A stretch of 64,000 nucleotides of DNA, taken from assembly GCF_017875325.1 (NCBI RefSeq), contig NZ_JAGGMN010000001.1:1054001-1118000 (forward strand). Direction: 5' to 3'. This document shows, one piece after another, positions 1-64,000 of this stretch (positions are counted from its first letter, which is position 1; every line of letters starts with the position of its first letter). The translations under genes and the position numbers were made by a program. The DNA comes from Methanofollis sp. W23. Lineage in GTDB: Archaea > Halobacteriota > Methanomicrobia > Methanomicrobiales > Methanofollaceae. Below the pieces are notes generated by a model, which was not told where the DNA came from, did not search any database, and saw only the letters and a list, made by a program, of their open reading frames with translations.

Positions 1-266
1 TACCCCCCTGTTGGCCCGAGGAGGACGCCAAGACCCGCGGTCCCGTTGTGGAAGATCGGAAGCCCGAGCGCACCGAGGAGGAGGTACAGCGTCGCCGGCA
101 CCACCGCCCAGCGCTTCATCACCGCCCCTGAAAGGAGGACGAAGAAGGTCTGGAGGGTGAGGGGGACCGGGATAAAAGGGATGGAGATCCATGACCCGGC
201 CGCGATGAGGGCGATAAAGCCGGCGGACTCTGCGATAATCCTGGAACGTCGTTCGTCTCCGTACAT
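1..266 (-). CDS. bioY: BioY-type biotin transporter (partial, runs off left edge)
   Basis: Only the 88 N-terminal residues are in the window. BioY is the membrane substrate-binding component of ECF-type biotin uptake. A charged N-terminus is followed by a hydrophobic segment (about residues 13-27) and the family signature IPFIPVPLTLQTFFVLLSG at residues 29-47. The ATG at 266-264 is 9 bases downstream of the birA stop on the same strand, and a TAGGGGACGTGG stretch across the birA stop can act as its ribosome binding site. The pairing with birA supports a biotin-uptake and biotin-use operon. The C-terminal half cannot be judged here. Confidence 0.85.
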   Translation of the reverse strand, partial: MYGDERRSRIIAESAGFIALIAAGSWISIPFIPVPLTLQTFFVLLSGAVMKRWAVVPATLYLLLGALGLPIFHNGTAGLGVLLGPTGG

Positions 267-275
267 CCACGTCCC

Positions 276-1262
276 CTACAGGTGCACGATGTCGCCTGCC
301 ACGACCTTCTCGACCCGCCCGTTGTCGCGCCTGATGATAAGGGCGCCGTGCTGGTCGATATCGATGGCGACCCCCTCGAAGGTCTTTCGCATCGTCCGGA
401 TCGAGACCCGGGTGTCAAGGGTCAGCGAGAGACTCTTCCATTCCCTGATGACCGGTTCGAACTCGCCGCTCTCAAGGATCCGGTACCTGCTCTCGAACTC
501 GCGCAGGATCATCGCAAGCAGGGAGGCGCGGTCGACCTCCTGGCCGAGTTCGGCCGAGATGGAGGTGACCATCCGGCGCAGTTCGGGCGAGAGTTCATCG
601 AGGTCGACATTGGCGTCGATGCCAAGGCCCAGGAGACAGTAGTGCACCTCCTCGCCCTCGCTGGAGAGTTCGAGGATGAGGCCGGCGACTTTTTTGTCCC
701 CGATATAGACGTCGTTTGGCCACTTGATCAGGGCGCCGAGGTCATATTTCCTTCTGATCGCCCGCGCCACCGCGACCGAGGCGGCCATCATGATCATGGG
801 GAGCGCATCGATGGGGAGGGTGGGCTTGAGGATCACGCTTGCCCAGATCCCGCCCTTCGGCGAGGCCCAGGCGCGCCCCAGACGACCAAACCCTCCAGTC
901 TGTTCTTCGGCGACGACGAGCGTCCCGTGGAGGTCGGCCACACCTTTCTCGGCGCAGAGTTTCTTGGCCGCCCAGTTGGTGGAGGTGGTGCTCTCATAAT
1001 AGGCGATCTCTTTGCCGATGGTGGTGGTCTTGAGAACCTTCTGGATCGTCTCAGGGGTGAGGGCGCCGCCGACCCTGACCAGCAAATATCCTGAATCGAT
1101 GGATGACTCGATATCGTAGCCTGCTTCTCTGAGTATTTTGATATGACGGGCAACCGAGGAGACCGGGAGCCCGAGTGTAGCGCTCAGCGCCTCAGGGGTG
1201 ACCGACCCCTCCGTAGTTTCAAGTGTGGTAAGAACTTTTCGTGTGAGTTCATTCATAGCCAT
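276..1262 (-). CDS. birA: Biotin--protein ligase with N-terminal helix-turn-helix domain
   Basis: 328 residues, the usual size for bifunctional BirA. It activates biotin to biotinyl-AMP and transfers it to a carrier lysine (in methanogens, pyruvate carboxylase). Residues 1-65 form a winged-helix-like region with a clear recognition segment (LSATLGLPVSSVARHIKILR). The catalytic domain has GFGRLGRAW at about 124-132 (biotinyl-AMP loop; the usual GRGR is GFGR here) and KWPNDV at 180-185. The start codon overlaps the DUF2111 stop as TAATG, so the genes are translationally coupled, and bioY follows. Whether the N-terminal domain still represses a biotin operon cannot be read from the sequence. Confidence 0.93.
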   Translation of the reverse strand: MAMNELTRKVLTTLETTEGSVTPEALSATLGLPVSSVARHIKILREAGYDIESSIDSGYLLVRVGGALTPETIQKVLKTTTIGKEIAYYESTTSTNWAAKKLCAEKGVADLHGTLVVAEEQTGGFGRLGRAWASPKGGIWASVILKPTLPIDALPMIMMAASVAVARAIRRKYDLGALIKWPNDVYIGDKKVAGLILELSSEGEEVHYCLLGLGIDANVDLDELSPELRRMVTSISAELGQEVDRASLLAMILREFESRYRILESGEFEPVIREWKSLSLTLDTRVSIRTMRKTFEGVAIDIDQHGALIIRRDNGRVEKVVAGDIVHL

Positions 1263-1684
1263 TACCTTTTCGCAGCGACAGATTCTGACGGGAGTGGACA
1301 GGGATCTTTTCCACAGACCTGTTGCAGGATCGCAGTATGGTGCTCCATAAGCGTGGCGAGGTCGAAGACCCCGGTGATATCGACGACCCCGATGGCACCG
1401 ATCGCCGTGCCAGCGCGGTCCCGCAGCGGGGTGACGACGACCGGCACCCCCTGGTACGGGCCTGAGCCGGGAACGATTTTTTTATGTTCGTTCCCCTTGA
1501 TTGCAGCTTCGAGCACCGGGCCGGTATACCGGTCGTCGACTACTGCGTCATTCTCGACCCGCAACCCTGGAGCCTCTCTGGAACGTGCCGTGACCGGAAG
1601 CCCGCCGAGGAGACGGTGGAGCGCCATCACCACCGGCAGGAAGTCATCAGACGTGGACGAGGCAGAGATAATATACTGGTCCAT
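1262..1684 (-). CDS. DUF2111 domain protein (methanogen-associated)
   Basis: 140 residues from the preferred start. The C-terminal half carries the conserved DUF2111 pattern: GLRVENDAVVDDRYTGPVLE, then GPYQGVPVVVTPLRDR, then GAIGVVDITGVFDLATLMEH. The family is found largely in methanogens and its function is unknown. An ATG at 1705 would add seven residues but has no ribosome binding site, whereas the ATG at 1684 follows GGTGGGACC, so 1684 is preferred. The stop overlaps the birA start by one base. Confidence 0.8.
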   Translation of the reverse strand: MDQYIISASSTSDDFLPVVMALHRLLGGLPVTARSREAPGLRVENDAVVDDRYTGPVLEAAIKGNEHKKIVPGSGPYQGVPVVVTPLRDRAGTAIGAIGVVDITGVFDLATLMEHHTAILQQVCGKDPCPLPSESVAAKR

Positions 1685-1714
1685 GGTCCCACCACTACAC
1701 TCCATTACGTTCTT

Positions 1715-2302
1715 CTAAAATAAGGTTTCTCTTTCAGCGGTGCAGAATGTGCCCATGAATTTCGCAGACGGGTATTCATGCGTGGAGGTGACCACGATCT
1801 CACCCTTGCCCACCGTTTTTCTGATGATCACCGCCTGGCCCTCAGGGGTCGCGGCGATGACCTCGCCCTCGTGGGCGGGGAAGAACCCGTCGGTCTCGAC
1901 GGCGTCGAGGTCGTAGCCGTCAAGGAGTTGGATGTAGCGCTCTGCGCCGTCGGCGACGGCAAGGCGCCTCTGCCCAAACTCGAAATGATACTCCACCCCG
2001 AAAGGGAGCCAGTCATAGGCGCCAGGGCGTTCGTCGGCGGCACCAAAGACGAGGAGACGCCCGCCATTCTCGACAAACCTCTCGATCCGCTCGGATGCCG
2101 CCCGCAACCCCGGCAGGAGCCTGGAGTAGGCCTGGTTGGCAAACCCGGTCGGAATGATGAGACTGACATAGCGCCCGCGGTAAAAGGGGGCGGCGATGAG
2201 GTGCTGGTTGAGGTGCTCGCAGCAGATCCCGCAGCACTCGTCAACATAGCGATTGAAGGTGCCTGGTTCGTCCCAGAGGACCGCCGCCCTGGTCGTCGTC
2301 AT
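1715..2302 (-). CDS. Conserved hypothetical protein, possibly glutamine-amidotransferase-like fold
   Basis: 195 residues, not recognised with certainty. It begins TTTRAAVLWDEPG and has a cysteine-rich stretch CCGICCEHL at about residues 23-31, then a region (IERFVENGGRLLVFGAADE) resembling the ThuA/GATase-like fold, where a strand and a glycine turn precede the nucleophile site; no clear catalytic triad is visible. Its ATG overlaps the rtcB stop (ATGA, 2299-2302), so it belongs to the same minus-strand operon as rtcB and archease. A role in RNA metabolism would be inference from position only. Confidence 0.65.
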   Translation of the reverse strand: MTTTRAAVLWDEPGTFNRYVDECCGICCEHLNQHLIAAPFYRGRYVSLIIPTGFANQAYSRLLPGLRAASERIERFVENGGRLLVFGAADERPGAYDWLPFGVEYHFEFGQRRLAVADGAERYIQLLDGYDLDAVETDGFFPAHEGEVIAATPEGQAVIIRKTVGKGEIVVTSTHEYPSAKFMGTFCTAERETLF

Positions 2303-3741
2303 CCCTTGATCACCCCGAGGGGGCGGAGACGGACGACCGGGAGGGAGAGCCCTGCACGGGTGACGGTGTCGATGACCTTGTCGCTCTCCTTGTACGCCGC
2401 CGGGGCCTCTTCGGCGATGGTGGCGTCGCTCGTCGCCCTGACATAGATCCCGCGTCCAAGGAGGGCCTCTCTCACCTCTTTTCCAGGCATCGACTTCTTC
2501 GCCTTGGTGCGGCTCATCACCCGGCCGGCACCATGGCAGGTGCTCCCAAAGGTCCGCTCCATCGCGGTCGTGGTGCCGTGGAGGACATAGGAGGCACTGC
2601 CCATGCTCCCAGGGATGAGCACCGGCTGGCCGACGCCCCGGTAGTCCTGCGGAACCTCGACCCGCCCGGGCCCAAAAGCCCTGGTCGCGCCCTTCCGATG
2701 GACATAGACGGTCTCGCGGCCGCCGTCGATATCGTGCTCCTCGCGCTTGGCCACGTTGTGGGCGACGTCGTAGACGAGGGGCATCTCCTCGTAGTCGATC
2801 CCATAGCGCTTTGAGAAGACCTTCCTCACCTCGTGGGTGATCACCTGCCTGTTCACCCAGGCATAGTTCGCGGCGGCGGCCATCGCCCCGAAGTAGGCCT
2901 CGCCCTCGGGCGAGTGGACCGGGGCGCAGGCAAGCTGCCGGTCAGGGATCTCGACGCCATATCTCCTGGTCGCCGACTCAAGGGTGCGGAGGTGGTCGGT
3001 GCAGACCTGGTGGCCAAGCCCCCTGGACCCGCAGTGGATCATGCAGCAGACCTGCCCCTCTTCAAGCCCGTAGGCCGCGGCGGCCTCCTGGTCAAAGACC
3101 CTGTCGATGACCTGGACCTCAAGAAAATGGTTGCCTGCGCCGAGAGTGCCGGCCTGGGGCATGCCGCGTTTTCTTGCCCGCTTGCTCACCGGGACGGCGT
3201 CGGCGTCCTGCATCTGGCCGTGCTCCTCGCAGTGGAGGGCGTCGGCCTCGACCCCGTAGCCTTCTTTGACGGCCCATGGCACGCCTTCGACCAACATCTC
3301 CTCCAGGCCCTGGGCCGAGAGACGCATCCTGCTCTCGGCGCCGACGCCGGTCGGCACGGCCCTGAAGAGGTCCTCGACGAGGGCGCGCATCTCGGTGAGG
3401 TCCTCGGCCCGCAATGGCGTGGCAAGGAGGCGGACGCCGCAGTTGATATCATAGCCGACACCACCGGGCGATATGATCCCATCCTCTTCCCTGAAGGCGG
3501 CGACGCCCCCGATCGGAAAGCCGTATCCAGAGTGGATGTCAGGCATGGCAAGAGAATACCTGACGATCCCTGGCAGGGTGGCGACATTTGCCAGTTGCTG
3601 AATGGCGCCGGCTTCAAGTGTCTCAGTAAGGTCGTCGGAGAGGAAGAACCGCCCTGGGACGCGCATCTTTGGCACATACCCAACCGGCACTTCCCATTCC
3701 ACCTCATCGATTCTCTTCATCCCCTCAAGCATCAGACCCAT
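2299..3741 (-). CDS. rtcB: RNA-splicing ligase RtcB (tRNA ligase)
   Basis: 480 residues from the chosen start, the family length. It joins 2',3'-cyclic-phosphate and 5'-OH RNA ends with GTP and Mn2+, as needed for archaeal tRNA exon ligation. The metal ligands of the family are visible in GYDINCGVRLL (Cys), GTLGAGNHFLEVQ (His), MIHCGSRGLGHQV (His) and YDVAHNVAKRE (His). STCHGAGRVMSR holds the histidine that is guanylylated. An open frame extends upstream to 3927 but it covers the archease gene in another frame and is not conserved-looking. ATG at 3741 lies one base after the archease stop; ATGs at 3732 and 3720 are alternatives. Confidence 0.96.
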   Translation of the reverse strand: MGLMLEGMKRIDEVEWEVPVGYVPKMRVPGRFFLSDDLTETLEAGAIQQLANVATLPGIVRYSLAMPDIHSGYGFPIGGVAAFREEDGIISPGGVGYDINCGVRLLATPLRAEDLTEMRALVEDLFRAVPTGVGAESRMRLSAQGLEEMLVEGVPWAVKEGYGVEADALHCEEHGQMQDADAVPVSKRARKRGMPQAGTLGAGNHFLEVQVIDRVFDQEAAAAYGLEEGQVCCMIHCGSRGLGHQVCTDHLRTLESATRRYGVEIPDRQLACAPVHSPEGEAYFGAMAAAANYAWVNRQVITHEVRKVFSKRYGIDYEEMPLVYDVAHNVAKREEHDIDGGRETVYVHRKGATRAFGPGRVEVPQDYRGVGQPVLIPGSMGSASYVLHGTTTAMERTFGSTCHGAGRVMSRTKAKKSMPGKEVREALLGRGIYVRATSDATIAEEAPAAYKESDKVIDTVTRAGLSLPVVRLRPLGVIKG

Positions 3742-3742
3742 C

Positions 3743-4150
3743 TCACACATCAAAGAGTATCTCACTACAAAATTGTTCTCCATCCTTGAAGATCGTGAGC
3801 CCCGAGTACGAGACCCCCTTGATCTCCATGCCCCCCAGGTGGCGCGCAGGGTCGAAGGGTTCGCCGATCGCCCTGGCTTCCAGTTCGGTCCCGTCGATCC
3901 TGACCTCAAACTCGGAAAAGACCACACGGTCGACCTCAGAGAGAAAGAGAAGTTCTGAAAGAAAGTCGACCATCAGCGAGGTGGGGTCGTCTGAGGAGAC
4001 CGAGAGGGTGCGCACCACTCCCCGGTCCTCGGCGTTGACGTACATGACCGCGAACATCGCCTTCGCTGCTTCGGCAAAGAGGGCGGTGCTGTCATCTGCC
4101 CAGACGCGCACCTTGACGTCGGCAGGGTGCGGGACTTCGACGAAGGGCAT
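3743..4150 (-). CDS. Archease, RtcB activator
   Basis: 135 residues, typical for the family. Archease speeds up RtcB guanylylation and turnover. The N-terminal PFVEVPHPADVKVRVWADD contains the conserved His-x-Ala-Asp element, and the C-terminal part has the usual strand pattern ending KDGEQFCSEILFDV. It sits directly upstream of rtcB with one base between stop and next start, the classic archaeal arrangement. Three bases separate it from the preceding hypothetical gene at 4154. Confidence 0.93.
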   Translation of the reverse strand: MPFVEVPHPADVKVRVWADDSTALFAEAAKAMFAVMYVNAEDRGVVRTLSVSSDDPTSLMVDFLSELLFLSEVDRVVFSEFEVRIDGTELEARAIGEPFDPARHLGGMEIKGVSYSGLTIFKDGEQFCSEILFDV

Positions 4151-4153
4151 CGG

Positions 4154-4474
4154 TCACTCCTGATAGTACGAGGGCACCATGTCCATCCCGATGACGTCGA
4201 TATATGGTGCCTGGTACATCGAGATATAGATCATCTGTCGTCCTGCCCTCACCTGGACGTCGGTGTACTTCGGGGGTTTGACCGCGACCGGGAGGAGGAT
4301 TGGCCCCCCGCAGGAGGTACAGACCCTGAAGTCACAGTCCCGTCCCTCGACATAGGAGATCACGTCTGGTGAAATCGTGATCCTCTCAGGAGAGAGGTCC
4401 CTTCCGCCCTGTATCATTCTATATACTTCGCTACAGGAGAAGGTAAAACCATTGTGATCAGGGGTCAGGCGCAC
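4154..4474 (-). CDS. Conserved hypothetical protein with CxxC motif
   Basis: 106 residues, not recognised. A DFRVCTSCGGPILLPVAV segment at about residues 48-65 gives a single CxxC pair, possibly half of a metal site, followed by a tyrosine-rich C-terminus (YISMYQAPYIDVIGMDMVPSYYQE). The start overlaps the end of the DUF2551 gene by 10 bases, and archease follows within 3 bases, so it is co-transcribed with the RNA ligase genes. Membership in that operon is the only clue to its role. Confidence 0.65.
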   Translation of the reverse strand: MRLTPDHNGFTFSCSEVYRMIQGGRDLSPERITISPDVISYVEGRDCDFRVCTSCGGPILLPVAVKPPKYTDVQVRAGRQMIYISMYQAPYIDVIGMDMVPSYYQE

Positions 4475-4779
4475 TTCAGGAGGTGCGTGACCATCCCGAC
4501 GTACGCGTCCTTGATCTCGTAGACGGCATTTGGACCCTCAGGGTCCCGCTTTACGTGGAGGACACCGATCCTGGAGGCGATGATGCCCACCATTGAGGCC
4601 ACAGAATGATAACTGATCTCAAAACTCTCAGAGATCTTCTCGTAGATTTCTGGTATTGTCGTCGTCTTCATTTTCACAAAGAATGAGAGCAACTCATGCC
4701 TGATTCCGGTATTGTCTCTGGAGAGGTACTTCTTCAGGCGGGCCTCAATCTCTGTCCTGATATCGGCCGGCGACCGCAT
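4465..4779 (-). CDS. DUF2551 winged-helix-like protein
   Basis: 104 residues. The pattern RLKKYLSRDNTGIRHELLSF followed by TTIPEIYEKIS and VASMVGIIASRIGVLHVKRD matches my memory of DUF2551, a small archaeal family with a predicted DNA-binding winged helix. It is the first gene of the minus-strand run ending at bioY and is divergent from secF, so it could regulate either side, which is inference. Start at 4779 is the first ATG, about 20 bases into a region of lower GC. Confidence 0.78.
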   Translation of the reverse strand: MRSPADIRTEIEARLKKYLSRDNTGIRHELLSFFVKMKTTTIPEIYEKISESFEISYHSVASMVGIIASRIGVLHVKRDPEGPNAVYEIKDAYVGMVTHLLKCA

Positions 4780-4953
4780 GATCCGGTGTTTGAATGATGC
4801 CCCATATAAATATTCCGTTTTATTCTTGTGCTCTTCGCTATTTCATCAAAAAAAGAATGATTTACACGGGGCGTCCCGATCTGATCGCTCCTGGAAACGG
4901 AGCCAGGAGATGTTATCCAAATATTAATCCGCTCTTCTGCAGAGTATGTAGTT

Positions 4954-5814
4954 ATGGGTTTTGATATCTACGATGTCAATAAATATGCCCCAAAGCAGAT
5001 GGTGGCGGTGCCACTCATCGTGCTTCTCCTGGCACTCGGCCTGTTGGGGATCAACTGGCTGAGTACCGGGACGCTGCTCACGCCTGGCATAGATTTTGCC
5101 GGCGGGACAGCAGTCACTGTCATGACTGACGACAGTGTCGAGGATATTGAGGCGTACTTTGCCGGATTCCCCCTGACTTCAGTGGGTGAAGGACTAAATG
5201 GCGGAAAATATATCAGGTTCGGTCCGATGGACGACGACGAGCAGCAAGCGCTTGTCAAGAAGGTCAATGACCGCTACCCCGACCCAAAGATCGATCAGAT
5301 CGGCGAGTCCTTCGGTGAGGCCCTCCAGCAGCAGGCCCTCCTTGCCCTGCTCTTCTCCTTCATCGGGATGGGTATTGTCGTCTTCCTGGCCTTCAGGGAC
5401 GTAGTCCCGTCCATCGCGGTGGTGCTCTCGGCACTCTCCGATATCATCATCACCGCTGCGATCATGGATATTGTCGGGATCCAGCTCACCCTGTCGACGA
5501 CGGCGGCGCTCCTGATGCTCATCGGGTATTCGGTGGACAGCGACATTCTCCTCACGACCCGCCTCCTCAAACGGCAGGGCAAACTGGATGAGAAACTCGC
5601 CGGGGCCTACCGGACCGGGATCATCATGACGACCACGACGATCGCGGCGATCGCGGCGATGTTTGCGGTCACGGCCTTTGGGCAGGTGGAAGTCATCGCG
5701 CAGATCTCTGCGGTGCTTCTTATCGGGCTCTTTGTCGACCTGATGAACACCTGGGTGCTGAATGCAGGTATCCTCAAGGGCTATGTGATGCAGAAGAACG
5801 GAGGGCGCGCATGA
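4954..5814 (+). CDS. secF: Protein-export membrane protein SecF
   Basis: 286 residues. SecF with SecD pulls on translocating proteins from the outer side of the membrane. One N-terminal transmembrane helix (about residues 17-38) is followed by GIDFAGGTAVTVM (P1 region) and a cluster of five further membrane segments. The conserved SALSDIIITAAIMDI and GYSVDSDILLTTR motifs of the SecF transmembrane domain are present. The order secF-secD, reversed from bacteria, is usual for Euryarchaeota. The stop overlaps the secD start (ATGA, 5811-5814). An AT-rich stretch (CCAAATATTAATCC) at about 4917-4930 is the likely promoter. Confidence 0.95.
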   Translation: MGFDIYDVNKYAPKQMVAVPLIVLLLALGLLGINWLSTGTLLTPGIDFAGGTAVTVMTDDSVEDIEAYFAGFPLTSVGEGLNGGKYIRFGPMDDDEQQALVKKVNDRYPDPKIDQIGESFGEALQQQALLALLFSFIGMGIVVFLAFRDVVPSIAVVLSALSDIIITAAIMDIVGIQLTLSTTAALLMLIGYSVDSDILLTTRLLKRQGKLDEKLAGAYRTGIIMTTTTIAAIAAMFAVTAFGQVEVIAQISAVLLIGLFVDLMNTWVLNAGILKGYVMQKNGGRA

Positions 5815-7268
5815 AAGAGGACAGCGTACTCAAGAAACTCTCCAGGGACTGGCGCGTCGTCCTGATGGTCGCCCTGGTGATCTTCTCGGTCATCGCAATC
5901 GGGCCGCACTTCGACGAGAACGGGCAGTTTGCGACCAACCTCCAGTACGGGCTCGACCTCCAGGAAGGTTCCTGGCTCCAGATGGAGTTCCAGGCCGAAG
6001 TGGTCACGGTCCAGACCGGCCAGCCGCTCCAGGAGATTGCGGCCAACCTCTCCGAGCAACTGGACGCCGAGGTACTCCCGGTCGGGCCAGACCAGATTGA
6101 GGTGAGGATGCCGATGACCGAGGCCGAACTCAGGCCGCTCTTCGAGCAGGCAGGGGCCGAGGTCGTGGCCGTCAACCAGGGCGTCTCCAAGGAGACGGCC
6201 GAGTCGGTGAAGCGGGTCCTTGACGAGAAGGTGAACAGCCTTGGCACCAAGGACGCGCGGGTGAACGTCCTCACCGGGCTCAACGGGATCACGAGGTACG
6301 TGAGGGTCGAACTTGCCGGCGTCGATATGGAGACGGCCAACGAGATCGTCGGCAAGCAGGGCAAGTTCGAGATCAGGGTCGAGACAACCGGGGACCAGAC
6401 CCAGCATGTCCTCTTCGGCGACTCGATCACCAGCGTCAGCACGCCTGAGAAGGACCCCCATTATGGGAAGTGGGGGGTGAGTTTCACCATCGACGAAGCG
6501 GGCGCCAAGGCCTTCCAGGAGGCGGCGATCTCGTCCAATGCCGTCAACGATCCCCAGAACCATGAACTGATCATGTACCTGGACAATGAGACGGTCTACA
6601 GCGCACCGCTCACCGTCGAACTGGCCAACAGCCTGAAGGCCAACCCGGTGCGTTCGCTCACCGCCACAACCGGAACCGGTGACGAGGGGTTGGAGAAAGC
6701 GATGAACCTCGAGATCCACCTGCGTGCCGGTTCTCTGCCGGTGGACGTGAAGGTCGTGGGGTCAGGTTCGGTCTCGGCGGCGCTCGGGGACTACTTCAAG
6801 ATCCTCAGTTTCCTGGCGGCGGTCCTTGCTCTCATCGTGGTCGGGGTAGTGATCTACTACCGCTACCGTGAGCCAAGCATCGTGTTGCCGATGGTCATGA
6901 CCACCCTTGCCGAGATCCTGATCCTGCTTGGCATCGCCAGGTTCATCCAGCAGCTTGATCTCGCCTCGATCGCCGGTATCATCGCCGTGATGGGTACAGG
7001 TATCGATCAGCTGGTGGTGATCACCGACGAGGTGCTCCATGAGGGACGGGTGCCTTCGCCGAGCGTGTACCTCAAGCGGCTTGGCCGGGCGCTCGGGATC
7101 ATCATGGTGGCGGCGTCGACGACGATCATCGCCATGCTCCCGCTCGCCCTGATGGACCTCTCCACCCTGCGCGGGTTTGCCATCATCACGATCCTCGGCG
7201 TCTTCGTCGGGGTGCTGATCACCAGGCCAGCGTACGGGAAGATCATCATGGCGATCCTCTCGAAGTAA
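5811..7268 (+). CDS. secD: Protein-export membrane protein SecD
   Basis: 485 residues. An N-terminal helix (about 16-32) is followed by GLDLQEGSWLQMEF, corresponding to the bacterial GLDLxGG motif, then a large external domain, then five membrane segments. The last region contains GIIAVMGTGIDQLVVITDEV, equivalent to the channel-adjacent D/T-rich motif of SecD. It is translated together with secF. No yajC is seen, consistent with Archaea. A run of seven T at about 7345-7351 may be the transcription terminator. Confidence 0.95.
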   Translation: MKEDSVLKKLSRDWRVVLMVALVIFSVIAIGPHFDENGQFATNLQYGLDLQEGSWLQMEFQAEVVTVQTGQPLQEIAANLSEQLDAEVLPVGPDQIEVRMPMTEAELRPLFEQAGAEVVAVNQGVSKETAESVKRVLDEKVNSLGTKDARVNVLTGLNGITRYVRVELAGVDMETANEIVGKQGKFEIRVETTGDQTQHVLFGDSITSVSTPEKDPHYGKWGVSFTIDEAGAKAFQEAAISSNAVNDPQNHELIMYLDNETVYSAPLTVELANSLKANPVRSLTATTGTGDEGLEKAMNLEIHLRAGSLPVDVKVVGSGSVSAALGDYFKILSFLAAVLALIVVGVVIYYRYREPSIVLPMVMTTLAEILILLGIARFIQQLDLASIAGIIAVMGTGIDQLVVITDEVLHEGRVPSPSVYLKRLGRALGIIMVAASTTIIAMLPLALMDLSTLRGFAIITILGVFVGVLITRPAYGKIIMAILSK

Positions 7269-7611
7269 GACAATTAAGAGAACACTCCTCTCTGGTGGCG
7301 GGTCCGGGATGCCGGGCCGCACCTGAAGAGGGAGAACAGACCTTTTTTTGGGTTCGTGAAATTCGGTACTGATAGGAAGGATGGCGGCGCTCCCTTGCTC
7401 CTGGTGGGTCTCACCTTCCGATGTGCAGGTCCGTCGTTATGAGGACGACGCGATTTTTCCGCAGAATATCAAGACCTGGACACTATCCCTGGAACGATCG
7501 TCGGTGAGTCTCAGAATCTGCCCTGCGCACAGAACCCGCGCGCGGAGGAGAATGGGCGTAAAGAACAGTGGCCGTCTCGTGCAGGCTCCCGCCTCATGAA
7601 AGAAAGATAGA
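7269..7611. other. Intergenic stretch without recognised gene
   Basis: After the T-rich stop signal behind secD (ACCTTTTTTTGG near 7345) I see no convincing gene and no copy of the interspersed repeat found elsewhere. A 72-codon open frame at 7381-7599 has no ribosome binding site and no recognisable content. Confidence 0.5.
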
Positions 7612-7696
7612 TGCGAGGGGAGGGATTCGAACCCTCGAACTTCTTCAAGACTGGACCCTAAATCCAGCGCCTTTGACCAGGCTTGGCAACCCTCGC
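7612..7696 (-). tRNA. tRNA-Leu (anticodon TAG)
   Basis: 85 bases, 5' end at 7696. Acceptor arms GCGAGGG and CCCTCGC pair perfectly, with discriminator A. The anticodon arm CTGGA-TTTAGGG-TCCAG gives anticodon TAG, reading CUA leucine codons. A long variable arm (TCTTGAAGAAG) and the T arm CGAGGGTTCGAATCCCTC confirm a class II leucine tRNA. No intron and no encoded CCA. On the minus strand CTTTTTATAGAG at about 7734-7745 is a plausible TATA box. Confidence 0.97.
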
Positions 7697-7821
7697 ATTT
7701 TTGGCGCAAAGACCACTTTCTGATACGAGCGCACTCTATAAAAAGCATGGAGACCGGGCAACTCCGACCATCTGATTTTATCTCTTCTCCTCCCCAATGA
7801 AAGAAATGGATACGTGGACCC

Positions 7822-8238
7822 ATGCTCAAGGCGCTGGATACCTACCAGAAGGGGATATATTATGTCCTCATCGGCCTCCTCGCAGTCATCATCGGTTTTT
7901 CCGTGATCGAACTGGCAGCCCTGACCATCCAGGGACTATGGCACCAATCACCGTTGCGACTTGAGAACCACGAGATTATCGGTGTCTTCGGGCTCTTCCT
8001 TCTTGTCCTCATCGGCCTTGAACTCATGGAGACGATCCGGGCATATGTCGAGGAGCACCGGGTCCATGTCGAGGTGATCATGCTTGTGGCGATCATCGCT
8101 GTCGCCAGAAAGATCATCATCCTCGAATCAGAAGAAGCACAGGACCTCCCTCTCCTTGGGATCGGGTTTGTCGTCATCGCCCTGGCCTGTGGGTATTATC
8201 TGATCAAAAAGGCGAGGACCTTTGAAAAGGAAACATAG
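7822..8238 (+). CDS. PsiE-family membrane protein
   Basis: 138 residues, four predicted transmembrane helices (about 13-37, 53-70, 82-98, 109-127). The pattern HEIIGVFGLFLLVLIGLEL and HVEVIMLVAIIAVARKIIIL matches the PsiE (phosphate-starvation-inducible E) family, whose molecular role is unknown. It stands alone between tRNA-Leu and the convergent UPF0210 gene. No Shine-Dalgarno is visible before the ATG. Confidence 0.82.
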   Translation: MLKALDTYQKGIYYVLIGLLAVIIGFSVIELAALTIQGLWHQSPLRLENHEIIGVFGLFLLVLIGLELMETIRAYVEEHRVHVEVIMLVAIIAVARKIIILESEEAQDLPLLGIGFVVIALACGYYLIKKARTFEKET

Positions 8239-8562
8239 GCGGCCAGGGTATCGTTGGAAATTTCATTGCCCTGGTCAGGTGAGGGGTGGGGCCGATTCTC
8301 CGGTCCTGAAATGAGAAAAATCACGCGATGAAAAATTTTGATCTCATATGCATGAGGCGTGCTCTCGCTTTATGAGTGATCTTACAGACCCAGGGCTTTT
8401 GCACTCAGGAGTCTGGCAGAAATTCTGTTGGTGCCTCCCCTCTGGCGGAAGAAGGGACGATCGAAAAATGGATGCCCCCGATTGAAAAACAGAAGGGGGA
8501 ATTTGGGATGGAACCCGGGGAAGATGCACCGGGTTCTGGGGGAGCGCTCACCCCTCCAGCAT
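8239..8562. repeat. Intergenic stretch with degenerate repeat remnant
   Basis: A segment at about 8328-8396 (GATGAAAAATTTTGATC, then GCATGAGGC, then GATCTTACAGACCC) resembles, in reverse orientation, the module seen near 41328, 47110 and 60506. It is a decayed copy of the window-wide repeat family. The rest holds no gene I can support. Confidence 0.4.
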
Positions 8563-9933
8563 TCAGTTCTTGAAACTATGGATCGGCGCCGGGATCCTCC
8601 CGCCGCGGTTCACGAACGCCTCGCACCCAAACGGGTTGACCGCCTGGATCGGCGCATACCCGAGCAACCCCCCGAACTCCACGGTGTCGCCGAGATCTTT
8701 GCCGACGACCGGGATGAGACGGACGGCGGTCGTCTTCTGGTTGATCATCCCGATCGCCGCCTCGTCGGCAATCATGCCCGAGATGGTGGTCGCCGGGGTC
8801 GTGCCGGGGATCGCGATCATGTCCAGGCCGACCGAGCAGACGCAGGTCATGGCCTCCAGTTTCTCGATCGAGAGGGCCCCGCGGGTGACGGCGTCGATCA
8901 TCCCCTGGTCCTCGCTGACCGGGATGAACGCCCCGCTCAGTCCGCCGACAAACGAACTGGCCATCACTCCTCCTTTCTTCACCTGGTCGTTCAGGAGGGC
9001 GAGCGCCGCCGTGGTGCCTGGCGCACCCACCGACTCCAGCCCCATCTCCTCTAAGATGCCGGCGACGCTGTCGCCCACCGCCGGCGTCGGTGCAAGCGAG
9101 AGGTCGACGATCCCGAACGGCACCCCGAGCCTCTCCGAGGCCTCCCTGGCCACCAACTGCCCGACACGCGTCACTTTGAAGGCGGTCTTCTTCACGGTCT
9201 CGCAGAGCACCTCGAAGTTCTCGCCCTGCACATTCTCCAGGGCATGCTTCACGACGCCAGGCCCACTCACGCCCACGTTGATGACCGCGTCCGCCTCGGT
9301 CACGCCGTGGAAGGCTCCGGCCATGAAGGGGTTGTCGTCTGGAGCATTGCAGAAGACCACGAGTTTCGCACACCCGAGCGAGTTGTTCTCCTTCGTCGCT
9401 TCGGCCGTCTCCAGCACGATCTCGCCCATCAGTTTCACGGCGTCCATGTTGATCCCGGTCCTGGTCGAGCCGATATTCACCGAGCTGCAGACCCGCTCGG
9501 TCGAGGCGAGGGCTTCAGGGATGGACCTGATCAGGTTCTCGTCGGCCCTGGTCATGCCCTTGGAGACGAGGGCCGAGTAGCCGCCGAGGAAGTTTACCCC
9601 GGTCTCCTGTGCGGCGGCGTCAAGGGTCCGTGCGATCGTCACGAAGTCCTCAGGGCAGGTGCAGGCCCCGCCGCCCACCAGGGCGATCGGGGTGACTGAG
9701 ATGCGTTTGTTGACGATCGGGATCCCGTACTCGCGCTCGATCTCCTGGCCGGTCGAGACAAGGTCCCGTGCGACGCGGGTGATCTTTTCGTAGATATTCT
9801 GGTTCAGGGTGTCAAGGTCGGCATCGATGCAGTCGAGAAGACTGATGCCCATCGTGATGGTGCGGACATCCAGTTTCTCCTGCTCGATCATCGTGTTTGT
9901 CTCGTTGACCTCTAAGAGATTGATCATCGCCAC
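8563..9933 (-). CDS. UPF0210 (DUF711) family protein
   Basis: 456 residues, the family's usual length. The sequence carries the characteristic [13 protein letters not shown] near the N-terminus, a glycine-rich [13 protein letters not shown], and [23 protein letters not shown] near the C-terminus. The family forms a glycyl-radical-enzyme-like barrel, but its biochemical role is not known. It lies 5 bases downstream of the ACT-domain gene; this pair is conserved across bacteria and archaea, so the ACT protein probably senses an amino acid for it. An in-frame ATG at 9927 is an alternative start. Confidence 0.92.
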
Positions 9934-9938
9934 GCCTC

Positions 9939-10211
9939 TCAGATCCGGTGCATGCTGGTAAAGATGTCCTCACGCTGGCACCGGATCCTGACCCCGATCT
10001 CGTCGCCGAGCGTCTCCAGGTCACTCACCATCTCGCCAAACGGTTTCGATGACCTGCCGGTGTCGACGATCATCATCATATTGAAGTAGCCCTGCACGAT
10101 GGTCTGGGAGATGTCCTCGACGTTCACCTGGTTCTCGGCGAGGTAGGTGCAGACCTTCGCGATGATCCCGACGGTGTCTCTGCCTACGACTGTGATGATG
10201 GTTTTTTTCAT
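9939..10211 (-). CDS. ACT-domain protein (UPF0237)
   Basis: 90 residues making up one ACT domain: [20 protein letters not shown], then [23 protein letters not shown] domains bind amino acids and regulate a partner. It precedes the UPF0210 gene by 5 bases, a conserved operon. Its ATG overlaps the end of a candidate 56-codon reading frame (ATGA at 10208-10211). Confidence 0.9.
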
Positions 10212-10378
10212 GCCCGGTCACGTCCTCTAGTAAGTTGGTCGTCTCTGGAGATTAATCTCGTTGGAAGGGGGGTCGGTGGGAGAGGTGGCGGTTCTGCTGT
10301 AACCAGGGCTGCGATCGTCGCGATGATGACGCCGTCAGTCGGAGTCTGAAAGAGATGCCCCGCTTTGTAGTCTGGCAA
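10208..10378 (-). CDS. Candidate small protein, TTG start, coupled to the ACT gene
   Basis: A possible 56-residue protein. Reading from TTG at 10378, preceded by GGAGAG with 6 bases spacing, gives a short hydrophobic segment (DGVIIATIAALVTAE) followed by a proline-rich tail and a stop that overlaps the ACT-domain ATG as ATGA. A TATA-like AAGATATATAGCC lies upstream on the same strand at about 10408-10420, which would place transcription start close to the ribosome binding site. No family is recognised. The overlap and the promoter spacing are the only support; it could equally be an untranslated leader. Confidence 0.33.
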   Translation of the reverse strand: MPDYKAGHLFQTPTDGVIIATIAALVTAEPPPLPPTPLPTRLISRDDQLTRGRDRA

Positions 10379-10469
10379 TGTTCGCTCTCCACAAAAAGAT
10401 TCAGACCGGCTATATATCTTAGAATCTTGATCCCATGCTACACGAAGGTCTCGCACGAAGACACCCCCC

Positions 10470-10677
10470 TCGTCTCATTGAGCATATCCCAAAACTCCCT
10501 GTGGCTTGAACATCGTCTTGAACTGAAGTCATTCCTTTCTGGAATTCTAAGCGCTATCCTCCACCGGGGAGCTTGCCACTCGAAGATCTTCGATCTTCGA
10601 GGAGCCCCCGGCAAGAAACTATGGGAAGGCACTTGAGTCGCGCTTACATCAAGAACGGTGAGGATTTCTACAAAGCC
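10470..10677 (+). repeat. Interspersed repeat copy, right end against clc gene
   Basis: This copy contains the module with ATCCCAAAACTCCCTG and ATCGTCTTGAACTGAAG, which is nearly duplicated at about 37625-37700. A GC-rich core interrupted by the palindrome CGAAGATCTTCGATCTTCGA (10581-10600) follows, then GGGAAGGCACTTGAGTCG and the right end TTTCTACAAAGCC (10665-10677). It ends ten bases before the stop codon of the convergent clc gene. The left terminal repeat is not recognisable. Confidence 0.65.
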
Positions 10678-10687
10678 AGAAGAACCC

Positions 10688-11797
10688 TCACCCCTTCTCA
10701 ATCAACACCACCCGCCGCGTCGCTACGTACCCCACCACCGTCGCGATCACCACCGCAGGCACGACATCCCACTGCAAAAACACCATCGCAAGCAGGACAA
10801 AGACCACCGACGGCATCTTCAGCACCGCGACGGTCATCCCGGACATGGCGGCGGGGACGGCGAGGGCGACTGGGATTGCAGGGGCGAGGAGAGTGGCGGC
10901 CATGCCGAGGGTGCCGCCGGCAAAGAAGAGCGGGAAGACCGGGCCGCCCTTGAAGACCGTGGCCATGCACCATGTGCTGGCCAGGATCTTCGCCGCGACG
11001 AGAGCGAGGAGCATGACCGCCCCCATCGCCGCCCCTTCGGTAAGCACGGTCTGAAACTCGTTCTGGCCTGAGAAGAGGACGAGCGGGGCGAGGGTGCCGA
11101 GGACACCGAGGCCCAGGCCCCCGAGGAGGCCGCGGAAAATTGGGCGGTCGGCGAGAGGGACGATGAGGCGGGAGAAGAGGTGGTAAGAATAGATGAAGCC
11201 CACCCCAGCCACGGCACCGACCAGACCGAGGACCGCCGCATAGACAAGGTCAACGGCGACGAAGGTGTAGGGCGGGACCGGGTACAGGGCGCCGGGCGGG
11301 CCGGTGAGGAGAAGATAGACCGCAAACCCTACGAGGGCCCCAAGGACCCCGACCGTCGAGAGGGCGCGGACACGCTCCTTCAGCCAGGCCACCCGGTCGC
11401 CGAGGCGGGTGCCCATCCCGCCGCCCATATCGACGGCGGCCACCTCGGGCCCCAGACTGGCGCCGCCGACGAGGGAGAGGTAGATGGTGAGCAGCCCGGC
11501 CGGGAGATACTGCGGCTCGAAGCGTCCGGTCTCCTTAAAGGTCGCAAGGGTCTCCTGGAGCAGCCCCACGTGGTCGTCGAAGAAGTGAAGGCAGAGCCCG
11601 ACCGCGAGCCCGCTGGCGGTGGTAAGGAGGAGGGTGTAGTACGGGACCGGGGCTGACTCAGGCCAGACCAGCGCCGCCCCTCCATACTGCACCGCAAGGA
11701 AGAACACCATCGCTCCTGCAGCGGCCACCCCAAGCAGGACGGCCGCGAGTGCGAAGCGCAGGGTCTGCCAGAGTGTGGCGATATCGTCTGGCGGCAT
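10688..11797 (-). CDS. ClC-family chloride channel or transporter
   Basis: 369 residues with about ten hydrophobic segments. The GGASLGPEVAAVDMG sequence near residue 115 is the ClC selectivity motif of the family branch with GxSLGPE; the position of the gating glutamate of exchange-type ClC proteins is leucine here. A second motif, GGPVFPLFFAGGTLGM, matches the GGxFxP filter region. Open sequence continues upstream to 12064 but is repeat DNA; the ATG at 11797 lies about 30 bases after a TATA box, so the message is nearly leaderless. It is shorter than bacterial ClC proteins and lacks CBS domains. Transport mode (channel or exchanger) is undetermined. Confidence 0.88.
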   Translation of the reverse strand: MPPDDIATLWQTLRFALAAVLLGVAAAGAMVFFLAVQYGGAALVWPESAPVPYYTLLLTTASGLAVGLCLHFFDDHVGLLQETLATFKETGRFEPQYLPAGLLTIYLSLVGGASLGPEVAAVDMGGGMGTRLGDRVAWLKERVRALSTVGVLGALVGFAVYLLLTGPPGALYPVPPYTFVAVDLVYAAVLGLVGAVAGVGFIYSYHLFSRLIVPLADRPIFRGLLGGLGLGVLGTLAPLVLFSGQNEFQTVLTEGAAMGAVMLLALVAAKILASTWCMATVFKGGPVFPLFFAGGTLGMAATLLAPAIPVALAVPAAMSGMTVAVLKMPSVVFVLLAMVFLQWDVVPAVVIATVVGYVATRRVVLIEKG

Positions 11798-11828
11798 CGG
11801 TCTGGCCAGGGGTGGGATGGTTATGGTG

Positions 11829-11839
11829 ATATTTATAGA
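11829..11839 (-). promoter_or_regulatory. TATA box of the ClC gene
   Basis: On the minus strand CTATAAATATC is a near-consensus archaeal TATA box. It lies about 32 bases before the ATG at 11797, leaving a leader of only a few bases. This decides the start codon of the ClC gene. Confidence 0.6.
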
Positions 11840-12019
11840 GGCGCGGGAGGAGCAGAAGATCTGATGGCTTCTCCAATCGACCTTGTGGATCCCTCCCTCG
11901 ATCGCGCTGGGGATTGCACCCCCGGACGAGAAACTCCGGGAAGACGGGTGACACACATTCTCTCCACAACAGATACGGGTTTCTACAGAGCCAATGAGGA
12001 AAAGATTTCCCAATTTCTG

Positions 12020-12255
12020 GGCTCTGTAGAAATCCACATGATAAATCTCTTTGGCGGGGGGCATGCCGCCCCCCGATCCCGCGCGCGAGCGAGCGAGAGG
12101 TGGTGGACAGTAAATTTCTCTTCAGATTCAGCGATTATGCCTTCCCGACCCCATCTTCATCCCGGGGGTCCGGGGGCAGCGCCCCCGGCCGAAGAGGTGG
12201 GAAGGCGGGCGACACACCATCCCCCCACACAAGAGACGAGGGTTTCTACAGAGCC
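12020..12255 (+). mobile_element. MITE-like element, 236 bp, perfect 13-bp terminal inverted repeats
   Basis: The left end GGCTCTGTAGAAA (12020-12032) and right end TTTCTACAGAGCC (12243-12255) are exact reverse complements. Flanks AATTTCTG and AATCCCTG agree at 6 of 8 bases, a decayed target duplication. Inside are a GGGGGGC-ATG-CCGCCCCCC hairpin, then CTTCCCGACCCCATC, a CCGGGGGTCCGGGGG... hairpin core and GGGAAGGCG. No coding capacity. An orphan right end, TTTCTACAGAGCC, lies at 11980-11992, so a second copy abuts it on the left, with 27 bases between. Confidence 0.8.
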
Positions 12256-12283
12256 AATCCCTGAACGTTGTAAAAACTCTCGT

Positions 12284-12455
12284 GGGCCCCGTAGAATTCC
12301 TCATGGCGGCTATCTCTCCGGGGGGCTGGGCCGCCCCCCCAAACCCCCCGCGTCAAGATTGGACGGGGAAGCGCAACCCCCTCATCATGGTCATTGATTA
12401 CTCCTCCCCTGCCCCATCGTCATCCAGGGGGTCCAGAGAGAGAGTTCCCGGCGTG
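12284..12455 (+). repeat. Right-truncated copy of the repeat family
   Basis: The left end GGGCCCCGTAGAATT is followed by the CCGGGGGGCTGGGCCGCCC hairpin, a GGACGGGGAAGCGCAACCC segment and a second core with CATCCAGGGGGTCCAG. No right terminal repeat is found before the HdeD-like gene, so the copy is truncated or decayed. Confidence 0.6.
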
Positions 12456-12619
12456 AGGATGAGGTGCCAAGGGGCGGCGATGACCTGTGTTCCTGCCCGC
12501 CGGTTTATCATGATGAACATGACCACGGGGTCTCGCCATACCATTCTCCACTCGAAAAGACAAGACATATCCCTTCTCCTGAGAGTGTAATTGGTACAAT
12601 TTTCCGGCACACCAGGACT

Positions 12620-13540
12620 ATGACCAGACTTGAAGAGTTCCTCGGACCCCTGGACCAGGGCATATGGGAAGTCGCCGTCCCCAAGGAGGCGGTGACCGAA
12701 CCGCTGGACGACGGATGGATACGTTCCAGGATCAACATCCCCTCCCCCGGCACCCTGGCCAGTTACCGGAAGGGAAACTACCACCTCCACGAGACCGCGA
12801 CCGAGTGGCGGGTCCATTACGACCGCTACGATCCCACCCGCCACCCGCTCCTCCACCTCATCGACGACGCCCCGCTCATCCTGATGATCGGCGAGACCTT
12901 CCTTGCCCTGGTCACCAACGCTCGCACCGCACGGAACGGCGAGACCACCCGTCTCGTCCTCGAAGGTCAGCGGCGGACCTGGCAGTTCATGGTCCTTGCC
13001 GGGTGTGCGGTGCTCCTCGCCGCCCTTGCCATCCTCGCCCGCCCCATCCCGCTCTTCGCCGCGGCCGTCTCGCTCCTCGTCCCCCTGCTCATCGCGGGCC
13101 TCGGCCTCCTCATCGTCGGGGGCGGGATCTCCCTCCACCCCCCGGGTGTCGCCTCGATGGGGAGCGTCTTCCTCGGGGTCTGCGTCGTGGCGCTGGGCTT
13201 CAGTTCGGCCTCCCTCCCGGTCACGCTCTGGACCATGATCATCTTCGTCGTCCTGGCCGTCTGGATGTGTGCCAGCGCCTTCGTCTCGTTCAGGCGCGTA
13301 TATCGGGAACGACGGAGCGTGCCAGAGGGTGTCTTCAAGCGCCTCGGTCTCGGGGTGCTCTCGCTCGTCCTGGGCTCGCTCATCGTCCTCGCCCCCCAGG
13401 CATTCCTGACCCTGATGCTCGACCTCCTGGCGCTGGTCCTCGTCGCCCTCGCTCTCGTCTTCATCGAGAACGGGGCCGAGTTGAGGCGGCGGATGGCCGG
13501 TACAAACACAGGTCGTCGGGCGGCAGGAACCGAAGCATGA
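12620..13540 (+). CDS. HdeD-like (DUF308) multi-pass membrane protein
   Basis: 306 residues. About 110 soluble residues at the N-terminus are followed by six hydrophobic segments in two groups of three. The repeated pattern of short loops with alanine/leucine/valine-rich helices (GVFKRLGLGVLSLVLGSLIV, then LALVLVALALVFIENGAEL) is that of DUF308/HdeD proteins; their archaeal function is unknown. The ATG at 12620 is chosen because upstream in-frame sequence to 12464 is repeat-derived and lacks a ribosome binding site. The soluble N-terminus is not recognised. Confidence 0.72.
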   Translation: MTRLEEFLGPLDQGIWEVAVPKEAVTEPLDDGWIRSRINIPSPGTLASYRKGNYHLHETATEWRVHYDRYDPTRHPLLHLIDDAPLILMIGETFLALVTNARTARNGETTRLVLEGQRRTWQFMVLAGCAVLLAALAILARPIPLFAAAVSLLVPLLIAGLGLLIVGGGISLHPPGVASMGSVFLGVCVVALGFSSASLPVTLWTMIIFVVLAVWMCASAFVSFRRVYRERRSVPEGVFKRLGLGVLSLVLGSLIVLAPQAFLTLMLDLLALVLVALALVFIENGAELRRRMAGTNTGRRAAGTEA

Positions 13541-14196
13541 GGTGTGTTGGCCGCGTCATGAACAATTTTCGTCGAGAATGAAAAGTAGCAGGGGTCATGA
13601 TATACCCCCTGCCTTCCCCCCAACCGTCATTCCTGGGATCCTGGCAGCACTCGCCCCCGGCAAGGATCCACGGGAAGACGGTCCAGTCACGCTCACACCG
13701 AAGTCATCCCAAAACTCTCCAGCCCTCTTCCTCACCAATGAAGAGCGATAGATGATCATGGAGAGATTCCTGCTTCTTCATCGCACACCCATGCATTCAT
13801 CGCCTTCCCTCATCACCGCGCTGGGGGCTCCGCCCCCAGACCCCCAGGATGGCAATAGGGTCGGGAAGGCAGCGAGTAGCCATGAAGAGGGGCTGCGATC
13901 CCACGCCAATCTTCATCGGCGGGGAGTCTCGGGGGGCGGCCAAGCCCCCCGGCGGAGGATAGGGTCCGGAATTCTTGGAAGGAAGCACGTCGGTTCGAAG
14001 GGATGTTCACCCGAAGAGAGTTTTGAGATATGCTCACCATGAATCGGTAGGGGCCTCTACAGGGCGGTGTATTCACCATTCTTACTGTTCCCGCATGCCG
14101 ATCCATCCCGTGACACCCGTGACACCGCGAAAGTCATGAGTCGAGGATGTCTCCTTCTCGAAACCCATATCTCCCCTCCCGCCAAGGAGGGTAACA
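13541..14196. repeat. Intergenic repeat mosaic
   Basis: Recognisable pieces are CACTCGCCCCCGGCAAGG (13650s); CATCCCAAAACTCTCCAGCC near 13708 with the CTTCTTCATCGCACACC segment shared with 61390-61500; a reversed GC core GGGGGCTCCGCCCCCAGACC near 13825; the CGGGGGGCGGCCAAGCCCCC hairpin near 13930; and a degenerate end CTCTACAGGGC near 14056. No complete pair of terminal repeats is visible, so it is probably several nested, decayed copies. No gene seen before cls. Confidence 0.6.
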
Positions 14197-15627
14197 ATGG
14201 ACTGGTCACTCATCCTCAGCGTGATCCTCCTCTTCAACATCCTCTTTGCCATCGCCGTCGTCTTCTTTGAACGAAAAAATCCCACCGCCGCCCTTGCATG
14301 GCTGATGGTCCTCTTCCTCCTGCCCCCGCTCGGGTTTGCCCTGTACCTTGTCTTCGGGCAGAACTTCACCAGACAGAAGATGTTCACCCTCAAGGAGGCG
14401 GGTGACCACTACCTCAAAGGGCTCTTCGAGGAGCAACACCAGGACCTCGTCGACCGCGGCTTCAGGTTCGCAAACCCAGCGGCAGAACGGTACCGCGACA
14501 CCATCCTTGCCCTCCTCAGGAACAACCAGGCGCTCGTGACCGAGAAGAACGAGGTCGAGGTCTACACCGACGGAAAAGAAAAGTTCGCCGCCCTCTTCGA
14601 GGCCATCAGGGGGGCACGCCACCATGTCCACCTGGAATATTTCATCGTCAACAACGACGACCTTGGGCGGGCGGTCGTCCACGCTCTCGCGGAGAAGGCG
14701 AAGGAAGGCGTCGAAGTCCGTCTCCTCTTCGACGCCGTCGGCACGCGTGCCGGTGGGGGATCGAAGGAAGTCTTTCATGAACTGACCGATGCAGGCGGGG
14801 AGATCGGGGTCTTCTTCCCCTCGCTGTACCGGGTGAACTACCGCAACCACCGAAAGATTGCGGTCATCGACGGGGCGGTCGGGTTCATCGGCGGGTTCAA
14901 TATCGGCGACGAGTACCTGGGCAAGGGCCCGCTCGGCTACTGGCGGGACACCGCGGTCAGGATCTCTGGGCGGGCCGTGAACCTCCTGCAACTGCGGTTC
15001 TTCCTCGACTGGAACCATGCGACCGGGGAGTACCGCGGCGATGATCCGATCTATTTCCCTGACCCTGACGTCGCCGGCACCGTCCCGCTCCAGGTCGTCT
15101 CTGGTGGGCCTGACACCAGGTGGAGCCCGATCAAGGAAGGCTATATCAAATTGATCAACTCGGCCAGGGAGTCGGTGTACATCCAGAGCCCGTACTTCAT
15201 CCCTGACGAGAGCGTCACCGACGCCCTCCGCCTCGCGGCGCTCTCAGGCGTCGACGTGCGGGTGATGATCCCGTGCAAGCCTGACCATCCGTTTGTCTAC
15301 TGGGCCAGTCTCTCCTTTGTCGGCGACCTCCTCGACGCCGGGGTGCGGGCCTACACCTATGATCACGGTTTCCTCCATGCCAAGACGATCGTCGTCGACG
15401 GCACGGCCGGATCGGTGGGGAGCGCCAACTGGGATGTGCGGAGTTTCAGGCTGAACTTCGAGGCGAACGTCTTCTTCTACGACGCAGAGGTGGGGGGCGA
15501 GATGAAGAAGCGGTTTGTCCAGGACCTTGAAGTCTGCACCGAGATCACGCCGGAACGCTATGCCGACCGCCCCCGCGGGGTCAGGATGAAGGAGTCGGTC
15601 TCCAGGCTCTTCTCGCCGCTTGGGTAG
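14197..15627 (+). CDS. cls: Cardiolipin synthase-type phospholipase D enzyme
   Basis: 476 residues, the family length. Two N-terminal transmembrane helices (about 2-22 and 34-53, PLD nuclease N-terminal type) precede two HKD motifs: HRKIAVIDGAVGFIGG beginning at residue 218 and HAKTIVVDGTAGSVGSANWD beginning at residue 394. These give the phosphatidyl-transfer active site, so the enzyme probably makes cardiolipin-type archaeal lipids from two glycerophospho-archaeols; that substrate is inferred. AAGGAGGGTAACA directly before the ATG is a strong ribosome binding site. No partner genes in the operon. Confidence 0.93.
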   Translation: MDWSLILSVILLFNILFAIAVVFFERKNPTAALAWLMVLFLLPPLGFALYLVFGQNFTRQKMFTLKEAGDHYLKGLFEEQHQDLVDRGFRFANPAAERYRDTILALLRNNQALVTEKNEVEVYTDGKEKFAALFEAIRGARHHVHLEYFIVNNDDLGRAVVHALAEKAKEGVEVRLLFDAVGTRAGGGSKEVFHELTDAGGEIGVFFPSLYRVNYRNHRKIAVIDGAVGFIGGFNIGDEYLGKGPLGYWRDTAVRISGRAVNLLQLRFFLDWNHATGEYRGDDPIYFPDPDVAGTVPLQVVSGGPDTRWSPIKEGYIKLINSARESVYIQSPYFIPDESVTDALRLAALSGVDVRVMIPCKPDHPFVYWASLSFVGDLLDAGVRAYTYDHGFLHAKTIVVDGTAGSVGSANWDVRSFRLNFEANVFFYDAEVGGEMKKRFVQDLEVCTEITPERYADRPRGVRMKESVSRLFSPLG

Positions 15628-15862
15628 GGAGAGGATTGTAAGACGGTACCTCTTTAGGACCCCTCTCTTCCTCTCCCTGGGTGGAGGGCCGGGCGCGAAC
15701 CATCAAGGTAGATAGGATGTGACCTGAATGTACCGCCCTTGATCAAATAGCATCTTCCCCGCATCTTCGCACGAGAGAGACCGGTCGCTCCCCGGCCCCT
15801 CACGCCCCGGACATGAAGAAGGGCCGCCATTTAAGTGATGACAGGACACTCGTTCCATCCAG

Positions 15863-16660
15863 ATGATGACCGACCCCGCCTCGTTCTTCATGGCCTTCGG
15901 GCTGACCCTGCTTGCCGGGCTCTCGACCGGCCTTGGGAGCCTGATGGTCTTTTTTACCAGGCGGACGAGCACCCGTTTTCTCTCTGCCGCCCTTGGGTTC
16001 TCGGCCGGGGTGATGCTTTTCGTCTCCTTTGTCGAACTCTTTTCCGGCGCCATGGAGGTCGCCGGGCCACCGGCCGCGACCTTCGCCTTCTTCTGCGGTG
16101 TGGGGGTCATCGCCCTCGTCGACCGGCTCGTCCCCTATCCCCAGAACCCGCATGAGGTACGGAAGGTCGAGGCACTCGATGGGGAGATAGACAAGGGGGA
16201 AAAGGAGGCGGAGGGGCTGTACCGCACCGGGCTCCTCACCGCCGCGGCGATCGCTCTTCACAACGTCCCCGAAGGAATGGCCACCTTCTCAGGCGCCCTC
16301 CTCGACCCTGGCATAGGGGTGGCGATCGCGGTGGCCATCGCGATCCACAACATCCCTGAAGGGATCGCCGTCTCGGTGCCGATCTATTACGCGACCCGGA
16401 GCAGGCGGACGGCATTCCTGTACTCCCTCCTCTCAGGGCTTGCCGAACCTGCCGGGGCGGTCGTCGCCTTCCTCCTCCTCCTCCCCTATCTCAGTGGAGC
16501 GGTGCTCGGCCTCCTCTTTGCGGCGGTCGCCGGGATCATGGTCTTCGTCGCCGTCGACGAACTCCTGCCCGCGGCCAGGGAGTACGGGGAGGCGCACCTC
16601 TCAGTCTACGGCCTGGTCCTCGGGATGGCGGTGATGGCCGGGGTGCTGCTGGTGGTCTGA
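15863..16660 (+). CDS. ZIP-family metal transporter (ZupT-like)
   Basis: 265 residues with eight predicted helices. The two metal-binding helices carry ALHNVPEGMATF (about residue 132) and AIHNIPEGIAVS (about residue 160), the ZupT-type HNxPEG pairs, and SGLAEPAGA follows. A cytosolic loop between helices 3 and 4 is charged (EALDGEIDKGEKEAEG) rather than histidine-rich. The family imports Zn2+, Fe2+ or other divalent ions. A second, divergent ZIP gene lies at 33482. An ATG at 15866 is an alternative start. Confidence 0.92.
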   Translation: MMTDPASFFMAFGLTLLAGLSTGLGSLMVFFTRRTSTRFLSAALGFSAGVMLFVSFVELFSGAMEVAGPPAATFAFFCGVGVIALVDRLVPYPQNPHEVRKVEALDGEIDKGEKEAEGLYRTGLLTAAAIALHNVPEGMATFSGALLDPGIGVAIAVAIAIHNIPEGIAVSVPIYYATRSRRTAFLYSLLSGLAEPAGAVVAFLLLLPYLSGAVLGLLFAAVAGIMVFVAVDELLPAAREYGEAHLSVYGLVLGMAVMAGVLLVV

Positions 16661-16812
16661 ATATGATGCGGCACTCTCCACTCTCTCCTGTTCAGGCCTA
16701 TCCTCAAATCAGTCGAACCTCCCTTCGTCATTCCCAGGACCGAGACAGGGTGGGAAAAACCGTTTTTCCTGGCCCTGTAGAACCCCTCACCAGTTCCTGG
16801 TGCGAGCGTGAC

Positions 16813-17290
16813 TCACTCCCAGGCCTGCACGATGAGAGAGACAAAGAAGATGTATGGGACGATGAGCCAGTGGAAGGTCTGTACCGAGTACGCCACCATA
16901 TCAGGGTTGAGGTTGAAGACCACAGAGAGCCAGTCCCAGGAGATGAGGCCGCTTATGGCGATGCACCCGATGGCTCCCAGGGCCAGTCGGCTTTGTAGAA
17001 ACCCTCTGGATGGAACTCTCCGGCGGGGGGCTGGCCGCCCCCCGGGCCCCCCGCGACACGATAGGTCGAGGACGGCACCCTCTCGTCATGGTCCTCTATT
17101 CTGCCTTCTCGTTCTCATCGTGGTCTCGGGGGTCGGGGGAGCCGCGCCCCCGGTGAGATGATGGGGAAGGGGTGGTCTTCCCATTCGTGATCCTCATGAA
17201 GACCGGCGTCATAGTCCCGGTCTTCACCACGGTGATGACCCTCTTTGTCTTCACCTTCACCCTCGACCTCACCTGCACGATATTCTTCAC
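16813..17290 (-). pseudogene. Small membrane-protein gene broken by a repeat element
   Basis: Two coding fragments in normal codon use flank a repeat. The 5' part starts with GTG at 17290, seven bases after GAGGAG, and reads VKNIVQVRSRVKVKTKRV then TGTMTPVFMRITNGK up to about 17171. The 3' part, from about 16997 to the TGA at 16815-16813, reads LALGAIGCIAISGLIS, then FNLNPDMVAYSV and FHWLIVPYIFFVSLIVQAWE. It looks like two membrane segments of a protein C-terminus. The protein is not recognised. That both parts belong to one gene is inference from strand, order and the intervening element. Confidence 0.45.
16989..17171 (+). mobile_element. MITE-like element inserted in a membrane-protein gene
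   Basis: The left end GGCTTTGTAGAAA (16989-17001) is one base from the family terminal repeat. It is followed by the CGGGGGGCTGGCCGCCCCCC hairpin, CACGATAGGTCGAGGACGGC, CTGCCTTCTCG and a GTCGGGGGAGCC...CCCCCGG core. It ends at GATGATGGGGAAGG without the usual TTTCTACAGAGCC arm, so the right end is deleted together with any target duplication. Coding sequence resumes immediately on both sides on the minus strand. Confidence 0.6.
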
Positions 17291-17421
17291 ACACTCTCTC
17301 CTCGGGAGATTGCCGCAGGCGAAGAGCGGAGGGGCGGTACATGCGTGAGAATAGTGATCTACTCTTGCTGGCAGAGTCCCTCCGTGTATGATCTCATCTT
17401 TTTTCTTCTTCTGGCAGAGAC

Positions 17422-18288
17422 ATGATTGATCAGTTGATGCGATCTCTTACTCTCCCCCCACCCCCACCGGTCCTCTTCAAGACCCCGACCCCTGAGGAGA
17501 CCGCACGCGAGGGCTACCTCGCCGCCGACCTCCATGTCCATACCAACCACTCGGACTCTTTTACAAGAGTGCGCGACCTCCTGCGGTCCGCGGCCAGGCA
17601 GGGGATCGGGTGTGCGGTCACCGACCACAACCAGGTCCGCGGGGCGGTCGAGGCGTGTCATTTGGCAAGCGGCGTGCCGGTGATCCCTGGCATCGAGGTG
17701 AGCGCCGACGACGGCCCCCACCTCCTCTTCTACTTCCCGGCGCTCTCTGACCTCACCGACTTCTACCGCCGCCATATCGAGAGGAAGAAGAGGGACGGGC
17801 CATGTCTGGCCATCAGGATGACGACCGCAGAAATTCTTGACGCCCGCGAGGACTATCACTGTGTCGCCGCCGAGGCGCACCCCTGCGGCTATGCCTTCCT
17901 GAACCGCGGGATGCAGGAGGGGATCGAGTGCGGGCGTATCGATGCCAGGACCATCACCCGCCTCGACGCCATCGAGGTGATCTGCGGCGGGATGGCCCGC
18001 CCCCACAACCTCGCCGCCGCCGACCTGGCCTGCACCTACGGCCTCGGGCGGACCGGCGGGACCGACAGCCACCTCCTCCGGGAGTTCGGCGGGGTCGTCA
18101 CCTGCGCCGAGGCCGGGAGCGTCGAGGAGTTCCTGGAGGCGATTGTGCGCCGCAGGAGCGTCGTGATCGGGCGAGAGCGCAATCTTGCCGAGAAGGCGAT
18201 GATGGGAGCGGCGGTCCTCCCCCACCACCTCCCATACGCCCTTCCGATCCTGAGAGGGTGCGTCTGGGAAAGGTTTTTGAGGGGATGA
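17422..18288 (+). CDS. PHP-domain phosphoesterase family protein
   Basis: 288 residues. The PHP metal site is visible as DLHVHTNHSD (about residues 36-45), VTDHNQ, PGIEVSADDG, AAEAHPCGYA and GGTDSHLL near residue 215. Archaeal PHP proteins of this size are usually predicted phosphoesterases or TrpH/YciV-like nucleases; the substrate is unknown. The first five codons up to a second ATG are uncertain. It stands alone between repeat-filled gaps. Confidence 0.85.
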   Translation: MIDQLMRSLTLPPPPPVLFKTPTPEETAREGYLAADLHVHTNHSDSFTRVRDLLRSAARQGIGCAVTDHNQVRGAVEACHLASGVPVIPGIEVSADDGPHLLFYFPALSDLTDFYRRHIERKKRDGPCLAIRMTTAEILDAREDYHCVAAEAHPCGYAFLNRGMQEGIECGRIDARTITRLDAIEVICGGMARPHNLAAADLACTYGLGRTGGTDSHLLREFGGVVTCAEAGSVEEFLEAIVRRRSVVIGRERNLAEKAMMGAAVLPHHLPYALPILRGCVWERFLRG

Positions 18289-18436
18289 GGTGGGAGACCC
18301 CGGGGTGACGATAGGGATAGAGACAGGGAGGCAACACAGAAAATTCTGGAGAGAGTGCCGCTGCCATCCAGGGTTCAATCATGTGGCACGGGAGAGGGGC
18401 GGCCAACCCCCCGCGACAGAGAGATCCAGAGGGTTT

Positions 18437-18748
18437 ACCATGAAAATAATCCTGACGATCCTCTCTTTTGGTTTGCATGAGAATCTGAACTCGCCATATC
18501 CCGTTGAAGCCAATACGCAGAGAATAAAATATTCCTCTGATGGATCGGCCGCCCCCAATCGTCGAGATATCCCTGCCATCTCGCCCCGGGGGGGTGCACC
18601 CCCGGGCCCCCCACGACGAAGATAGGTGGGGGCGGCGATGGAACACGATCCCCATCGATTCTCCTCTCTTGAAAAAGAGCGATCAAGCGACGAAAAATTT
18701 TCATCCTGTATGTGTGAGCCAGAGGTTCATGCCCTATTCTACAGAGCC
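18437..18748 (-). mobile_element. Composite repeat element (long type), copy 1
   Basis: About 310 bases roughly 80 percent identical by eye to 24454-24771, and present in the opposite orientation at 29281-29620. Landmarks are TTTACCATGAAAATAATCC, AATACGCAGAGAATAAAA, TGATGGATCGGCCGC, a GGGGGGGTGCACCCCCGGG hairpin, GTGGGGGCGGCGATGGAAC, ACGAAAAATTTTCATC and the end TTCTACAGAGCC (18748). Upstream to 18290 is decayed repeat DNA with no clear second terminal repeat. Confidence 0.65.
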
Positions 18749-19129
18749 GAAATTCAGAATCTTATCCTTCCCCGGACCCCCAAGACACGATAAGGTTGTG
18801 GACTGCAACGCACTCGTCATGGTCATCTATTCTGCCTTCCAACCTGATCTCGAAGATCGGCACAACGATCAGGCTCTCTGCCTTCACGGTCCGGCCCGAT
18901 CTTCGTCTCGGGAGCAGAACCCCGGGCGTGAAGACGCGGGAAGGCGAGATGATCAGGGGTGGCCGCCCTCAACTGAAGAGTCTTCCTCCTCGTCTCGCGT
19001 CGGGGGGCAATGAAGCAGTGTCTCCCTCTGGGGCCTCCTGCTCTGAAGGGAGAGCAGGGATCCACTCACTCTGAGAGGACTCCAGGGAGGACCAGAGGAG
19101 ACGAGTGAGAGTAAATTCAATAAAATATC
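18749..19129. repeat. Intergenic repeat fragments
   Basis: Fragments of the family occur at 18767-18840 (CCTTCCCCGGACCCCCAAG, then GATAAGGTTGTGGACTGC, then CATGGTCATCTATTCTGCC) and at 18890-18950 (CCCCGGGCGTGAAGACGCGG, then GGAAGGCG). No gene is supported. Confidence 0.45.
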
Positions 19130-19356
19130 GGCTCTGTAGAAATGTTCTTGATGACAATCTCTGCAGGGGGCGTGCCGCCCCCCCCGTGCGAGCGAGAGGC
19201 AGTGGATGGTATTACGCTCTTCGTGGCGATTGAGTGTGCCTTCCCGACCCTATCTTCATCCCGGGGGTCCGGGCGGCACTCGCCCCCGGCATGATTGTGC
19301 GGGAAGGCGATTGAGTCGCCCTTGCACCGAGAGGAAGTGAGGATTTCTACAGGGCC
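19130..19356 (+). mobile_element. MITE-like element, 227 bp, with perfect 8-bp target duplication
   Basis: The left end GGCTCTGTAGAAA (19130-19142) and the right end TTTCTACAGGGCC (19344-19356) are inverted repeats with one mismatch. The element is flanked on both sides by AAAATATC (19122-19129 and 19357-19364), an exact 8-base direct repeat. Inside are a GGGGGCGTGCCGCCCCC hairpin, GTGCCTTCCCGACCCTATC and a CCGGGGGTCCGGGCGGC...CGCCCCCGG core. This is the clearest proof in the window that the repeat has moved by transposition. Confidence 0.88.
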
Positions 19357-19364
19357 AAAATATC

Positions 19365-19858
19365 TGAGTTTAGCCCTGTAAAATCAGGCATGAACCTTTT
19401 GCTCACGCATACGCGATGAAAATACTTGTTCCTCCGAAGAAGAGAAGAGATGAGAGGGACGGCATACCCTTCTTCAGGATCGTTCACTCTCTTCGACCTT
19501 CTGTGGGCCTATGATTTTTAGAGAGACGACTGGAAGGAGCATGAGCACATCTCCAGGGTCTTCCAGAAGCACCCGGTACAATAGAGGGGGGACGGCGATT
19601 GAATCCAAACTTCCCCACCCACCCAGAAGATGGTGATGGATGATAGTGGGGGGATCCTCTCCTCTTCGTTGTACAGCCATCCATCATCTCCCCCCACCCC
19701 CGCGCTCGGGGTTTCCTCGAAGCGCTTCAGTTCGAGGAGATGTTCAAGACTCTGGGAATTCAAACCCAAAAAGAGAAGGGAGATCTATTTCCAGAACCAA
19801 TGCTGAAATTCAGGTCTCAATGAGGGCGAAACCGTTGCAATTGACCTCTCTGCCAGTC
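19365..19858. repeat. Intergenic stretch with further repeat fragments
   Basis: AGCCCTGTAAAATCAGGCATG followed by CACGCATACGCGATGAAAAT (19371-19425) is the left end of the long element type. GATGATAGTGGGGGGATCC and TCTTCGTTGTACAGCC (19640-19680) resemble the segment near 13760 and 61430. No gene seen. The convergent dtxR gene ends at 19859. Confidence 0.45.
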
Positions 19859-20326
19859 TCACCGGCAGCCTTTCTCATAATGGAACTTCTTGCAGAACGC
19901 GGAGAAACGCCCAAGCATGTCAGACGAACGGGAACCGTTCTTGAAATACTCCACCAATGCTCCTATCTGCTCGATGGTCTCAGGGTGGAGTTCGTGCTCC
20001 ATGAAACAGGCATCTTTGTCGGCGATATCTTCAGGCACCTCGATGAGCATCAAGAACGACTTGAGCGTATCGTGCCTGAACTTGATCACCCAGGCGACCT
20101 TCTCCCCCTCAGGTTTGAGGGTCACCCCTTCGTATTTCCGGTACTCGACCATACCCATCCGGTCGAGCTTCTGGAACATTTCCACAACACTTGAGGGGCT
20201 GACATCAAGTTCGCCGGCGATGTCCTTGGTCCTGGCATACCCCTTCTCAAGAGAGACATTGAGGATGGCCTCAAGGTAATCTTCGGCTTTTCTGGTGAGG
20301 GCAATCACGCCCTGTACCTTTACCAT
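19859..20326 (-). CDS. DtxR/MntR-family metal-dependent regulator
   Basis: 155 residues. Residues 1-70 form a winged helix (EDYLEAILNVS, then DIAGELDVSPSSVVEMFQKL) followed by the metal-binding dimerisation domain with DACFMEHELHPETIEQI, where Cys/Glu/His ligands of the DtxR family are expected. It is the last gene of the feo operon, 19 bases after the membrane-protein gene, so it probably senses Fe2+ and represses its own operon. No SH3-like third domain is present, so it resembles the MntR/short-form members. Confidence 0.9.
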   Translation of the reverse strand: MVKVQGVIALTRKAEDYLEAILNVSLEKGYARTKDIAGELDVSPSSVVEMFQKLDRMGMVEYRKYEGVTLKPEGEKVAWVIKFRHDTLKSFLMLIEVPEDIADKDACFMEHELHPETIEQIGALVEYFKNGSRSSDMLGRFSAFCKKFHYEKGCR

Positions 20327-20345
20327 GCTTCATCAAAAAGGTTGT

Positions 20346-20807
20346 TCAGGCTCCCTGCCTCTCGTTGAGGAGGAGCCAGGCGACAATGATCGTGAAGGGG
20401 AGGAGGACGATCGCGGGGGCATATGGGGGTGCAAACCCGCCGATAAAGCCTCCAACCGAGTTGAAGAACGCTTCGCTCTCCTCTCCCGCCGGGATACCGC
20501 CGCAGATCATGCCGAAGATGTCGCAGCCTGCGACCAGCCAGACCATGATCGCTCCCAGCACCGCGGTGGCGCGCTGGTTGAGGTCTCCAAGGCCGCGGGC
20601 CCCGGCGAGCATGAAGAACCCGCCGAGGGCGACGACCAGGCCACCCCAGGCCCAGCGGAAGAAGTCGTCGCCGGTGATCTCAAGAATGCCGATACTGATC
20701 GGCCCGGCGCCGCCCGCCCAGACAAGGACGTCGGCAAGGCCGAGGATGAGTGCCGCCACTCCAACGAGGGCGGCAACGATGGATGCGATAGTATATGATG
20801 TCTTCAT
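20346..20807 (-). CDS. Four-helix membrane protein of the feo operon
   Basis: 153 residues, four hydrophobic segments (about 8-33, 51-71, 79-104, 125-146). A glycine-rich loop with two cysteines (VAGCDIFGMICGGIPAGEES) lies between helices 3 and 4. The family is not recognised. It sits between feoB and dtxR with tight spacing, which suggests a role in iron uptake or its control; that is inference. Confidence 0.65.
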   Translation of the reverse strand: MKTSYTIASIVAALVGVAALILGLADVLVWAGGAGPISIGILEITGDDFFRWAWGGLVVALGGFFMLAGARGLGDLNQRATAVLGAIMVWLVAGCDIFGMICGGIPAGEESEAFFNSVGGFIGGFAPPYAPAIVLLPFTIIVAWLLLNERQGA

Positions 20808-22022
20808 TTATGCCAACCCCAGGAGGATACCGATTGCATGGATTGCCCCACCATATGCGAAGACGACTACAGCCAGGGTCGCAACTGCGGCCAGGAGCTG
20901 TTTCCAGCCTTCACGGAGCATAACCACGAAGGTGGCCACGCACGGGAAGTAGATGGAGATCAGGACGACTGCGGTGATCATCTGGTACGGCGTCATGGCG
21001 ATGGTGGAGAGCTGAGCAACCGCAAGATCCTTCCTGAGGAAGGCAGCGATGAGCGGAGCGACAGTCTCTGAAGGCACCCCGAACCACGAGATGAATATGG
21101 GCGCAAGGAGTTCAGAGAGACCCTGGATCACGCCGGCGAGATACAGCACGTTGACGATGAGGATACCGAGCCAGACAAAGGGGACCGCCTCCTTGAGGTA
21201 GCCTTTGGTCCGGTTCCAGAGTTTCTTCGCCACGTTCTCGCGAATCGGCCAGCGGTATGGCGGGACGTCGATAAGGATCTCAGGATTGTCCCCTGGTATC
21301 AGGCGGTCGAGCAGGAACCCGAAGATCGCAAACCCGACGACGAGATACAGGATGACCCATCCCACGGTCTCAGGGATGACAGCAAGCATGATCCCGAGCT
21401 GCGCCCCGCATGGGACGAAAATCGCAAGGAGCGTCATCATCAAGAACCGCTGTTTCTTCGTTTCCAGTACCCTGGTCGCGGTGACGGCCGGGACATTGCA
21501 CCCGAGGCCGAGGATCGTCGGGACGATCGCATACCCGTGGAGCCCGATCTTGTGGAGGAAGGTGTCGGCCAGGACGGCAAGCCGCGGCAGATACCCTGAG
21601 TCCTCAAGGAGGGTCATGGTCAGGTAGAAGATGAACACTGCCGGAAGAACGACTCCCAGGGAGACGAAGAGCCCTGAAGTCAGGACGCCGAAGGCCTCGA
21701 AACAGTTGTCAGCAAGCGGGTCGCCGACGAAGAGGAAGTAGTGAATGCTGGTTGGGTCCGGCCAGGCGCTCTGGAGCCAGGGGAGCCAGTGGTTGTCGAA
21801 GAACTTGACCATGAACCCGTCGGTAACCAGGTCGCCTGCGAACGAGCAGAAGATGCTCCAGAAGGCATACAGGACGGCGAGGGCGACCGGCAGGCCGGTG
21901 AGCGGTTTGACGGTGAGGTCGCCGAGGGCGTCGCCCAGGCCGCGGCGCGAGACCCCGGTCGAGACGACCTTGCTTGCGACCTGGTCGACGAGGTCCCAGC
22001 GCTCGTCTGCGGTAAGCCCCAT
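20808..22022 (-). CDS. feoB: FeoB membrane permease part (split FeoB)
   Basis: 404 residues. It holds the Gate and Core membrane regions of FeoB without the GTPase. Visible motifs are GLGCNVPAVTATR with the conserved cysteine near residue 176, and FVPCGAQLGIMLAV. The frame opens upstream to 22058, but ATG at 22022 is chosen because GGGGGGAGCAG precedes it and it overlaps the GTPase stop as TAATG. FeoB imports Fe2+ across the cytoplasmic membrane. The GTPase is a separate polypeptide immediately upstream. Confidence 0.93.
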   Translation of the reverse strand: MGLTADERWDLVDQVASKVVSTGVSRRGLGDALGDLTVKPLTGLPVALAVLYAFWSIFCSFAGDLVTDGFMVKFFDNHWLPWLQSAWPDPTSIHYFLFVGDPLADNCFEAFGVLTSGLFVSLGVVLPAVFIFYLTMTLLEDSGYLPRLAVLADTFLHKIGLHGYAIVPTILGLGCNVPAVTATRVLETKKQRFLMMTLLAIFVPCGAQLGIMLAVIPETVGWVILYLVVGFAIFGFLLDRLIPGDNPEILIDVPPYRWPIRENVAKKLWNRTKGYLKEAVPFVWLGILIVNVLYLAGVIQGLSELLAPIFISWFGVPSETVAPLIAAFLRKDLAVAQLSTIAMTPYQMITAVVLISIYFPCVATFVVMLREGWKQLLAAVATLAVVVFAYGGAIHAIGILLGLA

Positions 22023-22630
22023 TAACTGCTCCCCCCGCATCCTGCGCATCCTGCGCATTTGCTCATACGGGCGGTCTCAGGGGACGAACCATTTGCCCGT
22101 GCGGCGATGGCGTCGATGTCGGCGGGTTGCGCCTTCCTGAGCATCCCGGCCAGGTCCTTGATCCCCTCTCCAACTGTGGCCGAGGTCTGGACGACCGGGA
22201 GGCCAAGGAGGTTCTGGAGACGGCGGGCGTCGACTTTGATCGATTTCGCACGGGCGGCGTCCATCATATTGAGGACGACGATCACCGGCGCACCCCGCTC
22301 GATCACCTCGAAGCCCAGATACAGCCCGCGTTCCAGGCGGGTGGCGTCGAGGACAAGGAGCACGGTGGCTTTGGGGTATTTGTTCAGGATCTGGGAGGCC
22401 ACTTCTTCGGCGGCGTCCCGCGGTTCAAGCGAGTATGCTCCAGGCACGTCGATGATCTCGTAGGTCGTGCCGCCTTCGACGAGGGTGCCCTTTGTGAAGT
22501 CGACGGTCGTGCCAGGATAATTGGAGACGACGGCCTCGGAACCGGTGAGCCGGTTGAAGAGGGCGCTCTTGCCTACGTTGGGGTTCCCGACCATCAGGAC
22601 GGTCTGGGTGTGTGTATTCTTTTTATTCAT
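22022..22630 (-). CDS. feoB: FeoB GTPase domain protein (split FeoB)
   Basis: 202 residues. G1 is GNPNVGKSALFNRL (about 15-28), G2 lies in YPGTTVDFTKG, G3 is DVPGAYSL and G4 would be NMMD in VVLNMMDAARAKS. The domain powers or gates Fe2+ transport. The C-terminus ends SKCAGCAGCGGSS, a cysteine-rich tail that could bind metal or a cluster; this is unusual for the GTPase half. The stop overlaps the permease start. The split arrangement could be an ancestral fission. Confidence 0.92.
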   Translation of the reverse strand: MNKKNTHTQTVLMVGNPNVGKSALFNRLTGSEAVVSNYPGTTVDFTKGTLVEGGTTYEIIDVPGAYSLEPRDAAEEVASQILNKYPKATVLLVLDATRLERGLYLGFEVIERGAPVIVVLNMMDAARAKSIKVDARRLQNLLGLPVVQTSATVGEGIKDLAGMLRKAQPADIDAIAARANGSSPETARMSKCAGCAGCGGSS

Positions 22631-22656
22631 GGGTGTTTCGCTCCTGGGATGTTTTT

Positions 22657-22878
22657 TCAGACCTCGACCACCACCAGGGCGGCGATCTCAAGGCCCATGG
22701 CGACCTCGACCCCTTCGGCGAGGACAACCGCCGGGCCCTTTATCGGTTGCTTGGTAATCATCTCCAGGCGTTTTCCTTTTCTGATGCCAAGGCAGTTTAA
22801 ATCGTGGTGGGATCCAAGGAGTGCGGTGACAACCCCGGTCTCGCCAAATTCCATCTCTGTCACTTTTTTCTGCGTCAT
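22657..22878 (-). CDS. feoA: FeoA-domain protein 2
   Basis: 73 residues forming one SH3-like FeoA domain: GETGVVTALLGSHHDLNCLG, then IRKGKRLEMITKQPIKGPAV. FeoA is a small cytosolic partner of FeoB. The frame overlaps the upstream FeoA gene, which has no stop where its domain should end, so the two may be one protein split by a frameshift at the A6 run 22864-22869 (see findings). feoB starts 26 bases downstream. Confidence 0.8.
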   Translation of the reverse strand: MTQKKVTEMEFGETGVVTALLGSHHDLNCLGIRKGKRLEMITKQPIKGPAVVLAEGVEVAMGLEIAALVVVEV

Positions 22879-23095
22879 ACAATCTCTCGACGTCTATTTG
22901 TGCTGCCATTCTCCTGCCGAGCACGATCTCGCCGCCCCCACTCTGGAGGACGACGGGGCCGAAGGTGCAGGAGACCATGGTGACGATACGACCGACCTGC
23001 ACCCCGCGGAGAGCGAGGTGCTGGTGGAGGCCGTCTCTACCGTGGATATCGGTGATCCGCGCACGATCACCGGAGTTGAGTTCAGTCAGCTGCAT
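22688..23095 (-). CDS. feoA: FeoA-domain protein 1, frame runs past the domain end
   Basis: The first 77 or so residues form a FeoA domain (MQLTELNSGDRARITDI, then HLALRGVQVGRIVTMVS, then GEIVLGRRMAAQIDVERL). After DAEK the frame continues for 58 codons that look out of frame (arginine- and proline-rich) across the second FeoA gene. Skipping one A in the A6 run at 22864-22869 joins the two domains in one frame. It is the first gene of the feo operon, downstream of a TATA box that overlaps operator-like palindromes. Confidence 0.7.
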   Translation of the reverse strand: MQLTELNSGDRARITDIHGRDGLHQHLALRGVQVGRIVTMVSCTFGPVVLQSGGGEIVLGRRMAAQIDVERLYDAEKSDRDGIWRDRGCHRTPWIPPRFKLPWHQKRKTPGDDYQATDKGPGGCPRRRGRGRHGP

Positions 23096-23147
23096 GCACG
23101 CTGTTCCTCAGGAAAAGAATTGAATGTTCGATTGATATGAGGACTCG

Positions 23148-23210
23148 CCGAAAGACTTTCGGGATTTTTGGTCGTTCGGAAAAAGTTTCGGATATATTGT
23201 CATTTCCGAA
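23148..23210 (-). promoter_or_regulatory. Feo promoter with candidate metal-regulator operators
   Basis: CCGAAAGACTTTCGG (23148-23162) is a perfect 15-base palindrome. TTCGGA at 23187-23192 and TCCGAA at 23205-23210 form a second inverted pair around a TATA-like AATATATCC (minus strand, 23190-23198). A third TTCGGA lies at 23175-23180. The repeated TTCGGA/TCCGAA half-site, its position over the TATA box and the DtxR gene in the operon suggest iron-dependent repression. The regulator-site match is inference. Confidence 0.55.
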
Positions 23211-23454
23211 TATCTCGATGAGGGGAGCAAGAGAGAACCCACGGGATTCGTGTTGAAGCAGGAGGATCAGGGCGTTTATTTTGGCGTCTCTCATACGGAA
23301 GGGTCCACGTGCCGTCGCAGAGTCTACCCCGCGCGGGGACGGGGGCATGGTCGTTGTCGGAGGTGCCGCATCCATCCACCGCAACATTCACCACCTCCCA
23401 CCCCATTACCGGCAACAATGGGACGAGACCGGGAAGAGATCAGGAGCAGGTGAT

Positions 23455-24360
23455 ATGGTGAGCCAGAGCATCAAGGATGAGATCGCACGCCTGAAAAGCG
23501 CAGAGGACGCCGTGATCATCGCCCATAATTATCAGGTCCCCGAGGTCCAGGAGGTCGCCGATCTCGTCGGCGACTCCCTCGAACTTGCACGTGCCGCCGC
23601 GGTGCTGGAAGAAGAGACGATCGTCTTCTGCGGGGTCGACTTCATGGCCGAGACCGCCGCAGTCCTCGCCCCCGAGAAACGGGTGCTCCTCCCCGCCGTC
23701 GACGCCCTCTGCCCGATGGCCGGGATGGTCACGGCGGCCGAGGTGCGGGCACTCAAGGAGCGGTACCCGACTGCTGCGGTGGTCTGTTATGTGAACACCC
23801 CGGCAGAGGTGAAGGCTGAGAGCGACATCTGCTGCACCTCGGCCAATGCTGTGGCGGTGGTCGAGTCGCTGGACGCCGAGCAGGTGATCTTTGTGCCTGA
23901 CCGGAACCTTGGGCGGTATGTCGCACGTTTCACCGCCAGGGAGGTGATCCCCTGGGAGGGGTTCTGTTATGTTCATGACCTGATGTCTGTCCGGGACGTC
24001 GAGGAGGCGAGGCGGACTCACCCGGACGCCGAGGTGCTCGTCCATCCCGAGTGCAGGCCAGAGGTGATCGATGCCGCCGACCATGTCTTCTCCACCTCAG
24101 GGATGATCAGGCATGTCTGTTCGTCGTCAGGGGAGGAGTTCGTCATCGGGACCGAGACCGGGATCCTGTACCCGATGCAGAAAAAATGTCCTGGAAAACG
24201 GTGTTACCCTCTCTCTGAACAGGCAGTCTGCGCCAGTATGAAAAAGACCGACCTCCCCTTAGTAAGGGACGCACTGGAACGCCTGGAGCCCAGGGTCACG
24301 GTCCCGCCCGAGACCGCCGAACGGGCGCGGGTGGCGATCGAGCGGATGCTGGAGGTATAG
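23455..24360 (+). CDS. nadA: Quinolinate synthase A
   Basis: 301 residues, the family length. NadA condenses iminoaspartate with dihydroxyacetone phosphate to quinolinate in NAD synthesis, using a [4Fe-4S] cluster. Cysteines of the cluster lie in VDALCPMAG, DICCTSAN and KKCPGKRCYPL. IIAHNYQVPEVQEVADLVGD is the N-terminal signature. The frame extends upstream to 23281, but ATG at 23455 is preceded by GGAGCAGGTGAT, a full anti-16S match. It is divergent from the feo operon. No nadB or nadC is adjacent. Confidence 0.96.
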   Translation: MVSQSIKDEIARLKSAEDAVIIAHNYQVPEVQEVADLVGDSLELARAAAVLEEETIVFCGVDFMAETAAVLAPEKRVLLPAVDALCPMAGMVTAAEVRALKERYPTAAVVCYVNTPAEVKAESDICCTSANAVAVVESLDAEQVIFVPDRNLGRYVARFTAREVIPWEGFCYVHDLMSVRDVEEARRTHPDAEVLVHPECRPEVIDAADHVFSTSGMIRHVCSSSGEEFVIGTETGILYPMQKKCPGKRCYPLSEQAVCASMKKTDLPLVRDALERLEPRVTVPPETAERARVAIERMLEV

Positions 24361-24844
24361 GGGGAGAACAGGAAATTTTCCTATAATCTCTCGCCCCCGG
24401 CCGAATATAGCGGAAGGCGGATGAGTCGCGCTCACACCAGGAATCGGTGAGGGTTTACCATGAAAATGATCCAGACGATCCTCTCTTCAAGTTTGCATGA
24501 GAGTTTGCACTCGTAATATCACGTTGAAGTCGATACGCAGAGGATAAAAATATTCTTCTGATGGATCGGCCGCTCCCATCGTCGAGATTTCCCTGCCATC
24601 TTGCGCCTGGGGGTTTCACCCCCCCGGACCTCCACGACGAAGAGAGGTGGGGGCGGCGAATGGAACACGATCCCCACCGACTCTCCTCTCTTGAAAAGAG
24701 AGAGAGCACATGATGAGAAATTTTCATCACGTATGCGTGAACCCCACGTTCATGCCCGATTCTACAAAGCCATTCTCTGAACAAATAGATCAGGATGACC
24801 CAGGAGAGGCCGCCCCCCCCTGGTGCCATCCACCGTCCTCACAC
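24361..24844 (-). mobile_element. Composite repeat element (long type), copy 2
   Basis: The body at 24454-24771 aligns with 18437-18748 over the whole length: TTTACCATGAAAATGATCC, CGATACGCAGAGGATAAAA, TGATGGATCGGCCGC, a GGGGGTTTCACCCCCCC hairpin, GTGGGGGCGGCGAATGGAAC, GAGAAATTTTCATCACG and the end TTCTACAAAGCC (24771). To its left, CTCGCCCCCGGCC...GGAAGGCGGATGAGTCGCG (24390-24440) is a partial core whose end (GTGAGGGTTT) is fused directly to the body. No gene in this gap. Confidence 0.68.
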
Positions 24845-25366
24845 TCACACTGCAGGCGCGGCGACCTTCTCCTTCTCTTCCACCTCTTCGCCGAATGCCT
24901 CACGGAGTTTTGCCTCGCTCTCCTCGGTCAGCGAGGTCCTGACCACCGTCCCCCTGAACTCCTCCATCTCGGTGAGGAACTTGTCGGGCGTGACCTCCTT
25001 GATCAGCATGAAGACCGCCGAACTTCCCGGCTTTACGGTCTCTGAGACTTCCTTGATGAAGGCGTCGTCGATCCCATAGTCGGTGAGGTGCCCGGCAAGG
25101 GCACCGGTGATGGCCCCTATCGCCAGTCCGAGGAGCGGCATCAGGAAGATGATCCCGATGAGAAGTCCCCAGAAACTCCCGCTCAACGCCCCCACCCCGG
25201 CAAGACTCATCGACTGCTTGACGTCGGTCTTCCCGTCCTGGTGGCGGACGACGACGACCAGGTCTTCAAGCCCGATGAGATGTTCCTTGGTCATCCGGGC
25301 AAGTTTATCCCTGACCTGGAATGCTGTCTGCTCGTCGTCAAATGCCACGACCACTAAATCGCTCAT
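24845..25366 (-). CDS. DUF1269 membrane protein
   Basis: 173 residues. It begins SDLVVVAFDDEQTAFQVRDKL, the DUF1269 signature. A glycine-rich hydrophobic hairpin (about residues 55-93, GVGALSGSFWGLLIGIIFL then LGLAIGAITGALAGHL) follows, as in glycine-zipper membrane proteins, and then an acidic C-terminal tail (EAFGEEVEEKEKVAAP). The function of the family is unknown. GGAGGGGGGGATC precedes the ATG. A TATA-like CTATATATCG lies at about 25417-25426 on the minus strand. Confidence 0.85.
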   Translation of the reverse strand: MSDLVVVAFDDEQTAFQVRDKLARMTKEHLIGLEDLVVVVRHQDGKTDVKQSMSLAGVGALSGSFWGLLIGIIFLMPLLGLAIGAITGALAGHLTDYGIDDAFIKEVSETVKPGSSAVFMLIKEVTPDKFLTEMEEFRGTVVRTSLTEESEAKLREAFGEEVEEKEKVAAPAV

Positions 25367-25516
25367 GATCCCCCCCTCCGGTCAATCCGGACAGGAGTGC
25401 GGATCATGACCCCACGATATATAGAGATGCCTCTCAGGCCGGGTGCGCCGCCTGTCGCCAGGACCTGAGAATGGCGACCACATAGAATAAATAGTATAAA
25501 ACCAGTTTTTATTTCG

Positions 25517-26698
25517 ATGCCATCCCGGAATCCGTATTTCTCGCCATCCAGTTTATTCAAAAAAATAACAATATTCGGTATAATCATCTCAATAGCCCTG
25601 GTCTCATCTGGAATGGCGACAGACCCCCGGGAAGTCACCCCCCTCTCACCTGAAGGAGGCGCCTGGGAAGCGGTGGCGGTCTCCGGCGACGTCCTTGTTG
25701 CACACGCCATTTTCCCGGAAGAAGAGATCGTCCTCTATTCCCTCTCGACCGGCGAGAAACGGTCCCTCGACCATGCCCCCGGCGGGTCCAAACACCTTGC
25801 GCCAGAGGCATGCTACACCCTGGGGCCTCCTGATCTCTCGGGGCGATATGCCGCCTGGCTCAGAACATATCCCGTGCTCCCTGGCACAGAGCAAAAGGGG
25901 CAGGTGGTCCTTGCAGATCTCGTGGCCGGCACAGAGCAGGTGATCGATGAGGGGCACGGCTACGGGGAGAGAGTGAAGGTCGCCGGAGACCTTGTCTGCT
26001 GGATGGAACATGACGACACAGGGCGAGAGGGCACCTCGACGCTCAGGGTGCACCGCATCGGCGAAGGCAAGACCTGGAGCAGGATGACGTTCAAGGGTGA
26101 CGCCGACCTGGGCGACGTCGGGGGCGACTGGGCCGTCCTGACCAATCCAGAGCAGAAACACGCCGTCGTGGCCATCAACCTCTCAGACCAGAGTGAGGTC
26201 GTCCTCGCAGGTCCCGGCCGCAACCCCCGCGATTTTTCGGTCTCTGGCGACCGTGTCCTCTGGGTGAAAAAAGATGTCAACGGCCGGTTCAGCAGAAACC
26301 CAGAGAAGATCCAGAGCATCTCGACCGATGCTGTGCTCTCCCTGATCTCTCTTCCCGGAGGCGACGCCAAAGACCTTGCCGCTACCTCGCTTGCCGGCGA
26401 GGGCAGGGGGCCGGGGAATATTACGATGGACGGGACCGATCTTGGAAATGCCATCGTCGAGGGGGACTATGCCGCATGGGTGCTGACCGAGTATGCAGAC
26501 GGGGAGAGGCACCCGGCGATCGTGGTGCGCCGTCTTTCTGACGGTGCCGAGAGCAGGATCACAAGGAACGGCACCATAAAGGCTCTGTTCATCGCCGACG
26601 GGATGGTGGTCTGGCAGGAGGGGGCGGGGCCTCTTGCTCCATGCCAGGTCTACTGCGCCGTGTGCCCGGCGGCCGGGCGGGCTGTCGCAGGCCCATAG
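25517..26698 (+). CDS. Secreted beta-propeller-like protein
   Basis: 393 residues. A signal peptide (about residues 14-34, KKITIFGIIISIALVSSGMA) is followed by repeats of about 45-60 residues with a VSGDxVxW-type core: VSGDVLVAHAIF, VAGDLVCWMEHD, VGGDWAVLTN, VSGDRVLWVKKD, VEGDYAAWVLTE and IADGMVVWQEG. This is the TolB-like propeller pattern common in surface proteins of methanogens. Ligand unknown. The TATA-like AGTATAAAACC at 25493-25503 is unusually close to the ATG, so a later start within the signal region cannot be excluded. A truncated relative lies at 32352. Confidence 0.72.
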   Translation: MPSRNPYFSPSSLFKKITIFGIIISIALVSSGMATDPREVTPLSPEGGAWEAVAVSGDVLVAHAIFPEEEIVLYSLSTGEKRSLDHAPGGSKHLAPEACYTLGPPDLSGRYAAWLRTYPVLPGTEQKGQVVLADLVAGTEQVIDEGHGYGERVKVAGDLVCWMEHDDTGREGTSTLRVHRIGEGKTWSRMTFKGDADLGDVGGDWAVLTNPEQKHAVVAINLSDQSEVVLAGPGRNPRDFSVSGDRVLWVKKDVNGRFSRNPEKIQSISTDAVLSLISLPGGDAKDLAATSLAGEGRGPGNITMDGTDLGNAIVEGDYAAWVLTEYADGERHPAIVVRRLSDGAESRITRNGTIKALFIADGMVVWQEGAGPLAPCQVYCAVCPAAGRAVAGP

Positions 26699-26700
26699 CC

Positions 26701-27291
26701 TCAACTGTCGTACGCTCTCCTGATCACAGAGAGGTTCATCCTGAAGTAGTGTGCCATCGCCCGCACAAAATAGCGTGCCGGGTAGATGCTCCCGACGGTC
26801 ACGAGCACCCCGACGGCGATGAGCCCTGCGGCCGTCGCCATCCTCATAAGCGGGGTCTCGAAGGGCATGACCACGGTCATCTCGGGCGGCACCACAGAGG
26901 GCACGGCCGTGACGACCAGGGCCACGACGCCGCCGAGTGCGAGGGAAACCCCGGTTACGAAGATTGCAAAGATGATGGAGGCGACGATGACGATCGGCAC
27001 CAGGGCGATACAGAAATTGAAGAGCCCGAGCCCGAGCGTCGCCAGTGCGGCGCGGCAGAGGGCGGCAAACGATCCTGTCTGCTCGGCGGTCTTGATGTGT
27101 GAGGCAGCACACAGGTGTTTCCCGATCTCATCCGGGTCTCCGAGGGCGGCGGCGATCTCGGTCTCGGTCCGCCCGGCCTCGGCACCGGCGGCAAAGTATT
27201 CTTCGTAATCGGCGATGATCTCCTGCACCTCGTCGTCGGGAAGCCCATGCAGGCGTGCGCTCAGTCTCTCAAGAAATTCTGTTCTGTCCAT
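26701..27291 (-). CDS. HAAS/DUF1700 membrane protein
   Basis: 196 residues. The N-terminal 55 residues (EFLERLSARLHGLPDDEVQE, then IIADYEEYFAAG, then EIAAALGDPDEIGKHL) are the HAAS domain found beside PadR regulators. Four hydrophobic segments follow. The gene starts 7 bases after the PadR stop, the standard PadR-HAAS pair, in which the membrane protein is the regulated partner. Its activity is unknown. Confidence 0.85.
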   Translation of the reverse strand: MDRTEFLERLSARLHGLPDDEVQEIIADYEEYFAAGAEAGRTETEIAAALGDPDEIGKHLCAASHIKTAEQTGSFAALCRAALATLGLGLFNFCIALVPIVIVASIIFAIFVTGVSLALGGVVALVVTAVPSVVPPEMTVVMPFETPLMRMATAAGLIAVGVLVTVGSIYPARYFVRAMAHYFRMNLSVIRRAYDS

Positions 27292-27297
27292 CTTCTC

Positions 27298-27639
27298 TCA
27301 TCCCCTGCTCTCAGTCGAATGTTCTTCTCTCTTGTCCCCGAGAAACCGGTTGACCTGCCCGACAAAGAGGAACCACTCTGCTCTCAGATGGGCGTGGAGG
27401 GCGTGGCCGCTCTCGGTGAGACGATAATATTTTCTGGGCGGCCCGCCGGTCGACTCCTGGAGGTAGGTCTCAAGATGCCCCTCGTTCTTCAGGCGCCGCA
27501 GGAGCGGATAGACGGTACCCTCTGAGATCTCGACGGCCCCTGAGATCTCCTGCACGATCTCGTAACCGTAGCACGCCTTCCTGGAGAGGAGGGAGAGGAC
27601 GCAGAGGTCGAGGACTCCTTTCTTAAACTGGACATTCAT
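27298..27639 (-). CDS. PadR-family transcriptional regulator
   Basis: 113 residues, typical for PadR-s1 proteins. The winged helix is complete: [20 protein letters not shown], then [23 protein letters not shown], and [19 protein letters not shown]. The upstream frame to 27927 is repeat DNA; the ATG at 27639 follows the operator region and is chosen. With the HAAS gene it forms an autoregulated two-gene operon. Confidence 0.92.
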
Positions 27640-27650
27640 GGGTTCATCTC

Positions 27651-27698
27651 GTGCGCATGGTAGTGTGCCACGCACAGTAGTGTGCAATATACAGTAGT
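27651..27698 (-). promoter_or_regulatory. Iterated operator and promoter of the padR operon
   Basis: On the minus strand ACTACTGTATATTGCAC (27698-27682) and ACTACTGTGCGTGGCAC (27681-27665) are contiguous 17-base direct repeats, followed by the partial third copy ACTACCATGCGCACG (27664-27650). The first copy includes the TATA-like TGTATATTG. The array ends 11 bases before the padR ATG. Such phased repeats over a promoter are a likely PadR binding array. Confidence 0.6.
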
Positions 27699-28455
27699 GG
27701 CGACGAGGGTATATTTCTTTTCTCCCGACATGACCCCATGGGTCCGAGATGAATCGGCCCTGGAGAGGACCTTGTGACGGCTTTCTGTGGCGAGGTCGGC
27801 GGTCAGCCCCAACCACCACCATCCTCTTCAGGTACACCGATTGCGCCTTCCCGCCTTCATTGTCATCCAGGGGGAACGAATATGAGCGAGTTCGAGAAGA
27901 TCGTGACCTTCGAAGAACCCTGGGCACGAAGAAGGAAGGGGGGAGGAGATTTTCAGAGCCGAAAGATAAGGTCCCTGGCTGTGTAGAAACCCTCGCCTCT
28001 TCCAGATGCGAGCGCGATTCAACCGCCTCTCCTCATCTTCTCGCCGACCCCCCGCACCACGATAGGTTGTGGACGGCAATCCGTCTTCATGAATTTCGAA
28101 TACGCCTTCCCTGCCCTATCTTCATCCCGGGGGTCCGGGGGCAGCGCCCCCGGCGCGATTCAGAAAGGAAGGTAGGAAAATCACGCGTGCACCCATAAAG
28201 GGTGTGGGTTTCTCAGAGCCGTTTTCTACAAAGTTGATCCATGGGTGTCCGAGCACCCTGGATCATGATCTCTCACCGTTGACAGGACGGTCGAGTCCGC
28301 CTCACCAGAGACTCCTGTACACCATGAACCGGATGCTTCATCGTCTCCCTGCTGATGAGAACGTCGATCCAGAGCAGATATAATCTCCAGAAGTATAGTG
28401 TGTCATGGATGCCGCCAGGCATTGGTCCTGCGACACCTGAGACGAGGAACCGAGT
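27699..28455. repeat. Intergenic repeat mosaic
   Basis: An end ATTTTCAGAGCC near 27951 is followed by GGCTGTGTAGAAA (27977-27989), a CGATAGGTTGTGGACGGC segment, CGCCTTCCCTGCCCTATC, the core CCGGGGGTCCGGGGGCAGC and a right end TTTCTCAGAGCC at 28209-28220. Target duplications are not clear for this pair. From 28221 to 28455 I see no repeat landmark and no gene; the lipoprotein promoter probably lies near AGCAGATATAATCTCC (28374-28389). Confidence 0.6.
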
Positions 28456-28911
28456 ATGAAAAACCCATGGTATTTTCTTCTGTTCATCGGAGTCCTGGCG
28501 CTTGTCGCCGGGTGCACGACACCGGTGGAGAACACAGTCCCTGAAACGACGACCGCGACCCCTATAGAGACGCCGGTCACCACCCGGCCCGCCCTCGCCA
28601 CCGACCTCCCAGAGTTTGAGTACGCAGAGGTGCCGGTCATCTCATCTGGCGATACCGACTGGATGACGACCAATGCCTCCTATGTCGCGAGGACCGCCCT
28701 CAGGGACGAGGCGGCGCGGGTGATGTACCAGGAGGGCGGCACAGTCGAGGGAGTGCTCCTCTCCTGCCACCCGACGCCCCTCCCCTCGGCAGGGGACGGG
28801 TGCGCCCCGGCCCTCAGGATCACCAACCAGACTGCAACAGTCGATTTCCTGGTCGACGAGGAGGGGGGACGGGTGATCGCGGTGGTGGTCGAGATGAAGG
28901 AGAACGTGTGA
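28456..28911 (+). CDS. Small lipoprotein, hypothetical
   Basis: 151 residues. The signal peptide ends in the lipobox LVAGC (Cys about residue 20), followed by a threonine/proline-rich linker (TPVENTVPETTTATPIETPV) and an acidic folded part with two cysteines (LLSCHPTPLPSAGDGCAPAL). It should be anchored outside the membrane by a lipid. Family not recognised. It stands alone. Confidence 0.72.
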   Translation: MKNPWYFLLFIGVLALVAGCTTPVENTVPETTTATPIETPVTTRPALATDLPEFEYAEVPVISSGDTDWMTTNASYVARTALRDEAARVMYQEGGTVEGVLLSCHPTPLPSAGDGCAPALRITNQTATVDFLVDEEGGRVIAVVVEMKENV

Positions 28912-29280
28912 GATCAGAGCGTGAGCATGAGAAGAGACATGGTCGAAATGAGGTTCTGGCTCTGCAGAACCTCTCACCAATTCTTGATGTGAGCGTGAGC
29001 GTGACCGGACCGCCTTCCCCTCTCGATCGCGCCAGGGGCGAGTGCCACCCTGGCTCTGATGAGCAGGCTCAACAATCTTGATGAGAATTGTGCCGCCCTC
29101 GATTCAATCGTGTGGCATGAGTTCGGGGGCGGCCAACTCCACTGCACGAAGATTGGTACAGAAAGTTTCTCCTGAGTCAAAAATATTCTCAAACTCCCCC
29201 AAATCATTTCTCAGAGATCGAAAACTCTGACCAACCGTTCCCCTCCGAGATCGCTCTCTCAGGAGAAATTCAACAGAACG
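28912..29280. repeat. Intergenic stretch with one repeat end
   Basis: GGCTCTGCAGAAC (28958-28970) starts a segment, CTCTCACCAATTCTTGATG then GAGCGTGA, that is the reverse complement of the family's right-hand arm. The decayed core CCAGGGGCGAGTGCCACCCTGG follows near 29030 and GAGTTCGGGGGCGGCC near 29115. The stretch 29150-29280 is AT-richer and holds no gene I can support. Confidence 0.45.
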
Positions 29281-29720
29281 ACTCTGTAGAATTTTTCATG
29301 AGGCGAGATCACGCTTCACGCATACGCGATGAAAATATCATCTCAGAACTGGATCGATGCTTGACCCTCATCCTTGCTTTCGAGGAGCGAATCGAAGTCG
29401 AGCATCGTGCCGCCCCTCGGCTCTCTTCGTCGAGGGGGTCCGGGGGCAGGGCTCCCGGCGCGAGATTGCGGGATAGATTTGAGGATTTGGGGCGGCCGAT
29501 CCATCAGAGGAATTTTCTATCCTCTGTGTATCGGCTTCAACGTGATAGAGCACGTTCACCCTCTCATGCAAACCTGAAGAGAGGATCGTCGGGATCATTT
29601 TCATGGTAAATCCTCTGGATGGATCTCTCTGGCGGGGGTTGGCCGCCCTCCGGCGAGAAGATGGAGGAAGGCGGTTGCATCGCGCTCGCACCAAGAATAG
29701 ATGAGAGTTTCTACAGGGCC
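29281..29720 (+). mobile_element. Composite MITE-like element (long type), 440 bp, with target duplication
   Basis: The left end is GACTCTGTAGAAT (29281-29293) and the right end TTTCTACAGGGCC (29708-29720). The flanks AACAGAAC (29273-29280) and AACAAAAC (29721-29728) match at 7 of 8 bases. The inside reads, in order, CATACGCGATGAAAATATC, a GCCGCCCCTCGG...GGGGGTCCGGGGG core, GGCGGCCGATCCATCAGAGG, TTCATGGTAAATCCTC, GGCGGGGGTTGGCCGCCC and GGAAGGCGG. It therefore contains, in reverse, the whole body seen at 18437 and 24454. Confidence 0.8.
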
Positions 29721-29752
29721 AACAAAACAGAAATTTTATTCTCAAAAAAAAT

Positions 29753-29882
29753 GGCTCTGTAGAAATCCTCTTGACAGTTCTCTTCGACGGGGGTCCGTGC
29801 GGCACTCGCCCCCGGCGCGAGCACAGGAGAATGCGTTTGAGTCACGCGTGCACCTGGAGGAGGTGAGGGCTTCTCCACAGCC
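29753..29882 (+). mobile_element. Short MITE-like element, 130 bp, with target duplication
   Basis: The left end GGCTCTGTAGAAA (29753-29765) is perfect and the right end CTTCTCCACAGCC (29870-29882) is degenerate. The flanks AAAAAAAT and AAAAAAAG match at 7 of 8 bases. Inside are TTCTCTTCGACGGGGGTCCG, CACTCGCCCCCGGCGCGAG and the arm GTGCACCTGGAGGAGGTGAG. It starts 32 bases after the end of the 29281 element and ends next to the upp stop codon. Confidence 0.75.
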
Positions 29883-29891
29883 AAAAAAAGA

Positions 29892-30521
29892 TTATTTTGT
29901 CCCAAAGAGACGGTCGCCGGCATCGCCAAGACCTGGCATGATGTAGCCCTTCTCATTGAGATGGTCGTCGATCACCGCCGGGATGATCTCGACGTCGGGA
30001 TGGTCCTCCTCCATCTTTGCAAGCCCCTCGGGCGCCGCAAGGATGCAGAGGACCTTGATGCTCTTCACGCCCGCCCTCTTCAGCATCGAACAGACCGCCG
30101 AGGTGGTCCCGCCGGTGGCAAGCATCGGGTCGAGGATATAGTTCCTCCTGAGATGCACGTTCTCGGCGAGTTTCGCATAGTAGAGCTGCGGTTCGAGTGT
30201 ATCCTCGTCGCGGTAATAGCCGATATAACTGATCTTGGCGCTCGGGATGATGCTCAGGAACCCCTCCTGCATCCCGATACCGGCACGGAAGACCGGGACG
30301 ATGGACGGGTCCTCCTCCATGAACATCTCGACCTCCATCTCAGAGCCCTGCCATCCGTCGATGGTGGTTGCCTCCAGTTCGAGGTCGCGGGTCGCCTCAT
30401 AGGTCAGCAGCGAGGTGAGTTCGGTCACGATCTGCCTGAAGTCCTTGGGTCTTGTCCCGATGTCCCTGAGCATATTGATCTTGTGGGTGATGACCGGGTG
30501 GGAGACTGGCCGTACAGTCAT
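29892..30521 (-). CDS. upp: Uracil phosphoribosyltransferase
   Basis: 209 residues, the family length. It makes UMP from uracil and PRPP. The PRPP-binding loop is LDPMLATGGTTSAV (about residues 131-144), and SYIGYYRDEDTLEPQLYYAK and the C-terminal PGLGDAGDRLFGT complete the family pattern. The start overlaps the uraA stop (ATGA, 30518-30521), so uptake and salvage of uracil are coupled. Confidence 0.96.
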   Translation of the reverse strand: MTVRPVSHPVITHKINMLRDIGTRPKDFRQIVTELTSLLTYEATRDLELEATTIDGWQGSEMEVEMFMEEDPSIVPVFRAGIGMQEGFLSIIPSAKISYIGYYRDEDTLEPQLYYAKLAENVHLRRNYILDPMLATGGTTSAVCSMLKRAGVKSIKVLCILAAPEGLAKMEEDHPDVEIIPAVIDDHLNEKGYIMPGLGDAGDRLFGTK

Positions 30522-31774
30522 TCTGCCGCCACCCCCTGCGGTGCCTGGCCCTCAGGGTCAGGGATCACGAGGTTGAGGACGACCCCGATGATCGCCGCAA
30601 GCCCGATCCCGGCCAGCTTGAAGTCGCCGAACGGGATGAAAAGCCCGCCGATCGCGGTGATCAGCACGATGGAAGCGATGACCGCGTTCTTCTGGAGCGT
30701 CAGGTCGATCTTGTTCTGGACCAACTGGTTGATGCCAAGACTTGCGATGAGCCCGAAGAGGAGGATCATCACGCCGCCCATCACCGGGATGGGGATGCTG
30801 TGCAGTGCCGCACCGATCTTGCCGATGAACGCAAAGCAGATCGCAAAGACGGCGGCGGCAGTCATGATCAGCGGGTTGAACTGCCTGGTCAGCGCCACTG
30901 CGCCGGTCACCTCAGAGTAAGTGGTGTTCGGCGGCCCGCCGATGAACGAGGCGACAAAGGTGGCGACCCCGTCACCCAGCATGGTGCGGTGAACGCCTGG
31001 GTCCTCCAGGTAGTTCTTCCCGGTGACCGACCCGATGGCCAGGACGTCCCCGAAGTGCTCGATGGCCGGGGCGATCGCGACCGGGACGATGAAGAGGATG
31101 GCCTCAAGGTTCCACTCAGGCAGGGTGAAGGCCGGGACTGCAAACCAGGCCGCTGCAAGGATCCCCGAGTAATCGACGATCCCGAGCGCGGCCGCGAGGG
31201 CATATCCCGCCGCGATCCCGCAGAGGATCGGGATCAGCCTGAGCCACCCTTTCAAGAAGGTGAAGACCACCAGCGTCGTCAGGAGCGAGACCCCTGAGAG
31301 GAGCAGCGCCGTCTCGACCGGCACGACCTGGACCCCGCTACCGTCGATCCCGAGCGCCATGTTTACCGCGGCCGGGGCGAGGGAGAGACCGATCGCACAG
31401 ATGACCGGGCCGACCACCACCGGCGGGAAGAGCCTGTTGACGAGCCCCACGCCAGAAAACCTGATCACAAAACTCAGCAGCACGTAGAACAGGCCTGCGG
31501 CGGCAAGACCGCAGAGGGTGCTGGGTATGCCCCATGTTGCGACACCATACATGATCGCAGGAATAAACGCAAAAGAAGAGGCAAGAAAGATCGGTACTTT
31601 CATTCGTGTAATCAACTGGAAGATCAGGGTCCCGATACCCGCCGTGAAGAGCGCGACATTCGGGTCCAACCCCGTGAGGAGCGGGACGATGACAAGCGCA
31701 CCGAAGGCGACGAAAAGGACCTGAACCCCCAGACACATCTCTTTTATACTTATAGTCACTCGTTCGTGGCCCAT
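30518..31774 (-). CDS. uraA: Uracil permease (UraA/NCS2 family)
   Basis: 418 residues with about 14 predicted membrane segments. The NCS2 signatures include PAIEHFGDVLAIGSVTGKNY with the substrate-binding glutamate, and GGPPNTTYSEVTGAVALTRQ. It imports uracil with protons and feeds Upp, encoded by the overlapping next gene. GAGGTATTCCT precedes the ATG. A TATA-like GGTATATTC lies at about 31884-31892 on the minus strand. Confidence 0.95.
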   Translation of the reverse strand: MGHERVTISIKEMCLGVQVLFVAFGALVIVPLLTGLDPNVALFTAGIGTLIFQLITRMKVPIFLASSFAFIPAIMYGVATWGIPSTLCGLAAAGLFYVLLSFVIRFSGVGLVNRLFPPVVVGPVICAIGLSLAPAAVNMALGIDGSGVQVVPVETALLLSGVSLLTTLVVFTFLKGWLRLIPILCGIAAGYALAAALGIVDYSGILAAAWFAVPAFTLPEWNLEAILFIVPVAIAPAIEHFGDVLAIGSVTGKNYLEDPGVHRTMLGDGVATFVASFIGGPPNTTYSEVTGAVALTRQFNPLIMTAAAVFAICFAFIGKIGAALHSIPIPVMGGVMILLFGLIASLGINQLVQNKIDLTLQKNAVIASIVLITAIGGLFIPFGDFKLAGIGLAAIIGVVLNLVIPDPEGQAPQGVAAE

Positions 31775-32349
31775 AGGAATACCTCAGTCTGATGAACTGT
31801 GAATAGGAACGAGTCTGCACCGGCATGACGCATCAGACGCGGTGCTCCCAGATTTCCTCCAGAAATTTTTGCGATTCGTGATGAATATACCTATGCTCCT
31901 CCTTCCCTGGATCATCTCAGATGTTCAGTCTGACCTGAGGTTCAGATCACAGGCATGGGGTGCGTCTCTTCGGGCATGCTGGTGGATCCGACCCTGACAT
32001 GGCGCCTGGATCTGCGAGTTCTCGTCCGGGTCAGGATACTACCCAGCCACCCGTCTCCCCGCCTTCCCCGCGCATGAGCGAGAGCGTCCTTGTAGGGAAC
32101 TTCATTCATAAGTCCAGACCCAGGAGAGATCTTTGTGATGACTCTCGGTGACGGGGGGTGAGGGTCTCCCGCTCCCCCTATGATGAAGATCGGCCGGGGA
32201 CTGCAACAACTTCTTCATGTTCGTTGATTGTGCCTTCCCAGCCCAATCTTCGTCCCGGGGGTCCGGGGGCAGCGCCCCCGGCGCGAACGATAAGGGAAGG
32301 CGGGTGATTCACACGTATGCCTGAAAGAGGTGAAAGTTTCTACAGAGCC
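31775..32349 (+). mobile_element. Repeat copy with intact right end, left end decayed
   Basis: From about 32137: GATGACTCTCGGTGACGGGG, a GGGGGGTGAGGGTCTCCCGC hairpin, CGGCCGGGGACTGCAAC, GTGCCTTCCCAGCCCAATC, the core CCGGGGGTCCGGGGGCAGC and the right end TTTCTACAGAGCC (32337-32349). The left terminal repeat is missing. The right end directly abuts a truncated propeller gene. Between 31775 and 32130 lies the uraA promoter region and no other gene I can support. Confidence 0.68.
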
Positions 32350-32351
32350 GT

Positions 32352-32852
32352 GCGAACAGCGACCCCCGCGTCTTGGGAGATTACCTGGTCTGCACAGATC
32401 AGGCTCCATAGAGCGACCCCGACGTCTCGGGCGACCGGATCGTCTGGACCGACCGGCGCCATGGGAATGACGACGTCTATCTCTACAATATCACGACCGG
32501 TTGCGAGTGCGTGCTCGCGAATTCGTCGGCCATGAAGAGCGGCCCCTCGATCTCAGGCGACCTGGTGGTCTGGACCGAGTATGTTTTCAGGGAGAGCGAC
32601 GTCCCGGACGCCGACACCTATCTCTTCGACCTTGTGACAGGAGAGAAGATGATCGTCTGTTCTTCTGGCTCTCGTTCCATGAGCGATGATCTCATCTCAG
32701 GCGACTGCATCGTCTGGAGTAAGGGGTGTTCTGTCATGCTCTTTATCTATGAACACACCCGGGAACCAGCATCGACGACGAAGGTCCCTGCCCCAGTTGC
32801 CGCCGTCCTGGCCGCGCTGGCCCTCGTCTCCATGGCCCGGCGTCGGGGGTGA
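32352..32852 (+). pseudogene. Truncated and frameshifted surface beta-propeller gene
   Basis: Immediately after a repeat right end the sequence reads DPRVLGDYLVCTDQAP and then a stop in one frame. In the next frame it reads DPDVSGDRIVWTDRRHGNDD, VYLYNITTGCE, ISGDLVVWTEYVF and ISGDCIVWSKG. These are propeller blades of the SGDxIVW type. The C-terminus has a hydrophobic helix and basic end (APVAAVLAALALVSMARRRG), as in archaeal surface proteins with a C-terminal sorting anchor. No start codon or signal peptide remains. The 5' part was lost at the repeat junction. Confidence 0.65.
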
Positions 32853-32923
32853 GGGGGCGCAACCCATATATCCCGCGGCCGCGTCTTCACCTCACGTCCC
32901 ACCCGGGACATGGGGGAAATCGA

Positions 32924-33475
32924 GTGGCAAAAGTTGCACGGGAAATGGTCGAGGCGACGGGGATCGACGTCGACAAACTGCTGGAGATGCTGGTCAAAAA
33001 CGCCGCGGCCGAACTGACCACCTTTTATTATTACACCATCCTGCGGGCCAACCTCATCGGGCTGGAGGGAGAGACGATCAAGGAGATCGCAGAGACCGCA
33101 CGGATCGAGGACAGGAACCACTTCGAGGCGCTGGTCCCGCGGATCTACGAACTCGGCGGGAAACTTCCCGACGACATGGTGGCGTTTCACACCATCTCGG
33201 CCTGCCCTCCGGCGAGGCTCCCGCCAGACCCGTCCGATGTCACCGCAATGCTCACCGTCCTCGTCGAGGCAGAGCGGTGTGCGGTCCGTGGGTATACCGA
33301 GATCTGCACCTACACCGCGGGCAAGGACCACCGCACCTATGACCTGGCACTGGCGATCCTCAACGAGGAGGTGGAGCACGAGTCCTGGTTCTCCGAGTTC
33401 CTGGGCGAGGGGCCGTCAGGGCATTTCCTCAGGAGAGGGGAGACCTCGCCTTTCGTCTCAAAGTTCATGCGCTGA
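32924..33475 (+). CDS. Dps-like (DPSL, thioferritin-type) ferritin protein
   Basis: 183 residues from GTG at 32924, which follows GGGGGAAATCGA; the frame upstream to 32849 overlaps the pseudogene. Ferritin ligands are visible in AAAELTTFYYYTILRANLIG, ETARIEDRNHFEAL, LVEAERCAVRGYTEIC and LAILNEEVEHESWF. The CAVRGYTEIC pair of cysteines near the iron site is the thioferritin mark of DPSL proteins, which detoxify peroxide with Fe2+. TATA-like CCATATATC occurs at about 32864-32872. The ZIP transporter gene starts 6 bases after it. Confidence 0.92.
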   Translation: MAKVAREMVEATGIDVDKLLEMLVKNAAAELTTFYYYTILRANLIGLEGETIKEIAETARIEDRNHFEALVPRIYELGGKLPDDMVAFHTISACPPARLPPDPSDVTAMLTVLVEAERCAVRGYTEICTYTAGKDHRTYDLALAILNEEVEHESWFSEFLGEGPSGHFLRRGETSPFVSKFMR

Positions 33476-33481
33476 GATCTG

Positions 33482-34297
33482 ATGCAGATGATGGCCCTGC
33501 TGGAGAGCCTTGGGCCGGTCTGGCAGGCCTTTCTTGCCGGGTGCTTCACCTGGGGGCTCACCGCCCTCGGGGCGGGCACAGTTTTTTTCACGCGGGGGGT
33601 GGAGCGGCGGGTGCTCGACCTCATGCTCGGGTTTGCTGCCGGGGTGATGATCGCCGCAAGTTACTGGTCGCTCCTGGCCCCGGCGGTCGAACTCTCGGCC
33701 GGACTTTCGGTGCCGGTCTGGCTCCCGCCTGCCGCCGGGTTCCTTGCAGGGGGCCTGGCGATGTGGGTGACCGAGGCGCTGCTCCCCTATCTTCACCCTG
33801 ACACCTCAGAGAGAGGTTCTGGCAGCCGCGGGCCGGGGATGCGGCGGAGCAGTCTCATGCTCATCCTTGCGGTGACTGTCCACAACATCCCAGAGGGCCT
33901 GGCGGTGGGGGTGGGCTTTGGCGCCCTGGCCGCCGCACATCCCTCGGCAACCCTGGCCGGGGCGGTCGGACTCGCCGTCGGGATCGGGCTCCAGAACTTC
34001 CCTGAGGGGATGGCGGTCTCGATGCCTCTCAGGCGCGAGGGGTTCTCGCGCCTGCGAAGTTTCTGGTACGGCCAGCTCTCCGGCGTCGTCGAACCGGCGG
34101 CTGCAGTCTTCGGGGCGGCGGCGGTCATCGTCGCCGCACCGGTCCTGCCCTACGCCCTCGCCTTCGCTGCCGGGGCGATGATCTTTGTCGTGGCAGCAGA
34201 GGTGATCCCTGAAGCGCAGGGGAGTCCAGGGCTTGCGACCCTGGGGGTGCTTGCCGGGTTTGTGGTGATGATGGTGCTTGACGTGGCGTTGGGGTAG
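33482..34297 (+). CDS. ZIP-family metal transporter, co-transcribed with Dps-like gene
   Basis: 271 residues, eight predicted helices. Metal-site helices carry VHNIPEGLAVGVGFG (about residue 136) and LQNFPEGMAVSMPL (about residue 172), the second with QNFPEG in place of HNxPEG, which is typical of the archaeal GufA-like branch. LSGVVEPAAAVFG is the conserved ZupT helix 6. It lies 6 bases after the DPSL stop, so it probably supplies or balances iron or zinc with that ferritin. Confidence 0.92.
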   Translation: MQMMALLESLGPVWQAFLAGCFTWGLTALGAGTVFFTRGVERRVLDLMLGFAAGVMIAASYWSLLAPAVELSAGLSVPVWLPPAAGFLAGGLAMWVTEALLPYLHPDTSERGSGSRGPGMRRSSLMLILAVTVHNIPEGLAVGVGFGALAAAHPSATLAGAVGLAVGIGLQNFPEGMAVSMPLRREGFSRLRSFWYGQLSGVVEPAAAVFGAAAVIVAAPVLPYALAFAAGAMIFVVAAEVIPEAQGSPGLATLGVLAGFVVMMVLDVALG

Positions 34298-34353
34298 CGC
34301 GCGCTGAAAAATGCCCGGGTACACCTTTCAATGCGACCCGACCTCATTACACT

Positions 34354-35466
34354 CTACCCCTGGACCAGCGTCGCGATGTGGTCGCCGACGTCTGCAGTCT
34401 TTGCCGTCCCGCCGAGGTCGCGGGTCACCACGCCGTCCCTGATCGTCCCCTCGATCGCCTCCACCACTCCTTCAGCCGCCTCGTGCTCGCCGAGGTGGTC
34501 GAGGAGGAGGGCGCCGGCCCAGATGGTGGCGATGGGGTTGGCGACGCCGAGCCCCCGATACTTCGGCGCCGACCCATGGATGGGCTCGAACATCGAGGTG
34601 CCCGTCGGATTGATGTTTCCTCCCGGCGCAAGCCCGAGCCCGCCCTGGATCATCGCCCCGAGATCGGTGACGATGTCGCCAAACATATTCGGGGTGACCA
34701 CGACATCGAACCACTCAGGGTTCTTGACAAACCACATCGTGACGGCGTCGACGAAGGTGAACTCGGTGGTCACGCCAGGATGGCGACCTGCGACCTCGCT
34801 GAAGACCTCGCGCCAGAGCCCGTAGACGTCTGAGAGAACGTTTGCCTTGTCGACCGAGGCCACCCGCCTCTGCCGCCTCTCGGCAAGATCGAAGGCGTAC
34901 TCCATCACCCGCCGGCACCCCTCGCGCGAGAGCACCCCGATCTGGTAGGCGATCTCCTCGGCATCGCTCTCGACGTCGAGGCCGAACTTCACCGAGTAGA
35001 GATCTCTGACGACCTCGAGTTCTGTGGTCTCCTGGTGCCTGAAGCGCGACCCGATCCCGACATAGAAGTCCTCAGTGTTCTCCCGCACCACGACAAAGTC
35101 GATATCCTCGGGTCTTTTCCCGGCAAGCGGGGTCTGGATCCCGTGCAGGAGACGGATCGGCCTGAGGTTCACGTACTCGTCAAAGTAAAACCGCATCTTC
35201 AGGAGGATCCCCTTCTCCAGGATGCCGGGGCTCACGCGCTCGTCGCCGATGGCCCCAAAATAGATCGCCGGATACCGTGAGAGTTCTTTGAGTTCGTCTT
35301 CGGTGACCAGGTCGCCGGTCTCCAGGTAGCGCTCGGCGCCGATCTCAAACTCGGTCCAGTCGATGTCAAACCCGTAGTTCTCTCCTGCGGCGTCGAGGAC
35401 CTTCTTTCCCTCGTCGAGGATCTCAGGGCCGATGCCGTCGCCGCCTATCGCTGCGAGCCTGTACAT
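34354..35466 (-). CDS. leuB: 3-isopropylmalate or homoisocitrate dehydrogenase family
   Basis: 370 residues. A beta-decarboxylating NAD-dependent dehydrogenase: [12 protein letters not shown] at the N-terminus, [32 protein letters not shown] with the catalytic lysine, [20 protein letters not shown] and [20 protein letters not shown]. It acts either in leucine synthesis (LeuB) or, in methanogens, in the 2-oxosuberate branch for coenzyme B (AksF); sequence by eye does not settle which. Start at 35466 follows AAGAGGTGGAAAT; the longer frame to 35583 overlaps leuD. Confidence 0.9.
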
Positions 35467-35942
35467 ATTTCCACCTCTTTCATCGCTTTTGCATATTCGA
35501 CCAGTCCGCCGGCATCGATGATCGCCTGCATGAAGGGCGGCACCGGTTCGACTGGATACCTGGCGCCGTCTGACTCGACGCATCCCTCTGCAAGGTCGAC
35601 CGTCGCCTCGTGGCCTTCGAGAAGCCCCCCGGTGTCGGAGCAGACGAGGGGGAGGAGCCCGGTGTTGACGGCGTTGCGGTAGAAGATCCTGGCAAAGGAC
35701 TCAGCCACGACGATCCTGACCCCTGCACCGAGGAGGGCGAGGGGGGCGTGCTCGCGGGAGGAGCCGCACCCGAAGTTCTTGCCCGCGACGATGATGTCGC
35801 CAGAGCACACCCCGGCCCTGCAGTCGTCCCTCGTCCCCTCGAAGACGTGCTCGGCGAGTTTTTTGGGTTCGTACTCGGTGAGGAACCGTCCTGGGATGAT
35901 CGCGTCGGTATCGATGTCGTCGCCAAACTTCCAGATCCGCAT
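35445..35942 (-). CDS. leuD: Isopropylmalate isomerase or homoaconitase, small subunit
   Basis: 165 residues, the archaeal small-subunit length. It carries [19 protein letters not shown], then [20 protein letters not shown] and [20 protein letters not shown]. The specificity loop after GR reads FLTE. In studied methanogen proteins this loop is YLRT in homoaconitase-type and YLVY in isopropylmalate-type subunits, so neither matches. It overlaps the leuB start by 22 bases and follows leuC by 3 bases. Confidence 0.92.
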
Positions 35943-35945
35943 CCT

Positions 35946-37199
35946 TCACACCTCCCTCGGGTCGGTGATCATGCCGGTGACCGCACTCGCCGCCGCCGTC
36001 GCCGGGGAGCAGAGGTAAACCTCTGCCCTGGTGCTCCCCTGCCGTCCCCTGAAGTTGCGGTTCGAGGTGGAGAGCGAGACCTCGCCGGGGGCGAGGAGTC
36101 CGAAGGCCCCACCCATGCACGGGCCGCAACACGGCGCCTCGACGAGCGCACCCGCCTCGACGAACCGCTCGACCAGTCCGGCCCTGAGCGTCTTGAGGTA
36201 CTCTTCCTTCGAGGCCGGGACGACGATCACCCGCACCTCGTCGGAGAATCTTCGGTCGCCGAGCACTTCGGCGGCCTCGACGAAGTCCTCGTAGCGTCCG
36301 TTCGTGCACGAGCCGATGAAGACCTGGTCGATCCGAGTCCCGGCGACCTCGTCGACCTCGACGACATGGTCCACGTTGTGGGGGACCGCGACCTGCGGGG
36401 CGAGGTCGGTGACGTCGTACCTCCGCCGGTCGGCATAGACGGCGTCCTGGTCAGGGGCGAGATCGGCGATCTCCGCACCGGGGCGCCTGGCCCGTAGATA
36501 TTCGCGGGTGACGGCGTCGGGCGGGACGATCCCGGCCTTTGCCCCCATCTCGATGGCCATGTTGCAACAGGTCATCCGCCCGGCCATCGGCATCGCCTCT
36601 ATGGTCTCGCCAGAGAACTCGAGGGCCTGGTAGGTGGCGCCGCCCGCGCCGATGTCGCCGGCGATGGAGAGGATGAGGTCTTTTGCCCCGACACGGGGGG
36701 CGAAGGCGCCGTCGACCTCGACCCTGATCGATTCAGGCACCCTGAAGTAGAGGGCGCCGAACTTGAGGACAAAGCCCATGTCGGTCGAACCGATGCCGGT
36801 CGCAAACGCCCCTGCGGCCCCGTAGGTGCAGGTGTGCGAGTCTGACCCGACGACGATCTCGCCCGGGGCGGCGTGCCCCTTCTCCATGAGCACCTGGTGA
36901 CAGACGCCCTCGCGGAGGTCGTAGTTGTGGATCCCCTGCTCGCGGGCGAAGTCCCGCATGAACTGCTGATTCTCGGCCGCCTGCACCGAGTCGGCCGGGA
37001 CCTGGTGGTCGAAGAGCATCACGATCCGTGCGGGGTCGAAGACCTCCTCTCCACCCATCTCTCTGAACACTCTGACGGCGAGGGGGCCGGTGATGTCGTG
37101 GATCATTGCCCTGTCCACCGAGGCCATCACCACCTCGCCTGCCTGTACCTCCCGGCCGCACCGGGAAGAGAAAATCTTCTCGACGAGCGTCGCTCCCAT
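35946..37199 (-). CDS. leuC: Isopropylmalate isomerase or homoaconitase, large subunit
   Basis: 417 residues, the archaeal-type large subunit. Cluster cysteines lie in [11 protein letters not shown] and [47 protein letters not shown] and [13 protein letters not shown] are family signatures. With LeuD it isomerises the malate-type intermediate through a [4Fe-4S] cluster; the branch (leucine or coenzyme B precursor) is open. First gene of the operon. GGATGATCATCC precedes the ATG, and the zinc-ribbon gene is divergent. Confidence 0.93.
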
Positions 37200-37283
37200 G
37201 GATGATCATCCCTCATGGTCGCTATGGAGGTTTCAACCTTTGGGCGACGGAACGTTGATGTCAGGTCGAGGTAAAGTGCTTCC

Positions 37284-37538
37284 ATGCTCAGGTGTCCGCG
37301 GTGCGGGAGCACCGATCTCTATCAGGTGCTCGGCGGGTATGCCGGCATGACGTACCGCTGCAAACGATGCGGCTACACCGGATCCTTCGTCGTCGAGTCA
37401 GAGGACGCCCTCCCCATGTCGCCAGGAGAGGAGGGCGTTGAGGCAAAACCGTCGGTTCCGGTCTATCGGGGGGTCAGGATCGCCGCTCTCGTCCTTCTTC
37501 TCTTCCTTGCATTGTGGTATCTGATACGGATCCTCTGA
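37284..37538 (+). CDS. Zinc-ribbon protein with C-terminal membrane anchor
   Basis: 84 residues. MLRCPRCGSTDLYQVLGG and MTYRCKRCGYTGSF give two CxxC pairs of a zinc ribbon at residues 4-7 and 26-29. An acidic linker and a single C-terminal helix (about 63-82, RIAALVLLLFLALWYLIRIL) follow. Such tail-anchored ribbons are common in methanogens, and their function is unknown. Confidence 0.8.
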   Translation: MLRCPRCGSTDLYQVLGGYAGMTYRCKRCGYTGSFVVESEDALPMSPGEEGVEAKPSVPVYRGVRIAALVLLLFLALWYLIRIL

Positions 37539-38155
37539 AAATGAAAGATTCGGGTGTGTAGAGATCCTCTGGATCCCCTGCGGCAGAGTCGAACTGGGGA
37601 CGGCACCATCCTCTTTCTCTTTGAGTATATCCTAAAACTCCCTGAGGTCTGATCATCGTCTTGAACTGAAGGCCTTCCTTCCTGGAGTGCGACGCCCTAT
37701 CCTTCACCGGGGGGCGTGGTGGCGTGGGAAGGCATGAATGCATGGGGGCACACCGAAAAGAGGAGGGGTTCCTCACTATATCTATCGCTATCTTCTGAGC
37801 GGGGGAGGGTGGGAGAGCGTTGGGATGACCTCTTTGTCAGTTCTGTCTTCCTGGTTCTTTTCATCCCGGAGGGGCGGCGAACTGAACCAGATCTCCACCG
37901 ATTTTCCAGTCCTGAAAAAGAGAGATCAAACGACGAGGAACATTCTTTCCATAGATGTGAGATGTGTGTCTGCGTCATGAGCGACTTTCCAGAGCCGGGT
38001 ATCGATTTTTTGTTGGAGTCTCCATCGGTTACCCCATTTTGCGCACTGCCCGCCGCACCCGCTCTTTCACCCCCCTTCATTTCACATTCACGGGCCTGGA
38101 AGCCGCTCAGACCGATCATGTTATATGCTGGCATGACACACGTTAGCATAGTACT
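37539..38155. repeat. Intergenic repeat mosaic
   Basis: GGGTGTGTAGAGATCCTCTGG (37550s) is a degenerate left end. TATCCTAAAACTCCCTGAGG to CGCCCTATCCTTCACCGGGG (37627-37712) is a near copy of 10485-10570. GTGGGAAGGC ends that core. GATCAAACGACGAGGAACATTC and a right end GACTTTCCAGAGCC (37981-37994) correspond to the long element type. The last 100 bases hold the symporter promoter, with TTATATGC at 38121-38128. No additional gene is seen. Confidence 0.55.
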
Positions 38156-38263
38156 ATGATCGGGCTTCCATTCGAGACACTTGCCATCGTCAGCACCGCC
38201 TTCATTGCGGTCACCGTCATGCTCACCCTCTGGGCGTTCGTCTTCAAAGAGGACACCGTATGA
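38156..38263 (+). CDS. 35-residue symporter-associated membrane protein
   Basis: The protein begins MIGLPFETLAIVSTAFI and ends AFVFKEDTV, one transmembrane helix with a short charged tail. Its stop overlaps the symporter ATG (ATGA, 38260-38263), so translation is coupled. A TATA-like TTATATGC at 38121-38128 puts the transcription start close to its ATG, which argues that this short frame, not the symporter, is the first cistron. Small one-helix partners of sodium/solute symporters are known in other prokaryotes; a role as accessory subunit is inference. Confidence 0.72.
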   Translation: MIGLPFETLAIVSTAFIAVTVMLTLWAFVFKEDTV

Positions 38264-39762
38264 TCGAACCGGTCACGGCGGCGATCATCGGCGTCTACTT
38301 CCTGGCCCTCATCGCCATCGGCGCCTGGGCCTCGGGCAAGATCCACAACACCGAGGACTATATCGTCGCCGGACGATCGCTCGGGTTCTGGGTCTTCACC
38401 ATCCTGATGGTCTCCTCCATCTGCTCAGGGATGACCTTGCTTGGCGTGAGCGGACTCGGCTTCACCACCGGGTGGCCCTCCATCTGGGAGCAACTCTTCG
38501 TCCCGCTCGCCGCCTCGTTCTGTATCATCGTCTTCGGCGTCAAACTCCACCGGATCGGGAAGAAGAACCACTACCTGACAGTCGAAGATTATTTTGCCGA
38601 TCGTTTCGAGAGTCCGAAGGCCATGCGAGGGATCTCGGCGGTGGCCGGGATCGTCGTCTCCCTCATCTACCTGGTCGGGCAGTACACGGCGATCTCCATC
38701 GTGCTCGTCTGGCTCTTTGAGATCCCGCACTGGCAGGCGCTGATCATTTCGGGCGTCATCATCACCGCCTACACGGTGGTCGGCGGGCTGTACGCCGTCT
38801 CGTGGACGACGGTGATCCAGGGCGGGCTCCTCATCGTGGGAGTGCTCGCGATCGCCCCGCTTCTGATCATGAAGGCCGGCGGCATGGCCCATATCAACGA
38901 GGTGATGGCCGGGATCGACCCGACTTTTGTCCAGCCCTACCTCACCGAGGGGATGACCTTCACGCCCGAGTTCCTCCTCTCGTTCGGGCTGATGCTCACC
39001 GTAGGGCTTGCCTGCGCCCCGCACGTCGTCAACAACGTGCTGGCGGCCAAGGAGGAGCGCTACTTCAAGTGGTCGCCGCTCATCGCCTTCGCGGTCTACG
39101 CGGTCGTGATGCTCCTGATGAAGTTTGCCGGGTTTGCGGGCCGGGTGCTCGTCGAAGACGGGAGCATCGCCCTCCCGAACGTCCCCAATGCCCAGGACTA
39201 CATCTTCATCTCCGGGCTTGAGTACGCCATGCCCAACCTCTGGGTCTGGTCGTTCTTTGCGGTGATCGTGCTCGCCGCCGTGATGTCGACGACCGACCGG
39301 TTGATGCTCACGGTGGGTTCGATGTTTGCCTGGGATGTCTGGAAGAATATCTTCAGGCCCGCGGCCAGCGACAGAGAGGTGCTCACGGTCTCCAGGGTGG
39401 CGGTCGTGCTCGCCGCCGGCGGGACGCTCCTGCTTGCGATCAATCCGCCCGAGATGCTTGCGTGGCTGATGTGGTCAGGGATCGGGATCATGCTTGCGAC
39501 CTTTGCGGTGCCCCTCCTTGCAGGGCTGTACTGGCGGGGTGCGACCAGAGAGGGTGCCATCGCCTCGATGCTCGTCGGCCTGGTCTCAGGCGGGGCGCTT
39601 GGCTACTGGTACTATGTGATCGACAAGATGCCCTTCCACTTCAGCCTGTATGCCTTCCTCCTCTCGGCGGCCACGATGGTCGTCGTGAGCATGGCGACAC
39701 ACAAGACCGATACAAAAGTGCTCGACGCCACGCTGACCGGCAAGTTCATCCATCTCAGGTGA
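38260..39762 (+). CDS. Sodium:solute symporter (SSS family)
   Basis: 500 residues, about 13 membrane segments, the family length. IHNTEDYIVAGRSLGFWVFT near residue 28 and VGQYTAISIVLVWLFEIPHW are SSS-type, and VMSTTDRLMLTVGSMFAWDV near residue 345 matches the conserved Na2-site helix of PutP/PanF proteins. Substrate (amino acid, carboxylate or pantothenate) cannot be told. It is coupled to the 35-residue protein in front. Confidence 0.93.
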   Translation: MIEPVTAAIIGVYFLALIAIGAWASGKIHNTEDYIVAGRSLGFWVFTILMVSSICSGMTLLGVSGLGFTTGWPSIWEQLFVPLAASFCIIVFGVKLHRIGKKNHYLTVEDYFADRFESPKAMRGISAVAGIVVSLIYLVGQYTAISIVLVWLFEIPHWQALIISGVIITAYTVVGGLYAVSWTTVIQGGLLIVGVLAIAPLLIMKAGGMAHINEVMAGIDPTFVQPYLTEGMTFTPEFLLSFGLMLTVGLACAPHVVNNVLAAKEERYFKWSPLIAFAVYAVVMLLMKFAGFAGRVLVEDGSIALPNVPNAQDYIFISGLEYAMPNLWVWSFFAVIVLAAVMSTTDRLMLTVGSMFAWDVWKNIFRPAASDREVLTVSRVAVVLAAGGTLLLAINPPEMLAWLMWSGIGIMLATFAVPLLAGLYWRGATREGAIASMLVGLVSGGALGYWYYVIDKMPFHFSLYAFLLSAATMVVVSMATHKTDTKVLDATLTGKFIHLR

Positions 39763-39791
39763 ACGGACTGGCGCAATCTCTCTCTCTTTTT

Positions 39792-39965
39792 GGCTTTTTA
39801 GGAATTATTGTGACGATTCTCTTCGACGGGGGGCTCGCCGCCCCCCGAACCCCCCACGTGAAGATAGGCAGCGGGCGGCAATCCCCTCTTCAGGGTCATT
39901 GATGGTGCCTTCCCGGCCCAATCGTCACGCTTGCATTGAGAAGAGGTGAGGATTTCTACAGAGCC
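39792..39965 (+). mobile_element. MITE-like element, 174 bp, with target duplication
   Basis: The left end is GGCTTTTTAGGAA (39792-39804) and the right end TTTCTACAGAGCC (39953-39965). The flanks CTCTTTTT (39784-39791) and CTTTTTTT (39966-39973) match at 7 of 8 bases. Inside are TTCTCTTCGACGGGGGGCTC, a CGCCGCCCCCCG hairpin, GAAGATAGGCAGCGGGCGGC and GTGCCTTCCCGGCCC. The second GC core is deleted, which makes it shorter than the 12020 and 19130 copies. Confidence 0.78.
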
Positions 39966-39972
39966 CTTTTTT

Positions 39973-40546
39973 TGTTCTGTTGAATCGGGCATGAGTCGAG
40001 AGCGTGCCTCAGGCATACAGGGTGAAAATTTCCTGTTACTGGATCATTTTTTTTAAGAGGTCATTCCAAAACTCCGCTCGCCCTGATAGGTGAGGGGACG
40101 AAAGTTCTGAAGTACGGTGTCGTTCAGGAGCATGCTGCCGCCCCACCCCTATCTTCGTCGTGGGGGGTCTCCCCCCGGCATGAGAGAGCAAGGAACCATT
40201 CTTTCTGCTCTCTGTGGGCGGCACGTCGGATCGTCACGCCTTCCCAAAAATTGGAGCAGAACACCACATAGGACCACTACTTCATCGCCGCCCCCCGGCT
40301 ATCTTCGTTCGTGGGGGTCCAGGGGGTGAAACCCCCCGGCGCGAGATTGTGGTGAAGGTTCTGCTATTGAGGGCGGCCCGGCTGATCGGTGTGCCTTCCC
40401 ACACCCTCGCGGGGGCTCTGCCCCCGGACCCCCGGGATGAAGATAGGGCAGGGAAGGCAGAGAGGGTCGATCGTGAAGAGGTTGTTTAAGATCGGAAAAC
40501 CGGTCTCCCCCACAACAAGAGCATCCCAGAATATTTCTCCACAGCC
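39973..40546 (+). mobile_element. Composite repeat block of long-type elements
   Basis: The left end TGTTCTGTTGAAT (39973-39985) and right end TTTCTCCACAGCC (40534-40546) bound a block with two tandem GC cores (GTGGGGGGTCTCCCCCCGGC near 40160 and GGGGGTGAAACCCCCCGGC near 40325) and a third, palindromic core GTGCCTTCCC...GGGAAGGCA (40390-40460). The flanks are T-rich (CCTTTTTT and TTTTTTTC), so the duplication is not informative. The block fills the whole gap between the symporter and DUF1847. Confidence 0.6.
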
Positions 40547-40576
40547 TTTTTTTCTCCGGCCTCCCAGGAGTGATCC

Positions 40577-41251
40577 ATGGAAAGAGACTACCCTGCATGT
40601 GCCAGATGCGGGATCAAAAAAAACGAGCAGCTCTGCAGGAACAAAGACGGAAAATCGATCCCCGGATGCCCGACCAAGGGGCAGGCCGATCTCCTGGCCG
40701 CGGCGAAGGAGGAGTACTGTCGTCCGGCGGTGGCCGCCTTCGCAAGGGCGGCGGCGGTCCAGGAGGGCGAGGGGTATGGACAGAAGGAGGAGGGGTACGA
40801 GCGGCTCAGGCCGGTGAAGTGCCGGCTTGAAGAAACGGCCGAGTTTGCCGGGAAGATGGGCTACCGCCGCCTCGGCCTCGCCTTCTGCACCGGGCTTGCA
40901 AAGGAGGCGTCGGTGGTGGAACGTTTCTTCCGAAGCCGGGGTTTTGAGGTGGTCTCGGTGGTCTGCAAGGCGGGCCGCGTCCCGAAGGAGAGCCTCGGCA
41001 TCTCTGACGAGGAGAAGGTGGCGCCCGGCACCGAGGAGCAGATCTGCAACCCCATCTTCCAGGCCATGCTCCTCAATGCCGCAGAGACCGAGTTCAACAT
41101 CATGCTTGGCCTCTGCGTCGGGCACGACTCCCTCTTCATGAAATATGCAGAGGCTCCCTGCACCGTCCTCGCCGTCAAGGACCGTCTGCTCGGCCACAAC
41201 CCCCTCGCGGCGGTCTATACGCTGGAGAGTTATTCGCGGTACCTGAAGTGA
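40577..41251 (+). CDS. DUF1847 cysteine-rich protein
   Basis: 224 residues. The N-terminus PACARCGIKKNEQLC and SIPGCPTKG supply four cysteines of a likely metal site. RRLGLAFCTGLAKEASVVER, FEVVSVVCKAGRVPKESLGI, EEQICNPIFQAMLLNAAETE and LGLCVGHDSLFMKYAEAPCT match DUF1847. The family is anaerobe-rich and its function is unknown. The repeat block ends 30 bases upstream. Confidence 0.85.
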   Translation: MERDYPACARCGIKKNEQLCRNKDGKSIPGCPTKGQADLLAAAKEEYCRPAVAAFARAAAVQEGEGYGQKEEGYERLRPVKCRLEETAEFAGKMGYRRLGLAFCTGLAKEASVVERFFRSRGFEVVSVVCKAGRVPKESLGISDEEKVAPGTEEQICNPIFQAMLLNAAETEFNIMLGLCVGHDSLFMKYAEAPCTVLAVKDRLLGHNPLAAVYTLESYSRYLK

Positions 41252-42000
41252 GGGGATGGATTTTCCGGGCCTCTCTCTTCTCCACAAGCAGAGGTACTGA
41301 CGGGACCGCGGGACGTTCTGTAAAATTGGTTCTGTAGAATTCGGCATGAACCCCTGGCTCAAGCATACGAGATGAAAATTTCTCGTCACGTGCTCTCTCT
41401 CTTTTCAAGAGAAGATAATCAGGGGGGATCGTGTTCCATCGCCGCCCCCACCTATCTTCTGTCCGTGGGGGGGTCCGGGGGTGCAACCCCCCGGCGCGAG
41501 ACAGCGGGGAAGATTCTATGATCGGGGCGGCACGTCTGATCATTCTATCACGCCTTCCCACATCTTCGTGCCGGGGGCGCTGCCCCCGGACCCCCGGGAT
41601 TGCGATTGGGCGGGGAAGGCAGAAGGGAGAATCGTTCAGACGGGGCATCTGTCCTCTGCGTATCCGTCTAGAAGATGTTTGGTGGATTCAAATCGCCATG
41701 CAATCTTGGAGTGATGGTCTTCTGGATCATTTTCATAGTAATCGGGCATGAACTTCGGGTTCAGGCATACGTGATGAACATTCTTGTAACTCCCCAGTGT
41801 GAGGATGGATCGATCCTTGATCCTTCTTTTTGCGTTTGATGAGCGAATAGAAATCGAGCATTATGCCGCCCCTGCATATCCTCTCTCCGTGGGGGGACCG
41901 GGGGCGGCACGCCCCCCCGCCACAGAACATCATCAAGAGAGTTTCTACAAAGCCGGAGATCAAAAAGAATGCCGCCTCCTGCTCTCCACCACTCCCTCTC
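41252..42000 (+). mobile_element. Composite repeat block
   Basis: GGTTCTGTAGAAT (41328-41340) opens a long-type copy: CATACGAGATGAAAATTTC, GATCGTGTTCCATCGCCGCC, the core GGGGGTGCAACCCCCCGGC and GGGGCGGCACGTCTGATC. A palindromic core CGCCTTCCC...GGGAAGGC follows (41552-41622), then the reversed body (TCCTCTGCGTATCCGTC to TTTCATAGTAA, 41650-41745). A second GGGCATGAAC...CATACGTGATGAACATTC start (41747-41780), a CCGGGGGCGGCACGCCCCCC core and the right end TTTCTACAAAGCC (41942-41954) close it. No gene in this gap. Confidence 0.62.
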
Positions 42001-42819
42001 TCACGGTCCCCGCGGCCTGTACTCTCCAACTTCCGCCGTCACGACGATCCGCCCGGCAGTCCCTGGCGGCACAGTTTCCTGGACCTCTGTGCGGTACATC
42101 TGCTCGAACATTCCATGATAGAGACCACCCCCTGCGCTCAGTCTGAGGTCCACGGTCAAATTTCCCGGTGGCCTGATCCCCTCGTCCACATAGATCACCG
42201 TGGTGTAGCAGCCGTCACTGATCGTTTCCAGGACCGGGGAAAGATATTCTTCAGGGAGACGTTTCGTGTCGGTTATATTTTCCTCAGGTACATAGAAGTC
42301 GCCTTGAATATCTGTCAGATTCGTGTGTTGGTGCTGGAATGCCAGCATCGTCCCGTCCTCTGTTTCGACCAGGGCCGTCGTCCAGTTCTCAAAGGTCTGG
42401 TTCACAAGCCTTGACGGTGGGATGACGATCTCGCCGTCCTTCATCGGGACAGGGACGAGGAGCGTGGTGGACCCTTCGCCGCTCCCTCCTTCCAGGCCGG
42501 TGACCGAGACATGGTAGGAGACGAGGCCTGGACGGTGCTCGTGCCAGGCAAGACTGAGACTGATCCCAAAAACGATCACGACGCAGAGGAGGGCGCCGAC
42601 GACGAATGAGACCGCGATCCATTGCGCCTTCGCTCCTTTTCCACTCGCAACGGCGCCGAGGGCCACGGCGATGAGCACCCCGCCGATGAACACCAGTGCG
42701 GCTATCAGTTCAGGGACGCTGGAAACGCTGCACATCAGCACCAGCAAGGAACCCATGAAGGCGAGGGGGAGGACGAGGGCGATAAGCAGGGTCGAGGTAC
42801 GTTTTCCAGGGGTTTTCAT
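42001..42819 (-). CDS. Membrane protein with extracellular domain, hypothetical
   Basis: 272 residues from ATG at 42819. Three hydrophobic segments (about 11-31, 35-57, 65-88) are followed by an external domain of about 180 residues with several N-glycosylation sequons (NQT, NWT, NLT, NIT). The family is not recognised. A TATA box (ATATATATAT, minus strand about 42843-42852) lies about 30 bases upstream, so the message is nearly leaderless and the longer frame to 42870 is rejected. Confidence 0.62.
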   Translation of the reverse strand: MKTPGKRTSTLLIALVLPLAFMGSLLVLMCSVSSVPELIAALVFIGGVLIAVALGAVASGKGAKAQWIAVSFVVGALLCVVIVFGISLSLAWHEHRPGLVSYHVSVTGLEGGSGEGSTTLLVPVPMKDGEIVIPPSRLVNQTFENWTTALVETEDGTMLAFQHQHTNLTDIQGDFYVPEENITDTKRLPEEYLSPVLETISDGCYTTVIYVDEGIRPPGNLTVDLRLSAGGGLYHGMFEQMYRTEVQETVPPGTAGRIVVTAEVGEYRPRGP

Positions 42820-42985
42820 GATAGAGGAAGTCTTTTTTGCGCAAATATATATATCGATCAATCTATCCACTCATCGAGATAAACGGGTGGCCTGACCGTG
42901 TAAAAGATCGTCTTGCTCACCCCAGAACGATCAGTCCATCCTGCACCCCCGCACCCGGCCTGGACCGGAATATCAACAACCATAA

Positions 42986-44326
42986 ATGAATCCTCCACAA
43001 ACCTATTACACCGTGAAAACGGCGATATTAGGCGGCGGACTGACCGGGGTGACGCTGGCGCGACTGCTGCGCCAGCAGGGCGAAGACGTGATCGTCCTTG
43101 AAGCAGAGTCCGGGTACGGCGGGCTCTGCCGCTCGAAGGTCATCGACGGCTTCACCTTCGACACCGGCGGGTCGCACATTATATTTTCAAGAGATACCGA
43201 GGTCCTCTCCCTCATGAAGGAAGCGCTCGGGGAGAACCGGACCGAACGGCAGAGAAAGACGAAGATCTTCTACAAGGGCCGGTACGTGAAGTACCCCTTC
43301 GAGAACGGGCTTGCCGACCTCCCGAAGGACGACCTCTTCTTCTGCATCAACGAGTTCATCAAGGCGCTCATCGCCGCCGAGAAGGGCGAGGTGAAACCCC
43401 CTGAGAACTTTGGCGAGTGGATCCGCACCACCTTCGGCGAGGGGATCGCGGCATGCTACATGCTCCCGTACAACCGAAAGATCTGGAAGTTCCCGCCAGA
43501 GGAGATGTCGGCCCACTGGATGGACGGGCGCGTGCCTCGCCCACCGGTGGAGGACGTGGTCAGGTCGGCGGTCGGGATCGAGACCGAGGGCTACACCCAC
43601 CAGTCGGTCTTCTCGTATCCGCAGGAGGGCGGGATCGAGGCGATGGTGAAGGCCGTCGCCGCCCCGGTCGAGGACGCCATCAGGACCGGGTTTGTGGTCA
43701 GGTCGGTCAGGCGCGAGGGCGAGCGCTGGGTGATCTCAGACGGCACCGAGGAGGTCGTCGCCGACCGGTGCGTCTCCACCATCCCCCTCCAGGCCCTCCT
43801 CCCGGCCCTGGACGGCGTCCCGTCTGACGTGGCCGAGGCCTGCGGGGGCCTCAAGTACAACTCGGTCGCCTGCGTCTGCGTCGGGCTGAAGGGCGACGTC
43901 CCGCCGTACTCCTGGGTCTATGTCCCGCAGGAGGAACTCGGACCCTTCAACAGAATCTCCTTCCCCTCAGGCTACAGCGACACCAACGCCCCCGAGGGGT
44001 GCAGTTCGGTCCTCGCCGAGGTGACCTACCGCGACGGCGACCCCACCGCCGCCCTCTCCGACGCCGACCTCGTCGCCTCCACCCTCGACGGCCTCATGGA
44101 GATGGGAGTCATCACCTCCCGTGACCAGGTGCTCACCACCTCGGTCGAACGCCAGAAATATGCCTATGTCATCTACGACCTCGCCTACCTGAAAAATATT
44201 AAAATTGTCAGGGAGTACTGCGAAGCCCTCGGGATCGATCTCGTCGGTCGGTTCTCAGAGTTTGAGTATCTTAATATGGACGGGTGCATCCGTCATGTCC
44301 TTGAGTTCGTGAAGGCTCTCCCATGA
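42986..44326 (+). CDS. FAD-dependent protein, UDP-galactopyranose mutase or amine-oxidase-like
   Basis: 446 residues. A Rossmann FAD motif, AILGGGLTGVTLARLLRQQG (residues 13-32), starts the protein. GGLCRSKVIDGFTFDTGGSH is the second nucleotide-loop motif seen in UDP-galactopyranose mutases and protoporphyrinogen-oxidase-like enzymes. MLPYNRKIWKFPPEEMSAHW resembles the mutase substrate-binding segment. First gene of a glycosylation operon; the stop overlaps the next start (ATGA). A GTG at 43013 is an alternative start. A sugar-modifying role is inferred from motif and neighbours. Confidence 0.8.
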   Translation: MNPPQTYYTVKTAILGGGLTGVTLARLLRQQGEDVIVLEAESGYGGLCRSKVIDGFTFDTGGSHIIFSRDTEVLSLMKEALGENRTERQRKTKIFYKGRYVKYPFENGLADLPKDDLFFCINEFIKALIAAEKGEVKPPENFGEWIRTTFGEGIAACYMLPYNRKIWKFPPEEMSAHWMDGRVPRPPVEDVVRSAVGIETEGYTHQSVFSYPQEGGIEAMVKAVAAPVEDAIRTGFVVRSVRREGERWVISDGTEEVVADRCVSTIPLQALLPALDGVPSDVAEACGGLKYNSVACVCVGLKGDVPPYSWVYVPQEELGPFNRISFPSGYSDTNAPEGCSSVLAEVTYRDGDPTAALSDADLVASTLDGLMEMGVITSRDQVLTTSVERQKYAYVIYDLAYLKNIKIVREYCEALGIDLVGRFSEFEYLNMDGCIRHVLEFVKALP

Positions 44327-45303
44327 AAGTCAACTTTTTTGTCGAGGACATGCTCTTTTTCAAGTACATCGGCTGCGCCACCCTGGCAAAGACCCTGTAC
44401 CGGGCGCTCGCCGACGGCAACGACGGCCCCGAGGTCTCCTGGAACGCCCATGGCCGCGACTTCGACCTCGTCCACTACCACACCTTCGGCCCTCTCGCCC
44501 TCGCAAACAAACGGCTGAGCGGAGCGGTGAAGGTGCTCACCGCCCACTCGACGCCGAGGCTCAATGCCGGCAACCTCGCCTTCTCCGACACGGTCAACAC
44601 CTTCTACCCAAGGATCTATGAGGGCTTTGACCACATCGTCACCATCTCGCCGCTCTGCGAGGAGGAGGTGCGCGAATTCGCCCCCGACGTCCCGACCACG
44701 CTCATCCCGAACGGGGTGAACAGGGAGCGGTTCAGACCCGACGCAGAGAAGCGTGCGAGTTTCCGCGAGGCCTACGGGATCGGCGAGGACGAACAGGTGG
44801 TGATCACCGTCGCCCAGCAGACCCCGCGGAAAGGCATCTACGACTTCCTCGCCCTCGCCCGCGAGCACCCGGACACAAGATTTGTCTGGGTCGGCGGGTT
44901 CCCATACGGTAGGTTCTCAAAAGACCACCACCAGATCGAGGAGGAGAAGAGTACGTGCGGGGAGAACGTCCTCTTCACCGGGTTCGTCGACGACATCGCC
45001 GCCGCCTACTGTGGCGCCGACCTCTTCTTCATGCCGAGTTTCGCCGAGGGCCTCCCGATGGTCATCCTGGAAGCACTTGCCACCGGCCTGCCGGTCGTCG
45101 CCCGCAAGATCCCTGAGTTCACCGGGAACTTCGGCGATGCCGCCCTCTACTTCGACGATATTGCAGAGGCCGGAACACTCATCGAGGACACCGCACTCCT
45201 CGCCCGGCACGCCGCCCTCTCCAGACCCTTCACCGAACGCTACGACATCAGGAGGATCTCAGACCTCCATGTCAGGCTCTACGAGGAGTTGACCAGCCGG
45301 TGA
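44323..45303 (+). CDS. GT4-family glycosyltransferase, copy 1
   Basis: 326 residues. A GT-B fold enzyme without an obvious membrane segment. VLTAHSTPRLNAGNL and TLIPNGVNRERFRP belong to the N-terminal and linker part; QQTPRKGIYDFLALAREHPD starts the nucleotide-sugar domain; PSFAEGLPMVILEALATGLP is the EX7E motif. It transfers a sugar from an NDP-sugar to a glycan or lipid acceptor; which one is unknown. The copy at 45371 is roughly three quarters identical with no gap, so they are a tandem duplication. Confidence 0.9.
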   Translation: MKVNFFVEDMLFFKYIGCATLAKTLYRALADGNDGPEVSWNAHGRDFDLVHYHTFGPLALANKRLSGAVKVLTAHSTPRLNAGNLAFSDTVNTFYPRIYEGFDHIVTISPLCEEEVREFAPDVPTTLIPNGVNRERFRPDAEKRASFREAYGIGEDEQVVITVAQQTPRKGIYDFLALAREHPDTRFVWVGGFPYGRFSKDHHQIEEEKSTCGENVLFTGFVDDIAAAYCGADLFFMPSFAEGLPMVILEALATGLPVVARKIPEFTGNFGDAALYFDDIAEAGTLIEDTALLARHAALSRPFTERYDIRRISDLHVRLYEELTSR

Positions 45304-45370
45304 TCCGGGCGGGGTACACCGGCACCCTGATATGAGCGTGGACCTGGATAGTATTACTTGAGGAGTGTTC

Positions 45371-46351
45371 ATGAAAGTTGACTTCTTCGTCGAGGACATG
45401 CTCTTTTTCAAGTACATCGGATGCTCGACGCTGGCAAGGAGTCTGTACCGGGCGATCGAGGACACGGAGGACGGCCCAGAGGTCTCATGGAATGCCCATG
45501 GCCGTGACTTCGACCTCGTCCATTACCACACCTTCGGCCCCCTCGCTCTTGCCCACAAGCAGATAGGCAGCGCCGTCAGCGTGCTCACCGCCCACTCGAC
45601 GCCGCGGCTCAATGCCGGCAACCTCACCTTCTCTGATAGCGTCAACCGTCTCTATCCCGGGATCTACCAGAGCTTCGACCACATCATCACCGTCTCGCCG
45701 TGCTGCGAGGAGGAGGTACACACGTTCGCCCCCGACGTCCCGACCACGCTCATCCCGAACGGGGTGGACAGGGAGCGGTTCAGGCCCGACGCAGGTAAGC
45801 GGGCGGGCTTCCGCGAGGCCTACGGGATCGGCGAGGACGAACAGGTGGTGCTCACCGTCGCCCAGCAGACCCCGCGGAAAGGTATCTTCGACTTCTTCGC
45901 CCTCGCACGCGAGCACCCGGACACCAGATTTGTCTGGGTCGGAGGATACCCGTACGGAAAGTTTTCAAAAAGTCGCAGCCAGATCGAGGATGAGAAGCGC
46001 CGGTGCGGGGAGAACATCCTCTTCACCGGGTTCGTCGACGACATCGCCGCCGCCTACTGCGGCGCCGACCTCTTCTTCATGCCAAGTTTTGCCGAGACCT
46101 TCGGGCTCGTCATCCTGGAAGCGCTTGCCAGCGGCCTGCCGGTCGTCGCCCGCAATATCCCGGAGTTCACCGGGCTCTTCAAGGACGCCGTCCTCTACTT
46201 CGACGACCTTGCCGGGGCCAGCGAGTATCTCAGAGACGACGCCCTCCTGAGCGCCCATGCCGCTCGTGCCAGGGATTTCTCAGAACAATTTGATATCCGG
46301 AGGGTTGCGGCCCTTCACATTGACCTCTACCAGGAGTTGATAGTTTCATGA
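45371..46351 (+). CDS. GT4-family glycosyltransferase, copy 2
   Basis: 326 residues, exactly the length of copy 1. ATG at 45371 follows GAGGAGTGTTC; a GTG two codons earlier is rejected. The EX7E motif is PSFAETFGLVILEALASGLP. The differences from copy 1 cluster in the loop after PSFAE, in the 150 N-terminal residues and in the last 40 residues, where acceptor binding is expected. It is separated from copy 1 by 67 bases and overlaps the GT2 start by 4 bases. Confidence 0.9.
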   Translation: MKVDFFVEDMLFFKYIGCSTLARSLYRAIEDTEDGPEVSWNAHGRDFDLVHYHTFGPLALAHKQIGSAVSVLTAHSTPRLNAGNLTFSDSVNRLYPGIYQSFDHIITVSPCCEEEVHTFAPDVPTTLIPNGVDRERFRPDAGKRAGFREAYGIGEDEQVVLTVAQQTPRKGIFDFFALAREHPDTRFVWVGGYPYGKFSKSRSQIEDEKRRCGENILFTGFVDDIAAAYCGADLFFMPSFAETFGLVILEALASGLPVVARNIPEFTGLFKDAVLYFDDLAGASEYLRDDALLSAHAARARDFSEQFDIRRVAALHIDLYQELIVS

Positions 46352-47049
46352 TCTCAGTGGTAATCCCCACCTATAACGAAGAGGCGAACATCGCCGCCTG
46401 TCTTGCGTCGCTCTGCAACCAGACTCTCCCAAGGGAGGGCTACGAACTCATCGTCGTCGACGGCGGGTCCAAGGACAAAACCCGCGAGATCGCCGCCAAA
46501 TATGCCGACCAGGTCTTTCTCCAGACAAGCAAAAAGGTCGGCGGCGCCCGGAACGACGGAGCGAAGGCGGCGAAGGGCGAGATCGTCGCCACGACCGACG
46601 CCGACTGCATCATCCCGCCTGACTGGCTGGAGCGGATCGAGGAAGACTTTGCCCGCCACACGGACGTCGTCCAGGTCTACGGCCTGGTGCATCCCAAGGA
46701 GAAGAACCTCAAACATTCCATCTCCCTTGCCCTGGCCAACTTCTTCTCCCGCCTCGGTTCGTGGACGCACACGATCTACTACACCCTCGGGTGCAACACC
46801 GCCTTCCGCCGCGAGGTCTTCATCGAGGTCGGGATGTACCAGTGCATCGACGCCGGCGACGACCTGGAGATCGCACGCCGCACCAGGGAGGTCGGGAAGG
46901 TCTACCTCGACCCGTCGCTGCGCGTCGCCTTCGACATGCGCCGCTACGACCAGTTCGGGACGCTCAAGTCCCTCTGGGAGTGGATCTATATCGTGGTGCG
47001 GGGCGGGGACTCTGAGAAGTATTCGTACTCGAAGCGCGAGTATAAGTGA
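46348..47049 (+). CDS. GT2-family glycosyltransferase
   Basis: 233 residues. A GT-A fold: ISVVIPTYNEEANIAACLAS at the N-terminus, YELIVVDGGSKDKTREIAAK, then ATTDADCIIPPDWLERIEED with the DxD metal site near residue 90, and YQCIDAGDDLEIARRTREVG near the C-terminus with the ED-like acid. One hydrophobic stretch (about 128-150) is not clearly a membrane helix. It ends the FAD-GT4-GT4-GT2 operon and would build one linkage of a surface glycan or glycolipid. Confidence 0.92.
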   Translation: MISVVIPTYNEEANIAACLASLCNQTLPREGYELIVVDGGSKDKTREIAAKYADQVFLQTSKKVGGARNDGAKAAKGEIVATTDADCIIPPDWLERIEEDFARHTDVVQVYGLVHPKEKNLKHSISLALANFFSRLGSWTHTIYYTLGCNTAFRREVFIEVGMYQCIDAGDDLEIARRTREVGKVYLDPSLRVAFDMRRYDQFGTLKSLWEWIYIVVRGGDSEKYSYSKREYK

Positions 47050-47431
47050 AGGGTGCGGGACGGCGGGAGACTGAAAACCCCTGCCCCCTCTTCGTGATCA
47101 TCTTTTTTCGGCTTTGTAGAATTGAGCATGAGCTTTGGGCTCAAGCATACGGGATGAAAATCGCTTTGATCAACGTTTCGAGATATTGAGGGATCCCTTT
47201 CATCACGACAGGGAAGGATCATTCCATCGCCGCCCCTCGGCCATCTTCGTCCGTGGGGGGTCCGGGGGGTGCACCCCACCGGCGCGAGACGACGGAGAAG
47301 TTTCTGCAATTGGGGGCGGCACGCCGGATCATCACGCTTTCTCACACCATCGTGTCAGGGGTGAAGAACCTCTGAATAGAGGATCAAAACCGGACGAGAG
47401 AAGATCTGAAATCAAACTCATCAGCCCCCCA
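47050..47431 (+). mobile_element. Right-truncated long-type repeat element
   Basis: The left end GGCTTTGTAGAAT (47110-47122) is followed by CATACGGGATGAAAATCGC, GGATCATTCCATCGCCGCCC, the core GGTCCGGGGGGTGCACCCC and GGGGGCGGCACGCCGGATC. It fades at about 47345 and no right terminal repeat is found before the radical SAM gene ends at 47432. No gene in this gap. Confidence 0.6.
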
Positions 47432-48487
47432 TCAAAACTCAAAGATCCCGCTCTGCACATCGCCGTCCCCGAAGGCGACGTAGCGCCCGACCCCTCTCCC
47501 GCGCACGCCGCATGCCCTGAGGTCGCGCTCAGACCTGAGAGGGGCTTTCTCCCGTGCGGCAAGCACCCGGCGGGCATTCTTCGGGCCGATGCCAGGCACC
47601 CTGAGGAGGTCGGCGAGGGGGGCATGGTTGACGTCCACCCGCGGCCTCCCCCCGGCAAGGAGGCGTTTGGGGTCGGCATTCTGCAAGAACCCCTCCTCAT
47701 CCAGCACCCCTGCCACCTCGTCGGCGGTGAAGTGGTAGAGTCTGAGCAGGGCGTCGGCCTGGTAGAGCCGGTTCTGCCGCCAGAGCGGGGTGGGGGCGTG
47801 GGAGGCGAGCAGGGTGCCGGGAAGGGGGGTGAAGCCTGAGTAGTAGATCCTCGCCGGGGCCAGGCGTTGGTATTGCCTGGCCATGCACTCCAGAACCTCG
47901 GCGTCGCTCTCGCCGGCCGCCCCGACGACAACCTGGGTGGTGTGCCGCCCTGGCATGGCGTCGGCGACCCAGGCCTGCCTCTTCTCGATGTCCTGCCGGT
48001 AGTCCTTCACCCCTGCGAGTTCTGAGAGCCGCGAGGCCGAGGGCGCCTCGATGTTGATGGAGATCCGGTCGGCCACCCTGGCGAGATCGGTGATGTCGGC
48101 CCGCGCCGCACCGGGAAGCACCTTGAGGTGGAGGTAGCCCTCGTAGCCGCGCCGGCGCAGAATCTCCCCGGTCTCGACGATCCCCTCCATCGCCTCGTCG
48201 ACCCCGCGCGGGATCCCTGACGAGAGAAAAAGCCCGTCGGCCCGCCCCTCGCGCCACATCCGCAGGAAGAGATCGGCGAGGTCTGCCGGCGAGAGGGAGC
48301 AGTCCTCCCGGCATGTCCGCACCCCACAGTAGGCGCAGTCGTACGCACACCGCCCGTGGAGGAGCACCTTCATCATCCGCCGGCACCCTCCCGAGGCGAC
48401 TGCGGTCCCAGGGAGAACAGGGTCAGGGACACAGCGATCAAAGCGCGCCGCCCTGGTGAGGGCCGCGACCTCTGCGGCACGAGACAT
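47432..48487 (-). CDS. Radical SAM protein with helix-hairpin-helix domain
   Basis: 351 residues. The cluster motif CAYDCAYCGVR (CxxxCxxC, about residues 48-58) is followed by a partial TIM barrel. The C-terminus has a helix-hairpin-helix, VNHAPLADLLRVPGIGPKNA, that binds nucleic acid without sequence preference. This matches the putative DNA modification/repair radical SAM family. The usual small partner protein of that family is not next to it here. Substrate unknown. Start at 48487 is the first ATG with sense coding upstream of the cluster motif. Confidence 0.88.
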   Translation of the reverse strand: MSRAAEVAALTRAARFDRCVPDPVLPGTAVASGGCRRMMKVLLHGRCAYDCAYCGVRTCREDCSLSPADLADLFLRMWREGRADGLFLSSGIPRGVDEAMEGIVETGEILRRRGYEGYLHLKVLPGAARADITDLARVADRISINIEAPSASRLSELAGVKDYRQDIEKRQAWVADAMPGRHTTQVVVGAAGESDAEVLECMARQYQRLAPARIYYSGFTPLPGTLLASHAPTPLWRQNRLYQADALLRLYHFTADEVAGVLDEEGFLQNADPKRLLAGGRPRVDVNHAPLADLLRVPGIGPKNARRVLAAREKAPLRSERDLRACGVRGRGVGRYVAFGDGDVQSGIFEF

Positions 48488-49310
48488 TACTCTCTACTTT
48501 TCATGGGAAAGGAAAAGGATGACCCGGGCGCGGGGTGAAAGTGAAATTCGGGAGAGGAGAAGACCTGAGATCTTTCTCTCACCGAAAAATTATGATCTCT
48601 TGCGTTCTCAAACCCGCTTTCGCTCGCACCTCGAAGAGCAGTTCTGTAGAAAAGTCAGGGAAGGCACTTCCTTCTTTATGAGGGCATCCTAAAACTCTCC
48701 CCCCCGCCTTCCTACCTCTTTGGCCGGGGGTGAGGGCCGCCCGGACCCCCGGGATGAAGATAGGGTCGGGAAGGCAGAATCGATGACCATAAAGAGAGTG
48801 CTGCTGTCCTCGACCTATCGTGGCGCGGGGGGTTCGGGGGGCGGCCACGCCCCCCGCCAGGAGATTCATCAAGAGGATTTCTACAGAGCCGAGATCCCTG
48901 CATTTTCGTCGCACACTCATGCATTCGTCGCCTCCCCCCAGGACTACGATTGCACCGTGAAGACAGAGAAAAAAACCATGAAGACGGGACACAATCCTCT
49001 GCCAATCTTCATCCGCGTGGGATCTGGGGATGGGGCCCATGATTCACAGAAGATCAGAGGTCTTCTTTCACTGGAACCTCACTCCCTGCACACCCTCGCG
49101 ATCAGTGGAGGACGGGGAGACAGACCATCCACTCTTCCTTCCTACGTCCGGCCTGATGAGGACTGTACCATCTTTTAATGCTCTTTATGCCAGGGGAAAA
49201 CGCGTACATATAAAAGAACGCCCAGATCACAAGGAATATCAAGGAACAAGGACGATTAAAGTAGAAGATTTGCTATCACACTGCGTAATCTATTTCATCG
49301 CCATGATTTG
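48488..49310. repeat. Intergenic repeat mosaic, then AT-richer promoter region
   Basis: GTTCTGTAGAAAA (48641-48653) begins a copy that contains CATCCTAAAACTCTCCCCCC, a palindromic core GCCTTCC...GGAAGGC (48703-48778), a reversed GGTTCGGGGGGCGGCCACGCCCC-type hairpin near 48835 and the right end TTTCTACAGAGCC (48878-48890). From 48891 to 49190 I see fragments only. 49190-49310 is AT-rich and leads to the kinase promoter. No gene is supported. Confidence 0.55.
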
Positions 49311-49360
49311 TTATAGTATATACTATAATTCATAGAACAATTATGAAAAAGCTATATATC
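49311..49360 (+). promoter_or_regulatory. 18-bp palindrome and TATA box of the PAS kinase gene
   Basis: TTATAGTATATACTATAA (49311-49328) is a perfect palindrome. GCTATATATC (49351-49360) is a good TATA box about 28 bases before the ATG at 49382, so the message is nearly leaderless. The palindrome sits just upstream of the TATA box, a position where an activator or repressor would act. Confidence 0.5.
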
Positions 49361-49381
49361 TCTCGATGTTATTGTACTTCA

Positions 49382-50743
49382 ATGCTCCATGAACCCCCCC
49401 TCCTCCAGGAAGTGCCATCCCTTCTCGACAGATTCCCCCAGACTCTCTGTCTGGTCGACCCCATGGGCATGATCCAGTCCATGAACCTGAGGGGGCGGGA
49501 CATCTTCTGCCTTCCTGGCCAGTGCGCCGCCGGACGGCCCATCACCGATCTTTTCGCCCCTGATGAGAGAGAACGGTTCGCGAAGGAATATGCCAGGGCG
49601 GTCCATGACGTGGCCTCGCCCCCGTCGCTTTATACCGCCTTCGACCGGAACAGACACCGGTTCCATGTCCTGCCCGTCTTCACCCCCGCAGAAAAAGGCA
49701 TATGGGTAAGCCTTGTCAGGGCGGACGCGGTCTCCATCCAGCACGCCTCTGATACGCGTGACGACCTCATCTCTCTCCTCGACCATTTCCCGCTGGCATT
49801 CTTCGAGACCGACGAGAGGGGCGTCATCACCTATGCAAACAGATACGGCCTCCTTGAATTCGGGTTCACTGAGGAAGATCTCACGAAGGGGCTCAACGCC
49901 TACGACCTCGTCGACCTCCCTGAGGAGAGACTCCCACCAAGGACCGGCAGGTCTCCAGGGTGTCGTGAATACACCCTCCAGAGGAGAGACGGGAGCACGG
50001 TCCCGGTGATCATCTCCTCGGTCTCAGTGACCAGGGACGGGGGGGTGGCCGGGACGCGGGGGGTGGTGGTCGATATCAGCGGGATCAAGAGTGTCATGGA
50101 CGGCCTTGTCCAGCGGGACAGGATGCACAATCTGGTCGCCAGTCTTACCCGCCACGAGCAGGTGAACCTCCTCACCTATATGATGGGATGCATCGATATT
50201 GCGGCCTGCACCACGCACGAGCCAGAGGTCGAGGCATATCTCCAGAAATCGATGAACGCTGCAGAGATGATCAAGAAACATCTCGAGTTCTCCCGCAAGG
50301 TCCAGCACCTCGGGACGGCGACGCCAGTATGGCAGGACCTTGATGCCGTGATCGTCTCGGCGCGGTCGTACCTTGGGACCGATGTCCAGAACTTTGCGTT
50401 CCAGACCAGGACCGGGGGCGCCCGCGTCCTTGCCGACCCCCTCTTCGACCGCGTCTTCTATATCCTCATCGAGAACTCGCGGCGGCACGGAGGAGGAGTG
50501 ACCGAGGTGCGGGTGAGGGTCAAGAGCTCAGAGATCGTGTACGAGGACAATGGGTGCGGGATCCCGACTGAGGAGAAGAAAAAGATCTTTGACCTCGGGC
50601 ACGGGAAGAACACCGGGCTCGGGCTCCACCTTGCCCGCCAGATCCTGGGCACCACCGGGATTGAGATCAGGGAGGAGGGAGTGCCTGGCGAGGGAGTACG
50701 CTTCGTCCTCTCGGTCCCGGCCGACCAGATCAGATCCTCGTGA
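49382..50743 (+). CDS. PAS-domain sensor histidine kinase
   Basis: 453 residues, no transmembrane segment, so cytosolic. Two PAS domains (about residues 10-125 and 130-245) end in a PAC-like VVVDISGIKSVMDGLVQRDR. The phospho-acceptor region reads LVASLTRHEQVNLLTYMMGC with the histidine near residue 259. The ATPase domain has an N-box (FYILIENSRRHGGGVTEVRV), DNGCGIP and HGKNTGLGLHLARQIL. The ATG at 49343 would overlap the TATA box, so 49382 is preferred. No response regulator is adjacent. Confidence 0.88.
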   Translation: MLHEPPLLQEVPSLLDRFPQTLCLVDPMGMIQSMNLRGRDIFCLPGQCAAGRPITDLFAPDERERFAKEYARAVHDVASPPSLYTAFDRNRHRFHVLPVFTPAEKGIWVSLVRADAVSIQHASDTRDDLISLLDHFPLAFFETDERGVITYANRYGLLEFGFTEEDLTKGLNAYDLVDLPEERLPPRTGRSPGCREYTLQRRDGSTVPVIISSVSVTRDGGVAGTRGVVVDISGIKSVMDGLVQRDRMHNLVASLTRHEQVNLLTYMMGCIDIAACTTHEPEVEAYLQKSMNAAEMIKKHLEFSRKVQHLGTATPVWQDLDAVIVSARSYLGTDVQNFAFQTRTGGARVLADPLFDRVFYILIENSRRHGGGVTEVRVRVKSSEIVYEDNGCGIPTEEKKKIFDLGHGKNTGLGLHLARQILGTTGIEIREEGVPGEGVRFVLSVPADQIRSS

Positions 50744-51078
50744 GCTCGGGGTTCTGCGGGCCATGTAGAAATCTTCGTCAATTCCTGGTATGAGTGTGCT
50801 GTAGCCCCCTTCCCCGCCACATGTGCCGGGGGCGAGTGCCGCCCCCTGGACCCCGCGCGCGAGTGATGCGCGGAGGACGGCAATACCCTTTTCATGGCTA
50901 TCAATTGTGCCCTCCCGACGCGCGAGCATGGGAGAAGGCACGTGACCGGAGGGTCACTCTGACACATCTGAGAGATTCCACATAGTCCGACAAGTAGATC
51001 CTTTCAGTCGCACCTCAAGGGAGACAAGGGAAGAGAAACCGATCAAAAGGACCGCCTCCCCTGGTCCGCAAAGCCCTC
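50744..51078. repeat. Intergenic repeat copy
   Basis: GGGCCATGTAGAAATCTTCG (50758-50777) is a reversed right arm followed by CCTTCCCCGCCACATGTGCC, a GGGGGCGAGTGCCGCCCCC core, GGAGGACGGCAATACCC and GTGCCCTCCCGACGCGCGAG. A closing terminal repeat is not clear (GAGATTCCACATAGTCC near 50975). No gene seen. Confidence 0.5.
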
Positions 51079-52158
51079 TTATTCCTCTTCTCGCCAGACG
51101 GTGATCCCCTCGTTGTCGACCATGGTGGCAAGGGTGACGGTAAGCCCGAGTTCTCCGGCGATCGCCTCCACCTCGTCCCTGGACTTCCCGGTGACGACGG
51201 CGATGGAGGGGCCGACCGAACTCATCCCTACATATTCAAGTCCTGCCTCCCGCAGCCTGCTCATATAGGCATAGATCGCAAACCCGTGGTGCTCGATCTC
51301 GGCCCTCTTCGAGCCGCGGAACTCGATCTCCCACATCACCTCGCCGGCCCTCACGAGGTTGTCCTGGTCGAGGGCCGGGATCAGGTCCATCATGACCATG
51401 TAGGCCTTGAGCGGGCGGTCGCGGTAGTCGAGGTCGCGTGCACGGTTCATCAGGAGGTCGAACTCGCTCTTGCCGGCAGACGAGATCCCGCTCTCTGGGA
51501 TGATCACGTAGACATGCTTCCCGGCGGCAAAGGGATGGTGATAGACAAGGGTGAGGTCGTCACCCATCACCACGAACCCGCCGTAGGTGCTCACCGCAGG
51601 CCCGACGCCGGTCTCGAACCCGAAGGCCACCCGATCGTCGGCCGTCTCCTCGACGAAGTTCCTGCCCACCAGGACCCTGATCTCCTCGGCGGTAAGCGGG
51701 GAGCCCACGGCGGCGTTCATCGCATGACAGACCGCGGTGAGGACCGTCCCGGTCGAGCCGAGGCCGACATGTTTGTGCTGATGGTCCTGGGCCTGGATCA
51801 AAAACCCGCCTTCATACCCGACCGTCGCCTTGAAGGCCTCGACGACCTGGATAACGATGGGAGCACGGTCATATTCGATCTCGGTCTTGCCCTCGGTGCA
51901 CCGCACCGTGGCGGTGCAGTAGACCTGGACCGCATACCCAAATCCCCCGCCGCCAGGACGGTCCGGGGCGAAGCGGTTCATGTCAAGGACAGTCGAGTGG
52001 ATCCTGGCCGGCGCACGGGCGGTGAAGGCCCCTTCCTGCGGTTCCACCCTGACCTCGCGCTCCAGGGCAAGGGGGCGCAGAGAGGTTCCCGCGGTGAAGG
52101 GCTCGAACTCGTACTCGACGAGGTCGAGGTCGCCGCCTCTGATCTTCATCATCGGCAT
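51079..52158 (-). CDS. GHMP-family protein related to beta-RFAP synthase
   Basis: 359 residues. APARIHSTVLDMNRFAPDRPGGGGFGYAV and HKHVGLGSTGTVLTAVCHAM carry the N-terminal strand and the GHMP phosphate-binding loop; YVGMSSVGPSIAVVTG is the third GHMP motif. Beta-ribofuranosylaminobenzene 5'-phosphate synthase, the first committed step to tetrahydromethanopterin, is a member of this superfamily with a similar N-terminus. The identity as the actual synthase is not certain, because its classical motif (SRLHFTLxDL) is altered. It lies 9 bases after the DUF2148 gene. Confidence 0.7.
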   Translation of the reverse strand: MPMMKIRGGDLDLVEYEFEPFTAGTSLRPLALEREVRVEPQEGAFTARAPARIHSTVLDMNRFAPDRPGGGGFGYAVQVYCTATVRCTEGKTEIEYDRAPIVIQVVEAFKATVGYEGGFLIQAQDHQHKHVGLGSTGTVLTAVCHAMNAAVGSPLTAEEIRVLVGRNFVEETADDRVAFGFETGVGPAVSTYGGFVVMGDDLTLVYHHPFAAGKHVYVIIPESGISSAGKSEFDLLMNRARDLDYRDRPLKAYMVMMDLIPALDQDNLVRAGEVMWEIEFRGSKRAEIEHHGFAIYAYMSRLREAGLEYVGMSSVGPSIAVVTGKSRDEVEAIAGELGLTVTLATMVDNEGITVWREEE

Positions 52159-52167
52159 GGTCTGTTC

Positions 52168-52716
52168 CTATGTGCGGTCAAAGAAGATATTTTTTCCAGA
52201 GGCCTTGAGCGGGACGGCATAGACGACGGTGCACCCCTCCATGACCCCGAGAGCCCGGGCGCCGACGCCCCCGGAGTAGAGCACCCGGTTGTCGAGATTG
52301 TGGATCGAGGCGGTCTTCACCGCAGACCCGACGGCGATCCCGAGATCGGTCATCCTGACTGCGCAGTTCGGGCCGGCAAACGGCGTGTCGCCTTTTCGGG
52401 GCGCACGGACGGCCCTGGTCATCTCGGTGCAGGTGAGGTAGCCGCAGGCCCCGCAGTTGATATTGGCGGGCTCAGTCCCGCGGCACCCGATGAGAAGACA
52501 GGCGTCGGCGGCTTCGATGTTCTTGGCGTCCCGCAGGAAGAACCCAAGCCCGTGCTCTTCCCCGAAGGTCCGCATTGCTCCGGCAAGTCTGGCAAGGTCG
52601 TTCCCGTCGAGCACCGCTGTCTCGATGGTGTCGACGCCCTTCCCTTTTGGTGCGGTCCTGGCGGAGAGCGCCATCAGCGAGGCGACGAGCCTGACGGCTT
52701 CAGATTCAGGAGTCAT
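52168..52716 (-). CDS. DUF2148 ferredoxin-domain protein
   Basis: 182 residues. ANINCGACGYLTCTEM at about residues 84-99, with cysteines earlier (ACLLIGCRGTE) and later (GPNCAVRMTDLGIAVGSAVK), fits the DUF2148 cluster-binding pattern. The family is found in methanogens and other anaerobes and probably carries an iron-sulfur cluster; reaction unknown. Together with the GHMP gene it forms a two-gene operon. Confidence 0.82.
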   Translation of the reverse strand: MTPESEAVRLVASLMALSARTAPKGKGVDTIETAVLDGNDLARLAGAMRTFGEEHGLGFFLRDAKNIEAADACLLIGCRGTEPANINCGACGYLTCTEMTRAVRAPRKGDTPFAGPNCAVRMTDLGIAVGSAVKTASIHNLDNRVLYSGGVGARALGVMEGCTVVYAVPLKASGKNIFFDRT

Positions 52717-53149
52717 ACCGGTTAGGTTCGGTCAGCACCTGATATATTCTTGCTCCTCTCTTTCCTGGACGCGCGCCGGTGATCCCTGCAGGGGTGAGTG
52801 GAGAGAACAGTCCTGACCCCCGGGATGAAGATAGGGCCAGGAAGGCAGAAAAAATGGCTCTGTAGAAACCCTGTTGATGGTTCTCTTCGACGGGGGGCTC
52901 GCCGCTTGAAGATCAGAGATCTTCTCGACTCCTCCCAGTCGTCCCCCCGAACCTCCCGCACGAGGATAGGTCGAGGACGGCAATCCCCTCTTCATGGTCA
53001 TTTTTTGTGCGTGCCTTTCTGGCTCCATCATGGTCCTGGAGGTCCAGGGGCAGCGCCCCAGGCGTGATCGTGTGGCGACGAGATCATAGACGAGGGCCTC
53101 TACAGAGCCAATATTTCGCACATGTGCACCCGATCTGCACCGGAATTGC
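52717..53149 (+). mobile_element. MITE-like element with an inner insertion
   Basis: GGCTCTGTAGAAA (52856-52868) and CTCTACAGAGCC (53098-53109) are the ends. The first hairpin, CGACGGGGGGCTCGCCG, is interrupted after about 52904 by a segment of about 40 bases starting CTTGAAGATCAGAGATCTTC, which breaks the usual GCCGCCCCCCG pairing. After it come GGATAGGTCGAGGACGGC and a degenerate core CAGGGGCAGCGCCCCAGG. Flanks GAAAAAAT and AATATTTC do not match. A partial core (GACCCCCGGGATGAAGATAG) lies just upstream. Confidence 0.65.
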
Positions 53150-53620
53150 ACTGAAAAAGTAGAATGGACGCGGACAGAGATGCTGGCTTAGAGTACCTAT
53201 TCTAGAGAGAGGAGAGAGAGATCTCTCTCTCATAGTACTATATTGCACTCGATAGAGAACACACAGACTACCCATGATCTCCCCAGGTCTCTGGGTGACA
53301 GTGTGTGCGGTCGGGAGCGGGGTGCACGCGAGGACAAAAATTGGATATATTGGGCCATATTATTGAACAGCATTCTAAATCTCGCTTGTTCAGTGACAAC
53401 TATAGAGTGCAACGAGGTGTATGCCGGTGCACGGGTGTAAACAGGATGACGATGAGTTTTTTTGCTTTGTCCCCGCGATGAATAAAGGCAGGGACCGGCG
53501 CACCATCGTCATGCTCGTCGGTTCTGCCTTCCTGACTCATTCTTCACCCTGGGGTCTGGTGAGTTGAGATTGGGCGGCATTCGACGCGTACCTCCCCCAA
53601 GGATCAAGGTGAGAGGTTCT
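53150..53620. other. AT-richer island with inverted repeats, no recognised gene
   Basis: A perfect 20-base GAGA/TCTC palindrome lies at 53212-53231. TTGCACTCGATAG (53244-53256) and CTATAGAGTGCAA (about 53400-53412) are inverted copies with one mismatch. Between them two short reading frames on opposite strands overlap, and neither has a ribosome binding site. The composition differs from the neighbours. From 53490 there is another decayed repeat core (TCTGCCTTCCTGACTC, CCTGGGGTCTGG). Confidence 0.45.
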
Positions 53621-53691
53621 ACACCCCCTTCAAAAAATGGATATGCATGGCCCAGGATCTGGTCCGATTCTCCAGGGCCCAAAAAAAGAGT

Positions 53692-54216
53692 TCAGTCCCT
53701 CTTTTCCACGACAAAGATACTGAGTTTCTCAAGTGGATGAACGACAGGACGGCCAAAGCCCTTGAGTTCCTCTTCCAGCCAGGCGAGATCGACAGGGGCG
53801 AGGTCGGGGTCGTCGGCGTGGAGTTCGTTGAACCCCACCTCATTGAACTCTGCGACGATGAACCTCTCGTACGAGACCCGTGCCAGTTCAGAGAGGACGG
53901 CGCGTCTTGTCCCTGGGTCCATGTGGTGGAGCGCCCCGAAACAGATCCCGATATCAAACGCCTCGTTCCCGTACGGAAGATCGGCGGCGTCGGCCTCCTC
54001 GAAATAGATCTTCTCCGCGACCCCCTCCTCTCTCGCGAGCCGCTCGGTCTCCTTCAACCGAGCCGTGTCGATGTCGATGCTCGTGACAAAACAGTCATAC
54101 TCGCTGGTGGCGATGAGGGCGAGAGGGCCGGCCCCGATGTCCAGCACCTCCCTGTCCTCGACGCCGGCAAGGCGGAGGAGAGTCCTCCGCTCCTCAAGAT
54201 ACCGCCCTTCGATCAT
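53692..54216 (-). CDS. SAM-dependent methyltransferase (class I)
   Basis: 174 residues. EVLDIGAGPLALIATSEYDC (about residues 23-42) is motif I for SAM binding, VTSIDIDTARLKETERLARE motif II, and AFDIGICFGALHHMDPGTRR the motif IV-V region with the usual aromatic-His-His step. The C-terminus VHPLEKLSIFVVEKRD is the usual final strands. Substrate not known. It lies 7 bases after the gltA stop and is probably co-transcribed with it. Confidence 0.8.
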   Translation of the reverse strand: MIEGRYLEERRTLLRLAGVEDREVLDIGAGPLALIATSEYDCFVTSIDIDTARLKETERLAREEGVAEKIYFEEADAADLPYGNEAFDIGICFGALHHMDPGTRRAVLSELARVSYERFIVAEFNEVGFNELHADDPDLAPVDLAWLEEELKGFGRPVVHPLEKLSIFVVEKRD

Positions 54217-54223
54217 CTTCTTT

Positions 54224-55552
54224 TTACTCCTCTTTCAGTGCCTTATCGATCGCCGCCGCAGCGGTCTTCGCCGAGCCCATTGCCCAGATGACCGTGGCCG
54301 CACCGGTCGCGGCGTCGCCGGCGGCATAGACCCGCGCCACCGTTGTCCGCCCGTCCTCGTCTACGACCAGGTTGCCCCGGCGTTCGCGCTCGAGCCCGGG
54401 AACCATCGAGACCAGGAGCGGGTTAGGCCCCTGCCCGATGGCCTCGATGAAGACGTCGGCCTCAAGGGTGAACTCGCTCCCCTCGATACAGGTCGGCTTT
54501 GGCCGCCCGCTCTCGTCGGCCTCGCACATCTCCATCCTGACACACTCGACGCCTTCGACGGCCTTCTCACCGACGACCCGCACCGGGTTGGCGCAGCAGA
54601 GGAACTCCACACCCTCCTCGTGGGCGTTCTTCACCTCGACCGCACGGGCCGGGAGATCCTCCTCGCGCCGCCGGTAGACCAGGGTCACCGCCGCACCGAG
54701 CCGCCTGGCCACACGTGCGGCGTCCATCGCCACATTCCCGCCGCCGACCACGACAACCCTGCACCCACGCTTGATGGGCGTGTCGAATTCAGGGAAGCAG
54801 TTGGCATGCATCAGGTTGACACGGGTCAGGAACTCGTTGGCCGAGTAGACCCCATTGAGGTTCTCGCCCTCGATCCCCATAAAGTACGGTAGTCCCGCGC
54901 CGGTCCCGAGGAAGACGGCGTCGTAGCCGAGGAGTTCCTCGACCGTGACGCTCCGCCCGACAAGGTGGTTGAGCCTGAACTCCACGCCGAGGGCCTTTAC
55001 CTGCTCGATCTCGGCCTTCACGATCGCTTTCGGGAGCCTGAACTCGGGGATCCCGTAGGTGAGCACACCGCCCGCCTCGTGGAGCGACTCATAGACCGTG
55101 ACCTTATGCCCGAACCGGGCCAGTTCGGCCGCGGCGGTCAGCCCGGCAGGGCCAGAGCCCACGACCGCGACATGCTTGCCGGTCGGTGCGGCGACCGCCG
55201 GGAGTTTCATGCCGTGCTCGCGTTCCCGGTCGGCGACATAGCGCTCCAGGGCCCCGATGGCCACCGGCTTTTCTTTCTTTGCAAGGATACACTCGCCCTC
55301 GCACTGGGCTTCCTGCGGGCAGACCCGACCGCAGATGGCCGGGAGCATGTTGTCGGCCTTGATGACCGCCGCCGCCCCCTCGAAGTCCTTCTCTGCCACC
55401 TTCAGGATGAAACCCGGAATATCGATCCCGACCGGACACCCCTTCACACAGTGCGGGATGACGCAGTTCATGCACCGAAGAGCCTCAAGGACGGCGTTCT
55501 CCTCGGTGAGTCCCTTGTTGACCTCCTTGAAGTCCTTCACCTCTTTCGCCAT
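54224..55552 (-). CDS. gltA: NADPH-dependent glutamate synthase small-subunit type (GltA/NfnB)
   Basis: 442 residues. The N-terminus has two [4Fe-4S] motifs: ALRCMNCVIPHCVKGCPVGI (about 27-46) and ICGRVCPQEAQCEGECI. FAD motif GSGPAGLTAAAELARFGHKV and NAD(P) motif VVGGGNVAMDAARVARRLGA follow. Start ATG at 55552 overlaps the partner stop as TGATG, with GGGGGAAGC upstream; the frame to 55579 is rejected. With the NfnA-like gene it forms the NfnAB/SudAB type flavoprotein pair. Whether it makes glutamate or bifurcates electrons between NAD(P)H and ferredoxin is not decided. Confidence 0.93.
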   Translation of the reverse strand: MAKEVKDFKEVNKGLTEENAVLEALRCMNCVIPHCVKGCPVGIDIPGFILKVAEKDFEGAAAVIKADNMLPAICGRVCPQEAQCEGECILAKKEKPVAIGALERYVADREREHGMKLPAVAAPTGKHVAVVGSGPAGLTAAAELARFGHKVTVYESLHEAGGVLTYGIPEFRLPKAIVKAEIEQVKALGVEFRLNHLVGRSVTVEELLGYDAVFLGTGAGLPYFMGIEGENLNGVYSANEFLTRVNLMHANCFPEFDTPIKRGCRVVVVGGGNVAMDAARVARRLGAAVTLVYRRREEDLPARAVEVKNAHEEGVEFLCCANPVRVVGEKAVEGVECVRMEMCEADESGRPKPTCIEGSEFTLEADVFIEAIGQGPNPLLVSMVPGLERERRGNLVVDEDGRTTVARVYAAGDAATGAATVIWAMGSAKTAAAAIDKALKEE

Positions 55553-56406
55553 CAGTGCTTCCCCCCGCAGCATCCGCACCCGCCATGATGGTCATGGTGG
55601 TGGAAGTGCTCGCGCGCCTCCTGCTCCTCGTCGGTGTACATCCGCTGTCTCTGCATCAGGCTGTCGAAGTCGACCTGGTGGGCGTCGAACTCAGGGCCGT
55701 CGACGCAGGCGAACTTGGTCTCGCCGCCGACCGTGACCCGGCACGACCCGCACATTCCTGTCCCATCGACCATGATCGGGTTGAGGGAGACGAAGGTCTT
55801 GACCTTGTACGGGATGGTCACCCTGGAGGTCACCTTCATCATGATGGCCGGGCCGACGATCCAGACACAGTCGATCGTCCGCTCCTTGAGCAGATCTTCC
55901 AGGACCGTGCTTGCAAACCCGTGGACGCCCTTGCTCCCGTCGTCGGTGGTGATGAAGAGTTCGTCGCAGACCTCTTCCATCTCGTCTTCGAGGATGAGGA
56001 GATCTTTGTTCCTCGCCCCGATGATCCCGATGACATGGTTCCCGGCCTCTTTCGCCTCGCGGGCGATGATCGGGGTGCTCGCGATCCCCACGCCTCCGCC
56101 GATGACGACGACGGTACCGTAGTTCTTGATCTCGCTCGGGGTGCCGAGCGGACCGACGACGTCGGAAAGGACGTCTCCTTCTTTCTTGGTCGCGAGCAGT
56201 TCAGTGGTCTTGCCGACCGCCATATAGATGACTCTGACCGAGTCACCCTTCGTCGCCGAGATGGTGAGCGGGATCCGCTCGCCGGTCTCGTCGACCCTGA
56301 TGATCAGAAACTGCCCTGCCCGGGCGTGGCGCGCCACCTGCGGCGCGTGGACCCAGATCTGATACACATTGTCTGAGAGATGTGTAGCCTCCTCAACCTG
56401 ATACAA
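55552..56406 (-). CDS. Ferredoxin--NADP reductase-like subunit (NfnA/SudB type)
   Basis: 284 residues. FAD domain with RIPLTISATKGD, NAD(P) domain with GGGVGIASTPIIAREAKEAG, and the cluster motif DGTGMCGSCRVTVGGETKFA with CVDGPEFDAHQVDF that holds a [2Fe-2S] in NfnA. It overlaps the GltA/NfnB gene, giving a two-subunit enzyme. The last 17 residues (HFHHHDHHGGCGCCGGKH) form a His- and Cys-rich tail not typical of the family, probably binding metal; its purpose is unknown. Confidence 0.9.
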   Translation of the reverse strand: MYQVEEATHLSDNVYQIWVHAPQVARHARAGQFLIIRVDETGERIPLTISATKGDSVRVIYMAVGKTTELLATKKEGDVLSDVVGPLGTPSEIKNYGTVVVIGGGVGIASTPIIAREAKEAGNHVIGIIGARNKDLLILEDEMEEVCDELFITTDDGSKGVHGFASTVLEDLLKERTIDCVWIVGPAIMMKVTSRVTIPYKVKTFVSLNPIMVDGTGMCGSCRVTVGGETKFACVDGPEFDAHQVDFDSLMQRQRMYTDEEQEAREHFHHHDHHGGCGCCGGKH

Positions 56407-56441
56407 ACTCTACCACTCCAGTTGCATGGTGCACTGTGCTT

Positions 56442-58088
56442 TCATGATTCGTGTTGCAATGACTTTACTTTACGCACCTTCACTGCCACGCCGCGGCGCG
56501 CCCTGACCATCTCGGCCGCACCCATCGCCGCCCGTCCGGTCGCCATCGCCGAGGGACCGACGACCAGCACCTCGTCGCCGGCACGGATCCTGGGATCGGC
56601 GGCGGTGACACCAGGGGCAAGGACGTCGCCGCGCGGCACAAAGTTGTCGATCTCGACGCGGTAGCCGTGGAGGTGTTTCCAGCCATTGAAGGTCGGTTTG
56701 TACAGCCCGGTCCCTGGGTCGATGTTGAAGAGGATGGTCTTGCCCTTGAAGACGGCGCGCCTCCAGGGTTTGCCCTTCACCTGCATCCCCTTGGTCTCGA
56801 CCTGCTCGTCGAACTGCCAGGCAAGCATCCCGGCGATCGGAGTGACCCGCTTCTTCCACCCGCCGTCGAGCGCCTCGTCGAGAGCGGCAAGCGAGGCAGG
56901 GGCAGTCGGGCGCCCGGCGGCGACCGTCTCTTCGAGTTCGATCCCACAGGCGGCGGCGGCCGTCCTTGCGACCTCCAGCGCCCCGCCTTCGAGATGGGCG
57001 ATGACCCGCCCGTAGGGATGGGCCTTGAGATAGTCGGTGAGGAACCCGGCAAGGAGCCCGCACTCCTCGCGGTCCCAGTAGCCGGTGACCGGGACGTCGT
57101 AGTGCCCTGCCGGATAGACGCCTTCGAGTTCTCGCGGCACGACGCCGAGCGGCGAGGTGATGATCACCTCATGGGCCCGGCCGTTGACAGTGCGCACGAA
57201 CTTCTGATGGCTCTGCGAGGTGGAGTAGGGTTTCCTTGCCGAGCACGGGAGGAGGACGGCGACGTCGTCTCGCGGCGGGACATAGCGTTCCACGACCCGC
57301 GCCGCAAACCGCTTCACCTCGGCCCGCTCCATCGACTCGCCGGCATTGGCCAGGAGACGGCAGGGGCGCGCCGCCGGGGCGGCGGCCTCGGCCATCGTGT
57401 AGTCCTGGTCGATGAGGCGCAGGGCGGTCACCTGGTTTGCGTCCAGTCTGCACCGCATCTCCACGAGTTCGCGGAGTTGTTCCTTGCCGATGAACCGCCT
57501 GGCGGTTGCACAGGCCGAGAGGAGGGCGAGGCGGTTGTGGAGCCCGAGGTCTCCGGCCTCGCACCCGGCACACCGACACGTCCCCTCTTCCACCTCGGCG
57601 AGCGGGACCTCGCCTTCCGGGGTGCAGAAGAGTCCGCGTGCCGTCATGAGGTCGACCCCGACAAAGTCGAAGAGGTCGAAGCCGGTGTAGACCAGGAAGA
57701 GAACGTTCGAAGGAAGGGCCGCCGCCGGGGCATACCAGGCGGCGTCAGGGGGCACCTGCTCCCTGAGGGTCGCAAGGGTGGCGACATAGTCCCTGGGGCG
57801 TTCGAGCATGGTCTGCCAGTTGGCGACGAGGGCGCATCCTCCGGCATTGACCTCTCCCCTGAGCGGATGGACGACCCGCACCTCTTCCTCCTCCGGCTGA
57901 ACGAGGTACTCGTCCACGAATGCCTGGTCGGCGGTGAGGGGGACGTTGGCATGGGCCATCGTCGCAAGCGAGGGATAGACCTCCTCAAGGTCGAGAGCCG
58001 TCGGGGTCTGGTGGACCTCCTCGCCGAGGGTGAAGGTTCCTGTCCGCGCCATCCCGTCCCTGTTCTTCACCTCGAAGAACGCCTTCAT
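56442..58088 (-). CDS. arcS: Archaeosine synthase ArcS (TgtA2)
   Basis: 548 residues. ArcS turns preQ0 at position 15 of tRNA into archaeosine by adding nitrogen from lysine or another donor. The central [17 protein letters not shown] (about residues 276-292) is the ArcS-specific motif. The C-terminal about 75 residues contain the PUA domain ([20 protein letters not shown], then [10 protein letters not shown], then [10 protein letters not shown]). A degenerate TGT-like domain with cysteines ([20 protein letters not shown]) precedes. The start overlaps the tgtA stop by 4 bases, so the two act in sequence on tRNA. Confidence 0.95.
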
Positions 58089-59533
58089 TCCAGCACCTCC
58101 AGGTCAGGGAGGGCGTGGCGCACGAAGGACGCCCAGTCGGCGGGGGCGAGGACAGAGACCGTGCTCTCAGGGTGGGTCTCTGCAAGCCGCGCGATCCCCT
58201 TGCACCCTGCCTCCATCATCGCCTCGTCCCAGGTCGGCACCTCGGACTGGCCGATCGGGAAGGTCTCGGCAAGCCCGGTCGGGTACGGCCCGAAGGGGGG
58301 CTTGAAGGAGAGGACGTCGTCGTACTCTCCTGTGTTCTTCTCGCCGGTCATGGAGACAAGCACCTGCTCGCCGAGGCTGAAGCGCTCGACCATCTTATGG
58401 TACCTGACCACCTCGGTCCGCTGGCAGCTCTCGGTACCCTGGTAGAAGAACCGCCTCTTGGAGGGGCGGTCCTGGCGTTCGAGTTCCTCGGCATGGCTGA
58501 GGAACTCGCGGTAGCCCTCCAGGAGCCTCGGGTGGCTCCGGCACCGCAGGTCGAGGAGTTCCCAGAGGGTGCCGTCGGTGATCGCCTGCCTGATCCTGGC
58601 GATCTCGGCGAGGGTGACGTAGAGGTTGTGGAGGGCGAGGAGACGCTCTCTGTCAGGGCTCTTCTTCAGCTCCTCGGCGGTGTGGTTCCGGCAGACCGCA
58701 CACGGGCAGGCAAGTTCTGAGAGTTCGTCGATCTTCAGGCTCCCATAGGTGGTGAGGTAGCGTCCGTCCTTGGCAAAGAGGGCGTAGGCGGCCGAGTCGA
58801 AGATGTCGCACCCCATCGCCGCACCGAGTGCGAGCATGGAGGGGTGACCGGCGCCGAAGAGGTGGACGCAGGTCGAGGGCGAGAGCCCGCGTTTAGCGGC
58901 CAGGACGGCCTCGACCAGTTCCTTGTACCGGTAGTTCTCCATCAGCGGGACGACTGCCCCTATGGGGCAGAAGTCGAACCCGATCTCCTGGACGCGCCTG
59001 GCGGCGTACTCGCGCAGGTCAGGGAAGGTCGCCCCCTGGACCGGCCCGGCGAGCGGGGCGTCTGGGCCGAGGAACTCGCGGGCTTCTTTGATCCGGTCGA
59101 GGGTGACTTCGAGTTCTTCCTCGACCTGTTCACGCGGGGTGTCTGGCGTGGTCGGGATGTCGAGGGGCACGAAGATGTCTGATCCGATCTCTTTCTGGAA
59201 GGTGACCGTCTCGGTGTTGGTGATCTCCACCTCGCCATAGACCATCAGCTGGAATGATCCCGAGTCGGTCATGATGACGCCGTCGAAGTCGAGGACCTTG
59301 TGGAGGCCTTCGGCGAGGGCGCGGTCCCGGTATTCGCTGCTCTTGGAGAAGATGTAGGCGTTGGTGATGATCGCCTCGACGCCCATCTCCTGCATCTCCC
59401 GCGGCGTGACGAGCGGGAGGTGGGGGTTGACGACCGGGAGAAGGGCCGGGGTGCGTATGGTCTTGTCGCCGACTTTGAGCCGCCCGTTCCTGGCGGCGAT
59501 ATCTTTTTGCAGGATCTCAAAACTGATACTCAT
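58085..59533 (-). CDS. tgtA: Archaeosine tRNA-guanine transglycosylase (TgtA)
   Basis: 482 residues, without a long PUA domain of its own, in line with the split TgtA/ArcS forms. It inserts preQ0 at G15 of t[20 protein letters not shown] (about residues 84-100) holds the first active-site aspartate; [20 protein letters not shown] and [20 protein letters not shown] follow. The zinc site is CPCAVCRNH with a downstream histidine (ALHNLYV). It overlaps arcS and follows the AMMECR1 gene after one intervening base pair. Confidence 0.95.
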
Positions 59534-60100
59534 TTATTCGTCCTCCTCGGTGAAGACCTGACCTTCGAAAACGGCGACCTCGACCTCGTCCCGCCGCCAG
59601 CACCCCTGCGGGAGTCCGGCCTTAAGGCAGGTGTGGTCGAGGAACTCCTCCGCGTCCCACTCATATTCGGTCGCGACCTGCGGGAGGAGGAGTCCGCTCC
59701 GTCCCATCCCGCTGACGATCAGCCCGTGCCTGCCGACCTCGACCTTGCCGGGCCGTGCGGTCGCCGGGCAGGCGAGGGTCTCAGGGACCGAGAGCACGGT
59801 CACTTCCACCCTGATCATCGGCAACTCCTCGGCGCGGACCTGGGGAAAACGCGGGTCTTCGAGGGCGGCCGAGAGTGCGGCGTGCACGATCCCCTCGCCA
59901 AGGGGCATCACCGGGTGCGGGAGACCGATGCAGCCGCGCAGGTCTCCTCCTGAGGTGAGAGTGACAAAGACCCCTCTCTTCTCTGAAAATACTGAAGAGA
60001 GGTCTGGCGGAGTATATTCTTCGCCTCTGAGATTTGTTTCGAGGGCGGCGCGGGCGGTCCTGACCGCCGTCCTGCCCTCTTCACTGGTCAGCGCAAACAT
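59534..60100 (-). CDS. AMMECR1-domain protein
   Basis: 188 residues. The family pattern is complete: GVFVTLTSGGDLRGCIGLPH (about residues 44-63, with the LRGCIG motif), LEDPRFPQVRAEELPMIRVE and LLPQVATEYEWDAEEFLDHT. The role is unknown, though AMMECR1 proteins often lie beside radical-SAM or memo genes. The ATG at 60100 lies about 24 bases after a TATA box (TTAATATATGG, minus strand about 60122-60132), so it is leaderless; the longer frame to 60202 would run into rnpB. Confidence 0.93.
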   Translation of the reverse strand: MFALTSEEGRTAVRTARAALETNLRGEEYTPPDLSSVFSEKRGVFVTLTSGGDLRGCIGLPHPVMPLGEGIVHAALSAALEDPRFPQVRAEELPMIRVEVTVLSVPETLACPATARPGKVEVGRHGLIVSGMGRSGLLLPQVATEYEWDAEEFLDHTCLKAGLPQGCWRRDEVEVAVFEGQVFTEEDE

Positions 60101-60104
60101 TAGC

Positions 60105-60132
60105 ACTATATTCAGGGCGTTCCATATATTAA
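60105..60132. promoter_or_regulatory. Overlapping divergent promoters of rnpB and the AMMECR1 gene
   Basis: On the plus strand ACTATATTC (60105-60113) is placed about 25 bases before the 5' end of rnpB. On the minus strand TTAATATATGG (60122-60132) is placed about 25 bases before the ATG at 60100. The two TATA boxes lie between the two start points, within 28 bases, so RNA polymerases for the two genes probably exclude each other. Confidence 0.5.
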
Positions 60133-60473
60133 GTGGAGAGGGAGAGTGCGGCCGACGGTGGCTTGAGAGCTGCTGAGGAAAGTCCCCCCACCGACCAGGC
60201 ACGCAGCCGCATGCAAGTGCGGGTGGCGAGAGTCATGGCAATGACACAGAAACGACACGCCCTGCCGCCAGTGATGATGCGGCCGAGCCTTCGGGCGAGA
60301 AGCGCATCCAGGTGCGTGAGTTAACCCGTTGAACGTAACGGCAGGAATCGATGAAACGGTGAATCCCTGCGGGTGCAAGCCAGAACAGGACATATAGGCG
60401 CCTGGGCCTGTCCGGGTATGGCGCGAAGTCGAATGCCGCAATGAACAGAAGGGGGCTTACTCCTCCGACTCCG
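60132..60473 (+). ncRNA. rnpB: RNase P RNA (archaeal type A)
   Basis: About 340 bases. The conserved CR-I GAGGAAAGTCC is at 60174-60184. ACAGAAACGACACGCC is near 60246 and ACAGAAGGGGGCTTAC at 60445-60460, the CR-V region. P1 can form from GGAGAGGGAG at the 5' end and CTCCTCCGACTCC at the 3' end, with two internal mismatches, which sets the ends. The transcript is the catalytic subunit that trims the 5' leaders of tRNAs. A run of seven T at 60491-60497 is the likely terminator. Exact ends are estimated. Confidence 0.93.
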
Positions 60474-60505
60474 TTCTTCGTGGGGCGATCTTTTTTTGTA
60501 TTCCA

Positions 60506-60905
60506 GGTTTTGTAGAATTTGGTATGAACCTGGAGCTCACGCATACGGGATGAACATTTTTCGTTGCTGGATCATTCTTTTTTAAGACCGGAGAATTGGT
60601 GAGGATCGTGTTCCATCGCCGCCCCCATCTCTCTTCATCGTGGGGTCCGAGGGCGAAGCCCCCGGTGCGAGATTGCAGAGAAGTTTGTACAATAGGGCGG
60701 CTGTTCTGACCGGCGTGTCATCCCATATCTTCTCACCGGGGGCGCCGCCCACGGACCCCCGGGATGGCGATGGGGGTGGGAAGTTAGAGTTAAGATCATG
60801 AAGACGGGACGCAATCCTCCGCAATCTTCATTGGCGGGGGGCTTTGGGGGGGGGGGCGGCCGGCCCCCCACAGGGGGCGTTGTCCGAAGGGTTCTTACAC
60901 AGCCG
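60506..60905 (+). mobile_element. Long-type MITE-like element, about 400 bp
   Basis: The left end is GGTTTTGTAGAAT (60506-60518) and the degenerate right end is TTCTTACACAGCC (60893-60905). The flanks GTATTCCA and GTTTACTA agree at 5 of 8 bases. Inside are CATACGGGATGAACATTTTT, GATCGTGTTCCATCGCCGCC, the core GGGGTCCGAGGGCGAAGCCC, a second core GGGGGCGCCGCCCACGG, and a reversed hairpin in a long G run near 60845. Confidence 0.65.
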
Positions 60906-61900
60906 TTTACTATGGTTCGGGGTGATCGTAAGCACAAGCCAGGGGCATGTACCGCAGATAACTGGTGAGAATTGTCCATCATCTTCTGAGTGAAGGGATC
61001 GGTAGAATATCTTCCCATCCTCCACGCATTCATTAGATGACGATCTTGTTCTAGTGGGAAATACTCTCGATCGATGTGCCTTCCCACTTCAATCGCGCCG
61101 GAGATTGCAATCCTGTACCCCTCTGGGTTGGCAAATTGCATCGAGAAAGCAAGACTGAAGATCCAGAAAGAGGTGTGCCGCCCCCACCGCGTAAAGATAG
61201 GCGGTGAAAGGCATCATGATTCTCACGATCTTTTTTTCGGTCTTTCCGGTTCACTCTTCATCGTGGAGAAGCGAAGGAGGGAGATTTTGTGACGACAAAA
61301 GTCTTCGAGGTTTGATCAAAGACCACGTAAGATTCACGAAATTTTCGACTCTTCATCTGAGGGAAAAAATTGTTCTATCCAAGAGCAGATCCCAAAACTC
61401 TCCAGCCCTCCTCCTTACCGATAATAACAATGGATGATGATTGGAGGATCCACGCTTCTTCATCGCGCACCCATCGCGTCCATGCATCCATTGCCTTCCC
61501 ACATGCCCGTGCCGGGGGCGTTCTCGAAGATCGAAGATCTTCTCAAGTTCTTTATCACTCGCAGTTACTGGACCCCCGGGACCAGGACTGCACCGTGAAG
61601 GCAGAATAGATGACCATGACAAGGGTGCTGCCGTCCCCTGGCAGAAGATATGCGCTTGGAATTTCAGGAGTGAAGGATTTTGATCCATAGGATGATTCAC
61701 GTTCGGGATACTTTTGGGACATGCTCTAAGTGAAACTCATTCTGATCTCGACATGACTCCGACTGGAATCACATGCGGTCATACGCGACTCATAACACTT
61801 TTATACTCAATATTTATTCAATCGCAACACTGTAAGGATTCTTTGTATCGAGAAAGAGGCTCTCATCTTTTCGCGATGCATAGGGAGATCATAATAGACT
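60906..61900. other. Intergenic stretch with repeat fragments and unexplained sequence
   Basis: 60906-61075 is not repeat-like. On the minus strand two frames there read protein-like for about 45 codons each, but neither has a start with a ribosome binding site. GTGCCTTCCCACTTCAATC (61077-61095) and GATCCCAAAACTCTCCAGCC (61387-61406) mark repeat fragments. A core at 61495-61610 is split by a segment with TTCTCGAAGATCGAAGATC (about 61521-61569). 61700-61900 is AT-richer and holds only the promoter of the next gene. Confidence 0.4.
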
Positions 61901-62073
61901 TATATATATTGAAGGCCCCATGCATGTCCATGGACACCCAAACCGGTGTCCTGTCGGGGCTGGAGAACTTAACACGAGTACTTCCCTGCCCCAACAAATC
62001 GCCCGAAGGCTATGGTGCTGTGGGTCGTCATCCTTGATAGCCGTTGCGGTGCCGCACCTTCGGGAGGAGAAAT
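61901..62073 (+). promoter_or_regulatory. Promoter and structured leader of a secreted-protein gene
   Basis: TATATATATT (61901-61910) is a TATA box, giving a leader of about 140 bases. GGACACC-CAAACC-GGTGTCC (61932-61951) is a 7-base-pair hairpin. CCCGAAGG (62002-62009) can pair with CCTTCGGG (62057-62064); inside that helix CTAT/ATAG (62010-62013, 62037-62040) and GGTGC/GCACC form two more stems, a three-way junction. The 3' strand CCTTCGGG overlaps the ribosome binding site GGGAGGAG (62062-62069), so folding could hide it. No known riboswitch is recognised. Confidence 0.5.
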
Positions 62074-62571
62074 GTGAGAGAAATGCAGAGAAAAAGCAGA
62101 AGCGTACTCGCTGTTTTCGCAGGACTTCTCCTTGTCGGGATGCTCCTGGTTCCTGCAGTGAGTGCCGAAAGCGAACAGACTGACTCTATTGGAGTTAAGT
62201 CTGTGCAAATACTCAATGCTGGAGAATTGACCGTTGACGAAACTGGTGGTATGACCTGTACCGCGGATGCAAAATCATTCAATGTCAAGTATGTCCGTGG
62301 TCTTACATACAAAATCAAAGTCAACTGCGAGTATATTGAGACTGGCGATGTGTGGGTGCAGACTGCCAGATTCTTCTTGAAAGATGCAAGCGGAAGAGTA
62401 CTCGACTCGAAAGAAATTTTAGACACGCCAGGCGGTGACGAGAGTTGGAGAGGAACGCTTGAGTATACGTTCAGGCCAAATAGCGCTAATGACGTGTTTA
62501 ACTTTGAGATTTCTTGTAGTGGGGGATCCGAATCAGCAAGTGATGTAATTGACATTTTATTTTACGAGTGA
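62074..62571 (+). CDS. Small secreted protein, hypothetical, AT-rich codons
   Basis: 165 residues from GTG at 62074 (ATG at 62083 is possible). GGAGG six bases before the GTG decides the start. A signal peptide (about residues 7-31, SVLAVFAGLLLVGMLLVPAVSA) is followed by an external domain of about 130 residues rich in beta strands with three cysteines (MTCTADAKS, KVNCEYIET, FEISCSGGS). The codon use (AAA, ATT, GAA) is AT-richer than the neighbours, suggesting transfer or relaxed selection. No family is recognised. An M28 peptidase gene follows within 15 bases and may share its message. Confidence 0.65.
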   Translation: MREMQRKSRSVLAVFAGLLLVGMLLVPAVSAESEQTDSIGVKSVQILNAGELTVDETGGMTCTADAKSFNVKYVRGLTYKIKVNCEYIETGDVWVQTARFFLKDASGRVLDSKEILDTPGGDESWRGTLEYTFRPNSANDVFNFEISCSGGSESASDVIDILFYE

Positions 62572-62585
62572 TCGGAGATGCCTAG

Positions 62586-64000
62586 ATGAAACAAAAATTT
62601 CCCCTCTTTTTTGGTTTATCTCGTGAAAAAACATTAATCCCCACAAAGGGGCTCTATTTTGTCTTTGCTCTATTCATCCTTCTCGTCCCTACGACCTCCG
62701 CCTTCACCGCGGACACCGACGAGATCGAGACAGTCACCCGCGACCTCTGTAATCTCTCGCGGTTCACGGGGGACGAGGAAGAAGCGACCGAGTACATCAG
62801 TGAAAAGATGCACGAGCGCGGGCTTACCGTCACAGTCGAGTCCTTCGAGGTGCCGGTCGAGATCCGTGGAGGAGGGAGAGAAGATGAAGAACAACCGGTG
62901 CTCATCGGCTCCAATGTGATCGGGGTGAAGGAAGGGAAGAGCAACCAGACCGTGATCGTCTGCGCCCACTACGACACCGCCGCCCCCGAACACCCTGGCG
63001 AGGAGTATCCAGGTGCCGACGACAACGCCGCCGGCGTCGCCTCGATGCTCGAAGTTGCCCGCCTTCTCCAGGACGAGGACCTGGACCGGACTCTCTATTT
63101 CATCGCCTTCTCCGGTGAGGATGTGGGGTTGTTCGGGAGCAAAAAGTGGCTGGACGCACACGAAGACCGCCACGACGAGATCATCGCCGCCATCAACCTC
63201 GACTGCGTGGCATATGGCGATTCTCTCAGGGCCGTTGCCCTTCCCCAGCACCGTTGGCTCTATGAGTGGTTCCCTGAGAGTGGAAGTATCACATATGATC
63301 GCGCCTATGGGGTCGCGACAGGAGACGAGTTCAGGTTTCAGGAACACCACCTCCCGGTGATCAGGTTGATCGACGGCGGCGATCATGTCACTATCTGGGA
63401 TACGCCGGAAGACCGCCCCGAGAGGCTCAACTACACCCTCGCCGCCGGGTGCGCCAGGGCGGTGGCCGGGGGTATCGCATGGGTGGAAGAGACCGGCGAC
63501 CTGACGCCTCCCGAATGCGTGGCCAGGGTGGAGAATGGGACCATCTACTACGACTCACCAGAAGATCTCACCTACGAGGTGATCGTGGACCGTCAGAACC
63601 TCGGCTCCTTCCCGTCGGGTGCAGTCTCCCTGCCTCAAGGCGTCCACACCGCAGAGACGGTCGGCCATGACTACTTTGGGAACCTTCTCTGGGGGCCGAT
63701 ACAATATGTCCCGGGCGCCCACGAGGTGGAGGTCGTCGGCTATGACGCCGCCGGCAACCGGCAGAGGATCCACCTTGCCGCAGAAGGGAGAGACCTCGAT
63801 CTCCCGGTCGCGGCAAAAAATAACGCCGGGATCACCCTTGAGGCCTCTGGTCGAAATAAAAAGTGGTGTCCTGGCATTCAGGAACTTCGCTACGAGATCG
63901 AGAGGCCCAAAGAGGTGGCTGCGGTCGCCGGTTTCATCGACGGAATCAGAGTCGCAGACCTCTCTTCAGAGAACTCTCTCGTCCTCACGCCAGGAAATCA
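62586..64000 (+). CDS. M28-family zinc aminopeptidase, secreted (partial at right edge)
   Basis: At least 471 residues; the stop is beyond the window. ATG at 62586 follows ATCGGAGATGCCTAG. A signal anchor (about residues 22-44) precedes the peptidase domain: VCAHYDTAAPEH (first metal His and Asp), GADDNAAGVASMLEVARLLQ (metal Asp), FSGEDVGLFGSKKW (catalytic Glu, here GED where GEE is usual), NLDCVAYGD and DHVTIWDTPED (final metal His). From about residue 310 a beta-rich domain follows, perhaps a substrate-binding module. It would hydrolyse peptides outside the cell. The first 20 codons are AT-rich like the preceding gene. Confidence 0.88.
   Translation, partial: MKQKFPLFFGLSREKTLIPTKGLYFVFALFILLVPTTSAFTADTDEIETVTRDLCNLSRFTGDEEEATEYISEKMHERGLTVTVESFEVPVEIRGGGREDEEQPVLIGSNVIGVKEGKSNQTVIVCAHYDTAAPEHPGEEYPGADDNAAGVASMLEVARLLQDEDLDRTLYFIAFSGEDVGLFGSKKWLDAHEDRHDEIIAAINLDCVAYGDSLRAVALPQHRWLYEWFPESGSITYDRAYGVATGDEFRFQEHHLPVIRLIDGGDHVTIWDTPEDRPERLNYTLAAGCARAVAGGIAWVEETGDLTPPECVARVENGTIYYDSPEDLTYEVIVDRQNLGSFPSGAVSLPQGVHTAETVGHDYFGNLLWGPIQYVPGAHEVEVVGYDAAGNRQRIHLAAEGRDLDLPVAAKNNAGITLEASGRNKKWCPGIQELRYEIERPKEVAAVAGFIDGIRVADLSSENSLVLTPGN

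Follow-up and report, generated by a model that had tools for sequence, protein, structure and literature searches.

Archaeal MITEs usually share just their ends with their insertion sequence (PMC3852290). Those paired with ISMma12, ISMac15, ISMbu10 and ISMba19 are present in 5–24 copies and have duplications of 0 or 3 bp, and a set of 19 'MITE-like' archaeal repeats has no autonomous partner, loss of the partner being one explanation offered (PMC3852290). For ISTth7, an insertion sequence filed as IS5/ISH1, the features given are a size range of 900–1150 bp, direct repeats of 8 bp and a single ORF (PMC6352166). In bacteria ERIC provides an example of abundance, with 711 copies in Photorhabdus (PMC10969869). 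Our search of the literature found no account of MITEs in Methanofollis or Methanomicrobiales.

The repeat family described here, from the genome of Methanofollis sp. W23, resembles the IS5-linked archaeal MITEs in that it is short, non-coding and multi-copy, with only the terminal repeats common to an insertion sequence. It differs from them (PMC3852290) in being a family of hundreds of copies with 8-bp duplications. Like the partnerless 'MITE-like' repeats it resides in a genome without an intact partner; unlike them, it is accompanied there by a relic of the partner, and sister species carry matching insertion sequences. The likeness to ERIC is one of copy number, in the hundreds, and does not extend to sequence or host. 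The insertion sequences found in relatives are comparable to the ISH1 group of the IS5 family, being 1007–1009 bp long with an IS5 transposase, 8-bp duplications and ends that match the MITE, whereas the focal element has no transposase gene and a GC-rich, unrelated interior. Our verdict is that this is a high-copy MITE family belonging to an insertion sequence of the IS5/ISH1-like type, and that in its own genome it is for the most part an orphan.

The focal element and its family

In the window, by which we mean the whole 64-kb stretch of DNA that was analysed, the focal element is intergenic, with a PHP-domain gene (17422–18288, plus strand) on one side and a gene for a DtxR/MntR-type regulator (19859–20326, minus strand) on the other. 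The features of the element, and family copies elsewhere in the window, are as follows.

19122–19129, no strand: left target-site duplication AAAATATC
19130–19356, minus strand relative to the family consensus: 227-bp non-autonomous element (MITE), model positions 1–232, 191 bits
19130–19143, plus strand: terminal inverted repeat GGCTCTGTAGAAAT
19343–19356, minus strand: terminal inverted repeat GGCCCTGTAGAAAT
19357–19364, no strand: right target-site duplication AAAATATC
12020–12255, minus strand: family copy, profile, 195 bits
16989–17170, minus strand: partial family copy, profile, 143 bits
27977–28220, minus strand: family copy, profile, 147 bits
32124–32349, minus strand: family copy, profile, 152 bits
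48642–48890, plus strand: family copy, profile, 182 bits
52856–53109, minus strand: family copy, profile, 154 bits

A sequence-only reading of this DNA had described an exact 8-mer on both sides of a 227-bp element with 13-base inverted ends carrying one mismatch. The two copies of AAAATATC are indeed identical at 8/8 bp and directly adjoin the element at 19122–19129 and 19357–19364. The single mismatch in the ends was also confirmed, but their length has to be amended, as GGCTCTGTAGAAAT and GGCCCTGTAGAAAT match in inverted orientation at 13 of 14 bp before they diverge. The element is non-coding, overlapped only by chance ORFs that are all short (62 aa at most), and no match to it was found in plasmids. 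The focal element and its family thus display the attributes of a MITE: they are short and non-coding, with terminal inverted repeats and a target-site duplication, are multi-copy at unrelated sites, and have ends common to an autonomous insertion sequence, although only over some 17–18 bp.

A search of its own genome (2.9 Mb, two contigs) with the element yielded 52 matches, among them many full-length ones at 73–82% identity. The end motif GGCTCTGTAGAAAY, with at most one mismatch allowed, occurs 459 times genome-wide, and the reversed pattern used as a control occurs twice. A family profile (56 copies) returned 312 matches in a 464-kb sample of the genome and none in reversed sequence; the 312 matches include both strands and some overlap, because the element is nearly palindromic. 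This sample was partly chosen to include known hits and is therefore not random for copy density, whereas the window was not so chosen. Scaled up from the approximately 12 near full-length copies that the profile search identifies in the 64-kb window, the family would number several hundred genome-wide. Repeats with at least three matches inside the sample occupy 8.5% of the window.

Target-site duplications and empty sites

Exact 8-mers at both borders are present in 15 of the 57 inverted end pairs that lie 60–300 bp apart in the 464-kb sample. When the left 8-mer was slid by 1–40 bases at the same 57 pairs the mean was 0.025, and this shift control is independent of how the sample was picked. 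With slightly looser ends there are 69 pairs; 15 of them match exactly and 27 with one mismatch or none, against means of 0.34 and 1.1, respectively, when borders were re-paired at random. The identity between left and right borders is 52–62% at exactly eight positions and 17–29% just outside, and the duplication length is therefore 8. The family targets are AT-rich (28% GC versus 54% in the flanks), with a palindromic consensus near GAAATTTC. It had been argued that an AT-rich 8-mer repeated at both boundaries in a high-GC region would be very unlikely by chance; the exact match does lie far above chance, but the preference of the family for AT-rich targets weakens the argument.

Empty sites were sought by comparing the joined flanks of seven other family copies with the genus. 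One MITE (L080:8643–8874; C1 about 2408643–2408874), flanked on either side by CTGAAGTC, splits the reading frame of an aminotransferase; the frame runs unbroken through this site in six sister genomes, where there is a single CTGAGATC or CTGAGGTC-like 8-mer. For another copy (L071:9090–9321), GAGAAGAC occurs twice in its own genome and sister G001 has one GAAAATAC at the corresponding place. A third (L069:2973–3093) is absent in two sisters, where the sequence is continuous across the site. These comparisons show that the three copies inserted after the split from those sister species. The family-wide border test and the three sibling empty sites bear out the earlier proposal that the focal element inserted with an 8-bp target-site duplication.

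When the flanks of the focal element were joined, every match that crossed the junction was weak and short, and the sister genomes examined show no conservation of the focal intergenic DNA. The flanking genes are unlinked in G004, G005, G008 and G009 and have a different relative orientation in G001. The intergenic space with the element (window 17422–20326) is a rearrangement breakpoint relative to the sister genomes examined.

Two adjacent elements are found at L074:9685–10356, with CCAACAAC at the left border and again after the second element and CAAACAAC between them. We offer both stacked insertions and a tandem product as accounts of this arrangement.

Matching insertion sequences and the origin of the element

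A 1008-bp insertion sequence in sister species G005 (L087:1444–2451) has ends that match those of the MITE, an exact GAACAATC/GAACAATC duplication and an IS5 transposase, and it contains a single ORF, as checked in this copy. Others measure 1007 bp (L116, L124, L131 and L148) or 1009 bp (L145), all with exact 8-bp duplications, and in a degraded copy (L090) the duplication is still exact. Copies of 1007–1009 bp with exact 8-bp duplications are present in G003, Methanoregula sp. UBA154 and Euryarchaeota archaeon BL5_bin.5. The named carriers are mostly Methanoregula and, together with gene content and the way in which the relatives cluster, they indicate the order Methanomicrobiales. The transposase reaches 237 bits with the IS5 model NF033579, for which the cut-off is 140, and 77 bits with PF01609; a search with the protein matched nine of the 12 genus genomes. 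Approximately 17–18 bp are common to the MITE consensus and the insertion sequence at each end, the interiors being unrelated. Placed by size, duplication length and IS5 membership, not by phylogeny, the partner appears to resemble the ISH1 group of IS5.

We consider it very probable that the focal element is a MITE and that the enzyme which moved it, in trans, was the transposase of an insertion sequence of the IS5 family similar to the ISH1 group. Such an enzyme would recognise the terminal inverted repeats of the MITE, cleave at the GGCTCTGTAGAA ends and join the element to staggered cuts made 8 bp apart in an AT-rich, roughly palindromic target, the consensus being near GAAATTTC; repair of the staggered cuts would then produce the 8-bp duplication. 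Cut-and-paste chemistry of this kind is typical of DDE transposases. The ends and the duplication length suggest the pairing of MITE and insertion sequence, given that the interior is unrelated, and it is from this pairing that we infer an IS5 transposase as the mover of this particular copy.

The end motif first directed suspicion to the IS6/IS26 family, of which the element would then be a MITE. The motif and the 8-bp duplication length are superficially alike in the two, and the IS6 ends, which we take to be GGxxCTGT..., served as a lead only. Such an origin is extremely unlikely, since the IS6 transposase (PF13610) is absent from the own genome and from all 12 genus genomes, the copies in two of 120 genomes of the order are without MITE-type ends, and IS5 elements with matching ends exist; we rejected IS6/IS26 for want of a transposase in the genus and for the wrong ends in the order. 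Movement by some other family that makes 8-bp duplications, namely ISL3, IS1595 or IS256/Mutator, is just as improbable. Families of these kinds can give 8–9-bp duplications and a broken Mutator-type transposase does occur at C1:17286–18228, but that copy is not bracketed by GGCTCTGTAGAA-type ends. For ISL3 there is no PF01610 in the own genome and for IS1595 no PF12762 in the genus, and these sources were rejected in turn because either the transposase or the matching ends are absent.

An explanation of a different nature is that the repeat has been preserved for a role as structured RNA or regulatory hairpin and is not a transposon relic. Its abundance would agree with this idea, and so would the folding of the focal element, which is far stronger than that of shuffled sequences (z of −6.7), yet the inverted repeats account for such a fold. 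The covariation term is near zero (−0.18), with any double change in three of 27 pairs (38 copies), and there is no Rfam match in 18300–20000; on these grounds an RNA family or covarying structure was rejected. The duplications and empty sites, moreover, show mobility. We regard this explanation as very unlikely for the family, although single copies may have a secondary regulatory role. The chance that the flanking 8-mers are coincidental and the element is not an insertion is close to nil: the AT-richness of the 8-mer, and nothing else, speaks for it, to be set against exact 8-mers at 15 of 57 end pairs with a control mean of 0.025 and against the sibling empty sites.

Mobilisation in trans by an IS5-family transposase is therefore the reading that we retain. 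Sister G005 has another type of element (L105), with GGCTCTGTAGAATCAGGCATGAAC ends together with an 8-bp duplication; given this type, some of the copies could have been moved by a second, related transposase.

Partner relic, age and possible cargo

Within the two contigs of the own genome a search with the transposase protein gave no match at E ≤ 0.001, and the IS5 profile at a loose threshold found one fragment. The sole detectable copy of the matching insertion sequence in the assembled genome is an internally deleted, truncated relic (L199:1461–1624; C1 about 1034469–1034632). Two pieces remain, matching the L145 insertion sequence at approximately 90% identity, and the roughly 347 bp that would lie between them are gone; the relic ends exactly at the right end of the insertion sequence, GGCTCTGTAGAATTCCTCAACAAACA. 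The lineage therefore once carried the insertion sequence and, since the only detectable partner is a relic, the MITE family is probably no longer mobile in its own genome. The family grew to hundreds while the matching transposase decayed to a relic, and intact insertion sequences persist in the sisters, which makes the family well suited to the question of how long MITEs persist once their helper is gone. Sequence like a type I restriction subunit gene, named by eye, adjoins the relic on the other strand.

The focal copy had been thought to have inserted relatively recently. Our results do not sustain this: it lies 17% from the family consensus, the closest paralogue found is 80% identical and no intact matching transposase was found in the genome. 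Its divergence is about average among 56 copies (range 11–27%), and the closest distinct pair of family copies found is 95% identical. Copies with intact and with decayed duplications diverge by 17.3 and 18.7%, respectively; the two barely differ and an intact duplication is therefore no sign of recency. Taken alone, it is a poor clock. Great age of the focal copy is likewise not proved by these values, in which source diversity and age are mixed.

One intact duplication taken singly is ordinary; of more interest are the abundance of copies whose partner has been lost and an acetyltransferase gene bracketed by MITEs. At L068:12756–14753 (C1 about 652756–654753) two MITE copies flank a gene for a 375-aa GNAT acetyltransferase, which at 35% GC is foreign-looking in a region of 56% GC, and the outer borders of this composite carry an exact 8-bp duplication, TATTTTGT. 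It is the one case with an exact 8-bp duplication among 140 end pairs 1–6 kb apart, against a control mean of 0.025. We tentatively suggest from this single case, while leaning slightly against it, that pairs of gene-less MITEs formed the termini of larger transposons that carried cargo. If this is true, the MITEs would have been the mobilisation ends for a captured gene, with the matching transposase detectable there only as a relic.

The window also contains fragments, at 18429–18748 and from 19372, of a second repeat type whose ends resemble GGCTCTGTAGAATCAGGCATGAACC. An element of 1395 bp in sister G006 (L102:1545–2939) has related ends, a duplication GACAAAAA and a reading frame that by eye is DJ-1/PfpI-like, and no intact transposase frame was seen in it. 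A 1488-bp copy of the second repeat type in sister G005 (L105:1398–2885) has split transposase frames and is flanked by the duplication GATAATAT.
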